64,000 nucleotides of DNA from Paramagnetospirillum marisnigri (GTDB taxonomy: Bacteria; Pseudomonadota; Alphaproteobacteria; Rhodospirillales; Magnetospirillaceae): contig NZ_LWQT01000042.1 of NCBI RefSeq assembly GCF_001650715.1, positions 1 to 64,000 on the forward strand. The letters are read 5' to 3'. The notes under the pieces are model-generated. The model saw nothing but the letters and a program-made list of their open reading frames with translations. It was not told where the DNA came from and searched no databases. Made by a program: the position numbers and the translations under genes. This document shows, piece by piece, positions 1 through 64,000 of the stretch (its first letter is position 1; every line of letters begins with the position of its first letter).

Positions 1-110
1 AAACAGACCCGGAAACGCCGATCAACCGCAATTCACGCCCGGAACAACTCTCAAACCGTCAGAATGAAGAGGTTTCCGGAGGTGCCCAGGTCGGGAGGGG
101 GGCCTCAGCC

Positions 111-506
111 TCAGCCGACTTCCGACGCCAGTCGGTCCAGGATCGGGCAGTCGGGGTGGTCGTCGCCGCAACAGCGGGTGGTGAGGTCCAGCAAGGTGCG
201 GCGGATGCTGTCCAGTTCGGCGATCTTGCGCTCGATCTCGCCCACATGCCGGAGCGCGATGGCCTTGACGTCGGCGGAAGCGCGCGAGCGGTCGCGCCAC
301 AGTTCCAGCAACGCGCCGACCTCGTCCACCGAGAAGCCCAGCGAGCGGGCGCGCTGGATGAAGCGGAGCGTCTCCACCTCGTTGGCGGTATAGGCGCGAT
401 AGCCCGAACGGGTGCGCCCCGCCGCCGGGATCAGGCCGATGCCCTCGTAATAGCGGATGGTCTTGGCCGAGACGCCCGAGCGCCGGGCCGCCTCGCCGAT
501 ATTCAT
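111..506 (-). CDS. cueR: CueR-type Cu(I)-responsive MerR-family regulator
   Basis: The 131-residue protein has a MerR winged-helix domain at residues 1-70 (opening MNIGEAARRSGVSAKTIRYYE), a dimerisation helix and a C-terminal metal loop. The loop has Cys112 and Cys120, and Ser77 is present; these are the residues that select monovalent Cu/Ag/Au in E. coli CueR. An extra Cys113 follows Cys112. The start ATG overlaps the copA stop (ATGA) and has GGAGG five bases upstream, so the gene is the second cistron of a copA-cueR operon. As a MerR activator it should twist the 19-bp-spaced promoters in front of copA and copZ. The fold and residues are seen; Cu(I) specificity is inferred from the family. 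Confidence 0.93.
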   Translation of the reverse strand: MNIGEAARRSGVSAKTIRYYEGIGLIPAAGRTRSGYRAYTANEVETLRFIQRARSLGFSVDEVGALLELWRDRSRASADVKAIALRHVGEIERKIAELDSIRRTLLDLTTRCCGDDHPDCPILDRLASEVG

Positions 507-2686
507 GTCATCCTCCAGCGCCGCAGCAGCAGCGAGTTGGACACCACCGACACCGAGGACATGGCCATGGCGGCGCCCGCGATCACCGGGGTGAGCAGGC
601 CGAAGGCGGCTGCGGGAATGGCGATGACGTTGTAGCCGAAAGCCCAGAACAGGTTCTGCCGGATCTTGGCGGTGGTGGCGTGGGAGATGGACAGGGCCTC
701 GGCCAGCAGCGACAGGTCGCCGCGCATCAGGGTGATCCCCGCCGCCTGCATGGCGACGTCGGAACCGGTGCCCATGGCGATGCCGATATCCGCCGCCGCC
801 AAGGCGGGCGCGTCATTGACGCCGTCGCCCACCATGGCCACCACCCGGCCGCCGGATTTCAACTTGGCCACCTCGGCGGTCTTGTCCTCGGGCAGCACCT
901 CGGCCACCACCCGGTCGACGCCTACCGCCTCGGCCACCACCTGGGCGGCGCGGGCGTTGTCGCCGGTCAGCATCACCGTCTCCACCCCCATGGCCTTCAA
1001 GGCGGCGACCGCCCCGGCGGCGGAGGGCTTGACCGGATCGGCCACGGCGATGAAGCCCAGGGCACGCGGCGGCTCGGCCACCCACATCAGGGTACGGCCC
1101 AGCCTTTCCTGTTCCGCCGCCGCGTCGGTGAAGGCCGACAGGTCCAGCCCCTGCTCGGCCATCAGGCGGCTACTGCCCAGCAGCAGCGAGTGGCTCTCCA
1201 CCACGGCGCGGAGGCCCCGCCCGGGCAGGGCGGCGAAATCACTGACTGGGCTCAGGGACTCCGGCGGCACCACCGCCAGCACGGCGCGGGCCAGGGGATG
1301 CTCGCTGCCGGCTTGCGCCGAGGCGGCGAGGCGCAGGAAATCGGGCTGTCCCCCATCCACCACATGCACCACCGCCGGACGGCCCTCGGTCAGGGTGCCG
1401 GTCTTGTCGAACACCACCACCCGGGTGTGATGGGCACGCTCCAGCGCCTCGGCGTCCTTGATCAGGATGCCGCGCCGGGCGGCCAGCCCGGTTCCCACCA
1501 TGATGCCAGTGGGAGTGGCCAGCCCCAGGGCGCAGGGGCAGGCGATCACCAGCACCGAGACGGCGGCGACGAAGGCGGTGGCGGGATCACCGGCCAGCAG
1601 CCACCAGCCCAGGAAGGACAGGACGGCGATGACCACCACCACCGGCACGAAGATGGCCGAGACCTTATCCACCAGATGCTGGACCGGCGCCTTGGCCGCC
1701 TGGGCGCCCTGGACCATGCGGATGATGCGGTTGATGGTGGAGTCCGCCCCCACCCTTGTGGCGGCCAGGCGCAGTAATCCGTCGCCATTGACGGCGCCCG
1801 CCACCACGACATCACCGGGACCCTTGGGCACCGGCAGGCTTTCGCCGGTGATCAGGCTTTCGTCCATCTGACTTTCACCGCTCAGCACGCTGCCGTCCAC
1901 CGGCGCCGCCTCGCCCGGACGCAGCACCACCACCTCGCCCATCGCCACCAATGCTGCGGGAACCTCCAGGATCAGGCCGTCGCGCTCCACCCGCGCCACA
2001 TTGGGCCGCAGCCGCATCAGGGCGCGGATGGCTCCAGCGGCCGAGCGCTTGGCCCGGGTCTCCAGCAGCTTGCCCAGCAGCACCAGGGTGATGACCACGG
2101 CGGCACCCTCGAAATAGAGGTTGTGGTGATGGGCGTCACCCACCGCCACATGCCAGGCCGACAGGCCGAAGGCCGCGCTGGTGCCCAGCACCACCAGCAC
2201 GTCCATATTGCCCATGCCGCCCCGAAGCGAGGTCCAGGCCCCCTTGTAGAAGCGGGCGCCGATGACGAATTGCACCGGAGCGGCCAACGCCAACTGCAAC
2301 CAGCCGGGAATCATGACGGGGATGCCGGAAAGATCGAGGATCATCTGCCCCACCAGCGGCAGGGTCAGCAGCGCCGAAATACCCAGCGCCACGAGATGGT
2401 GGCGGGCCTCGCGGGCCTGCTCGGCCTCGGCGCGGTCCAGATCCTCCTCGCCGGACTGGGTAAGGTCGGCCTGGAACCCGGCCTTGACGATGGCGGCCAC
2501 CAGTTGCTCGGGCCGCGCCAGGGCGGGGTCGAAGCGGATATCGGCCCGCTCCGCCGCCAGGCTGACCAGGGCGCGCTCGACGCCCTCCACCTTGCCCAGC
2601 ACCCGTTCCAGCCGGGTCGAGCAGGCGGCGCAGGTCATGCCCTTGACCGGCAGGGACAGACTGGCGGGCGAAGCCTGATGCGACAC
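503..2686 (-). CDS. copA: Cu(I)-exporting P1B-type ATPase
   Basis: This is an inner-membrane copper efflux ATPase. It has one N-terminal heavy-metal-associated domain (Cys19-x-x-Cys22 in GMTCAAC), membrane helices with the CPC metal-transit motif near residue 380 (ACPCALG), the phosphorylated Asp427 in DKTGT, and the GDGVNDAPAL hinge near the C terminus. The usual length is about 730-800 residues; this one has 727. I start at the GTG at 2686 because GGAGG lies eight bases before it. An upstream in-frame GTG at 2707 would fall only about four bases after the predicted transcription start and has no ribosome site. The gene is co-transcribed with cueR. Confidence 0.95.
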   Translation of the reverse strand: MSHQASPASLSLPVKGMTCAACSTRLERVLGKVEGVERALVSLAAERADIRFDPALARPEQLVAAIVKAGFQADLTQSGEEDLDRAEAEQAREARHHLVALGISALLTLPLVGQMILDLSGIPVMIPGWLQLALAAPVQFVIGARFYKGAWTSLRGGMGNMDVLVVLGTSAAFGLSAWHVAVGDAHHHNLYFEGAAVVITLVLLGKLLETRAKRSAAGAIRALMRLRPNVARVERDGLILEVPAALVAMGEVVVLRPGEAAPVDGSVLSGESQMDESLITGESLPVPKGPGDVVVAGAVNGDGLLRLAATRVGADSTINRIIRMVQGAQAAKAPVQHLVDKVSAIFVPVVVVIAVLSFLGWWLLAGDPATAFVAAVSVLVIACPCALGLATPTGIMVGTGLAARRGILIKDAEALERAHHTRVVVFDKTGTLTEGRPAVVHVVDGGQPDFLRLAASAQAGSEHPLARAVLAVVPPESLSPVSDFAALPGRGLRAVVESHSLLLGSSRLMAEQGLDLSAFTDAAAEQERLGRTLMWVAEPPRALGFIAVADPVKPSAAGAVAALKAMGVETVMLTGDNARAAQVVAEAVGVDRVVAEVLPEDKTAEVAKLKSGGRVVAMVGDGVNDAPALAAADIGIAMGTGSDVAMQAAGITLMRGDLSLLAEALSISHATTAKIRQNLFWAFGYNVIAIPAAAFGLLTPVIAGAAMAMSSVSVVSNSLLLRRWRMT

Positions 2687-2717
2687 GATTTGATCCTCCG
2701 ATGGCACTTATGACGGC

Positions 2718-2748
2718 ATTGTTGGGCTTCCAGTCACTGGAAGGTCAA
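2718..2748 (-). promoter_or_regulatory. CueR-type promoter/operator of copA-cueR
   Basis: Read on the minus strand, a -35 TTGACC (2748-2743) and a -10 AACAAT (2723-2718) are separated by 19 bp, the overlong spacer typical of MerR-activated promoters. The spacer carries the perfect dyad CTTCCAG-TCA-CTGGAAG (2727-2743), which matches the CueR-box pattern. A near copy precedes copZ at 61101-61131. Confidence 0.85.
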
Positions 2749-2828
2749 GCTCCATTCCATCCCTTGCCGCCTGGCCTGATTGCCGGTATCAATTCAACTG
2801 GATGTCGAAGCCGTTACAGCGAGGGGCC

Positions 2829-3197
2829 ATGAGCCGCATTCTGATCATCGAGGACACCAAGCTGATGCGCGACACTCTGGTGGATGTGCTGGGCGCCGCC
2901 GGTCACGAGGTGATTACCGCCGACAATGGCGCCATCGCTACAGAGATGGTGACGGAAGGCCAGTCCTTCGAGATCATCATCACCGACATCATCATGCCGG
3001 AAATGGACGGCATCCAGACCATCTTGGAATTGCAGACCATGCTGCCCGCCGCCCGCATCATCGCCATTTCCGGCGGCAGCGCCCGCCTGGAGAAGACCCA
3101 GGGGCTGGAAACCGCCAAGCGCCTGGGCGCGGTGGCGGTGCTGGAAAAGCCGTTCGAGGTCGATACCCTGCTGGCGGCGGTGGCGGCGGCGGCCTAA
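2829..3197 (+). CDS. Single-domain CheY-like response regulator
   Basis: The protein is a 122-residue receiver domain with no output domain. Acidic pocket Glu8-Asp9, phosphoacceptor Asp53 (ITDIIMPEMDG), switch Ser81 and Lys107 (EKPF) are all present, so it should be phosphorylatable. The start is the ATG at 2829, preceded by GAGGGG; an earlier in-frame ATG at 2802 has no ribosome site. No histidine kinase is adjacent, so the partner is unknown. The stop overlaps that of the convergent gene by a few bases. A stand-alone CheY-like or phosphorelay shuttle role is inferred. Confidence 0.88.
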   Translation: MSRILIIEDTKLMRDTLVDVLGAAGHEVITADNGAIATEMVTEGQSFEIIITDIIMPEMDGIQTILELQTMLPAARIIAISGGSARLEKTQGLETAKRLGAVAVLEKPFEVDTLLAAVAAAA

Positions 3198-4120
3198 TCC
3201 GCCGATCCGGCCCGCACCGCGTCGATGGTGCGACGCACGTAGTTCCAATAGTCCCGCACCGGCCCCAGCGCCTCGGGTGGCGCGTCGGGAGCCAGGCAGG
3301 CCCAGGCCGAGCCATCGGCATAGGCAGACGGCGAGGCCAATCGGATCGTGGCACGCCCGTCATCGGGAATTGGCGCCGGTTCCGCCGGACGGTGGGCCTC
3401 GGCGAAGCCCAGTTGGGCCGCATCATCGCCATGAGCGAAAATCCAATCGCACAGGACCCGCGACCAGGCGACGAAATCGTCGCGCTCGGCCACGGTGGCG
3501 AATTCCAGGCTCTGGCGCGCGAAGGCATAGCTGAGCGCGGCGAAGGCGCGGCCGTCCGAGCACTGGCTGCGCTGGGCGAAGCGCTCCACCAGCACCTGCT
3601 TGGACAAATGCCGGTCAGCCTCCCGAGCCACGCCCTTGGTGCCCTCGGCATCGAACACCCTGGCCTTGAGGCGGCCATCGGCCCCGGGGACCACGCCGAC
3701 CAGGGCATGGCCCACATGGGACGACAACTCGGTCAGGAAGGCGTCGATGGCCTCGCGCCCCACCGGCTGCGCCAGCACCACATAGATGTAGAGGGGCGGC
3801 AGGTCGACCACCCGCTCCTCATTGCCCTGGACCAGATCACAGACCGCGCTGTCGGGAATCTCGTCCCCGGCGGCATAAAGGCTGCCATCGGGAAAGCCCA
3901 CATAGGCCCCCAGGATGGCCCCCACCCCCTCGTCCACATAGGCGTATTCCACCAGCCGGAAGGGCGCCAGCTCGCGCCAGATGGCGGTAGCGGCGGGATT
4001 GGCCGGGCGTCGGGTCTCGCCCTCCGCCGCCTGCTCCGCCAGCAGGTCGAGGAACGCCGCCACCGCCCGCGTGGTGTCGATGCGAATACGGATGACATCG
4101 TCCATGATCTCTGGCGGCAT
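3194..4120 (-). CDS. Hypothetical protein, 308 residues
   Basis: I do not recognise the family. The protein is soluble, acidic and rich in Ala and Asp, with no signal peptide or membrane segment. Strong high-GC third-position use supports a real gene. The start at 4120 (MPPEIMDDVIRIRI) is chosen because GGAGGG lies 12 bases upstream; the open frame extends to 4318 but that extension lacks coding character. It converges on the response-regulator gene with a four-base overlap. No function is proposed. Confidence 0.7.
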   Translation of the reverse strand: MPPEIMDDVIRIRIDTTRAVAAFLDLLAEQAAEGETRRPANPAATAIWRELAPFRLVEYAYVDEGVGAILGAYVGFPDGSLYAAGDEIPDSAVCDLVQGNEERVVDLPPLYIYVVLAQPVGREAIDAFLTELSSHVGHALVGVVPGADGRLKARVFDAEGTKGVAREADRHLSKQVLVERFAQRSQCSDGRAFAALSYAFARQSLEFATVAERDDFVAWSRVLCDWIFAHGDDAAQLGFAEAHRPAEPAPIPDDGRATIRLASPSAYADGSAWACLAPDAPPEALGPVRDYWNYVRRTIDAVRAGSAD

Positions 4121-4217
4121 GATTCTTGATTTCCCTCCAAGACCAGGAAGTTTAGCAGAGCCCGCGCCAAGCGCGATCAAAAAGCAGACCATCCCCTGGC
4201 CGATGCGGCCTTCCCGG

Positions 4218-4245
4218 TTGACAGAACCGGCGTGACGAGTAGGTT
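4218..4245 (+). promoter_or_regulatory. Possible sigma-70-type promoter of the liv operon
   Basis: A perfect TTGACA lies at 4218-4223, followed after 16 bases by TAGGTT (4240-4245), 45 bases before the livH start. The -10 is weak, so the call rests mainly on the -35 and the position. Confidence 0.35.
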
Positions 4246-4289
4246 TCATCTGAACACACTGAAACCAACCGTATATGCGGGAACGGTGA

Positions 4290-5204
4290 ATGGAGTATTT
4301 CCTCCAGCAGTTAATCAACGGACTGACCCTGGGTGCGATCTATGGCCTGATCGCGCTGGGTTACACCATGGTTTACAGTATTTTGGGCATGATCAATTTC
4401 GCCCATGGCACCATCTACATGATGGGAGCGTTCATTTCGTTGATCGCCTATCTGGCCGCTACCACCATCGGCGGTGCTTCGGTGGTGGTCGCCCTGTTCG
4501 TCGCCCTGTTCGCCACCATGGGATTCACCGGATTGTGGGGCTGGACCATGGAGCGGGTGGCCTATCGCCCGCTGCGCGCCGCGCCCCGGCTGGCACCACT
4601 GATCTCCGCCATCGGCGTGTCCATCATCTTGCAGAACTTCGTCGCCCAGGCCCAGGGCGCGCGGGTCAAGCCGCTGCCCCCGGTGATCCGGGGCGGCTTC
4701 AGCCTGATGGAAGGAGACGGCTTCGCCATCAGTCTGAGCTGGATGCAGATCATCGTGGTTCTCACCACCCTGGCGCTGATGGCGGGCTTCACCTGGATGA
4801 TCACCAGCACCTCGCTGGGCCGCGCCCAGCGCGCCTGCGAGCAGGACATGAAGATGGCGGCCCTGTTGGGCATCGATGTCGACCGGGTGATTTCCACCAC
4901 CTTCGTCATCGGCGCCTCGCTGGCCGGAGTGGCCGGGCTGATGGTGACGCTGTATTACGGCGTCATCGACTTCTATATCGGCTTCCTGGCGGGCATCAAG
5001 GCCTTCACCGCCGCCGTGCTGGGCGGGATCGGCTCGCTGCCCGGCGCCATGCTGGGCGGGCTGCTGATCGGCCTGATCGAGGCGCTGTGGTCGGCTTATT
5101 TCTCCATTGAATACAAGGATGTCGCCACTTTCGGCATCCTGGTGATGGTACTGGTCTTCCGTCCCACCGGCCTGCTGGGTCGGCCGGATGTGGAGAAGAT
5201 TTGA
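4290..5204 (+). CDS. livH: Branched-chain amino acid ABC transporter permease LivH
   Basis: The 304-residue inner-membrane permease has multiple hydrophobic helices and the LivH signatures near the N terminus (GLTLGAIYGLIALGYTMVY, then INFAHGTIYMMGAF) and the C-terminal GGIGSLPGAMLGG loop that couples to the ATPases. It is the first gene of livH-livM-livG-livF-DUF6867, with the binding-protein gene about 700 bp beyond. With LivM it forms the translocation pore. The substrate class (branched-chain or related amino acids) is inferred from the family. Confidence 0.92.
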   Translation: MEYFLQQLINGLTLGAIYGLIALGYTMVYSILGMINFAHGTIYMMGAFISLIAYLAATTIGGASVVVALFVALFATMGFTGLWGWTMERVAYRPLRAAPRLAPLISAIGVSIILQNFVAQAQGARVKPLPPVIRGGFSLMEGDGFAISLSWMQIIVVLTTLALMAGFTWMITSTSLGRAQRACEQDMKMAALLGIDVDRVISTTFVIGASLAGVAGLMVTLYYGVIDFYIGFLAGIKAFTAAVLGGIGSLPGAMLGGLLIGLIEALWSAYFSIEYKDVATFGILVMVLVFRPTGLLGRPDVEKI

Positions 5205-5205
5205 C

Positions 5206-6435
5206 ATGACGGCGGCGCTGCGCGACGCATTGCTGGCCGGGTTCGTCGCCGCCGCCATGGCCCTGCCCATCCTGGGCTTCCGACTGGTGGACAGCGCCAA
5301 CGGCCTGTCCCTGGCCGGGCGCTTCGATCTGGTGGCATGGTCGGCGGCCATCGTGTTCTGCGGCCGCTTGGCGGTCAAGCTGGTGCTGCCCGCCCTGCCC
5401 CGCCTGCCCGCGCCGCCCGCCGCTTTCGGCAATCTGCGCCAGATCGCCGGTTGGGGCATGGCCGGTTTCGCCCTGGTGCTGCCCTTCCTGCCCTTCGCCG
5501 ACCGCAACCTGGTGGACAAGGCCACCTTGGTGCTGATCTACGTCATGCTGGGCTGGGGGCTGAACATCGTGGTCGGCCTGGCCGGGCTGCTGGATTTGGG
5601 CTTCGTCGCCTTCTACGCCGTCGGGGCCTATTCCTACGCCCTGCTGTCCCAGACCTTCGGCCTGTCCTTCTGGGTCTGCCTGCCGCTGGCGGGAGTGTTC
5701 GCCGCCGGATTCGGCATCCTGCTGGGCTTTCCGGTGCTGCGCCTCAGGGGCGACTATATCGCCATCGTCACCATGGGCCTGGGCGAGATCATCCGGGTGA
5801 TCCTGCAGAACTGGCAGGATGTCACCGGCGGCCCCAACGGTATTTCCGGCATCGAGCGCCCCTCGCTGTTCGGCCTGTCCTTCAAGGCGGTGCCGCCCGA
5901 GGGCCAGCGAAGCTTCGCCGAGGTCGTCGGCCTGGACTTTTCCGCCGACCACCGGGTGATCTTCCTCTATTTCCTGATCCTGGTCCTGGCCCTGGCCACC
6001 AATCTGTTCACGCTACGCATCCGCAGGCTGCCGGTGGGCCGCGCCTGGGAGGCGCTGCGGGAAGACGAGATCGCCTGCCGCTCGCTGGGCATCAACCCCA
6101 CCACGGTCAAGCTGTCGGCCTTTGCCCTAGGCGCCATGTTCGCGGGCTTCGCCGGGTCGTTCTTCGCCACCCGCCAGGGCTTCATCAGCCCGGAAAGCTT
6201 CACCTTCCACGAATCGGCGGTGATCCTGGCCATCGTGGTGCTGGGCGGCATGGGCAGCCAGATCGGCATCGTTCTGGCCGCCCTGCTGCTGGTGGGCCTG
6301 CCGGAATGGTTCCGCGAGTTGCAGCAGTTCCGCATGCTGGCCTTCGGCGGCGCCATGGTTTTGATCATGCTGTGGAAGCCGTCAGGGCTGCTGTCGCACC
6401 GTGAACCCACCATCCGGCTGGGTGAAACGCGATGA
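5206..6435 (+). CDS. livM: Branched-chain amino acid ABC transporter permease LivM
   Basis: The 409-residue permease is the long LivM form, with additional N-terminal helices before the conserved core (YVMLGWGLNIVVGLAGLLDLGFVAF) and a typical C-terminal GGMGSQIG coupling loop. The start is the ATG at 5206, after GGAGAAG and one base past the livH stop; the open frame begins 18 bases earlier inside livH. The gene ends in an ATGA overlap with livG, so the operon is translationally coupled. Confidence 0.92.
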   Translation: MTAALRDALLAGFVAAAMALPILGFRLVDSANGLSLAGRFDLVAWSAAIVFCGRLAVKLVLPALPRLPAPPAAFGNLRQIAGWGMAGFALVLPFLPFADRNLVDKATLVLIYVMLGWGLNIVVGLAGLLDLGFVAFYAVGAYSYALLSQTFGLSFWVCLPLAGVFAAGFGILLGFPVLRLRGDYIAIVTMGLGEIIRVILQNWQDVTGGPNGISGIERPSLFGLSFKAVPPEGQRSFAEVVGLDFSADHRVIFLYFLILVLALATNLFTLRIRRLPVGRAWEALREDEIACRSLGINPTTVKLSAFALGAMFAGFAGSFFATRQGFISPESFTFHESAVILAIVVLGGMGSQIGIVLAALLLVGLPEWFRELQQFRMLAFGGAMVLIMLWKPSGLLSHREPTIRLGETR

Positions 6436-7255
6436 GTGCCGCGCCCCTCCTTACCATCGAACACGTGACCATGGCCTTCGGCGGCCTGTTCGCGGTCAAG
6501 GACCTGTCCTTCCAGGCGGCCGAGCGCCAGATCACCGCCGTCATCGGCCCCAATGGCGCGGGCAAGACCACCCTGTTCAACTGCATTACCGGCTTCTACA
6601 AGCCGCAATCGGGGCGCATGTGCCTCAGCCATTCCGGCGGCGAGTTCCTGCTGGAACGCCTGGACGACCATGCCATCACCCGCAAGGCCGGGGTGGCGCG
6701 CACCTTCCAGAACATCCGACTGTTCGCGGGCATGAGCGTGCTGGAAAACCTGATGGTGGCGCAGCATACCCGGCTGATGGCGGCCTCGCTGTTCTCGGTG
6801 GCGGGATTGTTGGGGATGGCGCGCTATGCCCGCGCCGAGAAGGCAGCGGTGGACCAGGCGCGCCATTGGCTGGACCGGGTCGGCCTGACCGGTTTCGCCG
6901 ACGAGGAGGCGGGCAGCCTGCCCTATGGCCACCAGCGTCGGCTGGAGATCGCCCGGGCCATGTGCACCGGGCCGCGCCTGCTCTGCCTCGACGAACCGGC
7001 GGCCGGGCTCAACCCCAAGGAATCGGCCGAGTTGAACGCGCTGCTGCGCTCCATCCGTGACCAGGACGGTATCGGCCTGCTGCTGATCGAGCACGATATG
7101 AGCGTGGTGATGGAAATTTCCGACCGGGTGGTGGTGCTGGACTACGGCAAGAAGATCGCCGACGGCACCCCCGCCGAGGTCAAGCGCGACCCGGCGGTGA
7201 TCCGCGCCTATCTGGGCGAGCCCGACGATTCCGACCTGCCGCCGGAGGTTTCGCC

Positions 7256-7262
<7 letters not shown>
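6432..7262 (+). CDS. livG: Branched-chain amino acid ABC transporter ATP-binding protein LivG
   Basis: The 276-residue cytoplasmic ATPase subunit has Walker A GPNGAGKTT, a Walker B ending LLCLDEP, and an H-loop in LLIEHDM. The signature region reads LPYGHQRRLEIARAM, the LivG variant of LSGGQ. It pairs with LivF to energise LivHM. The start overlaps the livM stop (ATGA) and the end overlaps livF by seven bases. Confidence 0.93.
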
Positions 7263-7965
<703 letters not shown>

Positions 7966-7969
<4 letters not shown>

Positions 7970-8307
7970 TCACCTCCATGGGCGTGTTCATCGGCCTGAC
8001 CCTGGTGCTGTTCGGCGGCTGCGCCTTCATGACCGGCCAGGCGCTGTCGGCCAGTTGGCGGCCGTGGTGGCACACGGTGCCCTATGCCTTGCTGCTGGCG
8101 GCCGCCGACCGCTTCCTGGGCTTCGCCCTGTTCGGCGGCGATCTGCTGTCGCTGGCGGGATTCGCCCTGGATGGCGCCATCCTGGTGGCCATCGCCCTGG
8201 GCGCCTGGCGACTGACCCGGGCGCGGCGCATGGCGGAGCAGTATCCCTGGCTGGTGGAACGCACCGGCCCCTTCACCTGGCGTGATTTGCCCCGTCAGGC
8301 GCAATAG
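7966..8307 (+). CDS. Small membrane protein of the liv operon (DUF6867-like)
   Basis: The 113-residue protein has three predicted membrane helices (about residues 4-25, 38-60 and 66-85) and a polar tail. It starts with GTG overlapping the livF stop, so it is coupled to the transporter. I recall a DUF6867 family in the same position in Rhodospirillales; that assignment is from memory. A role in the Liv complex is suggested only by context. Confidence 0.72.
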
Positions 8308-8309
8308 CA

Positions 8310-8346
8310 GCCCCCGGACCGCGGGAGACATTAGCGATCCGGGGGC
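8310..8346 (+). terminator. Hairpin between the liv operon and the convergent gene
   Basis: Arms GCCCCCGGA (8310-8318) and TCCGGGGGC (8338-8346) flank a 19-base loop three bases after the liv operon stop. There is no T-run, so it may stop transcription weakly from both sides or simply stabilise 3' ends. Confidence 0.45.
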
Positions 8347-8361
8347 CGGGTCGATGCCGAT

Positions 8362-8823
8362 TTACGACTTCGCCAGCGCCTGGGCCACCACCATGCGCAC
8401 CCATGCGGCACGGGACAGACCCAGCGCCTCGGCGCGGGCATCGACCTGGGGAATCTGCTCGTCATCGAAGCGGATGATCACCGCCTCCTTCTTCTTCTTG
8501 TCCTTCTTCTTGCCCTTCTTTTCCTTCTTGTCCTTCTTGTCCTTGCGGGCGGCCTTGTCCTCGGTCACCTCGGCCGCAGCCACAGGGGCCGTAACCGGCT
8601 TGGCCTTGGCGGGCTTCTCGGCCTTGGCCGGCTTTTCTGCCTTGACGGACTTCTCGGCCTTGACCGGCTTCTCCGCCTTGGCGGGCTTGGCAGCGGGGAC
8701 CGGCTTCGCGGCCTTGGCCTTGGGAGCGGATTTCGCCTTGGTGGCAGGCTTCGCCCTGGCTGCTTCGTCCTTGACGGCTTCAGGGGCCGGAGCAGCGGCG
8801 TCCGGCTTGGGTTCGGTGGTCAT
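8362..8823 (-). CDS. Lys/Ala/Pro-rich protein with C-terminal ribbon-helix-helix-like domain
   Basis: The 153-residue protein has two parts. Residues 1-110 are low-complexity and histone-H1-like, with a tandem K-A-E-K-(P/S)-(V/A) hexad around residues 50-75 and a run of K/D clusters near 100. Residues 113-153 (from EAVIIRFDDEQ) read as one beta strand plus two helices, the pattern of RHH/CopG-type DNA-binding domains. The start at 8823 follows AGGAG by eight bases; the frame upstream (to 8853) has no ribosome site. The gene lies on the opposite strand between the liv genes and their binding-protein gene. A nucleoid-associated or autoregulatory role is inferred from composition only. Confidence 0.8.
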   Translation of the reverse strand: MTTEPKPDAAAPAPEAVKDEAARAKPATKAKSAPKAKAAKPVPAAKPAKAEKPVKAEKSVKAEKPAKAEKPAKAKPVTAPVAAAEVTEDKAARKDKKDKKEKKGKKKDKKKKEAVIIRFDDEQIPQVDARAEALGLSRAAWVRMVVAQALAKS

Positions 8824-8875
8824 GGTGATTACTCCTGAATTTCGGCGGGGCATCTGCCCCAGAAAAACTATATCG

Positions 8876-8889
8876 AAGCGATATCGCTT
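8876..8889. promoter_or_regulatory. Perfect 14-bp palindrome upstream of the Lys/Ala-rich gene
   Basis: AAGCGATATCGCTT is self-complementary and lies 53 bases upstream of the 8823 start. Its core GCGATATCGC recurs at 13733-13742 upstream of another minus-strand small gene. It could be an operator for the RHH-like protein or another regulator. Confidence 0.5.
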
Positions 8890-8987
8890 TTCGAAGTTAA
8901 GGTTTTATGACAGCCATTCGGGGTGGCGAATACCGGCAGCCCTGCTAAACTGCCAGGCATGCGTTGCAACCCAACAAGGAGTGCCCC

Positions 8988-10094
8988 ATGAGCAGGACAA
9001 GACTTCTGGCCCTGGCCGCCACTGCCCTTTGCGCCGTTTTCGCCGCCCCGACGGCCCGCGCCGACATCACCATCGGCGTCGCCGGTCCGCTTTCCGGTTC
9101 CGAGGCCGCCTTCGGCGAACAGTTCCGCCGCGGCGCCGTCAAGGCGGTGGAGGACATCAACGCCAAGGGCGGCGTCCTCGGACAGAAGCTTGTGCTGCAT
9201 CTGGGCGACGATGCCTGCGACCCCAAGCAGGCGGTGGCGGTCGCCAATGAGATGGCGGCGCGCAAGGTGCCGTTCGTGGCCGGGCATTTCTGCTCCGGCT
9301 CCTCGATCCCCGCCTCGGACGTCTATGCCGAAACCGGCATCCTGCAGATTTCCCCGGCCTCGACCAATCCGAAATTCACCGAGCGTGGCCTGGGCAACGT
9401 GTTCCGCACCTGCGGCCGTGACGACCAGCAGGGCCAGATCGCGGCGGGCTATATCGCCAAGCAGCTCAAGGGCAAGGTGGTCGGCATCATCCACGACAAA
9501 TCGGCCTATGGTAAGGGCCTGGCGGACCAGACCAAGGACGCGCTGAACAAGCTGGGCGTCAAGGAAGCGGTCTACGAGGCCATCACCGCGGGCGAGAAGG
9601 ACTATTCCGCCCTGGTGACCAAGCTGAAGCAGGCCAAGGTCGAGGTTCTGTACCTGGGCGGCTACAAGACCGAGGGCGGACTGATCGTGCGCCAGATGCG
9701 CGACCAGGGCCTGAAGACGGTGCTGATGGGCGGCGACGCCCTGGTGACCGAGGAATACTGGTCCATCACCGGCGCCGCCGGTGAAGGCACCTTGATGACC
9801 TTCAGCCCCGACCCGCGCAAGAACCCGGCCAATGCCGATCTGGTGAAGTTCTACCGTGCCCAGAACTACGAGCCCGAGGCCTATACCCTGTATACCTACG
9901 GCACCATCCAGGCCTGGGCCCAGGCGGCGGAAAAGGCCAAGTCCACCGACGCCAAGAAAGTTGCCGCCGTGCTGAAGGCCGAGAAGTTCGACACCGCGCT
10001 CGGCAAGATCGGCTTCGACGCCAAGGGTGACGTCGCCGCGCCGGGTTATGTCATGTATGTGTGGAAGAACGGCAAATACGACTACGCCGAATAA
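8988..10094 (+). CDS. livJ: Periplasmic branched-chain amino acid binding protein (LivJ/LivK type)
   Basis: The 368-residue protein has a Sec signal peptide (MSRTRLLALAATALCAVF, cleavage after APTARA) and a type I periplasmic binding fold starting ITIGVAGPLSGSEAAFGEQ. The conserved CSGSSIPASDVYAE and SPASTNP segments contact amino-acid ligands in this family. The start at 8988 follows AAGGAG by six bases; the ATG at 8964 has no ribosome site. It is separated from livHMGF by the convergent Lys/Ala-rich gene but most likely serves that transporter. A strong terminator follows. Confidence 0.9.
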   Translation: MSRTRLLALAATALCAVFAAPTARADITIGVAGPLSGSEAAFGEQFRRGAVKAVEDINAKGGVLGQKLVLHLGDDACDPKQAVAVANEMAARKVPFVAGHFCSGSSIPASDVYAETGILQISPASTNPKFTERGLGNVFRTCGRDDQQGQIAAGYIAKQLKGKVVGIIHDKSAYGKGLADQTKDALNKLGVKEAVYEAITAGEKDYSALVTKLKQAKVEVLYLGGYKTEGGLIVRQMRDQGLKTVLMGGDALVTEEYWSITGAAGEGTLMTFSPDPRKNPANADLVKFYRAQNYEPEAYTLYTYGTIQAWAQAAEKAKSTDAKKVAAVLKAEKFDTALGKIGFDAKGDVAAPGYVMYVWKNGKYDYAE

Positions 10095-10106
10095 GAACGG
10101 CTTGCT

Positions 10107-10139
10107 CCGGCCCGGCAAACAGGGTGCCGGGCCGGTTTT
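10107..10139 (+). terminator. Intrinsic terminator of the binding-protein gene
   Basis: The 11-bp GC stem CCGGCCCGGCA / TGCCGGGCCGG with a seven-base loop is followed by TTTT, 12 bases after the stop codon. Confidence 0.88.
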
Positions 10140-10159
10140 AACCTCAGGGGAGAAATGAA

Positions 10160-10489
10160 ATGCCTTTGTCCGAATGCATCGAGGCCTGCGAACAGGCCCA
10201 TCGCGCCTGCACCGAATCCGTCATCCATGGCTTGCAGCATGGCGGCAAGGCGGCGGAATGGGAACTGGTCCAGCTTCTTCTCGATTGCGCCGATATCAAC
10301 GAGACCGCCGCCGACTTCATGCTGCGTTCGTCGCGGCTGCACCACCTCACCTGTCAGGTGGCCGCCGAGGTCAGCGACAAATGCGCCACCGCCTGCGAGA
10401 AGCTCTCCAAGGAGGATGTGCGCCTGAAGGAATGCGCCGAAGCCTGTCGCCGCGCCGCCACGGCGTGCCGCAAGACCATCAAGAACTGA
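10160..10489 (+). CDS. Four-helix-bundle copper-binding (Csp/DUF326-like) protein
   Basis: The 109-residue all-helical protein has ten Cys at positions 6, 10, 17, 43, 65, 75, 79, 92, 96 and 103, several spaced CxxxC on one helix face. It also has His14, His23, His27, His61 and His62. This is the pattern of copper-storage Csp and ferredoxin-like DUF326 bundles, which hold many Cu(I) ions inside the bundle. There is no signal peptide, so it is cytosolic like Csp3. It has an AGGGGAGAAATG start context. No CueR-type box is visible upstream. Copper binding is inferred from the family and the Cys pattern. Confidence 0.85.
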   Translation: MPLSECIEACEQAHRACTESVIHGLQHGGKAAEWELVQLLLDCADINETAADFMLRSSRLHHLTCQVAAEVSDKCATACEKLSKEDVRLKECAEACRRAATACRKTIKN

Positions 10490-10502
10490 CGGAGTTTCGC
10501 CG

Positions 10503-10781
10503 ATGAGCGAAGAAACCCGCATCGTCGGCGACCTGCCCAATCTGCGCGTGGAAATCCTCCATCGCCAGGACAGGGACGGCATGGCGGAACATGTGATCCT
10601 TCACCTGACCGCCACGCCGTCGTTCCAGGCGGCGGAAAGCCTGCTGCTCGGCGGGCTGTCGCCTGCCGCCTGGACCAATCCCTGGACCCTGTGGACCACC
10701 ATGGCCCAAGCCATGCTGGCCCCCTGGTCCAATGCCATGACCGCCGCCAATCCCTGGCTGCCGCACCCCAAGCAAGACTGA
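10503..10781 (+). CDS. Small Trp-rich hypothetical protein
   Basis: The family of this 92-residue protein is not recognised. The N-terminal half looks like a small beta structure (LPNLRVEILHRQD, AEHVILHLTATPSF). The last 40 residues contain five Trp, two of them in NPW motifs, within an amphipathic stretch that could touch a membrane or a hydrophobic surface. It sits 13 bases after the Csp-like gene and abuts the MFS gene, so it is probably in one operon with both. It has a GGAG ribosome site. Confidence 0.68.
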   Translation: MSEETRIVGDLPNLRVEILHRQDRDGMAEHVILHLTATPSFQAAESLLLGGLSPAAWTNPWTLWTTMAQAMLAPWSNAMTAANPWLPHPKQD

Positions 10782-11966
10782 ATGGACCCGTCCCGCACCA
10801 GTTGGCCCGCCGTCTTCCTGGCGGTGGGAGCCGGAATCGTGGCGGCGTTCCAGGTGGGCAAGGCCCCCATCGCCCTGCCTTTCATCCGCGACGAGATGGG
10901 TCTCAGCCTTTCGGCAGCCTCGTGGATTCTGTCCATCTTCGCCCTGATGGGAGCCAGCGCGGGCGCTTCCATGGGCAGCATCGTCACCCGCCTCGGCGCG
11001 CGCCGCATGCTGCCATTGGGCCTTGCCCTGCTGGCCGCCGCCAGCCTGCTGGGCTCTGGCGCGCCGTCCCTGATGCCGCTGCTCGCCAGCCGGGTGGCCG
11101 AGGGGCTGGGCTATATGCTGGTCGCTATCTCGGCGCCCGCCCTGATCGCCCTGCTGACCCATCCCGACCAGCGCCAGACGGCCTTTGGCCTGTGGGGCTG
11201 CTTCATGCCGGTGGGCATGGCGGTGGCCATGACCGCCGCCCCTGCCCTGCCCCTGGTGGGCTGGCGCGGCCTGTGGCTGGCCATGGCGGTGCTGCTGGCC
11301 GCCTATGCCGTCCTGGTCCATCTGCGCATGCCCCATCCGCCAGTCCCCGTCCGGGACGAGGACGACCAGCATCTGCTGCGGGATATCATCGCCACGGTCA
11401 AGGCACCGGGACCGCTGATCCTGGCCGCCACCTTCCTGCCCTATTCCGCCGCCTATGCCGCCCTGACCGGGTTCCTGCCGACCTTGCTGATCGAGCGCAT
11501 GGCGGTCAGCCCCGGTACCGCCGGACTGATGGCGGCGGCGGTGACGGCAGCCAATATCGTCGGCAATCTCGCCACCGGTCCCGCCCTGCGGGCGCGGTTG
11601 CCCCGGCGCTGGGTGATGGCCGCCTCCAGCCTGGTCATCGCCTTGTGCAGCCTGGGCATCTTCCTGCCCATCACAACGCCCGAGCAGTCCTATGCCCTGT
11701 GCCTGGTATTCTCGGCGGTGGGAGGCCTGCTGCCCGGCTGCATCCTGGGCGGCGCCGCGGTCTATGCCCCCAACCGCCATCTGGTGCCGGTGGCCCTGGG
11801 CCTGATCATGCAGGGCAGCAATCTGGGCCAGTTGCTGGGACCGGTGGTGGTGGGCGCCGCCGTCGCCGCCTGGACCTGGCCCGCCGCCGCCGCCGTGCTG
11901 GTTCCGGCTTCCTTGATCGGGATCACCCTGGCCCTGGCCTTGCGCCGGGCGGGCAAGGAACCGTAA
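10782..11966 (+). CDS. Major facilitator superfamily transporter
   Basis: The 394-residue protein has about 12 membrane helices in two halves. Cytoplasmic loop 2-3 has the degenerate MFS A-motif GSIVTRLGARRMLPLG. The ATG follows the preceding stop with no gap. The family resembles CynX/NreB-like small-molecule exporters, but the substrate cannot be read from the sequence. Neighbouring copper-binding and small genes do not define it. Confidence 0.85.
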   Translation: MDPSRTSWPAVFLAVGAGIVAAFQVGKAPIALPFIRDEMGLSLSAASWILSIFALMGASAGASMGSIVTRLGARRMLPLGLALLAAASLLGSGAPSLMPLLASRVAEGLGYMLVAISAPALIALLTHPDQRQTAFGLWGCFMPVGMAVAMTAAPALPLVGWRGLWLAMAVLLAAYAVLVHLRMPHPPVPVRDEDDQHLLRDIIATVKAPGPLILAATFLPYSAAYAALTGFLPTLLIERMAVSPGTAGLMAAAVTAANIVGNLATGPALRARLPRRWVMAASSLVIALCSLGIFLPITTPEQSYALCLVFSAVGGLLPGCILGGAAVYAPNRHLVPVALGLIMQGSNLGQLLGPVVVGAAVAAWTWPAAAAVLVPASLIGITLALALRRAGKEP

Positions 11967-11998
11967 TGTGACGTGGTAAGACCACCGAGGTTGCCACC

Positions 11999-13369
11999 AT
12001 GCCCCTGCCCACCGCCCTGCTTGATGACCTTGCCGCCGTGTTCGGCGATCGCCTGTCCACTGCCCAGGCGGTACGCGAGCATCACGGCAAGGATGAAAGC
12101 CATTTCCCCCCCTGCCCGCCCGAGGCGGTGGTCTTCGCCTTGACCACCCAGGAGGTGTCGCAGGCGGTCAAGGCCTGCGCCCGGTATGCAACCCCGGTGA
12201 TCGCCTTTGGCACCGGCACCTCGCTGGAAGGCCATATCGCGGCGCTGAAGGGCGGTGTCTGCATCGATGTCTCGGGCATGAACGCGGTGCTGGAGGTACG
12301 CCCCGAGGACCTGGACGTCACCGTCCAGCCCGGCGTCACCCGCAAGCAGGTCAACGAGTATCTGAGGGATTCCGGCCTGTTCTTCCCCATCGATCCCGGC
12401 GCCGACGCCTCGCTGGGCGGCATGGCGGCGACGCGAGCGTCCGGTACCAACGCGGTGCGCTACGGCACCATGCGCGACAACGTGCTGTCGCTGGAAGTGG
12501 TGCTGCCCGACGGGCGGGTGATCCGGACCGCGCGCCGCGCCCGCAAGTCCTCGGCGGGCTATGATCTGACGCGGCTGTTCGTGGGCTCGGAGGGCACGCT
12601 GGGCATCATAACAGAATTGACGCTCCGCCTGCACGGCATCCCCGAGGCGGTTTCCGCCGCCACCTGCCCCTTCCCCTCGGTGGAGGCGGCGGTGCAGACG
12701 GTGATCCTGACCATCCAGTCGGGCATTCCGGTGGCGCGGATCGAGTTCATGGACGAGGTCATGGTGGACGCGGTCAACCGCTATTCCAAGACCAGCCATA
12801 GGGTGGCGCCCACCCTGTTCTTCGAGTTCCACGGCAGCCAGGCCAGCGTGCGCGAGCAGGCCGAGCGGGTCGAGGCCATCGCCACGGAATTCGGCGCCCA
12901 GGGGTTCCAATGGGCCACCGGCGCCGAGGAGCGCACCCGGTTGTGGGCGGCGCGCCACAACGCCTATTACGCCGGAATCGCGCTGAAGCCCGGCTGTCGC
13001 GCCTGGACCACCGATGCCTGTGTTCCCATTTCACGGCTGGCGGAATGCCTGTTGGAAACCAAGGCCGACCTGGAGAAGTCCTCGCTGACCTCGGCCATTG
13101 TCGGCCATGTGGGCGACGGCAATTTCCACGTCATGCTGCTGGTGGACCCCGGCAGGCCCGAGGAGATCGCCGAGGCCGAAGCGGTCAACCACCGCATCGT
13201 GCGCCGGGCCCTGGCCATGGACGGCACCTGCACCGGCGAGCATGGGGTGGGCCACGGCAAGATGGAGTTCCTGGAAGAGGAATTCGGCGAGGCCCTGGAC
13301 ATCATGCGCCGGGTCAAATCCGCCATCGATCCCCAGGGCATCATGAATCCCGGCAAGATCGTCGGCTGA
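11999..13369 (+). CDS. FAD-linked D-lactate dehydrogenase (cytochrome)/GlcD-type oxidase
   Basis: The 456-residue flavoprotein of the FAD-oxidase C family oxidises D-2-hydroxyacids such as D-lactate or glycolate. The PP-loop for FAD is at about residues 70-180 ([37 protein letters not shown]). The C-terminal metal/active-site segment reads [10 protein letters not shown], with GEHGVGHGK near the end. The best match in memory is the mitochondrial-type D-lactate:cytochrome c oxidoreductase rather than three-subunit glycolate oxidase, since no glcE/glcF follow. It is preceded by 32 bases with no clear promoter. Confidence 0.88.
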
Positions 13370-13502
13370 GGTTTTACACCGCTTGAAGTCCGATCTGGCT
13401 TTTCACGTCATCCCACCGCCCGAGCCAGCGATGCCGTTTCTGAAAAGCCATGCCAGGACAAGATCCCTCCTACCGATAGTCGTCGGGATGACGGAGCCTT
13501 TC

Positions 13503-13685
13503 CTAAGCCTCGGCCAGGGTGGGCAGCACCAGATCGACCATGAACCGGGCGATGGTGGGGGTTTCATGGGGCATGGCGGCCATCAGAGCGGCCACGGCGG
13601 CGTCCCGCTGGTCCTGTTGATCCAGACCAACACTCCGCGCCCGGGTCACCACATGGGTGACCAGATCGATCATTGACTGACTCAC
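13503..13685 (-). CDS. Tiny helical protein, paralogue A of a tandem pair
   Basis: The 60-residue, mostly helical protein starts with GTG four bases after GGGAGGG. It aligns along its length with the next upstream gene: shared features are [ML]I[DE], AR..GL, AA..A, an [MI]P...P[TS]IA turn, [MI]V, and a closing P..AE. I do not know the family. The two genes form a duplicated pair, each with its own upstream palindrome. Confidence 0.65.
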   Translation of the reverse strand: MSQSMIDLVTHVVTRARSVGLDQQDQRDAAVAALMAAMPHETPTIARFMVDLVLPTLAEA

Positions 13686-13732
13686 GGCACCCTCCCCTGC
13701 TTGAACGCTTCCCTGCCCGCTGAACAGAGAAT

Positions 13733-13742
13733 GCGATATCGC
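13733..13742. promoter_or_regulatory. GCGATATCGC palindrome upstream of tiny gene A
   Basis: This 10-bp perfect palindrome is identical to the core of the 14-bp palindrome at 8876-8889. It lies 48 bases upstream of the GTG start of the 60-residue gene. Confidence 0.4.
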
Positions 13743-13796
13743 TGGCGTTTATGCCACCAACGAAAGGGAAGGAAATGTAATGGCGGCTGGCGGCCC

Positions 13797-13991
13797 TCAG
13801 GCGGCGGCGCTCATCTCGGCGACGAAGGGATACAACTGCTCGACGATCAGATTGGCGATGGAGGGCGACAGGCTGGGGATCATGGACATCAGCACCGCCT
13901 CAGCCGCGGCGCGCTCCTCCGATCCGGTCAGTCCCTGTCCGCGCGCGGATAGCACGGCCTGCTTGATGATTTCGATCAGCGACGGGTCCAT
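13797..13991 (-). CDS. Tiny helical protein, paralogue B of a tandem pair
   Basis: This is a 64-residue homologue of the gene at 13503-13685. The start at 13991 (MDPSLIEIIKQ) follows GGAGG by seven bases; the frame extends to 14066 but through an inverted repeat without coding character. Two amphipathic helices flank a Pro-containing turn (IPSLSPSIANLI). Function unknown. Confidence 0.68.
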   Translation of the reverse strand: MDPSLIEIIKQAVLSARGQGLTGSEERAAAEAVLMSMIPSLSPSIANLIVEQLYPFVAEMSAAA

Positions 13992-14016
13992 GGCGGAACC
14001 TCCGGGGACAACAACT

Positions 14017-14044
14017 GTCAAGATTACATATGCATTATCTTGAC
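14017..14044. promoter_or_regulatory. Inverted repeat upstream of tiny gene B
   Basis: Perfect arms GTCAAGAT (14017-14024) and ATCTTGAC (14037-14044) are separated by 12 A/T-rich bases, 26 bases upstream of the start. The geometry suits a dimeric regulator overlapping the promoter. Confidence 0.5.
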
Positions 14045-14087
14045 GTGTCGCCCCTCGGGCTTCCACCGACTTACGGAAAGGAGTTGT

Positions 14088-14122
14088 GACGCCCTGTCAC
14101 GCTCCGACCAAGACAGGGCGTC
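14088..14122. terminator. Hairpin downstream of the DUF2189 gene
   Basis: The 11-bp perfect stem GACGCCCTGTC / GACAGGGCGTC with a 13-base loop lies 16 bases after the end of the minus-strand DUF2189 gene. It has no T-run, so it is a terminator or an mRNA 3' stabiliser. Confidence 0.5.
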
Positions 14123-14137
14123 AACCGTGTCAACCCG

Positions 14138-14914
14138 TCACGCCTGACCGATGGCGTCACGATAGGCGTGCCAGCTGGCATGGCCGATCAGGGGCAGGGT
14201 GAAGGCCAGGCCGACGAATACCAGCCCCATGCCGAAGAAGGTCACCACCGCGATGGTGGCCGCCCAGCCGATCATGGTCCGCCAGTTCAGCAGCACGGCG
14301 TGAATGCTGAAATCCATGGCCTCCATCACGCCGACATCGCGGTCGAGCAGCATGGGCATGGCGAAGACACTGACGGCGAAGGCGATGGTGGCGATGGCGC
14401 CTCCCACCACGGTTCCCACCAGCAGGAAGCGGGGGGAATCGGGCTGCAGCACCACATTGACCACGAAATTGTCGAGGCTGAGCGGAACCCCCGGCGGATG
14501 GAACAAGGCAAAAATCAGCAATCCCGCCAGCATCCATACCATCATCAGCATGGACAGGATCAGGCCGAGATTGCCGATCTGGCCGCCCCGGCGCATCACA
14601 TGACCGACCACCAGGGTGAAGCTGACCGGCTCGTTGGCTTCCAGCCTGCGGCTGATCTCGTAGAGGAACACCGCCGCCAGCGGCCCCACCAGCATGAAAC
14701 CGGCCACCAGGGGAAACAGCAACGATCCCATCTCCAGGCTCGACAGCAGAAGATAGATCATTCCGCCACCGCCGGCATAAACGGCCCCGAATCCGAGGCT
14801 GAGAAGTGGTTGGCGCCACATGTCGCGCCACCCCGCCGTCAGCCATTCCGAGGCCTGGGCGGGCGAAATCAAGCGGGACACCGGCGGATGGGAATCGGCG
14901 GTCAAGGTCATCAT
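14138..14914 (-). CDS. DUF2189 integral membrane protein
   Basis: The 258-residue protein has a cytoplasmic N-terminal helix (ASEWLTAGWRDMWRQPLLSLGFG, the DUF2189 entry motif) followed by about six membrane helices in three pairs. The late segment DVGVMEAMDFSIHAVLLNW and terminal LPLIGHASWHAYRD are characteristic of the family. Biochemical function is unknown. The start has AGGGGG four bases upstream. Confidence 0.85.
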   Translation of the reverse strand: MMTLTADSHPPVSRLISPAQASEWLTAGWRDMWRQPLLSLGFGAVYAGGGGMIYLLLSSLEMGSLLFPLVAGFMLVGPLAAVFLYEISRRLEANEPVSFTLVVGHVMRRGGQIGNLGLILSMLMMVWMLAGLLIFALFHPPGVPLSLDNFVVNVVLQPDSPRFLLVGTVVGGAIATIAFAVSVFAMPMLLDRDVGVMEAMDFSIHAVLLNWRTMIGWAATIAVVTFFGMGLVFVGLAFTLPLIGHASWHAYRDAIGQA

Positions 14915-15080
14915 GGCTGCCCCCTAGGGTCTGAGGGGAGCAAGCCGCTCCCCATACAGATAGGTGGAGTCGCCTCCCCGCCGCCACAAGGCCCCCCAAC
15001 CGCAGGGATATAATGATTTCTCCCCATCGAGCACGATACGGGCACGAAGGCAGTTGTGCCTCCGGCCGGAAACCAATAAA

Positions 15081-15097
15081 TGTTGGTGGTCACAACA
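15081..15097. promoter_or_regulatory. MarR operator candidate 1 (autoregulatory)
   Basis: TGTTG-N7-CAACA lies directly upstream of the marR start. The same arms and spacing recur at 15638 and 17679. Confidence 0.65.
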
Positions 15098-15111
15098 GAT
15101 ACGAGGACACC

Positions 15112-15618
15112 TTGGCCACGCGAACCGGCGGCAAGAAGACAAAAGCGAAGGCAGGGCCGGACAGGAATGGACTTCCCGTGGCTCCGACCAGCGGTCTTTG
15201 CCTGGACATGCTCGACGACATCGTCGGTTATCGCCTGCGCCGTGCCCAGGTCTTGGTCTACCAGGACTATGTCCGCACCGTCGGCTCATTGGACATCCGC
15301 CCCGCCCAGTTCGCCGCCATGACCATCATCGGCGCCAATCCCGGCCTCAGTCAGACCACCCTGGCGGCGACCATGGGCATCGACCGCTCGGGGGCGGTGA
15401 TCCTGATCGACGCCCTGGAGGAAAAGGCCCTGGCCGCCCGCGTGCCTTCACCGGTGGACCGTCGTACCTATGCCATCGTGCTGACCGACAAGGGCCAGGC
15501 CACCCTGGCCCAGTTGAAGCAGTTGGTGATGGAACACGACGATCGCGTCACCGCTTGCCTGACGCCGGAAGAACGGGTCCAGCTCAACGCGCTGCTGCTT
15601 CGGCTCTACCAGGGCTGA
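15112..15618 (+). CDS. MarR-family regulator of the phenylpropanoid/aromatic acid cluster
   Basis: The 168-residue winged-helix protein has a dimer helix LDDIVGYRLRRAQVLVYQDY, a recognition region LSQTTLAATMGIDRSGAVILIDALEEKALAAR and the wing VDRRTYAIVLTDKG. It resembles CouR/HcaR/FerC-type MarR regulators that release DNA on binding an aromatic acyl-CoA. I choose the TTG at 15112, five bases after GAGG, because an operator-like repeat lies immediately upstream; the open frame runs back to 15013 and an ATG at 15208 is an alternative. Target genes are inferred from three matching repeats nearby. Confidence 0.82.
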   Translation: MATRTGGKKTKAKAGPDRNGLPVAPTSGLCLDMLDDIVGYRLRRAQVLVYQDYVRTVGSLDIRPAQFAAMTIIGANPGLSQTTLAATMGIDRSGAVILIDALEEKALAARVPSPVDRRTYAIVLTDKGQATLAQLKQLVMEHDDRVTACLTPEERVQLNALLLRLYQG

Positions 15619-15637
15619 AATACGCCTCGGGTCAAAT

Positions 15638-15654
15638 TGTTGTTGCGCACAACA
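15638..15654. promoter_or_regulatory. MarR operator candidate 2 (crotonase promoter)
   Basis: This is TGTTG-N7-CAACA embedded in a longer perfect dyad, AAATTGTTG (15634-15642), seven bases, then its mirror (15650-15658), 45 bases before the crotonase start. It is the strongest of the three sites. Confidence 0.72.
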
Positions 15655-15698
15655 ATTTTGGCAAATAACATCTCTCCCAAGAATCAGGGAGAAGCGGC

Positions 15699-16478
15699 AT
15701 GTCCACCCAAGCCTTCACGTTGTTGACCGTCGAAATGCAGGGCCCCGTCGCCGTGGTGGGGCTGAACCGCCCCGACAAGCGCAACGCCATCAACGATCCG
15801 CTGATCGACGAAATCTGTGCCTTCTTCGCCGCCCCGCCCAGCGAGGCCCGGGTGGTGGTGCTGCACGGCCACGGCCCGCATTTCTCGTCGGGCCTGGATC
15901 TGGCCGAGCACCGCGACCGTGAAGCCTTCGAGGTGATGATGCATTCCCAGAAATGGCATCGCACCTTCCACCATGTCCAGATGGGCGGCCTGCCGGTGGT
16001 TTCGGCGCTGAAGGGCGCCGTGGTGGGCGGCGGCCTGGAACTGGCCACCTCGACCCATGTGCGGGTGGCCGAGCCTTCCACCTTCTACGCCCTGCCCGAG
16101 GGAAGCCGAGGCATTTTCGTGGGCGGCGGCGGCAGCGTGCGCGTCGCCCGGGTGATCGGTGCCGGGCGCATGGCGGAAATGATGCTGACCGGCCACGCCT
16201 ACAACGCCCAGGAAGGTCAGGCCATGGGGCTGTCCCATCATCTGGTCGGCGAGGGCGAGGCCCTGCCCAAGGCGCTGGAATTGGCCGGGCGCATCGCGGG
16301 CAACGCGCCGCTGTCCAACTATGCGGTGATCAACGCCCTTCCCCGTATCGCCGACATGGCGCAAAGTGACGGCCTGTTCGCCGAGTCACTGATGGCCGCC
16401 ATGGCCCAGACCAGCCCCGAAGCCCGCGAGCGCATGCGCGCCTTCCTCGAAAAGCGCGCCCCCAAGGCCGGAAGCTGA
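15699..16478 (+). CDS. Enoyl-CoA hydratase/crotonase family protein
   Basis: The 259-residue crotonase fold has oxyanion-hole segments HFSSGLDL and GAVVGGGLELAT. Both catalytic glutamates of true hydratases are present, in GGLELA and in LPEGSRG. In feruloyl-CoA hydratase-lyases, as I recall them, the first of these positions is not Glu. It should therefore hydrate an aryl-enoyl-CoA (cinnamoyl/coumaroyl/feruloyl-CoA type) to the 3-hydroxyacyl-CoA. The next enzyme in the scheme is encoded convergently at 16549. Substrate is inferred from the cluster. Confidence 0.87.
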   Translation: MSTQAFTLLTVEMQGPVAVVGLNRPDKRNAINDPLIDEICAFFAAPPSEARVVVLHGHGPHFSSGLDLAEHRDREAFEVMMHSQKWHRTFHHVQMGGLPVVSALKGAVVGGGLELATSTHVRVAEPSTFYALPEGSRGIFVGGGGSVRVARVIGAGRMAEMMLTGHAYNAQEGQAMGLSHHLVGEGEALPKALELAGRIAGNAPLSNYAVINALPRIADMAQSDGLFAESLMAAMAQTSPEARERMRAFLEKRAPKAGS

Positions 16479-16509
16479 CGACCCCTTTCATCCTCCCGGA
16501 TGAAACACT

Positions 16510-16549
16510 GGAGACCTGAACGCCCCGGCGTCAGGTCTCCTCCTTTTTT
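16510..16549 (+). terminator. Intrinsic terminator after the crotonase gene
   Basis: The perfect 10-bp stem GGAGACCTGA / TCAGGTCTCC, extended by an inner CGCC/GGCG pairing, is followed by TCCTTTTTTC. It separates the crotonase gene from the convergent dehydrogenase. Confidence 0.9.
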
Positions 16550-17631
16550 CAGCGGAACAGACCGTCCAGGCTGCGCGGCAGAGCCCGCCCCTGGAAATGG
16601 CGGGCCACCATGCGCTCCACCGCCGCCCGGCCCAGGCTTCGTGCCCCGGCGCAGGGTTGCCATTGCCATTGCAAGCCGATGCGGGCGCCCAGGTCGAAAT
16701 CCTCGGGCGCCGCCACCCCTTCGTCCAGGGCCTCCAGCACGGCGGTCAACACCGCGCCCTGCAAGCGCTCGACGATGCTTGCGGCCTCGGCGGCGGGAAT
16801 GTCTGCGGGAAGGGCGGCATTCCACGACTCCCCTGATTCCCCCTTGGTCACCAGCGAGGCGGCGGGCAGGTAGAACCTCCCCATCACCGCCAGCGTGCGA
16901 CAGGCGTGCAGGGCGATCACCGGCTTGGAAATATCCATCAGCTTGAACGGCCCCACACTGGTGCCGAACCCCCGGGTGACGGCCAGATCGATGGCGCCGG
17001 GATCGACGCCCTCGTCCAGCAGCCGCACCGCCTCGTTCAGATAGGGGACGAAGTAGCGGTTGACGGCGAAGCCGAAGGCATCCTTGCAGCGGATGGCCTG
17101 CTTGCCGGTGGCCCTGGCGAAGAACTCGGCAGCCACCAGGGTGTCTTCCGAGGTCTTGGCGCCGCGCACGATCTCCAGCAACGGATTGATGGCCGCCGGG
17201 AAGAAGTAGTGCAAGCCCAGGAAGCGCCCCGGCCCGGTCACTGCCGCCGCCAGATCATCCACCTTCAGCGAACTGGTATTGGTGGCCATCAGCGCGTCCG
17301 GCGCCAGAATGCCCGACAGAGTCCGGAACAGGCCGCTCTTGGCGTCGAAATTCTCGATGATGGCCTCGATCACCAGCGCCGCTGGCGCCATATCGGCCAA
17401 ATCAGAGGAAGGGGTCAGGCGAGTGAAGGCTGCCTCCGCCTCGGCTGAAGACAGCTTGCCCCTATCCACCGAACGCCCCAGCGAGGCCTTGATCTGGGCC
17501 ATGGCGCGATCCACCACCGCCGGATCGCGGTCGTTGAGCACCACCGCGAAACCGCTCATGGCGGCGCCCTGGGCGATGGCCGCCCCCATGGTCCCCGCCC
17601 CCACCAATCCGATCACGCTGTCGCGGTCCAT
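16549..17631 (-). CDS. 3-Hydroxyacyl-CoA dehydrogenase
   Basis: The 360-residue NAD-dependent dehydrogenase has a Rossmann motif at residues 8-14 (GLVGAGTMGAAIAQG), the HCDH signature NTSSLKVDDLA, the catalytic His in GLHYFFPA with partner Glu in PLLEIVRG, and a two-part C-terminal domain starting DAFGFAVNRYFVPYLNEA. It oxidises 3-hydroxyacyl-CoA to 3-ketoacyl-CoA. The start is the ATG at 17631 after a GGGGGAGGG site; the open frame reaches 17712 through an operator-like repeat. It diverges from the second ABC transporter operon. Confidence 0.9.
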   Translation of the reverse strand: MDRDSVIGLVGAGTMGAAIAQGAAMSGFAVVLNDRDPAVVDRAMAQIKASLGRSVDRGKLSSAEAEAAFTRLTPSSDLADMAPAALVIEAIIENFDAKSGLFRTLSGILAPDALMATNTSSLKVDDLAAAVTGPGRFLGLHYFFPAAINPLLEIVRGAKTSEDTLVAAEFFARATGKQAIRCKDAFGFAVNRYFVPYLNEAVRLLDEGVDPGAIDLAVTRGFGTSVGPFKLMDISKPVIALHACRTLAVMGRFYLPAASLVTKGESGESWNAALPADIPAAEAASIVERLQGAVLTAVLEALDEGVAAPEDFDLGARIGLQWQWQPCAGARSLGRAAVERMVARHFQGRALPRSLDGLFR

Positions 17632-17678
17632 GACACCCTCCCCCACCGAAATCCATCCATGCTCCATCATGCGATTTT

Positions 17679-17695
17679 TGTTGCGACGCGCAACA
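17679..17695. promoter_or_regulatory. MarR operator candidate 3 (between HCDH and transporter operons)
   Basis: TGTTG-N7-CAACA here forms the longer dyad TGTTGCG-ACG-CGCAACA, 48 bases upstream of the HCDH start and 117 bases upstream of the binding-protein gene. It could control both directions. Confidence 0.7.
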
Positions 17696-17811
17696 GTTTT
17701 TATGCCCAACAATAACTCTTGACGAAATCGGATGCTCGGATCAGGATCATCGCCAACAAGTCGCCAAAGAGCGACCTCCGGAGGTTTTTCATCTGAGAAA
17801 GGGGACGTTCA

Positions 17812-19065
17812 ATGTCTGACAACGCCACGATTCCGTCCGCGCTCCACGCCCTGACCCGCCGCCAGTTCACCGCCGCCGCCGGTGCCGGTGCCCTGGCCGC
17901 TTCCATCGGCCTGCCCGCCCGCAGCGCCCGCGCCGCCACACCCTTGAAGCTGGGTGTGCTGCTGCCGCGTTCCGGCCATCTGGCCCTGATCGGCCAAGCC
18001 TGTCAGCGCGGCGCCGAAATCGGCCTGCCCATGCTGAGGGACCTGGGCTACACCATCGAATTGATGAACGCCGACACCGAATCCAACCCGGATGTGGGCC
18101 GGACCCAGGCGGAAAAGCTGATCCGCGAGGGTGCCCATATGCTGATGGGCTGCTTCGATTCCGCCACCACCCTGGCCGTCGCCGGTGTCGCCGAACAGAA
18201 GGGCATTCCCTTCGTGGTCAACATCGCCGCCGAGCCCAAGCTGACCGAGCAGGGCTTCAAATACACCTTCCGCAACTTCCCCAGCGCCGGCATGCTGGGC
18301 AAGGGCGGCCTGCTGCTCTACAAGGACATGTTCGCCGCCAGCGGCGTCACTCCCAAGACCGCCGTGCTGCTGCACATCAATGACAGCTTCGGCATGGGCA
18401 TGCTGGCGGGCATCAACGCCCTGATGCCCAAGCTGGACCTGCCGTTCCAGATCGTTGAGACCATCGCCTACGACCCCAAGGCCCGCGACCTGTCCATCGA
18501 GGTGGCCAAGGCCAAGGCGGCCAAGGCCGACTTCGTCATGACCGTGACCCGCCTGAACGACGCCATCTTGCTGGTGCGCGAGATGGTCAAGCAGCAGGTC
18601 GACACCATGGGCATCACCTCGCCCGGTTCGCCCGGCATGTATGACAAGCAGTTCCTGAAGGCGCTGGGCAAATACGCCGATTTCTGTTCGGTCAACATTC
18701 CGTGGTTCGACCCCAAGCAGGACATGGCGGGAGTGCTGCAGAAGACCTTCGAGAAGGCCTATCCCGACGAAAGCTGCGACCTCAATGTCGGCTTCAGCTT
18801 CGAGGGCGTGCTGATCGCCGCCGACGCCCACAAGCGGGCGGGCAGCACCGATGCCGCCGCCCTGACCGAGGCCCTGCGCGCAACCAACCTGGCCAACCGG
18901 GTCATGCTGGGCGGCGCCATCAAGTTCGAGGCCAACGGCCAGAACATGAACCTGAAGTCGGCGGTGGTGCAGAACCTGGGCGGCAAGCCCACCGTGGTGC
19001 TGCCCACCGAGTCCGCCGAAGCCAAGCTGGTCTTCCCGGCCCCCGCCTTCAAGAGCCGCGGCTGA
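17812..19065 (+). CDS. Substrate-binding protein of a Liv-type importer, Tat signal
   Basis: The 417-residue type I periplasmic binding protein has a twin-arginine leader (TRRQFTAAAGAGALAAS, cleavage near SARA). The mature part begins LKLGVLLPRSGHLALIGQACQRG. It is the first gene of an SBP-permease-permease-ATPase-ATPase operon that continues into the CoA ligase gene. In this family, systems beside aromatic catabolic genes import aromatic acids rather than amino acids; the present assignment to phenylpropanoid-type acids is inferred from context. Confidence 0.87.
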   Translation: MSDNATIPSALHALTRRQFTAAAGAGALAASIGLPARSARAATPLKLGVLLPRSGHLALIGQACQRGAEIGLPMLRDLGYTIELMNADTESNPDVGRTQAEKLIREGAHMLMGCFDSATTLAVAGVAEQKGIPFVVNIAAEPKLTEQGFKYTFRNFPSAGMLGKGGLLLYKDMFAASGVTPKTAVLLHINDSFGMGMLAGINALMPKLDLPFQIVETIAYDPKARDLSIEVAKAKAAKADFVMTVTRLNDAILLVREMVKQQVDTMGITSPGSPGMYDKQFLKALGKYADFCSVNIPWFDPKQDMAGVLQKTFEKAYPDESCDLNVGFSFEGVLIAADAHKRAGSTDAAALTEALRATNLANRVMLGGAIKFEANGQNMNLKSAVVQNLGGKPTVVLPTESAEAKLVFPAPAFKSRG

Positions 19066-19096
19066 TCCTTCCTTACCGCTCGGCCGGGAGTCCGGA

Positions 19097-19966
19097 ATGG
19101 ACGCGACCTTCTTCCTGAACGTAACCAGCGCCGGTCTCCTGACCGGCCTGGTCTACGGCCTGATGGCCCTCGGGCTGTCGGTGATCTTCGGCGTCATGCG
19201 CGTGGTCAATTTCGCCCATGGCGACATGATGGTGGTGGCCATGTACGCCGCCTTCCTGCTGTTCACCAAGTTGGGCATCCAGCCGGTTCCCGCGCTGCCG
19301 CTGGTGGCCGGTGGCCTGTTCGTCCTCGGCTACCTGCTGCAGCGCCTCGTTATCAACCGCTTCCTCGGCGCTACCGAGCACATCCAGTTCCTGCTGCTGC
19401 TGTCCATCGCCATCATCATCACCAATGGCGTGCTGATGGTGTTCGGACCCGACGCCCGCAACATCCAACTCGACGCCAGCTTCGAAAGCTATTCCGTCGG
19501 GCCGCTGGTGCTGGACAAGGTCCGGGTCATCGCCGCCATCACGGCGGGCGGCGTCGCCGCCCTGCTGTGGGCCTTCTTCCGCTACACCACCACCGGCACC
19601 GCCATCCGCGCCTGCGCCGACAATCCCGTCGGCGCGCGGGTAGTGGGCCTCAATGTCGAGCAGCTTTACGCCGTCACCTTCGGCATCGGCGCCGCCTGCG
19701 TCGGCGCGGCGGGCTGCCTTTTGCTGCTGCTGGTGGACGTGCATCCGCACCTGTCCTCTGACTATACCCTGCTGGGCTTCATCATCGTCATCCTGGGCGG
19801 GCTGGGCAGCCTGGGCGGCGCCCTGCTGGGCGGCATCCTGGTGGGGCTGTCGGAAGCGCTGTCGGGCGTGCTGATCGCCCCCAGCCTCAAGAGCATGTTC
19901 AGCTTCGGCCTGCTGATCCTGGTGCTGCTGCTGCGACCCCAGGGCATCCTGGGGAAGAAGCCGTGA
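19097..19966 (+). CDS. LivH-type ABC permease (aromatic acid importer)
   Basis: The 289-residue integral membrane subunit has the LivH motifs GLVYGLMALGLSVIFGVMRVVNFAHGDMMV near the N terminus and GGLGSLGGALLGG near the C terminus. It overlaps the next permease by four bases and is preceded by a short gap after the SBP gene. It is one of two pore-forming subunits of the second importer. Confidence 0.9.
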   Translation: MDATFFLNVTSAGLLTGLVYGLMALGLSVIFGVMRVVNFAHGDMMVVAMYAAFLLFTKLGIQPVPALPLVAGGLFVLGYLLQRLVINRFLGATEHIQFLLLLSIAIIITNGVLMVFGPDARNIQLDASFESYSVGPLVLDKVRVIAAITAGGVAALLWAFFRYTTTGTAIRACADNPVGARVVGLNVEQLYAVTFGIGAACVGAAGCLLLLLVDVHPHLSSDYTLLGFIIVILGGLGSLGGALLGGILVGLSEALSGVLIAPSLKSMFSFGLLILVLLLRPQGILGKKP

Positions 19967-20955
19967 GCGCCGCCGCCTTGCTGTCCGGACGCGGCCCCCG
20001 CCTGCTGCTGGCCCTGCTGGCCGCCCTGGTGGCGGCACCGCTGGGGGTGGGCGACTATGCCCTGTCCATCCTGATCGCGGTGCTGCTGCAGGCCTATCTC
20101 GGCATGTCGTGGAACGTGATGATGGGCTTCGCCGGTCAGTTCTCGCTGGGCCACGCCCTGTATGTGGGCCTGGGCGCCTATGCCTCGGGCACGCTGTTCG
20201 TCCATTTCGGCACATCGCCCTGGATCGGAATGCTGGCGGGAATGGCGGTGTCGGCCGCCGTCGGCTCGGTCATCGGCCTGCTGGGCTTCCGCTTCAAGGT
20301 CATGGGGGTCTATTTCGCCCTGCTGACCATCGCCTTCGCCGAATTCACCCGGGTGCTGTTCGACCACTGGGGCTGGGTCGGCGCCTCGTCGGGACTGGTG
20401 CTGCCGGTGACCAACCGCGCCAGCGACGATCTGTGGCTGCTGCGCGGCTCGCCCACCATGTTCTACTACCTGATCCTGGCCATGACCGTGGGCGGCTTCC
20501 TGTTCTCGCGCTCGCTGCTGATGCGGCGCATCGGCTACTACTGGCAGGCCATCCGCGAGAACGAGGACGCCGCCGACGCCCTGGGCATCCCGGTGTTCCG
20601 CTGCAAGATGATCGCGGTGGCGGTCTCGGCGGCCATGACCAGCATCGGCGGCATGTTCATCGCCTTCTTCAGCAACAACCTGTTCCCCGAGAGCATCTTC
20701 TCCATGCACCGCTCGCTGGAGCTGATCCTGGGGCCGATCATCGGCGGCGTCGGCACCCTGTTCGGGCCGATCCTGGGGGCGGTGCTGCTGACCGCCATGG
20801 GCGAGGCCTTCACCCTGATGGGCGAGACCATCGGCATCGACGGGGTCAAGCAGATCGCCTATGGCGTCTGCCTGCTGGTCATCCTGATCCTGAAGCCGGG
20901 GGGGGTGTGGCCGTGGCTGCGAACCCGGTTTGGGCTTGATGGAGGCGGAAAATGA
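19963..20955 (+). CDS. LivM-type ABC permease (aromatic acid importer)
   Basis: The 330-residue permease is the short LivM form without the extra N-terminal helices of the first cluster's LivM. Its core reads YLGMSWNVMMGFAGQFSLGHALYVG, and GGVGTLFGPILGA forms the coupling loop. The GTG start overlaps the previous stop, and the end overlaps the ATPase gene (ATGA). Confidence 0.9.
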   Translation: MSAAALLSGRGPRLLLALLAALVAAPLGVGDYALSILIAVLLQAYLGMSWNVMMGFAGQFSLGHALYVGLGAYASGTLFVHFGTSPWIGMLAGMAVSAAVGSVIGLLGFRFKVMGVYFALLTIAFAEFTRVLFDHWGWVGASSGLVLPVTNRASDDLWLLRGSPTMFYYLILAMTVGGFLFSRSLLMRRIGYYWQAIRENEDAADALGIPVFRCKMIAVAVSAAMTSIGGMFIAFFSNNLFPESIFSMHRSLELILGPIIGGVGTLFGPILGAVLLTAMGEAFTLMGETIGIDGVKQIAYGVCLLVILILKPGGVWPWLRTRFGLDGGGK

Positions 20956-21685
20956 GTACCGCTCCCATGCTGTCGGTGGACAATATCGGCAAGAGCTTCC
21001 GTGGCCTGCGCGCCGTCAACGCCGTCACCTTCCAGGTGCCCCGGGGCGACATCGTCGCCCTGATCGGCCCCAACGGCGCGGGCAAGACCACCACTTTCAA
21101 CCTGATCGCCGGGGCGCTGCCCCTGTCCGATGGACGGGTGATGCTGGACGGCAGGGACGTCACCGGCCTGGGTCAGGCCCGCATCTGCCGCGAGGGCGTC
21201 GGCCGCACCTTCCAGATCGTCAAGCCCTTCGCCGGGTTGAGCGTGGTCGAAAATGTCATGGTCGGCGCCTTGCGCTATGACGGCGGCGACGTGGCCAAGG
21301 CGCGGGCCGCCTCGCTGGACATCCTGAATCTGCTGGAGCTGGGCGACAAGGCGTCGCTGCCGGCCCAGACCCTGACCTTGCCCGACCGCAAGCGACTGGA
21401 AGTGGCCCGGGCCCTGGCGACACGGCCCAAGCTGCTGCTGCTGGACGAGGTCATGGCGGGCCTGCGGCCGGTGGAATGCGACCGCATGGTGGCGATCCTG
21501 CAGGGCCTCAACCGCGAGACCGGCCTGACCATCTTGCTGATCGAGCATGTGATGCGGGCGGTGATGGCGCTGTCCGACCATGTGGTGGTGCTGCATCACG
21601 GCGAGAAGATCGCCGAGGGCACTCCGTCCGAGGTCACCAGCCACCCCAAGGTGCTGGAATGCTATCTGGGCGAGGAGCACGCGTG

Positions 21686-21686
<1 letters not shown>
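20952..21686 (+). CDS. LivG-type ABC ATPase (aromatic acid importer)
   Basis: The 244-residue ATPase has Walker A GPNGAGKTT, Walker B LLLLDEV and an H-loop in LLIEHVM. The signature region reads LTLPDRKRLEVARAL, a variant in which LSGGQ is replaced, as is common in LivG proteins. Translation is coupled to both neighbours. Confidence 0.91.
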
Positions 21687-22396
<710 letters not shown>

Positions 22397-22464
22397 GGCC
22401 AAGGGCCGAGGAACAACAGGCGGGGCAACAATGCCTCGCCGATAATAAGGTGGGAGGTTGCGTC

Positions 22465-24297
22465 ATGACCTGGGGACCGATCAATTTCGCGCCCGCGCGC
22501 GTAGATGTGGAGCACCTGCCCGGCGGCGGCATGATCCTGCGTTCGCCCGACAGCCTGAAGCCGTTCTCGCGCTGCGTCGGCGACCTGTTGCACCACTGGG
22601 CCGACCGCATCCCCAACCAGACCTTCCTGGCCCAGCGCGGCCCCGACGGTACCTGGCGCAAAGTCAGCTGGGCCGAGGCGCTGCGTTCGGTTGAGGCCAT
22701 CGCCCAAAGCCTGCTGGACCGGGGCCTGAACAAGAACCGGCCGGTGATGATCCTGTCGGACAACAGCATCGACCACGCCCTGCTGGCCCTGGCGGCCATG
22801 CATGTGGGGGTGCCCGCCGCCCCCATCTCCCAGGCCTATTCCCTGGTGTCCAAGGACCATTCCAAGCTGAAATACATCGCCGAGCTGCTGCGGCCCGGCC
22901 TGGTCTATGCCCATGACGGCGCCCGCTTCGCCGACGCGCTGCACATCCCGGAACTGGCCCGGGTCGAGGTGGTGACCAGCATCAATCCCCTGCCCGGCTC
23001 GTCCAGCTTCGCCGATCTGCTGGCCAACACCCCCGGCCCGGACGTGGAAACCGCCTTCGCCGCCGTGCGGCCGTCCACCGTCTCCAAGATTCTGTTCACC
23101 TCGGGCTCCACCGACCTGCCCAAGGGCGTCATCAACACCCAGCGCATGATGTGCTCCAACCAGCAGGCCATCCGCCAGTGCTGGCCGTTCCTGGCGGATT
23201 CCCACCCCGTCCTGGTGGACTGGCTGCCGTGGAACCACACCTTCGGCGGCAACCACAACTTCAACATGGTGATGCGCCACGGCGGCACGCTCTATATCGA
23301 CGAGGGCAAGCCCATGCCCGGCCTGGTGGAAAAGACCGTGGCCAATCTGCGTGAAATCTCGCCGACCCTGTATTTCAACGTGCCGCGCGGCTACGACATG
23401 CTGATCCCGCTGCTGGAAAGCGACGAGGCGCTGCGCGCCAATTTCTTCAAGAACCTGAAGCTGATCTTCTATGCCGGCGCCGCCCTGCCCCAGACCCTGT
23501 GGGAGAAGCTGGAAGCCCTGTCCATGAAGGCGCTGGGATACAAGGTGCGCATGGTGTCGTCCTGGGGCTCCACCGAGACCTCGCCCATGGTCACCACGGT
23601 GCATTACGACATCGAGCGCGCCGGCAATATCGGCCTGCCCGCGCCGGGCACCGAGCTCAAGATGATTCCCAATGGCGGCAAGCTGGAACTGCGGGTGCGC
23701 GGCACCAATGTGACGCCGGGCTATCACAAGCGCGACGACCTGACCAAGAAAGCCTTCGACGAGGACGGCTTCTACATCATCGGCGACGCGGGCAAGCTGG
23801 CCGACGAGAACGACCCGGCCAAGGGCGTGCTGTTCGACGGCCGCGTCGCCGAGGACTTCAAGCTGATGTCGGGCACCTGGGTGCCGGTGGGCGCGCTGCG
23901 CGTCGCCGTCATCGACGCCGCCCAGCCGGTGCTGCAGGACGCGGTGATCACTGGCCACGACCGGGAAGAGGTGGGCGTGCTGGGCTTCGCCAGCCCCCAG
24001 GGCTGCCTGTCGCTGTGCCCCGGCCTGCCCGCCGACACGCCGTTGAAGGAGCTGATGGCGCAACCGGCGGTGCGCGACAGGATGGCCGCCGCCCTGAAGG
24101 CCTTGGCCGCCCAGGGCAAGGGAACCTCGCACCGGGTGGCCCGCGCCCTGTTGATGAGCGACCCGCCCAATATCGACGCCAATGAAATCACCGACAAGGG
24201 CTACATCAACCAGCGCGCCGTGCTGACCCAACGGGCGGCCCTGGTGGAGCGGCTTTACGCCGAGGGCAACGACCCCGAGGTCATCCGCCTGGGGTGA
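22465..24297 (+). CDS. Feruloyl-CoA synthase-like acyl-CoA ligase
   Basis: The 610-residue member of the ANL superfamily activates a carboxylic acid to its CoA thioester with ATP. The opening (residues 1-60, ending LLHHWADRIPNQTFLAQRG) and the block VMILSDNSIDHALLALAAMHVGVPAAPIS are typical of the feruloyl-CoA synthase (Fcs) branch. The P-loop near residues 209-220 reads FTSGSTDLPKG, with Asp where Gly is usual. The A5 motif SSWGSTETSP and an A8 GRVAEDFKLMSG are present. The start at 22465 follows GGGAGG. The long open frame upstream runs in another frame through livF and is not coding. Confidence 0.85.
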   Translation: MTWGPINFAPARVDVEHLPGGGMILRSPDSLKPFSRCVGDLLHHWADRIPNQTFLAQRGPDGTWRKVSWAEALRSVEAIAQSLLDRGLNKNRPVMILSDNSIDHALLALAAMHVGVPAAPISQAYSLVSKDHSKLKYIAELLRPGLVYAHDGARFADALHIPELARVEVVTSINPLPGSSSFADLLANTPGPDVETAFAAVRPSTVSKILFTSGSTDLPKGVINTQRMMCSNQQAIRQCWPFLADSHPVLVDWLPWNHTFGGNHNFNMVMRHGGTLYIDEGKPMPGLVEKTVANLREISPTLYFNVPRGYDMLIPLLESDEALRANFFKNLKLIFYAGAALPQTLWEKLEALSMKALGYKVRMVSSWGSTETSPMVTTVHYDIERAGNIGLPAPGTELKMIPNGGKLELRVRGTNVTPGYHKRDDLTKKAFDEDGFYIIGDAGKLADENDPAKGVLFDGRVAEDFKLMSGTWVPVGALRVAVIDAAQPVLQDAVITGHDREEVGVLGFASPQGCLSLCPGLPADTPLKELMAQPAVRDRMAAALKALAAQGKGTSHRVARALLMSDPPNIDANEITDKGYINQRAVLTQRAALVERLYAEGNDPEVIRLG

Positions 24298-24307
24298 AGT
24301 GTTTCAA

Positions 24308-24367
24308 CGTCACCCCCGGGCTTGACCCGGGGGTCCATGGATGCCCGGATCAAGTCCGGGCATGACG
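24308..24367. repeat. Dispersed palindromic intergenic repeat (CGTCA...TGACG type)
   Basis: Two adjacent hairpins, CCCCCGGG-CTTGAC-CCGGGGG and GCCCGGA-TCAAG-TCCGGGC, are bounded by CGTCA and TGACG. I recall this pattern as common between genes in alphaproteobacteria. It lies between the ligase and thiolase genes. Confidence 0.75.
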
Positions 24368-24386
24368 AGCCGGGAGATTAAGAGCG

Positions 24387-25610
24387 ATGACCAACGGGCT
24401 TGGCACCGTCTATGACGATATTTGGCTGGTGGATGGGGTGCGGACCGGCTTCGCCGACTATACCAGCACGCTCAGCGCCATTTCCCCCACCGATCTCGGT
24501 ATCAAGGTGGCCCGCGAGGTCCTGGCCAAGACCGCCATTCCGGCCGATGACATCGACATGGTGGTGGCGGGCAACATGGCGCAAAGCAGCTTCGACGCCT
24601 ATTTCCTGCCGCGCCATATCGGCCTGTATGCCGGGGTGCCGATTCCGGTGCCCGCCCTGCTGGTGCACCGGCTGTGCGGCACCGGCTTCGAGACCATCAT
24701 CCAGGCCGCCGACGCCATCACCCTGGGCAAGGCGTCCAAGGTGCTGTGCGTCGGCACCGAATCCATGTCGCGCAATCCGGTGGCGTCCTATACCTCGCGC
24801 ACCGGCTTCAGGATGGGCCAGGTGGAGTTCAAGGACTTCCTGTGGGAGGCCACCAAGGATACCGCGTCCTCCACCGGCATGGGCGACACCGCCGAGAATC
24901 TGGCCAGGAAATACGGCATCACGCGGGACGAGGTGGACGCGTTCGCCGCCCAGAGCTTCGCCCGCGCCGAGGCCTCGGCCGAGTTCCGCGCCGGTGAGAT
25001 CGTGCCGGTCATCAGCGAGACCTTCTCGCGCGAGGGCTACAATGATCGCGGCATCAAGCTGCCCCGCGGCGTGAAAAGCTTCGCCGTGGACGAGCATGTG
25101 CGGCCCACCCCCATCGAGGTGCTGCGCGAGTTGAAACCCGCCTTCAAGGGCGTGCAGACCGGCGGCAACAGCTCCGCCGTGGTGGACGGCGCCGCCGCCG
25201 CCATCGTGGTGGGGGGCCGCACCGTCAAGGAACGCGGCCTGACACCGCTGGCCCGGGTGGTCGCCGCCGACATCGTCGGCGTGCCGCCCGAGATCATGGG
25301 CATCGGCCCGGCGCCCGCCATCGCCAATGTAGTCAAGCGGGCGGGGCTGAGCCTTTCCGATATCAACCGCTTCGAGATCAACGAGGCCTTCGGCGCCCAA
25401 TACCTCGCCGTGGAGAAGGAACTGGGCCTGGACCGAGACAAGGTCAATGTCAATGGCGGCGCCATCGCGCTTGGCCATCCGCTCGGCGTTACCGGCGTGC
25501 GGCTGTGCGTCACCGTGGCGCGCGAGTTGAAGCGGCGCGGCCTCAAGCGCGGCATCGCCTCGGCCTGCATCGGCGGCGGCCAGGGGGTCGCGGTGCTGCT
25601 GGAAGTGTAG
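24387..25610 (+). CDS. Thiolase (3-ketoacyl-CoA/acetyl-CoA C-acyltransferase)
   Basis: The 407-residue thiolase has its nucleophilic Cys in HRLCGTGFE (near residue 97), the NEAFGAQ His/Asn-loop region, GGAIALGHPLGVTG carrying the catalytic His, and the second active Cys in ACIGGGQG. It would release acetyl-CoA from the aryl-3-ketoacyl-CoA, leaving an aroyl-CoA. It lies within the catabolic island after the ligase gene. Degradative direction is inferred from the neighbours. Confidence 0.9.
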   Translation: MTNGLGTVYDDIWLVDGVRTGFADYTSTLSAISPTDLGIKVAREVLAKTAIPADDIDMVVAGNMAQSSFDAYFLPRHIGLYAGVPIPVPALLVHRLCGTGFETIIQAADAITLGKASKVLCVGTESMSRNPVASYTSRTGFRMGQVEFKDFLWEATKDTASSTGMGDTAENLARKYGITRDEVDAFAAQSFARAEASAEFRAGEIVPVISETFSREGYNDRGIKLPRGVKSFAVDEHVRPTPIEVLRELKPAFKGVQTGGNSSAVVDGAAAAIVVGGRTVKERGLTPLARVVAADIVGVPPEIMGIGPAPAIANVVKRAGLSLSDINRFEINEAFGAQYLAVEKELGLDRDKVNVNGGAIALGHPLGVTGVRLCVTVARELKRRGLKRGIASACIGGGQGVAVLLEV

Positions 25611-25616
25611 AGACCC

Positions 25617-25669
25617 GGAGCGCGGGCATCCTGCCCGCCCCATTCCTGCGGGCGGGAGGCCCGCGCTCC
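25617..25669. repeat. Dispersed palindromic repeat (GGAGCGCGGGC...GCCCGCGCTCC)
   Basis: This is a near-perfect long hairpin with GGAGCGCGGGC and GCCCGCGCTCC ends and inner CTGCCCGC/GCGGGCGG pairing, between thiolase and acyl-CoA dehydrogenase genes. A shorter relative lies at 40178-40200. Confidence 0.75.
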
Positions 25670-25684
25670 AGCCGGGACAACCCA

Positions 25685-27349
25685 ATGATCGACTACAAGA
25701 CTCCCCTGCCCGATATCCTGTTCACCCTGAAGCACGGCGCGGCGGCCGACCGGCTGGAGCACTGGGACGACGAACTGGCCTCGGATGTGCTGACCCATGC
25801 GGCGGCCATGGTCGACGGCGTCATCGCGCCGCTGGACCCCATCGGCGATATCGAGGGCACCCATCTGGTGGACGGCCGCGCCATCATGCCCAAACCCTTC
25901 GTCGAGGCCTATGCCCAGTTCCGCGACGGCGGCTGGCAGGGACTGGCGGTGGACGAGGCCCATGGCGGCCAGGGCCTGCCCCATATCCTGGCCTCGGCCC
26001 TGTCGGAAATGCTGTCGGGGGCCTGCATCACCTATCAGATGGTGCTGTCCCTGGCCCATGGCGCCATGCGTACCCTGATCGCCAGCGGCTCCCCGGAGCA
26101 ACGCGACCGATGGGTTCCCCGGCTGGCCTCGGGCGAGTATCTCGCCACCATGTGCCTGACCGAACCTCAGGCGGGCTCCGACCTGGGGCTGGCGAGAACC
26201 ACCGCCACCCCTCACCCTGACGGGTCCTGGCGCATTTCCGGCGGCAAGATCTTCATTTCCGGCGGCGACCAAAACCTGACCGATGGGCGCATCATGCATC
26301 TGGTGCTGGCCCGCACCCCCGGCGCCCCCCCCGGGGTCAAGGGTCTGTCGCTGTTCCTCAGCCCCTCCCACCTGCCCGACGGATCACGCAACGCCATCAG
26401 TGTCGTGCGGCTGGAGGAAAAGATGGGCATGCATGCCTCGCCCACCTGTCAGGTGGCCTTCGACGGCGCCGAGGCCGAAATCATCGGGGCGCCGGGCGAG
26501 GGGCTGGCCCGCATGTTCACCATGATGAATGCCGAGCGCCTGGACGTGGCGGTGCAGGGCGTCGGACTGGCCGAGGTGGCGGCGCAACGATCCTTGGCCT
26601 ATGCCGCCGAGCGCAAGCAGGGGCGCGCCGGTTCCGGGTCCGGCCCCGACCCCATCAGCCAGCACGGCGACGTGCGGCGCATGCTGCTGACCCAGCTGGC
26701 CCTTTCCATGGGCTGCCGCGCCATGGTCTACCGCACCCTGGTGGACCTTGAACTGGGGCGGACCCCGGCGCTGATGGAGCTGATGACGCCGGTGTGCAAG
26801 GCCTTCGCCACCGACGCGGCGCAGGAAGCCGCCAGCCTGGCCATCCAGATCCACGGCGGTTACGGCTTCCTGCGGGAATACCGGGTGGAACAGATCGCCC
26901 GCGATGGCCGGATCACCCCCATTTATGAAGGCACCAACGGCATCCAGGCCGCCACCGTGGCCGGTCGGGTCATCCGGCTGGATAATGGCGCCGCCCTCGA
27001 CCAGTTCCATGACGAGATCATCGACGCCATCTCCCAGGCCGGTCCGGAATGGGCAGAGGTGTTGAAGCGAGGCCTGTCGGCCCTGGATCGTGCATCCAAG
27101 GCCATGCTGGGCAGACGCGACATCGGCCTGACCGCCACCAGCTATTTGCGCCTGTTGGGCCTGCTGGCCTTCGGCGCCGCCTGGGCGCGGCTGGATGCCG
27201 CCGCCGGGCAAGCCCCCAATCCCAGCCGTATCCGTGCCGTCGCCGCCTTCGTCCGCGACTGGCTGATGGGCGAGGTGGATTTCCTGGCTGATCGATGCCA
27301 AAGCGGCATGGAACTGGCGGCGGCTCCCGAGGATGTCTTCACGCCTTGA
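25685..27349 (+). CDS. Acyl-CoA dehydrogenase (large DmdC-like type)
   Basis: The 554-residue FAD-dependent acyl-CoA dehydrogenase belongs to the longer subfamily with a C-terminal extension. Visible are CLTEPQAGSDLG (substrate/FAD contact), the middle beta domain with ISGGKIFISGG, and IHGGYGFLREYRVEQIARDGRITPIYEGTNGIQA, which contains the catalytic-Glu region YEGTNGIQ. The start at 25685 (MIDYKTPLPDILF) is the family's usual N terminus; the longer frame to 25505 overlaps thiolase and a repeat. In this island it could desaturate arylpropionyl-CoA to cinnamoyl-CoA, feeding the crotonase. Confidence 0.88.
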   Translation: MIDYKTPLPDILFTLKHGAAADRLEHWDDELASDVLTHAAAMVDGVIAPLDPIGDIEGTHLVDGRAIMPKPFVEAYAQFRDGGWQGLAVDEAHGGQGLPHILASALSEMLSGACITYQMVLSLAHGAMRTLIASGSPEQRDRWVPRLASGEYLATMCLTEPQAGSDLGLARTTATPHPDGSWRISGGKIFISGGDQNLTDGRIMHLVLARTPGAPPGVKGLSLFLSPSHLPDGSRNAISVVRLEEKMGMHASPTCQVAFDGAEAEIIGAPGEGLARMFTMMNAERLDVAVQGVGLAEVAAQRSLAYAAERKQGRAGSGSGPDPISQHGDVRRMLLTQLALSMGCRAMVYRTLVDLELGRTPALMELMTPVCKAFATDAAQEAASLAIQIHGGYGFLREYRVEQIARDGRITPIYEGTNGIQAATVAGRVIRLDNGAALDQFHDEIIDAISQAGPEWAEVLKRGLSALDRASKAMLGRRDIGLTATSYLRLLGLLAFGAAWARLDAAAGQAPNPSRIRAVAAFVRDWLMGEVDFLADRCQSGMELAAAPEDVFTP

Positions 27350-27568
27350 AGATTCCTGTGGGAAACTGGCCGAAAGCCTGGGGTATACGGTTGTATTGTT
27401 GACGGATTCACGAGACATTAGCACCCTGTCTGGCGCAGAACGCGCCGTACGGCGCCGTGCCGGGCAGATAGAATCATCTGGCGACCGACTGGTGGCGGCC
27501 CGAATTCAGGGTTGACGCCGTGGGCCGTCGTGGCATCTTTTCCGTTTCGACAGTCAATTGGGGGTCTC

Positions 27569-27844
27569 ATGAACAAGCAGGATCTGGTGAACAAGGTTGC
27601 CGAGCTGAGCGGTCTGTCCAAGGCGACGTCCGACAGCGTGGTCGATGCCACCTTCGCCGCCATTACCGCCGCTCTCAAGGCCGGCGACGACGTTCGCCTG
27701 GTCGGTTTCGGCTCGTTCTCGGTGACGCAGCGCGCCGCCAAGGAAGGCCGCAATCCCCGTACCGGCGCCACCATCAAGATCGCGGCCTCCAAGGCCCCGA
27801 AGTTCACCGCGGGCAAGGGCCTCAAGGACGCCGTCAACGGCTGA
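27569..27844 (+). CDS. hupB: HU-type DNA-binding protein
   Basis: The 91-residue nucleoid protein begins MNKQDLVNKVAELSGLSKA. The DNA-binding arm reads GFGSFSVTQRAAKEGRNPRTGATIKIAASKAPKF, and the end GKGLKDAVNG is canonical. The upstream 219 bp hold no gene that I see; the open frame to 27512 is an extension without a ribosome site. Confidence 0.95.
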   Translation: MNKQDLVNKVAELSGLSKATSDSVVDATFAAITAALKAGDDVRLVGFGSFSVTQRAAKEGRNPRTGATIKIAASKAPKFTAGKGLKDAVNG

Positions 27845-27874
27845 TCCTTACCCTTTTCCAGGGGTGGAATGCAA

Positions 27875-27906
27875 AAGGGCCCTCGGAGGAAACTCCGAGG
27901 GCCCTT
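27875..27906. terminator. Bidirectional intrinsic terminator between hupB and the chemoreceptor gene
   Basis: A perfect 14-bp stem (AAGGGCCCTCGGAG and its complement) has a GAAA tetraloop. On the minus strand it continues into TTTT, ending the chemoreceptor transcript; on the plus strand it follows hupB by 30 bases. Confidence 0.88.
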
Positions 27907-27930
27907 GGCATTTCAGCCTGAGATGGCAGA

Positions 27931-29619
27931 CTACATGCCCCTGACCTGACCGACGAAACGATCGACACCCTGGCGCAGGGAATCGGCCTCGCGCGCCAGT
28001 CCTCCCGCCGCCTCCAGCACGTCACGAGCCGCCTCCCCCGCCTCTTCCGAAGTCCGACTGACGGATTCGATATGGGTGGAGACATCACGCGCCCCGGCGG
28101 CCGCCTCGTTGACGTTGCGGGCGATTTCCTGGGTGGCCGCCCCTTGCTGATCCACCGCGTCGGCGATGGAAGAGGCAATCTCGTCCATGCGCCCGATGGT
28201 GCGGCCGATTTCCTCGATGGCGCCCACCGCTTCCCCGGTGGTGGTTTGGATCGAGGAAATCTGATTGGCGATCTCATCGGTGGCCTTGGCGGTCTGGCTG
28301 GCCAGATGCTTGACCTCGTTGGCGACCACGGCGAAGCCCTTGCCCGCCTCGCCGGCCCGCGCCGCCTCGATGGTGGCGTTGAGCGCCAGCAGGTTGGTCT
28401 GTCCGGCGATGTCGTTGATCAGGCTGACCACTTCGCCGATGCGGTTGGCGGCATCGGACAGGCCGCGAACCACGCCGTCCGTCCGGCGAGCCGCTTCCAC
28501 CGCCGAGCGGGCGATCGAGGTGCTTTGCCCAACCTGGGAACTGATCTCGCGGATCGAAGCCGCCAATTCCTCGGCGGCAGCGGCAACGGTCTCGACATTG
28601 GCGCTGGTCTGGTGCGCGGCGGCGGCGATGGTCTGGGCCTCATGGGCCGCGGACTGAACCGCGCCTTCCAGGGCCGAGGCGTTGTTGCGCATGCGCTCGG
28701 CCGACTGGCTGACCGTCTCGACGGTGGCACGGACCCCGCTTTCCAGATCCTTGGCCAAGCCGTTCAGGGTGGATTTGCGCTCGGCCTCGGCCTGTTCGCG
28801 CATGGCGGCGCGTTCCTCGGACATCCGCTTGACCTCGATGGAACTAGCCCGGAACACCTCGGCGGCACGGACCAGTTCGCCGATCTCGTCCTTACGCCCC
28901 GCCCCCTCGAACCGGACGCCGATATCCCCATCCGCCAGGGCGCGGATGCCATCGGTCAGCCCCTTCATACCGTTGACGATGCCATTGCCGATCCACCACG
29001 ACACCAGCAGCACGCAGAACAAGACCACCAGGGTAATACCACCCTGGGTGATCAGCTTTTCGCGGAAGGTACTGTCGACGTCATCCACATAGATGCCCGA
29101 CCCCACCAGCCATCCCCAGTCATCAAGGCCCTTGACGTAGGAAATCTTGGGAACCGGCTGATCCAACCCCGGCTTGGGCCACAGATAGGAGACGAAGCCA
29201 GCCTTGTCCTTCTTGACCACGTCGATCATCTCGGCGAAGAACGGCTTGCCGGACGGATCGGTCATCCCCATCAAATCCTTGCCCGTCATGTCGGGGCGCA
29301 TGGGATGCATCACCATCTTGCCGGCAATGCTGTTGATCCAGAAGTATTCCTTCTCCTCGTAGCGCATGGTCTTGACGGCGGCCATGGCGGCCTCCTGGGC
29401 GGCCTCGGTGGTCATGCGACCGGCCTTGGCCTCGCCCACATAAAAACCGATCAGGCTGTGGGCCGTCTCGACCACATGCCGGGTCTTGAGCTGACGGGTC
29501 TCCATCAGTTCCTGGCGCAAATTGCCCATGCTGGCCAAAATCAGACAGGCCATGCCAACCAGGGATGCCGCCACGATGACCAAAATCTTGGACTTGAAGC
29601 TCAGATTTTCGACCGTCAT
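27931..29619 (-). CDS. Methyl-accepting chemotaxis protein with single Cache sensor
   Basis: The 562-residue inner-membrane chemoreceptor has TM1 at about residues 10-30, then a periplasmic single-Cache (sCache_2) domain with [20 protein letters not shown] and [21 protein letters not shown]2 is near 190-210, followed by a HAMP segment and a signalling domain whose hairpin tip reads [40 protein letters not shown]. Such Cache domains often bind small carboxylates. The start at 29619 ([11 protein letters not shown]) is preferred to 29691 because it directly precedes TM1. It has its own terminator and is not next to che genes. Confidence 0.92.
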
Positions 29620-29875
29620 TCCGCCATGAACCCCACCATGCGACGGACCCGCCCGACGCGAAAGAGATTTTCTAAGACATCCATATGCCATTCGTCAATT
29701 GTGGACTTCACTAATTGCAATAGCCGCCAGGCCAGAGAGCCTACGGCAACTTCAATAACTGGTGTGACCACCAACATTTTCACAAAACAACCCGAAACAC
29801 ATTCGTTATCGCGTGATAATTTTTATCGAATATTTGATGGCTTTTTTTGATTTACTTATGAACTTGCAAATTGAA

Positions 29876-29901
29876 AGCCCGCACCCTGACGAGTGCGGGC
29901 T
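29876..29901 (-). terminator. Terminator of gltBD
   Basis: A nine-bp stem AGCCCGCAC / GTGCGGGCT with an eight-base loop lies 19 bases past the gltD stop; the minus strand continues TTTCAATTT. The 29702-29875 stretch beside it is unusually AT-rich and holds no gene that I can support. Confidence 0.8.
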
Positions 29902-29919
29902 GCATCTACAAGTTAAATT

Positions 29920-31338
29920 TCAGCACAACGGCAGGTCACTGCTTCCCATCAGGAAGGTATCCACAGCTCGCGCCGCCTGACGTCCTTCGCGAATAGCCCA
30001 GACCACCAGACTTTGACCACGGCGGATATCGCCGGCAGCGAATATCTTTGGATTAGATGTTTTGTATGTTTGAACATCCGCCTTCACGTTGCCGCGCGGG
30101 TCCTTCTCGATTCCCAGCCCGTCCACCAGCCCAAGGTGAACCGGATGGACGAAGCCCATGGCCAGCAACACCAGATCGGCCTCCAGCTTGAACTCGGTGC
30201 CGGGAATCTGTTGGAACTTGCCATCAACCTCGAAGCAGTCGAGGCCGACCACGCGGCCATTCTCGCCCCGGAAGGCGGCGGTGGAGACCGACCAGCGACG
30301 GGTGCAGCCCTCGTCATGGGAGGACGAGGTGCGCAGGCGATTGGGCCAGAGCGGCCAGGAGGTTCCCTTGTCCTCGGCGGCGGGCGGCTTGGGCATGATC
30401 TCGATCTGGGTGACCGAGGCGGCGCCCTGGCGGTTGGAGGTGCCGACGCAGTCGGCGCCGGTATCGCCGCCGCCGATCACCACCACCTTCTTGCCCGTGG
30501 CGAGAATATCCGCGCTGCCAACCGCCTCATTGCCCACCCGGCGGTTCTGCTGGGACAGGAAATCCATGGCGAAGTGGACGCCGTTCAATTCGCGGCCGGG
30601 CACGGACAGATCGCGCGGCTTTTCCGAACCGCCGGTCAGTACCACCGCGTCGAACCCATCCACCAGATCCTGGGCCGAGATATCCACGCCCACATGGACG
30701 TTGGCGCGGAATTCCACGCCTTCGGCCGCCATCTGGGCCATGCGGCGATCGATCACCGACTTGTCCAGCTTGAAATCGGGAATGCCGTAGCGCAGCAAGC
30801 CGCCCATCTTGGCGTTTTTCTCGAACAGAATCACCGCGTGACCGGCGCGGGCAAGCTGCTGTGCCGCCGCCATGCCGGCCGGGCCGCCGCCGACCACCGC
30901 CACGGTCTTGCCGGTCTTGGCCCGTGACGTGTCGGGCGTGATCCAGTCTTCGGCCCAGCCCCTCTCGACGATGGCGTGCTCGATGGTCTTGATGGTGACC
31001 GCCTCGTCGGTGAGATTCAGGGTGCACGATGCCTCGCACGGCGCCGGGCAGATCCGACCGGTGAATTCCGGGAAGTTGTTGGTGGAGTGCAGCACCTCCA
31101 GCGCCTCGCGCCAGCGGTTGCGGTACACCAGGTCATTCCAGTCGGGGATGATATTGTTGACCGGGCAACCCTGGTGGCAGAACGGAATGCCGCAATCCAT
31201 GCACCGCGCGCCCTGCTTCTTCAGGTCATCCTCGGACAGGGGCCGGGTGAACTCGCCATAGTGGCGGATGCGCTCCTCCGGGGCTTCATAGCCCGGGGTC
31301 TGGCGCTTGAACTCCTTGAATCCGGTCGGCTTTCCCAT
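29920..31338 (-). CDS. gltD: Glutamate synthase (NADPH) small subunit
   Basis: The 472-residue beta subunit feeds NADPH electrons to GltB. The N-terminal Cys clusters for [4Fe-4S] centres read [14 protein letters not shown] and CPAPCEASC. Two nucleotide-binding motifs follow: [21 protein letters not shown] (FAD) and [14 protein letters not shown] (NADPH). The start at 31338 follows GGGAGGG and lies one base after the gltB stop, so the two subunits are translated together. Confidence 0.95.
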
Positions 31339-31339
31339 C

Positions 31340-35962
<4,623 letters not shown>

Positions 35963-36308
35963 CTTCACTCGGTTCCTTTTCGCCTCCGAGGAAACCCGAG
36001 GATTCCCGCGGAAAATCATCATATCCGTCCCTGCTGGCAGGCACGAAAACCCTTGCCCGATCCCAACGCCTGCGATCAGCCAAAGAAGCTTCATAGGGCA
36101 TTTCGTCGCCTTCGCCAAGCCTGGGAAACCAAAGCATTGCTTTCAGCACCGCCAAGGCCTTCCGCTCAGCCAAGTTTCGCTTTGCCCCCAAGGGTTATGA
36201 CGGTATTGTCGCAAGGGGTAGGACCATTGATCCTGGACGCCGCCGGTCACGTGGCATCGGTCGTGGTGAGGGCGAACAGAAGACGCGAATACGGACACCG
36301 ATAGTCAG
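35963..36308. other. Divergent intergenic region gltB / globin-like chemoreceptor
   Basis: These 346 bases hold no gene that I can support. They must contain the gltB promoter on the minus strand and the chemoreceptor promoter on the plus strand. I found no convincing -35/-10 pair, sigma-54 GG-N10-GC element or long inverted repeat. Confidence 0.5.
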
Positions 36309-37757
36309 ATGAGTGACGATTTCGAGCTTTTCGGCGATGAACCCGCGACCCCGGCGGCGCCAGCACCCGCTTCTACCGGCGGGGGAGACCTGTTCTTCGA
36401 CGATGATCCCGGCCCGGCAGTCGACGCCGTCCCCACTCTCAGCATGACCGAGCGGGTCGCCCAAAATCTGAAGCTGTTTTGCGTCGACAACACCGTCAAC
36501 ACGACCATCCGCGAGGCCTCGACCCAGGTGGTCGCCAGCATGGACGCGGTGGTGGCCGAGGCATTCGCCTGGGTGCAGCAATTTCCTCCCTTTGGCGAGA
36601 AACTGACCGATGATGCTCGCTCCACCCTGTCCGGCGTGCTGATCGAGCATTGGCGCAACCTTTATCGCGGCGAGTTCACCGCCGACTACAACGCCACCGC
36701 CCAACAGCTTGGCTTCATGCTGGCCTATATGGACCTGGGCGCCTCGTGGTACCAGGCCATGGCGGCAGCCGGATCGACCAAGGCGCTCTCCATCATTTTC
36801 AAGGGCAAGCGCGGATCGGAATCGGCGGCGACCGCCCTGCAACGGGTGGTGATGCTGGACCTCTCGGTGGTGACCCACGACTATTTCGCCGCCGCCACCC
36901 AGAACCGGGCCAAGGTCGCCCAGGACCTGGCCAATGCTTTCGAGAAGAGCATCAAGCTGGTGGTGGATGAAGTGGGCGCCATGGCCGTGGGGCTTAAAAG
37001 CCATTCCGACGAGATGCTGCGTCGCCTGTCCCATATGGACTTCGAGACGGTGAACATGGCCGCCGCCGCCGAGGAGGCCTCCTACAGCGTCGACAATATT
37101 TCCAATAATACCAACGAGCTGGCCACTTCCATCGCCCATATTCGCGATAACGTGGTCCGCACGTCCGAGGCCGCCGAGCAGGCCGCCGAGGCCGCCCGCG
37201 CCACCGACGCCGCCATGCGCCAGATGCTGGATGTGGCCAGCCGCATCGGCAAGATCGGCGAAACCATCGACACCATCGCGCGCCAGACCCGCATGCTGGC
37301 GCTGAACGCCACCATCGAGGCGGCCCGCGCCGGAGCCGCCGGCCGCGGCTTCGCCGTGGTGGCCCAGGAAATCAAGAACCTGTCGGAGCAGACCAGCCGC
37401 GCCACCAAGGAAATCGCCCATTCCGTCGCCGAGGCGGTGCAGGCGACCAATGAAGCGGTGCAGACCATCAACCGCACCGTGGATGCCGTGGCGGGTATCA
37501 ATCAGGTGGCTACCGAGGTCCGCCATTCGGTCGAGGCCCAGACCGGGGCGACGGCCACCATCGCGGGCCATGTGTCCGAGGCGGCCTCGGGTGCCAAGGC
37601 CGTGACCTCCTCGGTCAACAGCGCCATCGAGGCGCTGGGCGTGTCCAGCAGCGCCGCCAGCGAGCTGAACCGTTCCGCCGACGCCCTGTCCATCAAGGCC
37701 GCCATCATGCGGACCGAGGTAGACCAGTATCTCGACCGCCTCCACCATATGGGCTAA
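36309..37757 (+). CDS. Soluble chemoreceptor with degenerate globin-coupled-sensor (protoglobin-like) domain
   Basis: The 482-residue cytoplasmic receptor has no membrane segment. After an Asp/Pro-rich tail (1-45), residues 46-200 fit the HemAT-type protoglobin pattern: [14 protein letters not shown], then a helix ending [12 protein letters not shown] (137-148). Counting back nine residues from the conserved Trp147, the proximal heme His of HemAT is replaced by Leu138. Residues 220-480 form the signalling coiled coil with the tip [41 protein letters not shown]. Heme binding is therefore doubtful, and it may sense something else with the same fold. The domain call rests on alignment by eye. 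Confidence 0.82.
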
Positions 37758-37788
37758 TGTAGCGGACCATTTGACTTAAGGCCCGGCC

Positions 37789-38484
37789 ATGACCGAATCG
37801 GTGCAGAAGCGACGTGAAATGCTGGCGAGCACACCGCTGTTCTCCGCCATCCCCGCCGCCTTGCTCGACGAATTGGCGGTAAGGGCCAAGCCAGTCAAGG
37901 TCGATTCCCGCGAGATCCTGTTCTCCAAGGGAGACCCCGGCGATCGGCTGTATCTGGTCGCCAAGGGCCTGATCCGCATCGGCGTGCTGTCGGTCGAAGG
38001 CCGTGAGGTCACCTATGGCATGATCAAGCCGGGCGAGTTGTTCGGCGAGATCGCGGTGCTCGACGGCGGCGCGCGCTCGGCCGATGCCACCGCCATGGAG
38101 GCCAGCGAACTGCTGGCCCTGGAACGCAAGGACGTCAACGGCTTCCTGCAGCGCCATCCCATTCAGGCCCTGCACCTGATCAAGGTGCTGTGCGACCGGG
38201 TGCGTCGCGCCGACGATCTGCTGGAGGATGTGGTGTTCCTGTCGCTGCCGTCCCGGCTGGCCAAGCATCTGCTGATGCTGAAGTCCACCCTGTCCGGCGC
38301 CGAAGCCGCCAAGGGTCCCGCCACCATCCGCCTGTCGCAGCAGGAAGTCGCCGACCATTTGGGCATCAGCCGCGAAAGCGTCAACAAAGTGCTGTCCAAA
38401 TGGGAACAGGCCGGGGTGGTCACCCTGGGGCGCGGTCAGATCACGCTCGACAAGCCCGACGCCCTGGAAGATTTCCTGTCCTGA
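37789..38484 (+). CDS. Crp/Fnr-family transcription regulator, CRP-like recognition helix
   Basis: The 231-residue regulator has a cyclic-nucleotide-binding beta-roll at about 18-125. The phosphate-binding cassette GEIAVLDGGARSADA has Glu87, Arg96 and Ser97 at the cAMP-contact positions of CRP. A dimer helix follows, then a winged helix at about 178-225. The recognition helix reads SRESVNK (194-200), matching the Arg-Glu-...-basic triad by which CRP reads TGTGA. There is no N-terminal Cys cluster, so it is not FNR. A perfect TGTGA-N6-TCACA site lies 30 bases after its stop. cAMP as ligand is inferred. Confidence 0.88.
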   Translation: MTESVQKRREMLASTPLFSAIPAALLDELAVRAKPVKVDSREILFSKGDPGDRLYLVAKGLIRIGVLSVEGREVTYGMIKPGELFGEIAVLDGGARSADATAMEASELLALERKDVNGFLQRHPIQALHLIKVLCDRVRRADDLLEDVVFLSLPSRLAKHLLMLKSTLSGAEAAKGPATIRLSQQEVADHLGISRESVNKVLSKWEQAGVVTLGRGQITLDKPDALEDFLS

Positions 38485-38513
38485 CCCCACTTTGGGTCAT
38501 ATGCCCCGACTTG

Positions 38514-38529
38514 TGTGAGCCCCTTCACA
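38514..38529 (+). promoter_or_regulatory. Perfect CRP-type binding site
   Basis: TGTGA-GCCCCT-TCACA is centred at 38521.5. A -10-like TATAGT at 38551-38556 predicts a start near 38563, which places the site at -41.5, the class II activation position. Confidence 0.65.
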
Positions 38530-38562
38530 TACGCCCCTTGCCGCTCCGCCTATAGTCGGTTC

Positions 38563-38697
38563 CGTCACCGTATTCCAAGATCGGTCCCTCCTCCGAACGA
38601 ACGCCGATGAGGACTGACGACGGGCCCTGGGGTGTTATTTGGGGCACTACCTATGGGCAAAAGCCCCCGGCGCCGTGCATGCGACGGGGGCTTTTCT
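38563..38697 (+). ncRNA. Candidate CRP-activated small RNA (about 135 nt)
   Basis: The unit runs from a predicted start near 38563 to the intrinsic terminator AAAAGCCCCCG (38659-38669) / CGGGGGCTTTT (38685-38695). No open frame with a ribosome site lies inside. The first third contains CCCTCCTCC (38586-38594), an anti-Shine-Dalgarno-like stretch seen in base-pairing sRNAs of alphaproteobacteria. The end point is firm; the start depends on the predicted promoter. The terminator also serves the convergent ratA transcript. Confidence 0.5.
38659..38697. terminator. Bidirectional intrinsic terminator
   Basis: An 11-bp stem AAAAGCCCCCG / CGGGGGCTTTT has T-runs on both strands (TTTTCTTTTATTT on plus, CTTTTGCCC on minus), placed between the candidate sRNA and the end of ratA. 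Confidence 0.9.
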
Positions 38698-38702
38698 TTT
38701 AT

Positions 38703-39158
38703 TTATACCGAATGCGACCGCCCATCGGGTCCGTAGAGCTGCCGCGCCCGCTTCTCGAAGGCCGAGACCATCAGCTTGACCGCCTCGTTGAACAGGGCGC
38801 CGATCACGGTTTGCAGCAGCTTCGACTTGAACTCGAAATCCACATAGAAGTCGATCTCGGTGCCGCCATCGGGCTGCCGCCGGAAAATCCAGTGGTTGTT
38901 GAGATGATGGAACGGCCCGTCGGTATAGGTCACATCCACCCGCTCGGGGCCGGACAGGGTGACCTTGGAGGTGAAGCGTTCCCGGATCATCTTGAAGCCG
39001 ATCACCAGATCGGCGAAGAACACTTGGCCATCACGGCGACGAATGCGTGACGCCACGCACCAGGGCAGGAAGTCGGGATACTTCTCCACATCGGCCACCA
39101 GGGCGAACAATTGCTCCGGCGTATAGGGAAGGATTCGCTGTTCCGCATGGGTCGGCAT
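38703..39158 (-). CDS. ratA: RatA/COQ10-type START-fold ubiquinone-binding protein
   Basis: The 151-residue single-domain helix-grip (SRPBCC) protein has the N terminus [34 protein letters not shown] and the closing helix FNEAVKLMVSAFEKRARQLYG, both typical of bacterial COQ10 homologues. They bind ubiquinone and support respiration; the RatA toxin name comes from E. coli and may not describe function here. The ATG shares one base with the lipA stop, a conserved lipA-ratA pairing in alphaproteobacteria. Confidence 0.88.
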   Translation of the reverse strand: MPTHAEQRILPYTPEQLFALVADVEKYPDFLPWCVASRIRRRDGQVFFADLVIGFKMIRERFTSKVTLSGPERVDVTYTDGPFHHLNNHWIFRRQPDGGTEIDFYVDFEFKSKLLQTVIGALFNEAVKLMVSAFEKRARQLYGPDGRSHSV

Positions 39159-40099
39159 CAGTCCCCCATTCTCCTCAACCGCTCCGCCCGCAATTCCGCG
39201 AAATCCCTGTCGGCGTGGTGCGAGGACCGGGTCAGCGGCGTCGCCGCCACCATCAGAAAGCCCTTGGACCGCGCCACGGCGCGGTAATCATCGAACTCCT
39301 CGGGCGTCACGAAGCGGACCACCGCCGCATGCTTCAGCGTCGGCTGGAGGTATTGGCCGATGGTCATGAAATCCACCCCGGCCGAGCGCATGTCGTCCAT
39401 CACCTGCAGCACTTCCGCCCGCTCCTCGCCCAGGCCGACCATGATGCCGGACTTGGTGAAGATGGTTGGGTCAGCATCCTTGACCCTTTGCAACAGGCGC
39501 AGGGATTCGAAGTAGCGCGCACCAGGGCGGATGCCGGGATACAGGCGCGGCACCGTCTCCAGATTGTGGTTGAACACATCCGGCTTGGCCCGCGCGATCA
39601 CTTCCGGCCCATCGCCCTTGTCGCGGAAGTCAGGCGTCAGCACCTCGATGGAACAGTCGGGAGCGGCCGCCCGCACCTTCTCGATGCAGGCGACGAACTG
39701 GAAGGCGCCGCCATCGGCGAGATCGTCGCGATCCACCGAGGTGATGACCACATGCTTCAGGCCCATGGCCTTGACCGACTCGGCCAGGTTCTCGGGCTCG
39801 GCCAGATCGATGGCGCCCTTGGGATTGCCGGTCTTGACGTTGCAAAACGCGCAGGCCCGGGTGCAGGTATCGCCCAGGATCATGAAGGTGGCGTGCTTGT
39901 GCTTCCAGCATTCGCCGATATTTGGACAGGCGGCTTCCTCGCACACCGTGTGCAGGTTCTTTTCCCGCATCAGGCGGCGCACTTCCGCCGCCTCTTCCGA
40001 GGTGGGGGCCTTGACCCTGATCCAGGCGGGCTTGCGCGGGCTGATCTGGTCCGGCTTCTTGGCCTTTTCGGGATGGCGGAGAGGGGCTTTGTCGCTCAT
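39158..40099 (-). CDS. lipA: Lipoyl synthase
   Basis: The 313-residue radical-SAM enzyme inserts two sulfurs into octanoyl groups on E2/GcvH. Auxiliary cluster cysteines are in [12 protein letters not shown], radical-SAM cysteines in CTRACAFC, and the late Arg-Ser-Ser motif (TRSSHHAD) that binds the auxiliary cluster is present. It makes the cofactor for the lipoyl domains of PdhB and PdhC encoded just upstream on the same strand. Confidence 0.97.
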
Positions 40100-40177
40100 G
40101 GCTCGATATTGTCCTCTGCAGGAAAGAGGTCAAGGAAAAGCTCACCCCCCCGAATCGAAAAGGCCAGGAATCGAAAA

Positions 40178-40200
40178 CGCGGGCGAGACGCCCGCGCTCC
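40178..40200. repeat. Short palindromic repeat, relative of the 25617 element
   Basis: CGCGGGCG-AGA-CGCCCGCG is followed by CTCC, sharing the GCCCGCGCTCC end of the element at 25617-25669. It lies between lipA and lpd and could also stop lpd transcription. Confidence 0.65.
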
Positions 40201-40213
40201 GATCGAGGCTTGC

Positions 40214-41602
40214 TTAGAAGTGGACGGCGCGCCCATAGGCGTCAAGCACCGACTCATGCATCATTTCCGACAGGGTCGGATGCGGGAAGATGGTGTGCAT
40301 CAGGTCGGCCTCGGTGGTTTCCAGGGTCTTGGCCACCACATAGCCCTGGATCAATTCGGTGACCTCGGCGCCGATCATATGGGCGCCCAGCAGCTCGCCG
40401 GTCTTGGCGTCGAACACCGTCTTGATCATGCCCTCGGTCTCGCCCAGCGCGATGGCCTTGCCATTGGCCATGAAGGGGAAGCGGCCGACCTTGACCGTAT
40501 AACCCTTGGCCTTGGCCTTGGCCTCCGACATCCCGACCGAGGCCACCTGGGGATGGCAGTAGGTGCAGCCGGGAATCTTCATCATCTCGATGGGATGGAC
40601 GTCGGGCAGGCCCTTGATCTTCTCGACGCAGATGATGGCCTCGTGGCTGGCCTTATGCGCCAGCCAGGGGGCGCCTGCGATGTCGCCGATGGCGTAGATG
40701 CCCGGCTCGTCGGTGCGGCAATAGGGATCGGTGATGACGTGGGTCTTCTCCACCCGGATCTTGGTGCCTTCCAGGCCGATATTCTCCACATTGCCGACGA
40801 TGCCGATGGCGGTGATCACCCGGTCCACCGTGACCTCATGGGTCTTGCCGCCCGCCTCGACGGTGACGGTGACGTCGGCGGCGTTCTTCTTGATCCCCTT
40901 GAGATTGGCGCCGGTCAGGATGGTCATGCCCTGCTTCTCGAACGACTTCTGCGCCATGGCGGAAATCTCGGCATCCTCCACCGGCAGGACGCGGTCCATG
41001 GCTTCCGCCACCGTGACCTTTGACCCCAGCGCGTTGAAGAAGCTGGCGAATTCGATGCCGATGGCGCCCGAGCCGATCACCAGCAACCGCTTGGGGAAGG
41101 TGTCGGGGACCAGGGCTTCCTTGTAGGTCCAGATGAACTTGCCGTCGGGCTCGAAACCGGGCAGCACCCGGGCACGAGCGCCAGTGGCCAGGATAATGTG
41201 TGGAGCAGAGATGGTCTCCTTGCCCTCGATGGCGACCTTGCCACCACCCGCGAGCTTGGCGGTGCCCTCGATGACGGTGACCTTGTTCTTCTTCAGCAGA
41301 TGCTTGACGCCGCCCTGCAACTGGGCCGAGACGCCGCGCGAACGCGCCACGATCTTGGCCAGGTCGAACGAGGCGCCGGGCGCCGCCAGGCCATAGGATT
41401 CGGCATGCTGCATGTTGCGATAGATCTCGGCCGAGCGCAGCAGCGCCTTGGTCGGAATGCAGCCCCAGTTGAGGCAGATACCGCCCAGATGCTCGCGTTC
41501 CACCAGGGCGGCCTTCATGCCCAGTTGGGCGGCGCGGATGGCGGCCACATAGCCGCCGGGGCCGCCGCCGATGACGATGATGTCGAAGCTGGTCTCAGCC
41601 AT
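40214..41602 (-). CDS. lpd: Dihydrolipoamide dehydrogenase (E3)
   Basis: The 462-residue flavoprotein reoxidises dihydrolipoyl groups with NAD+. Visible are the FAD motif VIGGGPGGYVAAIRAAQLG, the redox disulfide GGICLNWGCIPTKALL, an NAD-binding VIGSGAIGIEFASFF, and the C-terminal interface His-Glu pair (HPTLSEMMHE). It is part of the pdhA-pdhB-pdhC-unknown-unknown-lpd run, so it probably serves the pyruvate dehydrogenase complex. Confidence 0.96.
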   Translation of the reverse strand: MAETSFDIIVIGGGPGGYVAAIRAAQLGMKAALVEREHLGGICLNWGCIPTKALLRSAEIYRNMQHAESYGLAAPGASFDLAKIVARSRGVSAQLQGGVKHLLKKNKVTVIEGTAKLAGGGKVAIEGKETISAPHIILATGARARVLPGFEPDGKFIWTYKEALVPDTFPKRLLVIGSGAIGIEFASFFNALGSKVTVAEAMDRVLPVEDAEISAMAQKSFEKQGMTILTGANLKGIKKNAADVTVTVEAGGKTHEVTVDRVITAIGIVGNVENIGLEGTKIRVEKTHVITDPYCRTDEPGIYAIGDIAGAPWLAHKASHEAIICVEKIKGLPDVHPIEMMKIPGCTYCHPQVASVGMSEAKAKAKGYTVKVGRFPFMANGKAIALGETEGMIKTVFDAKTGELLGAHMIGAEVTELIQGYVVAKTLETTEADLMHTIFPHPTLSEMMHESVLDAYGRAVHF

Positions 41603-41617
41603 GATTGTCTCCGAGGA

Positions 41618-42085
41618 TTATTCCGGCGAACCGGGGAAGATGAGGTTGAGGCGGCCCTCGATCTCGAGGTCGTAGGCCTCGGCCAGACGCCAGACATGCA
41701 GCCCGAGCAATTCGCGGAAGGCGCCCAGCAACTGGAAGAACACGAAGGTGGGAATCTGGTAGCGTCGGCCGGTACGGCGGTCCCAGGCATCGGCCTCGGC
41801 CACATATTTGCGGCAGGCCGAGCGCATGGCGGCCAGCAGGTCCAGGGCTGGCGCGCCGGGCGGCAGCAGTTCGGCGGTGTCGCCGATCAGCCGCTTGGCG
41901 TCGACCACGGCGCGGTAGCACCGCTCCTGCTCTTCCGGCAGGACGCCGCGATTGCAGAAGGCGGGGTTGTTCTCGATCATGGCCACCAGCCCGGCCAGTG
42001 CGGAGCGATCGGCGGCGCTGCCCACCGGAAACGGCGTCGGCATCATCCCCGGCGGCCGGGGCATTTCACGTATCCTCAAGCCCAT
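41618..42085 (-). CDS. Hypothetical protein in the pdh-lpd operon (155 residues)
   Basis: The family is not recognised. The protein is mostly helical, with a Pro-rich start and a conserved-looking central part (ERCYRAVVDAKRLIGDTAELLPPG; YQIPTFVFFQLLGAFRELLGLHVWRL). There is no signal peptide; the FFQLLGAF stretch is hydrophobic but too short and charged nearby to be a clear membrane helix. It lies 15 bases upstream of lpd, in the same direction. Confidence 0.68.
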   Translation of the reverse strand: MGLRIREMPRPPGMMPTPFPVGSAADRSALAGLVAMIENNPAFCNRGVLPEEQERCYRAVVDAKRLIGDTAELLPPGAPALDLLAAMRSACRKYVAEADAWDRRTGRRYQIPTFVFFQLLGAFRELLGLHVWRLAEAYDLEIEGRLNLIFPGSPE

Positions 42086-42110
42086 CTCACTCCCTCCCCG
42101 GAGTCTTGTT

Positions 42111-42686
42111 TCAAGCAGCGCTCAGCGGCCGCCAAGCCCGGTCCAGATCGAAATCCATGTCGTGCTCGGCCACGTAATGGTCGACGAAACAGTCGAAATC
42201 GCCGTATTCGCCGGTCATGAAGGCCTCGAAAGTGGCGGCCTTGGCGCGGTAGAGGTCCATCAGGTCGAAGCTCCAGCCCGCGCCCGAGCGCAGCGCCGTC
42301 ACCACCGAGCCCTGGTCCTCGCCGTCGAAGCGACAGGTAAAGCGCAGCGCCTCGCCCTCGCCGTCCAGCTCCCCAGCCAATTCCCAAGAATCCATCATCA
42401 GATCGAGATAGGGAAAGGCCGAGAACGCCATGACGAACACCGCCGCACCACTGGCACCGCTCAGGTCGGCCGGTTCCGGCGTGCCGCGATAGCGAATCAC
42501 GAAGAACCGGGCCATGGGGTCCAGCGCCTCCAGTTCCTCACGGCCGCCGCTGCGGTAGAGGGCGAGCAACCGCTCGCCCCACTTGGCCGCTTCGCCGCCG
42601 ATCCGCCCGGCCACCGCATGGAAGCGGCCGTCGCGGAAATCGGACTTCAGGCTATCAAAGGCCGCCAACGCCTGGGTCTTGCTCAT
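42111..42686 (-). CDS. Hypothetical protein in the pdh-lpd operon (191 residues)
   Basis: The family is not recognised. It is an acidic, soluble, alpha/beta-looking protein rich in Asp and aromatic residues (FVIRYRGTPEPADLSGASGAAVFVMAFSAFPYLDLMMDSW; EYGDFDCFVDHYVAEHDMDFDLD). It begins 10 bases after pdhC and is followed by another unknown and lpd. Coding bias is strong. No function is proposed. Confidence 0.68.
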   Translation of the reverse strand: MSKTQALAAFDSLKSDFRDGRFHAVAGRIGGEAAKWGERLLALYRSGGREELEALDPMARFFVIRYRGTPEPADLSGASGAAVFVMAFSAFPYLDLMMDSWELAGELDGEGEALRFTCRFDGEDQGSVVTALRSGAGWSFDLMDLYRAKAATFEAFMTGEYGDFDCFVDHYVAEHDMDFDLDRAWRPLSAA

Positions 42687-42696
42687 GGCCCGCCCC

Positions 42697-43998
42697 TCAC
42701 AGCAGCATGGACAGCGGGTCCTCGATCAGCTTCTTGAAGGCGGCCAGGAATTCCGCCCCCACGGCGCCGTCCACCACCCGGTGATCCACCGAGAGGGTGC
42801 AGGTCATCACCGTGGCGATGGCCAGGGCGCCATTCTTGACCACCGGGCGCTGCTCGCCCGCGCCAACCGCCAGGATGCAGCCCTGCGGCGGGTTGATGAT
42901 GGCGGCGAAGTCCTTGACGCCGAACATGCCGAGATTGGAGATGGTGAAGCCGCCGCCCTGGAATTCCTCGGGCTTCAGCTTGCCGTCGCGCGCCTTGGCG
43001 GCCAGGGCCTTCATCTCGTTGGAGATGGCGGCAAGGCCCTTGTGGTCGGCGTGATGGACGATGGGGGTGATCAGGCCGGTGGGCGTCGCCACCGCTACCG
43101 AGATGTCCACGTCGGTATAGCGCTTGATGGCGTCCTCGCCCCACGAGGCATTGGCCGCCGGAACCTTCTTCAGGGCCAGCGCCACGGCGCGGACCACGAA
43201 GTCGTTGACCGAAAGCTTATAGGCATCGGAACGGCCGTTGAGATCGGCACGAACCTTCAGCAGGGCGTCCAGCTCGCAGTCGATGGACAGGTAGAAATGC
43301 GGAATGGTCGATTTGGCCTCGGTCAGGCGCCGGGCGATGACCTTGCGCATGGAGGAATTGGGAATCTCCTCGAAGGCGGGTTCGAACGGGCTGGCCACGG
43401 CGGGTGCCGGAGCGGGCTTGGGCGCCGGAGCAGCCGGAGCGGCGGCGGGCGCCGATTTGGCAACCGGACCGGCAGCGATGGCGGCCTCCACATCGACCTT
43501 GACCACCCGGCCGCGCGGGCCGGTGCCGGACACCAGCTTCAGGTCGAGATTGGCGTCCTTGGCGATGCGACGGGCCAGGGGCGAGGCGAAGACGCGGTCA
43601 CCACTGACAGCCTTCACCCCCGGCCCCTCTCCCGCAGGCGGGAGAGGGGAGGAAGCGGCGGCGCCCCCTCCCTCGCCCGCTTGCGGGAGAGGGAGGGATG
43701 GGGTGGGTGAGGGCTTGGCCGGAGCGGACGCGGCAGTGATCGCCGAGGCGTCCTCCCCGTCCAGCAGCAACACGGCGATGGGCTGGTTGACCTTGACCCC
43801 CGAAGTGCCGCCGGGCACCAGGATCTTGCCGAGCACGCCCTCGTCGGCGGCCTCGAATTCCATGGTCGCCTTGTCGGTCTCGATCTCGCAGATGACATCG
43901 CCGGATTTGACGGCATCACCCTCGTTCTTCAGCCATTTGGCCAGATTGCCCTCGGTCATGGTCGGCGACAGGGCGGGCATCAGGATTTGCACGGGCAT
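42697..43998 (-). CDS. pdhC: Pyruvate dehydrogenase E2, dihydrolipoyl acetyltransferase
   Basis: The 433-residue E2 has one lipoyl domain (lipoylated Lys in ETDKATMEF, near residue 43), an extended linker, a peripheral-subunit-binding domain (VFASPLARRIAKDANLDL...GPRGRV), a second Ala/Pro linker, and a catalytic domain ending with the DHRVVDG motif. The first linker contains an in-frame palindromic repeat translated as [11 protein letters not shown]...PPAGEG. The start is the ATG at 43998 ([14 protein letters not shown]); the open frame beyond runs antiparallel to nothing useful and overlaps pdhB. Confidence 0.95.
   Translation of the reverse strand: MPVQILMPALSPTMTEGNLAKWLKNEGDAVKSGDVICEIETDKATMEFEAADEGVLGKILVPGGTSGVKVNQPIAVLLLDGEDASAITAASAPAKPSPTPSLPLPQAGEGGGAAASSPLPPAGEGPGVKAVSGDRVFASPLARRIAKDANLDLKLVSGTGPRGRVVKVDVEAAIAAGPVAKSAPAAAPAAPAPKPAPAPAVASPFEPAFEEIPNSSMRKVIARRLTEAKSTIPHFYLSIDCELDALLKVRADLNGRSDAYKLSVNDFVVRAVALALKKVPAANASWGEDAIKRYTDVDISVAVATPTGLITPIVHHADHKGLAAISNEMKALAAKARDGKLKPEEFQGGGFTISNLGMFGVKDFAAIINPPQGCILAVGAGEQRPVVKNGALAIATVMTCTLSVDHRVVDGAVGAEFLAAFKKLIEDPLSMLL
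43613..43713. repeat. Palindromic repeat inserted in frame in pdhC
   Basis: Paired inverted blocks (CCCTCTCCCGC/GCGGGAGAGGG and CCCTCCCTCGCCCGC/GCGGGAGAGGGAGGG) are bounded by CACCCC and GGGGTG. The same element occurs in the pdhB linker at 45028-45122 in the same reading frame. Confidence 0.82.
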
Positions 43999-44014
43999 TT
44001 CGACTCCCCCCTTC

Positions 44015-45394
44015 TCAGCGACGATAGCAGACGGAGCGGGCGGCCTCGGCCACCTGATCCACCTGCGGCAGGGCCAGCTTTTCCAGATTGGCGGCATAGG
44101 GCATGGGCACATCGGCCCCCGCCACCCGCACCACCGGCGCGTCCAGCCAATCGAAGGCGTTGTCCATCATCTGGGCGGCGATTTCCGAACCGATACCCGC
44201 CACCGGCCAGCCTTCCTCCAGGCTGACGATGCGGTTGGTCTTCTTCACCGAGGCGACGATGGTGTCCACGTCCAGGGGACGGATGGTGCGCAGATTGATG
44301 ACCTCGGCCTCGATGCCCTCGGCCTTCAGGATTTCGGCGGCGTCCAGCGCCACCTGCACCATGCGCGAGAAGGCGGTGATGGTGACATGGGCGCCCGTCC
44401 GCTCGATCTTGGCCTTGCCGATGGGCAGGACGAAATCGGGATCGTCGGGCACGTCGAAGCTCTGGCCGTAGAGCAGTTCATTTTCCAGGAACACCACCGG
44501 ATTGGGATCACGGATGGCGGCCTTCAGCAGGCCCTTGGCGTCGGCGGCGCTCCAGGGAGCGATCACCTTCAGCCCGGGGCAATGGGCGTACCACGAGGCA
44601 TAGCACTGGCTATGCTGGGCGCCGACGCGGCTTGCCGCGCCGTTGGGGCCGCGGAACACGATGGAACAGGGCTGCTGCCCGCCCGACATGTACAGCGTCT
44701 TGGCCGCCGAGTTGATGACGTGGTCGATGGCCTGCATGGAGAAGTTCATGGTCATGAACTCGACGATGGGCTTGAGACCCGCGTAACCGGCACCGCAGGC
44801 CAGACCGGCGAAGCCCATCTCGGTGATGGGGGTGTCGATCACCCGTTCGGCGCCGAATTCATCCAGCAGGCCCTGGCTGACCTTATAGGCGCCCTGGTAC
44901 TGAGCCACTTCCTCGCCCAGCAGGAAGACGCCGGCATCGGCCCGCATTTCCTCGGCCATGGCGTCGCGCAGCGCCTCGCGCACCGTCTGGCGCTTATACG
45001 AGGCGTAGACCTTCTCGTCTTCGACGGCCCTCACCCCCAGCCCCTCTCCCGCAGGCGGGCGAGGGGTGGAAGGCGCGCCCCCTCCCTCGCCCGCTTGCGG
45101 GAGAGGGAAGGTTGGGGTGGGTGCGGACTGTGTCAGCGTATCGGCGCTTTCACCCTCTTCCAGCAGCACGGCGATGATGGTGTTGACGGCCACGCCCTCG
45201 GTGCCGCCGGGCACCAGGATCTTGCCCAGGGTGCCGTCCTCGACGGCCTCCATCTCCATGGTCGCCTTGTCGGTCTCGATCTCGGCCAGGACATCGCCCG
45301 CCTTGACGGCGTCGCCCTCGGCCTTCAGCCACTTGGCCAGCTTGCCCTCGGTCATGGTGGGGCTCAGCGCGGGCATCAGGATATTAATCGGCAT
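44015..45394 (-). CDS. pdhB: Pyruvate dehydrogenase E1 beta with N-terminal lipoyl domain
   Basis: The 459-residue E1 beta carries its own lipoyl domain at residues 1-80 (ETDKATMEM), an alphaproteobacterial trait. A linker with an in-frame repeat follows ([12 protein letters not shown]...PPAGEGLG), then the E1 beta core from about 125 ([34 protein letters not shown]). It forms the alpha2-beta2 decarboxylase with PdhA. The gene lies 19 bases after pdhA. Confidence 0.95.
45028..45122. repeat. Palindromic repeat inserted in frame in pdhB
   Basis: This has the same architecture as the pdhC element: CCCCTCTCCCGC/GCGGGCGAGGGG and CCCTCGCCCGC-TTGCGGGAGAGGG, bounded by CTCACCCC and GGGGTGGG. It sits exactly in the lipoyl-to-core linker. 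Confidence 0.82.
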
Positions 45395-45413
45395 TGGTGT
45401 TTCCCCCTCGCGC

Positions 45414-46412
45414 TCAGGCTTCGATCAGCACATCGGTCCACAGCTCGGACGCATCCGGCTCGGGACTGGTCTGCGAGAACTCGGCGGCCTCGGTGACCAC
45501 GGCCTTGACCTCGCGGTCGATCTCCTTGAGACCGGCATCGTCGATCAGACCGTCGGCCAGCAGCTTGTCCTTCAACTGGTCGATGGGATCGTGCTGCTCG
45601 CGCATCTTGGTCACCTCTTCCTTGCTCCGGTATTTGGCCGGATCGGACATGGAGTGGCCGCGATAGCGATAGGTGTTCATTTCCAGGATATAGGGCCCCT
45701 CGCCCGAGCGGGCGTGTTCCAGGGCACGGGTGGCAGCCTCGCGCACCGCGATGATGCTCATGCCGTTGACCGCCTCGCCGGGAATGCCATAGGCGGCGCC
45801 GCGCATGAACAGTTCCTGGCCCGCCGCGTGGCGCACCGTCGAGGTGCCCATGGCGTATTTGTTGTTCTCGATCACGAAGACGACGGGAAGCTTCCACAGC
45901 GACGCCATGTTGAAGCTTTCATAGACCTGGCCCTGATTGACAGCGCCGTCGCCGCAATAGACATGGGCGACGCCGTTGTCCTTGGAATATTTGTGGGCGA
46001 AGCCGAGACCGGTGCCCAGCGGCACCTGGGCGCCGACGATGCCGTGGCCGCCATAGAACCGCTTCTCGCGCGAGAACATGTGCATGGAGCCGCCCTTGCC
46101 CCGGGAATAGCCTCCGGCGCGGCCGGTCAGCTCCGCCATCACCCCCTTGGGGTCCATGCCGCAGACCAGCATATGGCCGTGGTCGCGATAGCTGGTGATG
46201 CAGGAATCAGCGGGTCCGGCCGCCGCCTGCATGCCCACCACCACGGCCTCCTGGCCGATATAGAGGTGACAGAAGCCATTGATCAGCCCCATGCCGTAGA
46301 GCTGGCCCGCCTTCTCCTCGAAGCGGCGGATCAACAGCATCTCGCGGTAATAGCGGATCAGCTCGTCGGGGGTAGGTACAGCCACCCCCTTCTCCTTCTT
46401 CCTGGCAGCCAT
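45414..46412 (-). CDS. pdhA: Pyruvate dehydrogenase E1 alpha
   Basis: The 332-residue thiamine-diphosphate subunit carries the ThDP motif [31 protein letters not shown]. It also has the phosphorylation-loop-like [16 protein letters not shown]. The start is the ATG at 46412 preceded by GGGAGGG; the ATG at 46424 would place that ribosome site inside the gene. It is the first gene of pdhABC, with an 11-bp-arm inverted repeat about 110 bases upstream. Confidence 0.95.
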
Positions 46413-46521
46413 GGTCCCTCCCAAAGGCCCGATTGATCGAACTGGCGAGATAGGTAAACCTAACTTCCCTATTTTGCAAGCATGATGTATCGCTGAAATC
46501 CTTTGTTTATAAGGTGTTCAG

Positions 46522-46550
46522 CGCAATTAACCTAAACTTGGTTAATTGCG
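46522..46550. promoter_or_regulatory. Long inverted repeat upstream of pdhA
   Basis: The perfect 11-bp arms CGCAATTAACC and its complement GGTTAATTGCG are separated by TAAACTT, 110 bases before the pdhA start in an AT-rich patch. It is probably a binding site for a dimeric regulator of pdhABC; which one is unknown. Confidence 0.6.
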
Positions 46551-46685
46551 AAGGAATTGCTGCGGCGCAACATTATGATCGACTAATTCCTCTCGCGGCG
46601 CAGCATGCAACAACCTCCCGGCCCACCTTGACGGGCGAGCTGGATGACATGTGGGGGTAGGGTGGCAAAAATGGAAGGGCGGGAC

Positions 46686-46883
46686 TCACCCCGGGACGGA
46701 CGGCACCAGCGGCAGGAAGGCCCGATGAATGCGCTCGCAGGCCAAGGCAAGCTCGCAGGCCTCCCGGTGGGGGCAGTGGATGCTGTCCTCGATATGCTCC
46801 CCCACGGCCACCATCTCCCCCTGATTGATCAGGGAGAGGACATGCTGGACACGCCGGGGAAGGCAATTGGGTTCGCGGGCCAC
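46686..46883 (-). CDS. Small hypothetical protein with CPHREAC motif
   Basis: The 65-residue frame starts with GTG and shows the strong G/C third-position bias of real genes here. Three cysteines occur (Cys in IHCPHREAC and ALACERIH) with neighbouring His, which could bind metal. A weak AGG ribosome site precedes it. Position between ftsB and pdhA is suggestive of co-transcription. Family unknown. Confidence 0.5.
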   Translation of the reverse strand: MAREPNCLPRRVQHVLSLINQGEMVAVGEHIEDSIHCPHREACELALACERIHRAFLPLVPSVPG

Positions 46884-46992
46884 GGATACACCTGGGCTGC
46901 TTCAGCCATAGACATCCAGGCTAGTCACCACCCTTGTTTCGGGCAAGAGGGAAAACACCCTCCCCCCCGCGATGATGAGCATCAAATGACGG

Positions 46993-47319
46993 TCACAGGG
47001 GACGCTTGCGGTCGAAGACCACCACCTCGCCATCACGCCCCATATTGAGCATGATGCGGGCGCGCTCTTCCAGCATGTCGGGGTCGAGATGGTCGGGCCG
47101 CAACAGCAGCACCCGGTGCTCCATCTCCTGGCGCTCGGACGCCACCTTGGCCAGACGCATCTCGGCATCGAGGATTTCGCCGTTCAGCCGCATATAGGCC
47201 AGCACGCCGCGATCCCCCTCCACGGTGTGGTACGCGAAATAGGTCACGGCGCAAAGCCCGATCAGCGGACCAGCAAGATGACCAAAGCGGCGGCGAAGTT
47301 CCTGTAACATGCGGGGCAT
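46993..47319 (-). CDS. ftsB: FtsB/DivIC-family septum formation protein
   Basis: The 108-residue bitopic protein has a short cytoplasmic N terminus, one membrane helix (about 16-32, LAGPLIGLCAVTYFAY), then a periplasmic coiled coil (about 40-75) and a small C-terminal tail. This is the FtsB form that pairs with FtsL/FtsQ in the divisome. The eno-ftsB-pdhA order is conserved in alphaproteobacteria and supports the call. Confidence 0.85.
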   Translation of the reverse strand: MPRMLQELRRRFGHLAGPLIGLCAVTYFAYHTVEGDRGVLAYMRLNGEILDAEMRLAKVASERQEMEHRVLLLRPDHLDPDMLEERARIMLNMGRDGEVVVFDRKRPL

Positions 47320-47437
47320 GGAATCACAGGCTGATTCCCGGCGTCAATATGCACAAGCCGCAAGGATTCACTTTTCTGTTTCACGAGTCACGACTGTGGC
47401 AGAAATGACTCACAATTCCATGACTTCCGTGAAGCAC

Positions 47438-47456
47438 TTCACAATTCCATTGTGAA
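47438..47456. promoter_or_regulatory. Inverted repeat upstream of ftsB
   Basis: The perfect dyad TTCACAAT-TCC-ATTGTGAA lies 119 bases upstream of ftsB. The motif CACAATTCCAT within it also occurs once more as a direct copy at 47411-47421. Confidence 0.5.
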
Positions 47457-47492
47457 CGTAGTGTGAACACCAATGTTGAGGAAAAACCGCCC

Positions 47493-47999
47493 TCAATGAT
47501 GACTCCCGGGTGGTTCATGCAGCTTGTCCATCCAGGCCAGCAGCACGCCGGAAATGACGAACACCATGTGGATGCCGACCATCCAGCCCAGATTTTCCTT
47601 GTTCAGCTTGTCCACATCCATGAAGGCCTTCAGCAGATGGATGCCCGAGATGGCGACGATGGAGGCGATCAGCTTCAGCTTGAGGCCGCTGAAATCCACC
47701 TTGCCCATCCAGTCGGGGCGGTCCTCGGAATCGCCGGTATCGATCTTGGAGACGAAATTCTCGTAACCGGAAAAGATCACGATCACCAGCAGGTTGCCCG
47801 CCAGCGACAGGTCGATCAGCGACAGCACCATCAGGATCATGTGGTTCTCGCTCATCTCCAGCACATGCGGCGCCAGATGGATGAATTCCTGCATGAACTT
47901 GATCAGCAGCAGCCCCAGGGCGCCGACCAGCCCCAGATAGAAGGGCGCCAACAGCCAGCGGCTGCGGAAGATCAGACTTTCCAGAATGCGCTCTAACAT
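47493..47999 (-). CDS. YqhA/UPF0114-family membrane protein
   Basis: The 168-residue protein has four membrane helices (about 12-35, 50-78, 105-128, 135-155). The opening LERILESLIFRSRWLLAPFYLGL and the SLIDLSLAGNLLVIVIFSGYENFVS segment are hallmarks of the UPF0114 family. Function unknown. It is inserted between eno and ftsB. Confidence 0.87.
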   Translation of the reverse strand: MLERILESLIFRSRWLLAPFYLGLVGALGLLLIKFMQEFIHLAPHVLEMSENHMILMVLSLIDLSLAGNLLVIVIFSGYENFVSKIDTGDSEDRPDWMGKVDFSGLKLKLIASIVAISGIHLLKAFMDVDKLNKENLGWMVGIHMVFVISGVLLAWMDKLHEPPGSHH

Positions 48000-48025
48000 T
48001 TGTTCAATCCGTATCCAGGCATGAG

Positions 48026-48055
48026 AACGGCCGGAGAGTCGCCTCTCCGGCCGTT
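48026..48055. terminator. Hairpin after eno
   Basis: A perfect 13-bp stem AACGGCCGGAGAG / CTCTCCGGCCGTT with a TCGC tetraloop lies 19 bases past the eno stop. The following T-run is short, so termination may be partial. Confidence 0.75.
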
Positions 48056-48074
48056 TCCGTCAAGCCAAGAGGCG

Positions 48075-49385
<1,311 letters not shown>

Positions 49386-50234
49386 TCAGTCAATGGAGAT
49401 GGGATAGCACTTGGCGATGGCATCCAGCTTCATCAGCACCTCGATCAGGGCGGGCATGTCGGCCAGCCGGATCATGTTGGGGCCGTCGGAAGGCGCCTTG
49501 TCGGGATCGGGATGGGTTTCCACGAACACGCCCGCCACGCCGATGGAAACGGCGGCGCGGGCCAGGACCGGCGCCATGCGGCGATCACCGCCCGAGGAAT
49601 TGCCCTGGCCGCCCGGCGACTGCACCGCATGGGTGGCATCCATGATCACCGGCCAACCGGTCTGCGCCATGATGGGCAGGGCGCGCATGTCGGTGACCAG
49701 GGTATTGTAGCCGAAGGAAGCGCCGCGCTCGGTCAGCAGGATGCGCGAATTGCCGGTGCTCTCGATCTTGGCCGCCACATTGGCCATGTCCCAGGGAGCC
49801 AGGAACTGGCCCTTCTTGACATTGATGACCACGCCGGTGCGCCCGGCGGCCACCAAAAGGTCGGTCTGGCGGCAGAGGAAGGCGGGAATTTGCAGGATGT
49901 CCACCGCCTTGGCGGCGATGGTGCACTGTTCCTCGGTATGGACGTCGGACAGCACCGGAACCCCAAGGGTCTCGCGGATTTCGGCGAAGATGGGCAGCGC
50001 CTTTTCCAGGCCGATGCCGCGCTTGCCCGCCAGGCTGGTGCGGTTGGCCTTGTCGAAGGACGACTTGTAGATCAGCTTGATCCCGGCCTCGTCCGCCATC
50101 TGCTTAAGGGCGGAAGCGCATTCCAGGGCATGGGCCCGGCTTTCCATCTGGCAGGGCCCGGCGATCAGCACCAGGGGCAGGTCATTGCCGAGGATGACAT
50201 CGTCATTGACGGCCACATGGTGAAGCTTGGTCAT
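49386..50234 (-). CDS. kdsA: 3-Deoxy-8-phosphooctulonate (KDO-8-P) synthase
   Basis: The 282-residue TIM-barrel enzyme condenses phosphoenolpyruvate with arabinose-5-phosphate for lipopolysaccharide core synthesis. Signatures are LIAGPCQMESRAHAL, YKSSFDKANRTS, PVLSDVHTEEQ and the late VFVETHPDPDKAPSDGPN. The start is the ATG at 50234 (MTKLHHVAV), eight bases after pyrG; the open frame runs upstream into pyrG in another phase. Confidence 0.96.
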   Translation of the reverse strand: MTKLHHVAVNDDVILGNDLPLVLIAGPCQMESRAHALECASALKQMADEAGIKLIYKSSFDKANRTSLAGKRGIGLEKALPIFAEIRETLGVPVLSDVHTEEQCTIAAKAVDILQIPAFLCRQTDLLVAAGRTGVVINVKKGQFLAPWDMANVAAKIESTGNSRILLTERGASFGYNTLVTDMRALPIMAQTGWPVIMDATHAVQSPGGQGNSSGGDRRMAPVLARAAVSIGVAGVFVETHPDPDKAPSDGPNMIRLADMPALIEVLMKLDAIAKCYPISID

Positions 50235-50242
50235 GGGAGACC

Positions 50243-51964
<1,722 letters not shown>

Positions 51965-52303
51965 CTAACGCGACAGCGGCGCGCTGGGACCGGTCGGTTC
52001 GGCCGGAGCGGCGGGCGCCGCCACCGGAGCGGCCTCGTTGATCCGGTCGAAGGGCGAACCGCCGCCGGTACGCGAATTGGCCAGCAGCGCCAGACCCAGG
52101 CTGGTGACGAAGAAGGTCCCGGCCAGGATGGCGGTGGTGCGCGTCAGCAGGTTGCCCGCAGCGCGGCCGCTCATCAGGCCGCCGGCAGCTCCGCCGCCGC
52201 CGATGCCGAGCGCTCCGCCCTCGCTCCGTTGCAGCAGGATCACACCCACCAGCGCAATGGCGACGATGAGGTGAATGGCGAGAATGATCGGAAACACGTC
52301 CAT
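51965..52303 (-). CDS. secG: Protein translocase subunit SecG
   Basis: The 112-residue protein has two membrane helices (about 4-24 and 55-75) joined by the conserved VILLQRSEGGALGIGGGG loop, then a Pro/Ala-rich cytoplasmic tail common in alphaproteobacteria. It assists SecYE. It lies between tpiA and pyrG, as expected. Confidence 0.92.
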   Translation of the reverse strand: MDVFPIILAIHLIVAIALVGVILLQRSEGGALGIGGGGAAGGLMSGRAAGNLLTRTTAILAGTFFVTSLGLALLANSRTGGGSPFDRINEAAPVAAPAAPAEPTGPSAPLSR

Positions 52304-52555
52304 GACACAACCACCGAAAATTGGCCGTCCGACAGCGGGCCCCTATCGGAACCGCCGCCGGACGAAGAAACAATGTTGGCGCCGTTTTTAGACCCGGCGA
52401 CCGAGGAAGGCTAGTCCAAAGTTACCGTTGGGAGGGTTATTTATGAGCCCTCAATCGCCGGGCGCCGCCTCCGGCGGCTGGGCTTTCGCGCCATGTGGCG
52501 CGTCGGCCCTTGGCCGCAACTCCTCGCGATGCATGAATGCATCGGCTCGTCGGAT

Positions 52556-53311
52556 TCAGCAACTTTCGGCGATGGCCCAGAAATCGGCGACCTTCAGGCT
52601 GGCGCCGCCGATCAGGCCGCCGTCCACGTCGGGCAGCGCCAGCAGTTCCTTGGCATTGTCCGGCTTCATGGAGCCGCCATAGAGGATGCGCATGGCCCCG
52701 GCGGCCTCGGCGCCCAACGCCTTGACCAATTCGGCGCGGATGGCGGCATGGACCTCCTGGGCCTGGGCGGGCGTCGCCACCCGGCCGGTGCCGATGGCCC
52801 AGACCGGCTCATAGGCGATGACGGTATTGGCAGCGGTGGCGCCCGCGGGCAGCGAGCCCACCAGTTGCGACCGATTGACCTCGATGGTCTGGCCCGCGTC
52901 GCGCTGGGCCAGGGTCTCGCCGATGCAGACGATGGCCACCAGCCCGGCGGCGATGGCGGCCTCGGCCTTGGCCTTGACCACCGCGTCGCTCTCGGCGTGG
53001 TCGGTGCGGCGCTCGGAATGGCCGACGATCACGTAAGTACAGCCCAGATCGGCCAGGGCGGCGGCCGAGCTGTCGCCGGTATGGGCGCCCGAGACCTTGG
53101 CATGGCAATCCTGGCCACCGACATGGAGGCCCGACCCCTTCACCGCCTCGGCCACCAGCCCCACCAGGGTGGTGGGCGGGCAGACCAGCAGATCGCAGTT
53201 GGGCTTGGCCCCTGCCAGCTTCTCGGCCACCCCCTTGGCCAGGGCCAGGCCATCGGCCTTCTGCCCGTTCATCTTCCAGTTACCGGCGATCAGCGTGCGA
53301 CGTTGGGACAT
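52556..53311 (-). CDS. tpiA: Triosephosphate isomerase
   Basis: The 251-residue TIM-barrel enzyme has substrate-binding Lys in AGNWKMN, electrophile His in VGHSERR, catalytic Glu in YEPVWAIGTG and phosphate-binding GGSMKPDN. The start at 53311 follows GGAGAGGA; the longer frame to 53494 crosses the vapC region in another phase. The 252 bases between it and secG hold no gene that I see. Confidence 0.96.
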   Translation of the reverse strand: MSQRRTLIAGNWKMNGQKADGLALAKGVAEKLAGAKPNCDLLVCPPTTLVGLVAEAVKGSGLHVGGQDCHAKVSGAHTGDSSAAALADLGCTYVIVGHSERRTDHAESDAVVKAKAEAAIAAGLVAIVCIGETLAQRDAGQTIEVNRSQLVGSLPAGATAANTVIAYEPVWAIGTGRVATPAQAQEVHAAIRAELVKALGAEAAGAMRILYGGSMKPDNAKELLALPDVDGGLIGGASLKVADFWAIAESC

Positions 53312-53387
53312 GGTCCTCTCCTCCCGAAATTCCTGCGCCCATATACCATTGGAACGGGATCGGCGGAACCGACTTCCCGATGGCGCG

Positions 53388-53786
53388 CTAAATGACCGGC
53401 GTTCCTTCCGCCCGCGCGGCCCGAGCCAGTTCGGCATCCAAGGTGGCCAGGGGATACCCCAAACGCTGGGCCAATTCCAGATAGACGGCGTCATAAACGG
53501 TCAGGCGATGGGCGCGGGCCAGGCGAAGAATCTCGGCCTCGTCCGGATGGTGGTCGGTAACCACGCCGAGGCGGGCCATATCCCTGAGAAAGGCGGCGGT
53601 GTCGGCCTGGGACAATCGCCCTCGCCTCTCATTGACCACCAGGATGTTGCGCAGTTCGTACCACAACAGAGCCGGAGCCACCGTATCCTCGGCCTGAATC
53701 AGGTTCAGCGCCCGATCCGCCGCCGGGCTGTCCTCGTCGCCAAAGGCCCAGCAAGCCGCGATCGAGGCGTCGATCACCAGCGCCAT
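53388..53786 (-). CDS. vapC: PIN-domain ribonuclease toxin (VapC-like)
   Basis: The 132-residue PIN domain has the acidic active site: Asp6 (VIDASIAACWAF), Glu in LLWYELRNIL, Asp in TVYDAVYLELA and Asp in LATLDAELARAA. It should cleave RNA, with activity held off by the adjacent antitoxin. Its start overlaps the antitoxin stop by one base. Catalytic residues are intact, so it is probably functional. Confidence 0.88.
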   Translation of the reverse strand: MALVIDASIAACWAFGDEDSPAADRALNLIQAEDTVAPALLWYELRNILVVNERRGRLSQADTAAFLRDMARLGVVTDHHPDEAEILRLARAHRLTVYDAVYLELAQRLGYPLATLDAELARAARAEGTPVI

Positions 53787-54031
53787 CAGCCCTTGCGCCC
53801 CTCGTCGCGGGCCGACAGCAGTTCGGCGGCGGAGACCGCAGGCGCCTGGCGGCGGCGGGCCTTGATGGCCGCCGCCGCCCGACGGACCTCTTCTCGCCCC
53901 TGGGCCGGTTCGGGAATGAGACGGGCGATGGGGCGGCCATGGCGGGTGATGATCAGGCTTTCGCCGTTCTCGACCTCGTCCAGCAGCCTGGGCAAATGGG
54001 TCTTGGCCTCGGAGGCCTGGATCTCACGCAT
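53786..54031 (-). CDS. vapB: Phd/YefM-family antitoxin
   Basis: The 81-residue antitoxin has an N-terminal Phd-type DNA-binding fold (EIQASEAKTHLPRLLDEVENGESLIITRHGRPIARLIP) and a disordered, charged C-terminal half that would wrap the toxin. It is the first gene of the pair. Nine-base direct repeats overlap its promoter. Confidence 0.87.
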   Translation of the reverse strand: MREIQASEAKTHLPRLLDEVENGESLIITRHGRPIARLIPEPAQGREEVRRAAAAIKARRRQAPAVSAAELLSARDEGRKG

Positions 54032-54041
54032 GAGGCGACTT

Positions 54042-54063
54042 TCGACCAGTTGAATCGACCAGT
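54042..54063 (-). promoter_or_regulatory. Direct repeats in the antitoxin-toxin promoter
   Basis: Two copies of ACTGGTCGA (minus strand) have a 13-base period, next to a -35-like TTGACT, just upstream of the antitoxin start. They are a likely operator for antitoxin autoregulation. Confidence 0.5.
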
Positions 54064-54102
54064 CAATCTTGAGCGCACATTCTCGCCGGGGTCAATGAAA
54101 AT

Positions 54103-54130
54103 GGGGCGGAACCGTTTCCGGTTCCGCCCC
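54103..54130 (-). terminator. Terminator of the sulfur cluster
   Basis: A perfect 12-bp stem GGGGCGGAACCG / CGGTTCCGCCCC with a four-base loop is followed on the minus strand by ATTTTCATT, 30 bases past the DUF1641 stop. Confidence 0.87.
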
Positions 54131-54159
54131 AGTCAGGAGGATCGAGCCTTGAGGAGAGA

Positions 54160-54687
54160 TCAGACCTGGGGGCTCTTGGCCAGGTAGACCGCCCGCTTCT
54201 TCAAGGAGCAGGCAAAGGACATCATGAAGCGCATGGCTTCCTGGGTTTCGGTCTGGCTGACCATGCGCAGGGTGCCCAGCAGGCCGCCGCCAGCGCCGGG
54301 GATGTTGCAGGAATCGATGGCATCCTCCATGGCGCCCTTGGCCTCGTGAGCCAGGGTGGCCAGGTCCTCGGTCCCCAGATTGTTGGCCATGTGCTCGATG
54401 AAGGCGAAGGCCCGGTCCACCATGGAATCGGTGGCGGCCGAGCGCATGGCGTGGATCAGGAACATGGCGTCGATCAGGGTCTGCAGCGCGCCGGTTCGGT
54501 GCATGGTGCCCACCGCGTCCAGCAGGGTCATGATGCCGTCCTTGACATCGGGCTCGTTGAGCTTGTCCACCACTTCCAGCGCATTGCCGGCGGTGCCGGT
54601 GATGCGTTCGACCATGCTGTCGGACAGGGCATCGCGGAGACCCTGGGCCAGCCTGGCCATCTCGTCCGTCTTGGGGGTATCGGTCAT
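54160..54687 (-). CDS. DUF1641 protein
   Basis: The 175-residue helical protein belongs to the DUF1641 family, which often accompanies FAD-dependent sulfide:quinone-type oxidoreductases or formate dehydrogenases. The repeated helical unit reads LLDAVGTMHRTGALQTLIDAMFLIHAM. The start at 54687 follows GGGAGGG. It is the last gene of the dsrE-tusA-sqr-DUF1641 run. It is probably a partner of the oxidoreductase; mechanism unknown. Confidence 0.85.
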   Translation of the reverse strand: MTDTPKTDEMARLAQGLRDALSDSMVERITGTAGNALEVVDKLNEPDVKDGIMTLLDAVGTMHRTGALQTLIDAMFLIHAMRSAATDSMVDRAFAFIEHMANNLGTEDLATLAHEAKGAMEDAIDSCNIPGAGGGLLGTLRMVSQTETQEAMRFMMSFACSLKKRAVYLAKSPQV

Positions 54688-54698
54688 GGCGCCCTCCC

Positions 54699-55838
54699 TC
54701 ACAGCAGGCCGCGAGCCGACAACCAGTACAGCCGGTTATAGGCAAGCTTGAACCAGTGGATCATCTGGGACGGCGGGCCGGGATTGGGCGGCGTGGTGTA
54801 GTTGAACCACACATAGGTCCCCGAGCCCAGGCCGGTCTCGACGAAACAGAACACCTTGCCGTCGTATTCGCGGGCGAAGCTGCCTTCCTGGATCAGCGAC
54901 ACCAGATTGTCGATGGTGACATCGGCCTCGAAATGGGCGGTGGAGCCCGCCTTGGAAATGGGAATGTTGGTGGTGTCGCCGACCACGAACACATTGGTCG
55001 AGCCTTCCCGGTGCAGGGTCTTGGTGTTGGTGGGAACCCAACCGCCCTTGCCCAGGCCGGAATCGTCGATGACCTGCGCGCCCTGGTGGGGCGGAATGGT
55101 GATCAGCAGGTCATAGGGCAGTTCGGAGCCTTCCATGGACTTGATGACCTTGGCCTCGGGATCGACGCTTTCGGTGTTGAAGAAGGTCTCGTATTTGATG
55201 CCCAGGCGCTCGAATTCAGGCTTGGCCCAATGGGCCACCGGCTCCAGCGCGTGCAGGCGGCCGATGGGATAGGTGTAGGTCAGCTCGGTCTTGTCCCACA
55301 GCCCCTTGCCCTTCAGGAATTCCTGCAGCATGAAGGCGGCTTCCAGCGGAGCCACCGGGCATTTGTGCGGCGCGTTGACATTGATGACGATCTTGCCGCC
55401 CTGGAACTCGTTCAGGGCGGTGCGCAGCTTGCGGGCGCCGTCCAGGTCGTAGAACCAGTGGCCGCCTTCCTTCATGCCGGGAATGGTCTGCGGCATGATG
55501 CGCGAGCCCGAGGCCAGCACCAGATAGTCGTATTTGAAGGTGCGCCCCGCCTCGGTGGTGACCTGGTTCTTCTCGACATCGATATGCTTGGCCGGGTCGA
55601 CGAAGAAGTTGACGCGCTTGTCCAGGACCTTGCGCTGGTCGCGGAACAGCTCCGCCTCGCGCATGCGGCCGAACGGCACGTAAAGCAGGCCGGGCTGGTA
55701 CATATGGGTTTCGCTGGTGCCCAGCATGGTGATGTTGAGGGCGCCGGTGCGCAGTTCCCCACCCATCTGGCGACACAGGCCATTGGCGACGATGGTGCCC
55801 GACAGGCCGCCACCGACGATCAGAATCGTCTTGGACAT
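54699..55838 (-). CDS. Sulfide:quinone oxidoreductase-like flavoprotein
   Basis: The 379-residue member of the SQR/FCSD family has an FAD motif at 5-15 (ILIVGGGLSGTIVANG) and the second FAD segment VFVVGDTTNIPISKAGSTAHFEA. The redox pair is Cys160 (HKCPVAP) and Cys331 (KVFCFVETG). The extra Cys of type I SQR near residue 128 is absent (Trp128). A C-terminal amphipathic stretch (MIHWFKLAYNRLYWLS) could dock on the membrane. It would pass electrons from sulfide or a protein persulfide to quinone; the exact substrate is inferred from neighbouring TusA and DsrE-like proteins. Confidence 0.85.
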   Translation of the reverse strand: MSKTILIVGGGLSGTIVANGLCRQMGGELRTGALNITMLGTSETHMYQPGLLYVPFGRMREAELFRDQRKVLDKRVNFFVDPAKHIDVEKNQVTTEAGRTFKYDYLVLASGSRIMPQTIPGMKEGGHWFYDLDGARKLRTALNEFQGGKIVINVNAPHKCPVAPLEAAFMLQEFLKGKGLWDKTELTYTYPIGRLHALEPVAHWAKPEFERLGIKYETFFNTESVDPEAKVIKSMEGSELPYDLLITIPPHQGAQVIDDSGLGKGGWVPTNTKTLHREGSTNVFVVGDTTNIPISKAGSTAHFEADVTIDNLVSLIQEGSFAREYDGKVFCFVETGLGSGTYVWFNYTTPPNPGPPSQMIHWFKLAYNRLYWLSARGLL

Positions 55839-55927
55839 GAACTCCCTCCCTCGGAAGTGATGCGTTGTCTATGTTCGGCTTGCGCGTCGGCCGTCTTCGC
55901 GGCCTTGGCGATCGGGCAAGCCGCCTG

Positions 55928-56158
55928 CTACTTGGCCTTGCGGACCACCACGCTCCAATAGCCGTCGCGCTCGCCGGTCTCGACCACTTGATGGCCGACC
56001 TTGGCGCACCAGGCGGGAATATCGGTGGCCGATCCCTTGTCCGAGGACAGGATATCCACCTCATCACCGACCGAAGCCAGCTTCAGCGCGGCGATCAGCT
56101 CCATCAGCGGACCCGGGCAGAAGGCGCCCCGGGCGTCAATCGTCTGGCGTTCAGCCAT
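55928..56158 (-). CDS. tusA: TusA-family sulfurtransferase
   Basis: The 76-residue IF3-like domain has the persulfide Cys14 in the family motif CPGP (ARGAFCPGPLMELIAALK). It carries sulfane sulfur between proteins. The start at 56158 is the first ATG giving a normal TusA length; the open frame continues to 56323 through the dsrE gene. It lies between dsrE and the SQR-like gene. Confidence 0.88.
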   Translation of the reverse strand: MAERQTIDARGAFCPGPLMELIAALKLASVGDEVDILSSDKGSATDIPAWCAKVGHQVVETGERDGYWSVVVRKAK

Positions 56159-56187
56159 TTTTGGTCTTCCTCTTTCTATGGATCGTC

Positions 56188-56589
56188 TCAGATGGTGATG
56201 AGTTCGCCGCTTTCGGCGTCGGCCAGGAACTTGGCCAGGCCCATGGGGCCATCGAACAAATCCTCGGTCAGATGGGTGTCGCACTCCCAATGCTGTAGAT
56301 CCAGCACCAGCGAACAGGCCCACATCTTCATTTCGCCCAGCATCTTGCCCTGGCCGAACAGGTCGATGGCATCGGGAACGTTCTTGGTCATGAACAAATC
56401 ATGGAAATGACCGCCATGATAGCGCTCGGCCGGAGACTTGCCCCGCTCGAACGGCAACAGCGCGTTCATGGTGACGAAGACTTCCACCGGGCGGTCGGAG
56501 ACGGCGGCCACCGAAGCGATCATGGCGGCCAGCTGAATTTTCTCGTGCTCCGCGGAGCACAGCATGATGTAGAGCGGCTTAGGTGACAT
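56188..56589 (-). CDS. DsrE-family sulfur-relay-like protein
   Basis: The 133-residue alpha/beta protein of the DsrE/DsrF-like fold has the N terminus MSPKPLYIMLCSAEHEKIQLAAMIASVAAVSDRPVEVFVTM and a later Cys pair in MKMWACSLVLDLQHWEC. The start at 56589 is the family N terminus; the large open frame to 57366 is the antisense of ppiD. It is the first gene of the sulfur run, and a -10-like TATAAT lies about 60 bases upstream (56653-56648 on the minus strand). Confidence 0.83.
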   Translation of the reverse strand: MSPKPLYIMLCSAEHEKIQLAAMIASVAAVSDRPVEVFVTMNALLPFERGKSPAERYHGGHFHDLFMTKNVPDAIDLFGQGKMLGEMKMWACSLVLDLQHWECDTHLTEDLFDGPMGLAKFLADAESGELITI

Positions 56590-56833
56590 GGACTCCCCCG
56601 ATATTGCGCGGTCGCGGCTCTTGGCGGGCCGCTTACCTTCGATTTTCATTATATACGCATTTTGTGAGGTTCGCCCGCAAGAGGATTTCGTGCGCGGATG
56701 ACACCCCATTGACACTTCCGTGTTGCGGCCCCCCTGCCCCCTCCTTATTATGCGGCCCGTCTTGAACCGTGGCGTTCCGCCAATATTTCCGCCGCTGTTC
56801 CTTCCATTCCTTTCCGGGACTTCGTCAAATCCG

Positions 56834-58705
56834 ATGCTGGACGTATTTCGCAAAGCCTCCAAGACCTGGGTGGTCAAGCTGCTGTTCGCCCTGCTCACCC
56901 TCAGCTTCGTGGTGTGGGGCGTCGGCGATGTCGTCCGCGGCGGCGGTGGCCGCGGCCCCGCCATCGAGGTGGGAAAGACCAGCATTCCGGCGGCCGAGGT
57001 CATGGCCGAATTCAAGCGCGAGGTCGAGCGCCTGCAGCCGCTGTTCGGCGGCAAGCTGACCTCCGAGGAAGCCCGCAAGATGGGCATTCTCGACCGCACC
57101 ATCGATTCCCTGATCGCGCGGACCCTGGTGGATGAAGCCGCCCGTTCGGCGGGGCTGACCGCCAACGACGATGTCACCTTGCGCCGCATCGCCGCCAATC
57201 CGGCGTTCCGCAACCAGTTGGGCCAGTTCGACCGCGAAATCTTCCGCCAACGTCTGGGCCGGGTCGGCTTCAACGAGGACAGCTTCATGAAGTCCGAGCG
57301 GCTGGGCATGATTCGCGGCCAGATGGCCGAGACCCTGACCGCAGGAATCGCTGCCCCCACGATCATGGTCGAGCCGCTGCTGCGCTGGCGCGAGGAACGC
57401 AGGGTGGCCGAAACCCTGCTGGTGCGTGATGATTCCGTGCCGCTGCCGCCGACCCCCGAGGCGGCGGAGCTGGAGGCCTATTACACCGGCAATACCAGCC
57501 GCTTCATGGCGCCGGAATACCGGGCGCTGACCGTGCTGCTGCTGCGGCCGACCGATGTGGCGGGGAATGTCGAGATCGACGAAATGATGGTGCGCGAGGC
57601 CTATCAGGCCCGCCTGGAGGAATTCAACACCCCCGAACGCCGTCACGTCACCCAGATCGTGCTCGACAGTCAGGCCGCCGTGGCCAAGGCCAGCGATCTG
57701 GTCGGCCAGGGCAAGGGTCTGGACGTCATCGCCAAAACCCTGGACTCCCCGATCATCGACCTGGGCTCGGTGGAACGCCGCGACCTGCCCGATGGACTGG
57801 CCGAGGTGGCCTTCCGCCTGGGCGCCGGGGCCACCGGCCAGCCGATCAAGACCGAGCTGGGCTGGCATGTGGTCAAGGTCGAGCAGATCCAGCCGGGCCG
57901 TCAGCGGCCCTGGACCGAGGTCAAGGGTCAGATCGAACAGGATCTCCGCCGCGAGAAGGCGCTGGACGGTCTGGCCGAGCTGGCCAACAAGGTCGAGGAC
58001 GCCCTGGGCGGCGGCGCCACCCTGGAAGAGGCCGCCAAGCGCCACGACCTGAAGATCGTCAAGCTGGCCCAGGTAGATGCCCAGGGGCGTGGCCCCAACG
58101 GCAAGCCGGTGGCCGATCTGCCCAAGTCCGACCAGTTCCTGGACGTGGCCTTCCACACCGATCCCAACACCGAAAGCCCACTGACCGAAGTGCCCAATAA
58201 CGGCTATTTCCTGCTGCGGGTCGACGGCGTCACCCAGCCGGCGCCCAAGCCGCTGGCCGAGGTCAAGGCCGAGGTCCAGGCCGCCCTGCAGGCCGAGCGC
58301 CGCCACGACCAGGCCCGCGCCAAGGCCGAGAAACTGGCCGAGCGCCTGAAGGCGGGCGAAAGCATGGCCGCCGTCGCCCAGTCGGCGGGCCTGAAGGTGG
58401 AAACCACCAAGCCGTTCTCGCGCGAGAGCACCGAGGGCAATGCCATTCCGCCGCAACTGGCGGCCGAGCTGTTCCGTCAGCAGCCGGGCGGCATCGCTCT
58501 CGGCGCCCTGCAGACCGGCACCCTGGTGGCGCGACTGGCCTCGGTGGTCGCTTTCGATCCCAACGCCAATCCGGCGGTGACCGAGGCGGCCCGGCGTCGG
58601 GTGTCCCAGGCGGTGGCCAACGACATCACCGACCAGTATCTCTCCGCCCTGAACACCACCTTCGGCGTGAAGGTGGACCGTCCCCAGCTCACCCGCGAAG
58701 AATAG
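56834..58705 (+). CDS. ppiD: PpiD-type peptidyl-prolyl isomerase/SurA-N chaperone
   Basis: The 623-residue membrane-anchored periplasmic chaperone has one N-terminal membrane helix (about 13-30, VVKLLFALLTLSFVVWGVGDVV), a SurA-N-like helical region (45-190), and a parvulin domain around 255-360 (RRHVTQIVLDSQ ... LGWHVVKVEQIQPG). The start at 56834 (MLDVFRKASKTW) matches the family. It is co-directional with trpE, two bases apart, as is usual in alphaproteobacteria. Confidence 0.92.
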   Translation: MLDVFRKASKTWVVKLLFALLTLSFVVWGVGDVVRGGGGRGPAIEVGKTSIPAAEVMAEFKREVERLQPLFGGKLTSEEARKMGILDRTIDSLIARTLVDEAARSAGLTANDDVTLRRIAANPAFRNQLGQFDREIFRQRLGRVGFNEDSFMKSERLGMIRGQMAETLTAGIAAPTIMVEPLLRWREERRVAETLLVRDDSVPLPPTPEAAELEAYYTGNTSRFMAPEYRALTVLLLRPTDVAGNVEIDEMMVREAYQARLEEFNTPERRHVTQIVLDSQAAVAKASDLVGQGKGLDVIAKTLDSPIIDLGSVERRDLPDGLAEVAFRLGAGATGQPIKTELGWHVVKVEQIQPGRQRPWTEVKGQIEQDLRREKALDGLAELANKVEDALGGGATLEEAAKRHDLKIVKLAQVDAQGRGPNGKPVADLPKSDQFLDVAFHTDPNTESPLTEVPNNGYFLLRVDGVTQPAPKPLAEVKAEVQAALQAERRHDQARAKAEKLAERLKAGESMAAVAQSAGLKVETTKPFSRESTEGNAIPPQLAAELFRQQPGGIALGALQTGTLVARLASVVAFDPNANPAVTEAARRRVSQAVANDITDQYLSALNTTFGVKVDRPQLTREE

Positions 58706-58707
58706 CC

Positions 58708-60228
58708 ATGACCCTGCCTCCCGACTTTGCCACCTTTGCCGCGGCCTATGACTCCGGCAAGCCCCAGGTGGTCTGGCGGGTGCTGGTGGCCGATCTGGAG
58801 ACGCCGGTTTCGGCCTTTCTGAAGCTGGCCAATGGCCAGCCCAACGCCTTCCTGCTGGAATCCGTGGAAGGCGGCGCCGTGCGTGGCCGTTATTCCATCC
58901 TTGGCATGAAGCCGGACCTGATCTGGAAATGCGAGGGCAACCGCGCCTGGATCAATCGCAATGCCCGCTCAAAATCGGGCGAATTCACACCGTGTCCGGT
59001 GGCCGAGACCTCCGGTGCGCTGGATTCGCTGCGCGCCCTGGTGGCGGAATGCCGCATCGACACCCCAGACCATCTGCCGCCCATGGCCACCGGCCTCATC
59101 GGCTACATGACCTATGACATGGTCCGGCTGGTGGAGACGCTGCCCGACGACAACCCCGATCCCATCAAGGTGCCCGATGGCATCTTCATGCGCCCCACCC
59201 TGGTGGCGGTATTCGACAACGTCAACGGCACCCTGACCGCCGTGTCGGCGGTGTGGCCCCGGGCGGGCATGGATGCCCAGGCCGCCTGGGACCTGGCCCA
59301 GGAACGCCTGGAACATGTGGTCGAGACCCTGGAATCGCCCCTGCCCCACACCTATGTGGGCGGCACGCGCGATGACCACCAACCGGTGCCGGTCCCCAGC
59401 GTCTCGCCCGAGCATTACTGCCAGATGGTGGAGAAGGCGCAGGAATACATCGCGGCGGGCGACATTTTCCAGGTGGTGCTGTCCCAGCGGCTGGCGGTGC
59501 CGTTCAAGCTGCCGCCATTCTCGCTGTATCGCTCGCTGCGCCGCCTCAATCCCAGCCCGTTCCTGGTGTTCCTGGATTTCGGCGAGTTCCAGCTGGTGGC
59601 GTCGAGCCCGGAAATCCTGGTTCGTCTCCGTGACGGCCGCGTCACCATCCGCCCCATCGCCGGAACCCGCAGGCGCGGCAAGACCCCGGCCGAGGACGAG
59701 GAACTGGCCGCCGATCTGCTGGCCGACCCAAAGGAACTGGCCGAGCATCTGATGCTGCTGGACCTGGGCCGCAACGATGTCGGCCGCGTCGCCGCCATCG
59801 GTTCGGTGGAGGTCACCAAGAAGATGGTGGTGGAGTACTACTCCCACGTCATGCACATCGTCTCCAACGTCGAAGGCCAGCTGCGCCCCGATTGCGATGC
59901 CATGGACGCGCTGATGGCGGGTTTCCCGGCGGGAACCACGTCCGGCGCCCCCAAGATTCGCGCCATGGAGATCATCGACGAGTTGGAGTCCGAACGCCGC
60001 TCCTTCTATGCCGGAGCCATGGGCTATTTCGATGGCAAGGGCAACATGGACACCTGCATCGCGCTCAGGACCACCCTGATCAAGGACGGCACCATGTATG
60101 TGCAGGCCGGGGCCGGGATCGTCGCCGATTCGGTGCCGCTGTCCGAGCACGAGGAATGCCTGAACAAGGCGAGAGCCCTGGTGCGGGCCGCCGAGGACGC
60201 CATCGACTACACCCTGATGAAGCAGTAA
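58708..60228 (+). CDS. trpE: Anthranilate synthase component I
   Basis: The 506-residue chorismate-utilising enzyme makes anthranilate. The N-terminal feedback site has LLESVEGG...GRYSILG. The C-terminal catalytic part has IAGTRRRGKTPAEDEELAADLLADPKELAEHLMLLDLGRNDVGRV, SNVEGQL, FPAGTTSGAPK and VQAGAGIVADSVP. It starts two bases after ppiD. No trpG follows, so the glutaminase subunit is encoded elsewhere. Confidence 0.96.
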   Translation: MTLPPDFATFAAAYDSGKPQVVWRVLVADLETPVSAFLKLANGQPNAFLLESVEGGAVRGRYSILGMKPDLIWKCEGNRAWINRNARSKSGEFTPCPVAETSGALDSLRALVAECRIDTPDHLPPMATGLIGYMTYDMVRLVETLPDDNPDPIKVPDGIFMRPTLVAVFDNVNGTLTAVSAVWPRAGMDAQAAWDLAQERLEHVVETLESPLPHTYVGGTRDDHQPVPVPSVSPEHYCQMVEKAQEYIAAGDIFQVVLSQRLAVPFKLPPFSLYRSLRRLNPSPFLVFLDFGEFQLVASSPEILVRLRDGRVTIRPIAGTRRRGKTPAEDEELAADLLADPKELAEHLMLLDLGRNDVGRVAAIGSVEVTKKMVVEYYSHVMHIVSNVEGQLRPDCDAMDALMAGFPAGTTSGAPKIRAMEIIDELESERRSFYAGAMGYFDGKGNMDTCIALRTTLIKDGTMYVQAGAGIVADSVPLSEHEECLNKARALVRAAEDAIDYTLMKQ

Positions 60229-60306
60229 CCTGCGCAATTTCCTTGCGAACGGTCCTTATTCGCTCCATATTGCGATTCATTCGCATTTGCATATTGGAGC
60301 CCCGCC

Positions 60307-60870
60307 ATGGGATTCATCGATCGCCAGCCTTGCTTCGCCACCCACCCCCTTGCCGCTACCGACTATGTCTGGCTCGCTGCCCTGGGAGCGGCCGAGCGCG
60401 CCCCCATCACCGCCGAGGACGTGGCGGCGGCGGTGGACGCCCTGGCAGGGCCGCTATGGACGCCCGTCTATGAGCTTGTATCGGACTCGATGTCGCACAT
60501 GATTGATCAGGGATGCCTGACCCCGGCCGCGGATTTGGGCCGTTACGCCTTGACCGGGGCCGGTCGCCGTCGCCTGGTCGACCTGCTGTCGCGGCCGGTG
60601 CAGGCGCCGCTCTCCGCCTTCGGCCAAGTGGGAGTACGCCTGAAGCTGGCCTTCGCCGACATCCTGCCGCCGATCTTGCGCCGCCATCAGATCAACGCGG
60701 TGATCCGCGCCTATGAATGCGAGATGGCGGCGCGCTCGGCCCGCTGCAAGGCCTGGCCGCTGAACGGGCCGCTCGGCCGTACCTGGCTCGACCACCATCT
60801 GGATGAGTTGGAAGACGGCCTGGCCCTGCTGCGTCAATTGGCTCGGATGGAAACACCCAGCCTGACCTAG
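60307..60870 (+). CDS. Hypothetical protein, possibly PadR-like regulator
   Basis: The 187-residue helical protein has residues 15-95 resembling a winged-helix unit (YVWLAALGAAERAPITAEDVAAAV ... MIDQGCLTPAADLGRYALTGAGRRRLVDLLSRP). The C-terminal helices (HQINAVIRAYECEMAARSARCKAWP ... WLDHHLDELEDGLALLRQLA) are like the dimerisation helices of PadR-family proteins. The assignment is by eye. It is convergent with copZ, overlapping by four bases. The upstream 78 bases are AT-rich with a TGCGA-N5-TCGCA dyad. Confidence 0.6.
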   Translation: MGFIDRQPCFATHPLAATDYVWLAALGAAERAPITAEDVAAAVDALAGPLWTPVYELVSDSMSHMIDQGCLTPAADLGRYALTGAGRRRLVDLLSRPVQAPLSAFGQVGVRLKLAFADILPPILRRHQINAVIRAYECEMAARSARCKAWPLNGPLGRTWLDHHLDELEDGLALLRQLARMETPSLT

Positions 60871-61070
60871 GCTGCCTTGCCCTCGAAGCCGAACCCGGCC
60901 TCGTCAACCGCCTGCTTGACCTGGGCCTCGGTGGCGCCGTCGACGGTCACCGCCGCCTGGGCCACGTCGATGGAAATCTTGGCATCGGCGGCCAGCGCCT
61001 TGATGGCGGATTCCACCGACTTGGCGCAGCCGCCGCAGCTCATGCCGGTAACGCGATAAGTGGTGCTCAT
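60867..61070 (-). CDS. copZ: CopZ-type copper chaperone
   Basis: The 67-residue heavy-metal-associated domain has Cys12-x-x-Cys15 in GMSCGGCAKSVE and the babbab fold length. It carries Cu(I) to CopA and possibly to CueR. It is preceded by its own CueR-type promoter, although copA-cueR lie 58 kb away in this window. Confidence 0.92.
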   Translation of the reverse strand: MSTTYRVTGMSCGGCAKSVESAIKALAADAKISIDVAQAAVTVDGATEAQVKQAVDEAGFGFEGKAA

Positions 61071-61100
61071 GCCTGCTCTCCTGCGAATGATACTGGCGTC

Positions 61101-61131
61101 AGTGTGAAGCTTCCAGCAAGGGGAAGGTCAA
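61101..61131 (-). promoter_or_regulatory. CueR-type promoter/operator of copZ
   Basis: On the minus strand, -35 TTGACC (61131-61126), a 19-bp spacer with CTTCC-N7-GGAAG, and -10-like CACACT (61106-61101). Over 20 aligned bases from ACCTTCC to GGAAGC it matches the copA operator at about 16. Confidence 0.8.
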
Positions 61132-62226
61132 CTACCCATTGGGGGCGGATTTGATGATGGCGCTGACCGGCACCAGCACCAGCCCCTTGGCCTCCAGCCC
61201 GCCGATCCATCCCGCCAGCGCCTCGATAGTGCCGTCATGGGGATGGCCGATGGCGATGGCGAAGCCGTGCTTGCGGGCATGAGCCTCGGTCTTGGCCAGT
61301 TGCGCCCGCACATGCGCGACGCCCTGGTCATTGTCGAGGAAGATGTGCCTTGTGGCGAAGGGAATGCCGAACTGGCGCGCGAGATCGGCGCCCACCGTGC
61401 GCTCCGAGGTCACCGAATCGACCCAGACCAGACCGCGACGGCGCAATTCCTCCATCACCACCCGCATTCCCGCCGCTTCCGAGGTGAAGCGGCTGCCCAT
61501 ATGGTTGTTGATGCCCACATAGCCGTCGAAACGCGACAGGCCCCAGTCGAGGCGGCGGCGAATTTCCTCGGCCGACAGCCCCACCTCCAGCACTTCCGGC
61601 CCGGGATCATAGCTGGCGCTTTGCGGCTGCATGGGCACATGCACCATCAATTCGTGGCCATGGGCGCGGGCATCGGCGGTCTGGCGGGCCAGGTCATCGG
61701 CATAGGTCATATAGGACAGGGTCAGCGGCGCCTTCAGGGCGGCCATCCGTTCGCTCCGGCGGCGGTCCACGCCCAGGTCGTCGATGATGACGGCGATCAT
61801 GGGGCGCCCCTGCACCTTGGGGGCGGGAACCGCATGGCGCAGCCAGACGGCGGCGCCGGGGGGAGCCAATTTGGCCATGGGGGCAGGCGGCGCGCTGGGC
61901 CGGGTCACCACCACCACGTCGGAGGCATGGCCCAGTTCCAGAGCCTCGGTGGAGCCTGGATCGGGTCGCGGCGGTGGTGGCTGGATCAGTGGCCGGGTGT
62001 CCTCGGGCTCCTCCTCCACCTTGCTGGATCGAGGCGCGGGCGCGGGATCAACGCCGATCACCGGGGCGGGCGCCTGCTCCATCCTGGCCGATCCGCCCGG
62101 GGGCGGCTTCGACGACCAGCGGCCGACGCCCAGGCCCACCGCCACGCCGACCACCAGCACGGCCACCATCAAGGCCACCAGGACCCAGGGGCGCTCCCAC
62201 AGGGGCTGCTTGCGCCCCATCAGCAT
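61132..62226 (-). CDS. Divergent polysaccharide deacetylase family protein
   Basis: The 364-residue protein has a short cytoplasmic start, one membrane helix (about 14-36, VLVALMVAVLVVGVAVGLGVG), a Pro-rich linker to about 125, then the NodB-like domain of the divergent deacetylase family. Motifs seen are IAVIIDDLGVDRRR (metal-binding Asp), ELMVHVPMQP, NNHMGSRFT and IGHPHDGTI. It acts in the periplasm. The start at 62226 follows GAGG; an in-frame ATG at 62220 is equally possible. Confidence 0.85.
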   Translation of the reverse strand: MLMGRKQPLWERPWVLVALMVAVLVVGVAVGLGVGRWSSKPPPGGSARMEQAPAPVIGVDPAPAPRSSKVEEEPEDTRPLIQPPPPRPDPGSTEALELGHASDVVVVTRPSAPPAPMAKLAPPGAAVWLRHAVPAPKVQGRPMIAVIIDDLGVDRRRSERMAALKAPLTLSYMTYADDLARQTADARAHGHELMVHVPMQPQSASYDPGPEVLEVGLSAEEIRRRLDWGLSRFDGYVGINNHMGSRFTSEAAGMRVVMEELRRRGLVWVDSVTSERTVGADLARQFGIPFATRHIFLDNDQGVAHVRAQLAKTEAHARKHGFAIAIGHPHDGTIEALAGWIGGLEAKGLVLVPVSAIIKSAPNG

Positions 62227-62333
62227 CCGCCTCACATCCTTGCGCCCCACGCGGCACACTCCCGGCTTTGAAAGAACCCCCGGCGGGTTATAGCCGCCAC
62301 GACGCCACGGCGCAAAGACTCCCTCGGGGCGGG

Positions 62334-63149
62334 TCAGCGCCCCAGCGAGGCACCGAGATCCAGGCCCGATGGACGCGACAGTGGCCCGGCCCGGGTCGAA
62401 CTGGCGGCCCCCAGCGCCATGGCGGTGGATTTCAGGCCGCCGACCGAGGCGGCGACCCCCATTTCGCCCTTGGACGGGATCACCGCCACATTGATAGCCA
62501 CCAGCCTGATCTGGTCGCCGACCCAGGCGAAGACCGGTCCGCCGGACTCGCCCTGAACCGCGTCGCAATCGTGATAGAACACACCCGGCCGGGGCTGCTC
62601 CAGCAGGCGGCACCCCAGATGGGCCAGGGGCACGAAGGCGCGGTCGCGGCCGTAGCCCGCCACGCCGATGGTCATCCCCGTCTTGGGCTCGGCCAGGGCG
62701 ATCCAGCCGATTTCGTCACCCACCGGGTCCTCCAGCTCCATCAACGCCCAGTCGTCGGCGCGGCTGTTGGAGGCCTGACGGTCGTCGCCGAACTGCCAGC
62801 CCGGCGCCGGATGCAGCGCCACCACCTTGGAGGCCTTCAGATACTCCCCCCGGTCGAAACCGGCGACGAAGGTATAGGCCGAGGCGGGCATGGGCCGCTG
62901 GGTGCGGCGATTCCACAGGCAATGGGCGGCGGTGGCCACCAGCTTCGGCCCGATCAGGGTGCCGCTGCAATGGCCGATGCCGAAATTGACCCGGCCCATG
63001 GCGCTCCAGGGAAAGGCGGCGGGCTCCATGGCGAGGCGCTGGTCGGCGCCCTTGATGCCGTGCAACTGCCGATCGGAAAGCTTGGTCTGGGCCGAAGCGG
63101 GCATGGCGAAAGCCAGCATCGCCAGGACGAGGGCAAACCACCTTACCAT
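62334..63149 (-). CDS. Secreted trypsin-like serine protease
   Basis: The 271-residue S1-family protease has a Sec signal peptide (MVRWFALVLAMLAFAMPASA). The triad is visible: His in VATAAHC, Asp in DDWALMELED, Ser in GESGGPVF. Cysteine pairs (HCSGTLI...AAHC; LGCRLL...HDCDA) suggest two disulfides. The start at 63149 overlaps the end of the upstream ELM1-family gene by seven bases and has GGAG upstream. Confidence 0.87.
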   Translation of the reverse strand: MVRWFALVLAMLAFAMPASAQTKLSDRQLHGIKGADQRLAMEPAAFPWSAMGRVNFGIGHCSGTLIGPKLVATAAHCLWNRRTQRPMPASAYTFVAGFDRGEYLKASKVVALHPAPGWQFGDDRQASNSRADDWALMELEDPVGDEIGWIALAEPKTGMTIGVAGYGRDRAFVPLAHLGCRLLEQPRPGVFYHDCDAVQGESGGPVFAWVGDQIRLVAINVAVIPSKGEMGVAASVGGLKSTAMALGAASSTRAGPLSRPSGLDLGASLGR

Positions 63150-64000
63150 CCCATCCGCTCCTTGATGGCGCGAGCCACGTCGCCCGCCGTGTCCAGCCGG
63201 GGTCGTTCGGCCTCCTGCCCGTCCACTCCCGCCGTCAGCGGCCGCGCCGCCCCCAGCCGGTAAAGGCTGTCGTGCAGGCGGGCATGCTTGGCCGAGACCC
63301 AGCCGGGCGGCGCCCAGATCAGCAGCGGCGCGGCGGATGCGGTGGCCTCGCAGCACATGGACACCGAATCGCCGGTCACCACCACGGTATCGGCCAGGGC
63401 CAGGAAGCCGAAATAGGGGTTGTCGCCCGGCTGGCCGAACAGGTGCAGCCAGCGCGGTTCGGGCAGGCAATCGGCCAGCACCCTGCTCTGCTCGCTCCCG
63501 GTGCGGCGGCTGGTGGTCAGCAGCACCGAGCCGCCGGTCTCCCGCGCCAGCGCCGCCACCTCCCCGCCCAGGGCGCGGGCCATCTCCACCGGAAACGGGC
63601 GCTTGCGGGTGGCGCCGCCGACGATCACCGCCAGCCAGGGGCGCGGCAGATGGGCAAAGCGCCCGCGCCAGATATCGGCCTCGGCGGCAAGGCGGGCCGT
63701 CGTCACCCGATGGGGGGCGCCGATCATCTCAAGGATATTGGCCGCTGGGCGGGGCCGGTCATGGGCGGGAACGGCGATCAGGTCGAAATCGTCACGGCCG
63801 GGAAAGCCGGGATCCATGATCTGAGCCAGGAAGGCCCCCGAGCGGCGCTTGATCCAGCGCGCCACCGGGGCAGTACGGCGACCGGCGGCGATCACCAGAT
63901 CGGGCCAGGGCGGAGCCAATGCTGCACGGCTGTCGGCCGTCACTCCCAGCAGCCCGGCGCCCCTCAGGGCGTTGGGCAGGGCACCAAGGCGATCGTAGCG
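63143..64000 (-). CDS. ELM1-like (mitochondrial fission ELM1 family) protein, 5' end beyond the window
   Basis: The visible 285 codons lack the N terminus: the frame stays open to the right edge, and the edge codons read RYDRLGALPNALRGAGLLG, which matches the family's early region. The glycosyltransferase-B-like motifs PPWPDLVIAAGRRTAPVARWIK, AVIVGGATRKRPF and VVTGDSVSMCCEATA are typical. Function in bacteria is unclear; a glycosyltransferase fold is known for the family. The GTG at 63943 is not the true start. Confidence 0.85.
   Translation of the reverse strand, partial: RYDRLGALPNALRGAGLLGVTADSRAALAPPWPDLVIAAGRRTAPVARWIKRRSGAFLAQIMDPGFPGRDDFDLIAVPAHDRPRPAANILEMIGAPHRVTTARLAAEADIWRGRFAHLPRPWLAVIVGGATRKRPFPVEMARALGGEVAALARETGGSVLLTTSRRTGSEQSRVLADCLPEPRWLHLFGQPGDNPYFGFLALADTVVVTGDSVSMCCEATASAAPLLIWAPPGWVSAKHARLHDSLYRLGAARPLTAGVDGQEAERPRLDTAGDVARAIKERMGW

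Follow-up and report, generated by a model that had tools for sequence, protein, structure and literature searches.

A predicted small RNA gene with a CRP-type site beside a Crp-type regulator gene in Paramagnetospirillum marisnigri

Among described small RNAs, the enterobacterial CyaR (RyeE) offers the nearest parallel to the RNA considered here: it is a CRP-dependent small RNA that binds the Shine-Dalgarno region of ompX, according to the accessible text of PMC11795201, and it carries an at least partial anti-Shine-Dalgarno loop (PMC3927594). In the SmelA075/SmelA099 and RS0680a RNAs, which are likewise small, alphaproteobacterial and marked by CCUCCUC, the motif is thought to block ribosome sites (PMC3927594); each of these RNAs has two to four hairpins with CCUCCUCCC in the loop, and several copies occur per genome. 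The four sibling RNAs SisA-D of Caulobacter, compared here by their description only, have in common a 10-mer with an anti-Shine-Dalgarno signature, and the words 'Crp' and 'cAMP' are absent from the main text of the paper describing them.

We analysed a 64,000-nt stretch of the P. marisnigri genome (contig NZ_LWQT01000042.1, positions 1 to 64,000, forward strand; hereafter the window), in which an initial annotation had proposed an unannotated, CRP-activated small RNA next to a gene for a Crp-type regulator. The predicted RNA would resemble CyaR in its anti-Shine-Dalgarno-like stretch and in a presumed dependence on CRP, but it belongs to another class of bacteria, has another structure and has a seed extended by GAACGAAC. 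Kinship with CyaR by descent was not indicated by Rfam, as no family reached its gathering score anywhere in the window and CyaR was not among the nine weak matches at 38480-38720, all of which fell far below their cut-offs (sX11, 16.2 vs 70 bits). Unlike the SmelA075-type RNAs, with their repeated hairpins and looped motif, the window RNA has a single motif, placed in an internal-loop region, one strong match per genome and a CRP-type site ahead of it. The features of the locus are as follows.

37789..38484, + strand: CRP-like regulator of 231 aa, presumed activator (Pfam cNMP_binding and HTH_Crp_2)
38514..38529, + strand: CRP-type binding site TGTGAGCCCCTTCACA, recognised by sequence and perfect in 15/15 strong homologues
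38551..38556, + strand: -10 element TATAGT, with TAnnnT 21 or 22 nt past the site in 15/15
38563..38697, + strand: predicted small RNA of ~135 nt (covariance matches of at least 40 bits in 15 genomes, identity above that of crp four-fold sites, covariation)
38586..38603, + strand: presumed seed, CCCTCCTCC (anti-Shine-Dalgarno-like, 38586-38594) followed by GAACGAACG; conserved
38624..38658, + strand: second hairpin with a TTTGGGG loop (in 14 sequences 98.8% of cells pair, and two base pairs change on both sides)
38659..38700, + strand: intrinsic terminator hairpin and T run, by folding (93.9% of cells paired in 14 sequences)
38703..39158, - strand: convergent Polyketide_cyc/RatA-like gene, the usual downstream neighbour (downstream in 12/14 genus loci)

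The CRP-type site, its promoter and the adjacent regulator

The perfect TGTGA-N6-TCACA site named in the initial annotation is present at 38514-38529 and is the only one in the window, for which base composition predicts about 0.019 such sites (1.4 per genome); the whole genome contains seven, and a reversed control pattern none. Twenty-one nucleotides separate the end of the site from TATAGT, in agreement with the claim that the site is centred 41.5 bases ahead of the start deduced from that element: transcription is predicted to begin near 38563, which puts the site centre at -41.5. In E. coli CRP this is the position of class II activation. The same layout, TGTGA-N6-TCACA near -41.5 of a -10 promoter, was found in all 15 homologues, with a gap of 21 nt in nine and 22 nt in six (gaps were read at the loci given by the pattern search described below, which returned the same 15 unit-bearing genomes). 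All 14 genus sequences agree at each of the ten half-site bases, while they agree at only one of the six central positions and at 2 of the 21 spacer bases between site and -10 element. A scanner for -35/-10 hexamer promoters called no sigma-70 promoter between 37000 and 40500, as expected for a promoter of this type, which has no good -35 element; class II sites are described as lying close to the -35 element in the available portion of PMC10127613. Elsewhere in the window, a CRP-type site with one mismatch (CGTGAAGCACTTCACA) lies at 47428-47443, and in another part of the same genome (locus L003) a perfect CRP-type site at 1501-1516 lies upstream of a gene for a di-haem cytochrome c peroxidase (1774-2784, CCP_MauG).

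The regulator was said at the outset to have the CRP-type recognition triad. Its Crp-type helix-turn-helix is confirmed, whereas the triad reads R-E-K (helix R-E-S-V-N-K) and not R-E-R. The recognition helix SRESVNK is identical in the 14/14 genus orthologues from unit-bearing genomes, and the best relatives of solved structure, 3d0s and 3i54, are Crp/Fnr-family proteins with RETVNK where the regulator has RESVNK; we take both to be M. tuberculosis CRP. In the accessible parts of the respective papers, the main Crp cluster is assigned an R-E-R triad with the motif RE(T/M)VGR (PMC10127613), the consensus site of M. tuberculosis CRP is given as close to that of E. coli (PMC4005916), and GlxR of Corynebacterium, a Crp-family protein, is reported to bind TGTGANNTANNTCACA (PMC4254451). 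The alphaproteobacterial cNMP receptor Clr of S. meliloti is reported, again in the available text of PMC10127613, to have a different site, HGTYHCNNNNGRWACA, so class membership by itself does not fix the site. We infer that it is the adjoining CRP-like protein, and not a paralogue, that binds the site at 38514-38529. Six matches to class III cyclases and a single Hfq occur in the genome, which makes both a cyclic-nucleotide signal and an RNA chaperone plausible. Directly upstream of the crp-like gene, the window encodes a protein of the globin-coupled sensor type (36309-37757), in which a protoglobin domain is joined to an MCP signalling domain.

Conservation and structure of the predicted RNA

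A DNA search of 60 genomes (the genome of origin included) found the stretch in 13, every one of the same genus; the query contained the site, and six of the 12 relatives matched without the site region. The covariance model was built from these 13 sequences and begins near the predicted start, downstream of the site. A covariance search in related genomes had been named beforehand as a check, and it yielded 15 strong matches: among 55 genomes of the family, scores of at least 40 bits were obtained in 14 of the 17 genus genomes and in G017, which belongs to another genus and, at 40.8 bits and without GAACGAA, is the sole strong match outside the genus. The same 15 were recovered among 317 genomes of the order at E 1e-5, together with G179 at 31.8 bits, and in 296 of the 317 neither the model nor the pattern finds the unit. 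Matches in G005, G033, G065, G070 and G073 were set aside, as they scored 24-29 bits only and had neither a perfect site nor CCTCCTC nearby, and so were seven extra matches in the counted genomes, five being the opposite strand of the unit and two lying elsewhere (G017:C34 and G012:C14) with no perfect site.

Mean pairwise identity among the 14 genus sequences was 0.905 in the core (38586-38657) and 0.82 over the whole RNA, as against 0.67 at crp four-fold sites, 0.50 in the spacer and 0.44 in the 40 bases upstream; the core exceeded the crp four-fold identity in 91/91 pairs and the whole RNA in 90/91. The consensus structure consists of a 5' domain with CCCTCCTC and GAACGAAC, the second hairpin and the terminator, with 96.5% of cells paired over the 14 sequences. 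Two-sided changes were found at five base pairs, a number matched by 3 of 500 shuffles (slid versions gave 1 to 3); the sequences being close, this covariation is modest and relatedness alone can beat such shuffles, so that it lends the predicted fold modest support. Folded singly, the window RNA was mildly better than its shuffles (z -1.8), and four other sequences gave values from -1.5 to -3.5.

The 5' part contains, at 38586-38594, the anti-Shine-Dalgarno-like stretch that the initial annotation had noted there (CCCTCCTCC). Its CCTCCTC is present in 15/15 homologues and sits in an internal-loop region of the consensus, with a predicted mean unpaired probability of 0.24-0.58 in the 14 genus sequences (0.24 in G001) and of 0.72 in G017. 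GAACGAA is mostly unpaired in the predicted ensembles (0.84-0.90 in the 13/14 genus sequences having it). Folding also placed at 38659-38695 a hairpin of the terminator type with CTTTTATT after it, which accords with the strong intrinsic terminator proposed about 135 nt on; a simple scanner did not call the terminator from 38659 onward, which is visible by folding. This terminator (38659..38700) may also serve the convergent gene. The earlier statement that the region holds no credible open frame likewise held, in that none of the reading frames of the RNA has a stop conserved ahead of the terminator in the 14 sequences. The locus thus combines, at the level of sequence, what characterizes a gene for a trans-acting small RNA: a promoter, an intrinsic terminator, no conserved frame and a conserved structure.

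Gene neighbourhood and competing readings

A gap of 218 bases separates the crp-like gene (37789-38484, +) from the convergent gene (38703-39158, -), and in 12/14 genus loci these two genes flank the unit. At the two other loci, G009 has crp with the convergent gene not found, and G006 has neither, its intact unit lying ~14 kb from crp between SLOG/Lysine_decarbox-type and phosphofructokinase genes. The distance from the crp stop to the start of the site is 6-29 nt in 13 of the 14 crp-adjacent loci (G017 included) and 124 nt in G010. In G003, G005 and G015 the convergent gene follows shortly after crp, with no site and no strong model match between them. With the 3' end of crp on one side of the site and the convergent gene on the other, as in 12/14 loci, only a transcript starting there could use it. 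Read-through from the regulator gene, which had been set beforehand as the finding that would speak against a small RNA gene, is unlikely given the distant position of the unit in G006 and the presence of crp without the unit in three species (G003, G005 and G015). Judged by its sequence and position, the unit is an autonomous gene and not crp read-through. The proposal of a CRP-activated small RNA gains support from site, geometry, body and terminator being kept together in 15/15 strong homologues, and we regard an unannotated small RNA gene with CRP-type class II activation as very probable. We infer from the sequence that it is transcribed, under the control of the adjacent regulator. In two further genera the crp-like gene is followed by a CRP-type site, perfect in one and near-perfect in the other, and this RNA is absent (L109, 11 nt past the stop of the crp-like ORF, and L102, 19 nt past).

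The same arrangement could be read differently: the stretch might be the 3' untranslated end or terminator of the crp mRNA, or be processed from it, with the site incidental. The unit does follow crp in 14/15 strong homologues (13/14 in the genus, plus G017), mostly 6-29 nt past the stop. This reading is nevertheless very improbable, as it would have to account for the G006 unit, which has both site and -10 element ~14 kb off crp and beside other genes, for the persistence of crp without the unit in three species, and for a perfect site kept in 15/15, for which no role in a 3' end is known. Still less credible is a small peptide encoded by the RNA. The frame in question, LGHxLWA, starts at TTG and lies within window positions 38624-38663 after a GAGG-type motif; it is kept in 14/14 sequences, 13 of which were flagged for a Shine-Dalgarno-like motif. 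Its stop, however, is not conserved, the frame runs for 10 to 200 codons and overruns the predicted RNA end in 13/14, it overlaps the conserved hairpin, in which the GAGG is paired (the second hairpin), and other parts of the RNA show gaps of one and two bases. The frame is most likely a by-product of the hairpin.

Two further alternatives accept the small RNA and differ in how it is run or what it does, and we consider each of them unlikely, though less so than the preceding two. The promoter might be run by another regulator of the CRP/FNR family, of which such genomes usually hold several, or the protein might repress instead of activating; the persistence of the G006 unit away from crp would suit another regulator, but -41.5 is the class II activation position and the half-sites match those bound by a related Crp-family protein. 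Alternatively, a CRP-driven RNA might not block ribosome sites at all and might serve, for example, as a sponge for RNA or protein through CCCTCCTC or the GGGG loop, a possibility that overlaps with the favoured explanation up to its last step. In its favour, CCTCCTC is predicted to be about half open and the GAACGAAC repeat far more open, the two pattern searches described below yielded no target, and RNA sponges are known in Caulobacter (PMC12559287); against it, several studied small RNAs need their anti-Shine-Dalgarno motifs to bind mRNA ribosome sites (PMC3927594).

Possible targets, similar promoter layouts and proposed function

Two pattern searches looked for longer conserved stretches near start codons that could pair with the RNA, and no target that they produced was convincing; all were set aside. 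The first pattern, CCTCC-type pairing just before ATG, occurred at 21 places across the 17 genus genomes searched (reversed control: 2); rplF, named from the protein reading and found in three genomes, was rejected, as it shows a single mismatch to the RNA and an ordinary, strong ribosome site. The second, TTCGTTC-GAGG, occurred at 32 places (reversed control: 2), 30 of which were read as loci. At least two of these (in G004 and G012) are antisense of the RNA itself, and a place recurring in five genomes lies, in the one locus whose ORFs were listed, on the strand opposite the end of an ORF. In a hexapeptide-repeat, gamma-carbonic-anhydrase-like gene (named from reading), found in six genomes, the stretch is probably inside the coding frame, because an in-frame ATG lies upstream.

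The promoter layout followed by the motif was also sought, with 12-30 nt allowed between the site and TAnnnT and 8-38 nt between TAnnnT and CCTCCTC. It was present in 20 of 317 genomes of the order (reversed control: 0/317), namely 14 of the genus, G017, G159, G161, G241, G293 and G294, and a slightly tighter pattern, run on an even sample of 385 genomes of the class, returned the window's own genome only. G293 and G294, of one genus in another family, have a perfect site, 21 nt to TAnTGT and an early CCTCCTCCCCC; they also share a closing stem, a terminator and a second CCTCCC, whereas scarcely any of their upstream flanks can be aligned, and their RNA body and terminator differ from those of the window RNA. 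As, by a rough estimate, about one such pattern event could arise by chance in the order, a pattern match alone is weak and conservation between G293 and G294 is the better evidence. It is conceivable, though we think it doubtful, that an anti-Shine-Dalgarno RNA driven by CRP recurs as a design within the order. In G293 and G294, either promoter and seed would have been retained while the body changed past recognition, or the design would have originated repeatedly, and with repeated origin the switch from cAMP to ribosome sites would be convergent with CyaR.

The G293/G294 candidate corresponds to L078 and L079 (around 1501-1700, reverse strand), and in G294 (L079) a gene for a cNMP_binding protein is convergent and a NapC/NirT cytochrome gene divergent. 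In G161 (L061, reverse strand from 1501), TATCTT follows a perfect CRP-type site at 22 nt, CCTCC occurs twice, and a strong stem resembling a terminator comes after the motif; this is a possible third case. The matches in G159 and G241 look like chance by eye, and a second match in G006 resembles a protein-gene leader. Pattern matches were also seen in Streptomyces and Chlorobiaceae.

In the mechanism that we favour, a CRP-like protein, most likely the product of the next-door gene, would bind TGTGA-N6-TCACA when loaded with cyclic nucleotide and, from -41.5/-42.5, would activate in class II fashion a promoter that has a -10 box and no good -35. An RNA of ~135 nt would be made, ending at its own terminator, and its 5' part would present CCCTCCTC and then GAACGAAC for pairing with the ribosome-binding sites of mRNAs. 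This would lower translation of the targets, probably with Hfq, whose part is presumed. That the RNA pairs with the ribosome sites of target mRNAs is a reasonable expectation, held with less confidence than the existence of the gene. The predicted RNA represents a new family, while the kind of regulator is already known.

Among the papers listed in the literature searches, none appears to describe this RNA. Magnetosome formation in M. gryphiswaldense is reported, in the available text of PMC4754748, to be under the control of crp. For the same species, the accessible part of the one transcription-start map found for a magnetospirillum mentions one Rfam-predicted small RNA, BjrC80 (PMC9549626); the data of that map were not taken as bearing on the present unit. 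Through a conserved RNA with a CRP-type site ahead of it, such a regulator would gain a direct post-transcriptional branch in this group of bacteria, and the RNA, which is compact and single-copy, would be an alphaproteobacterial counterpart of CyaR.
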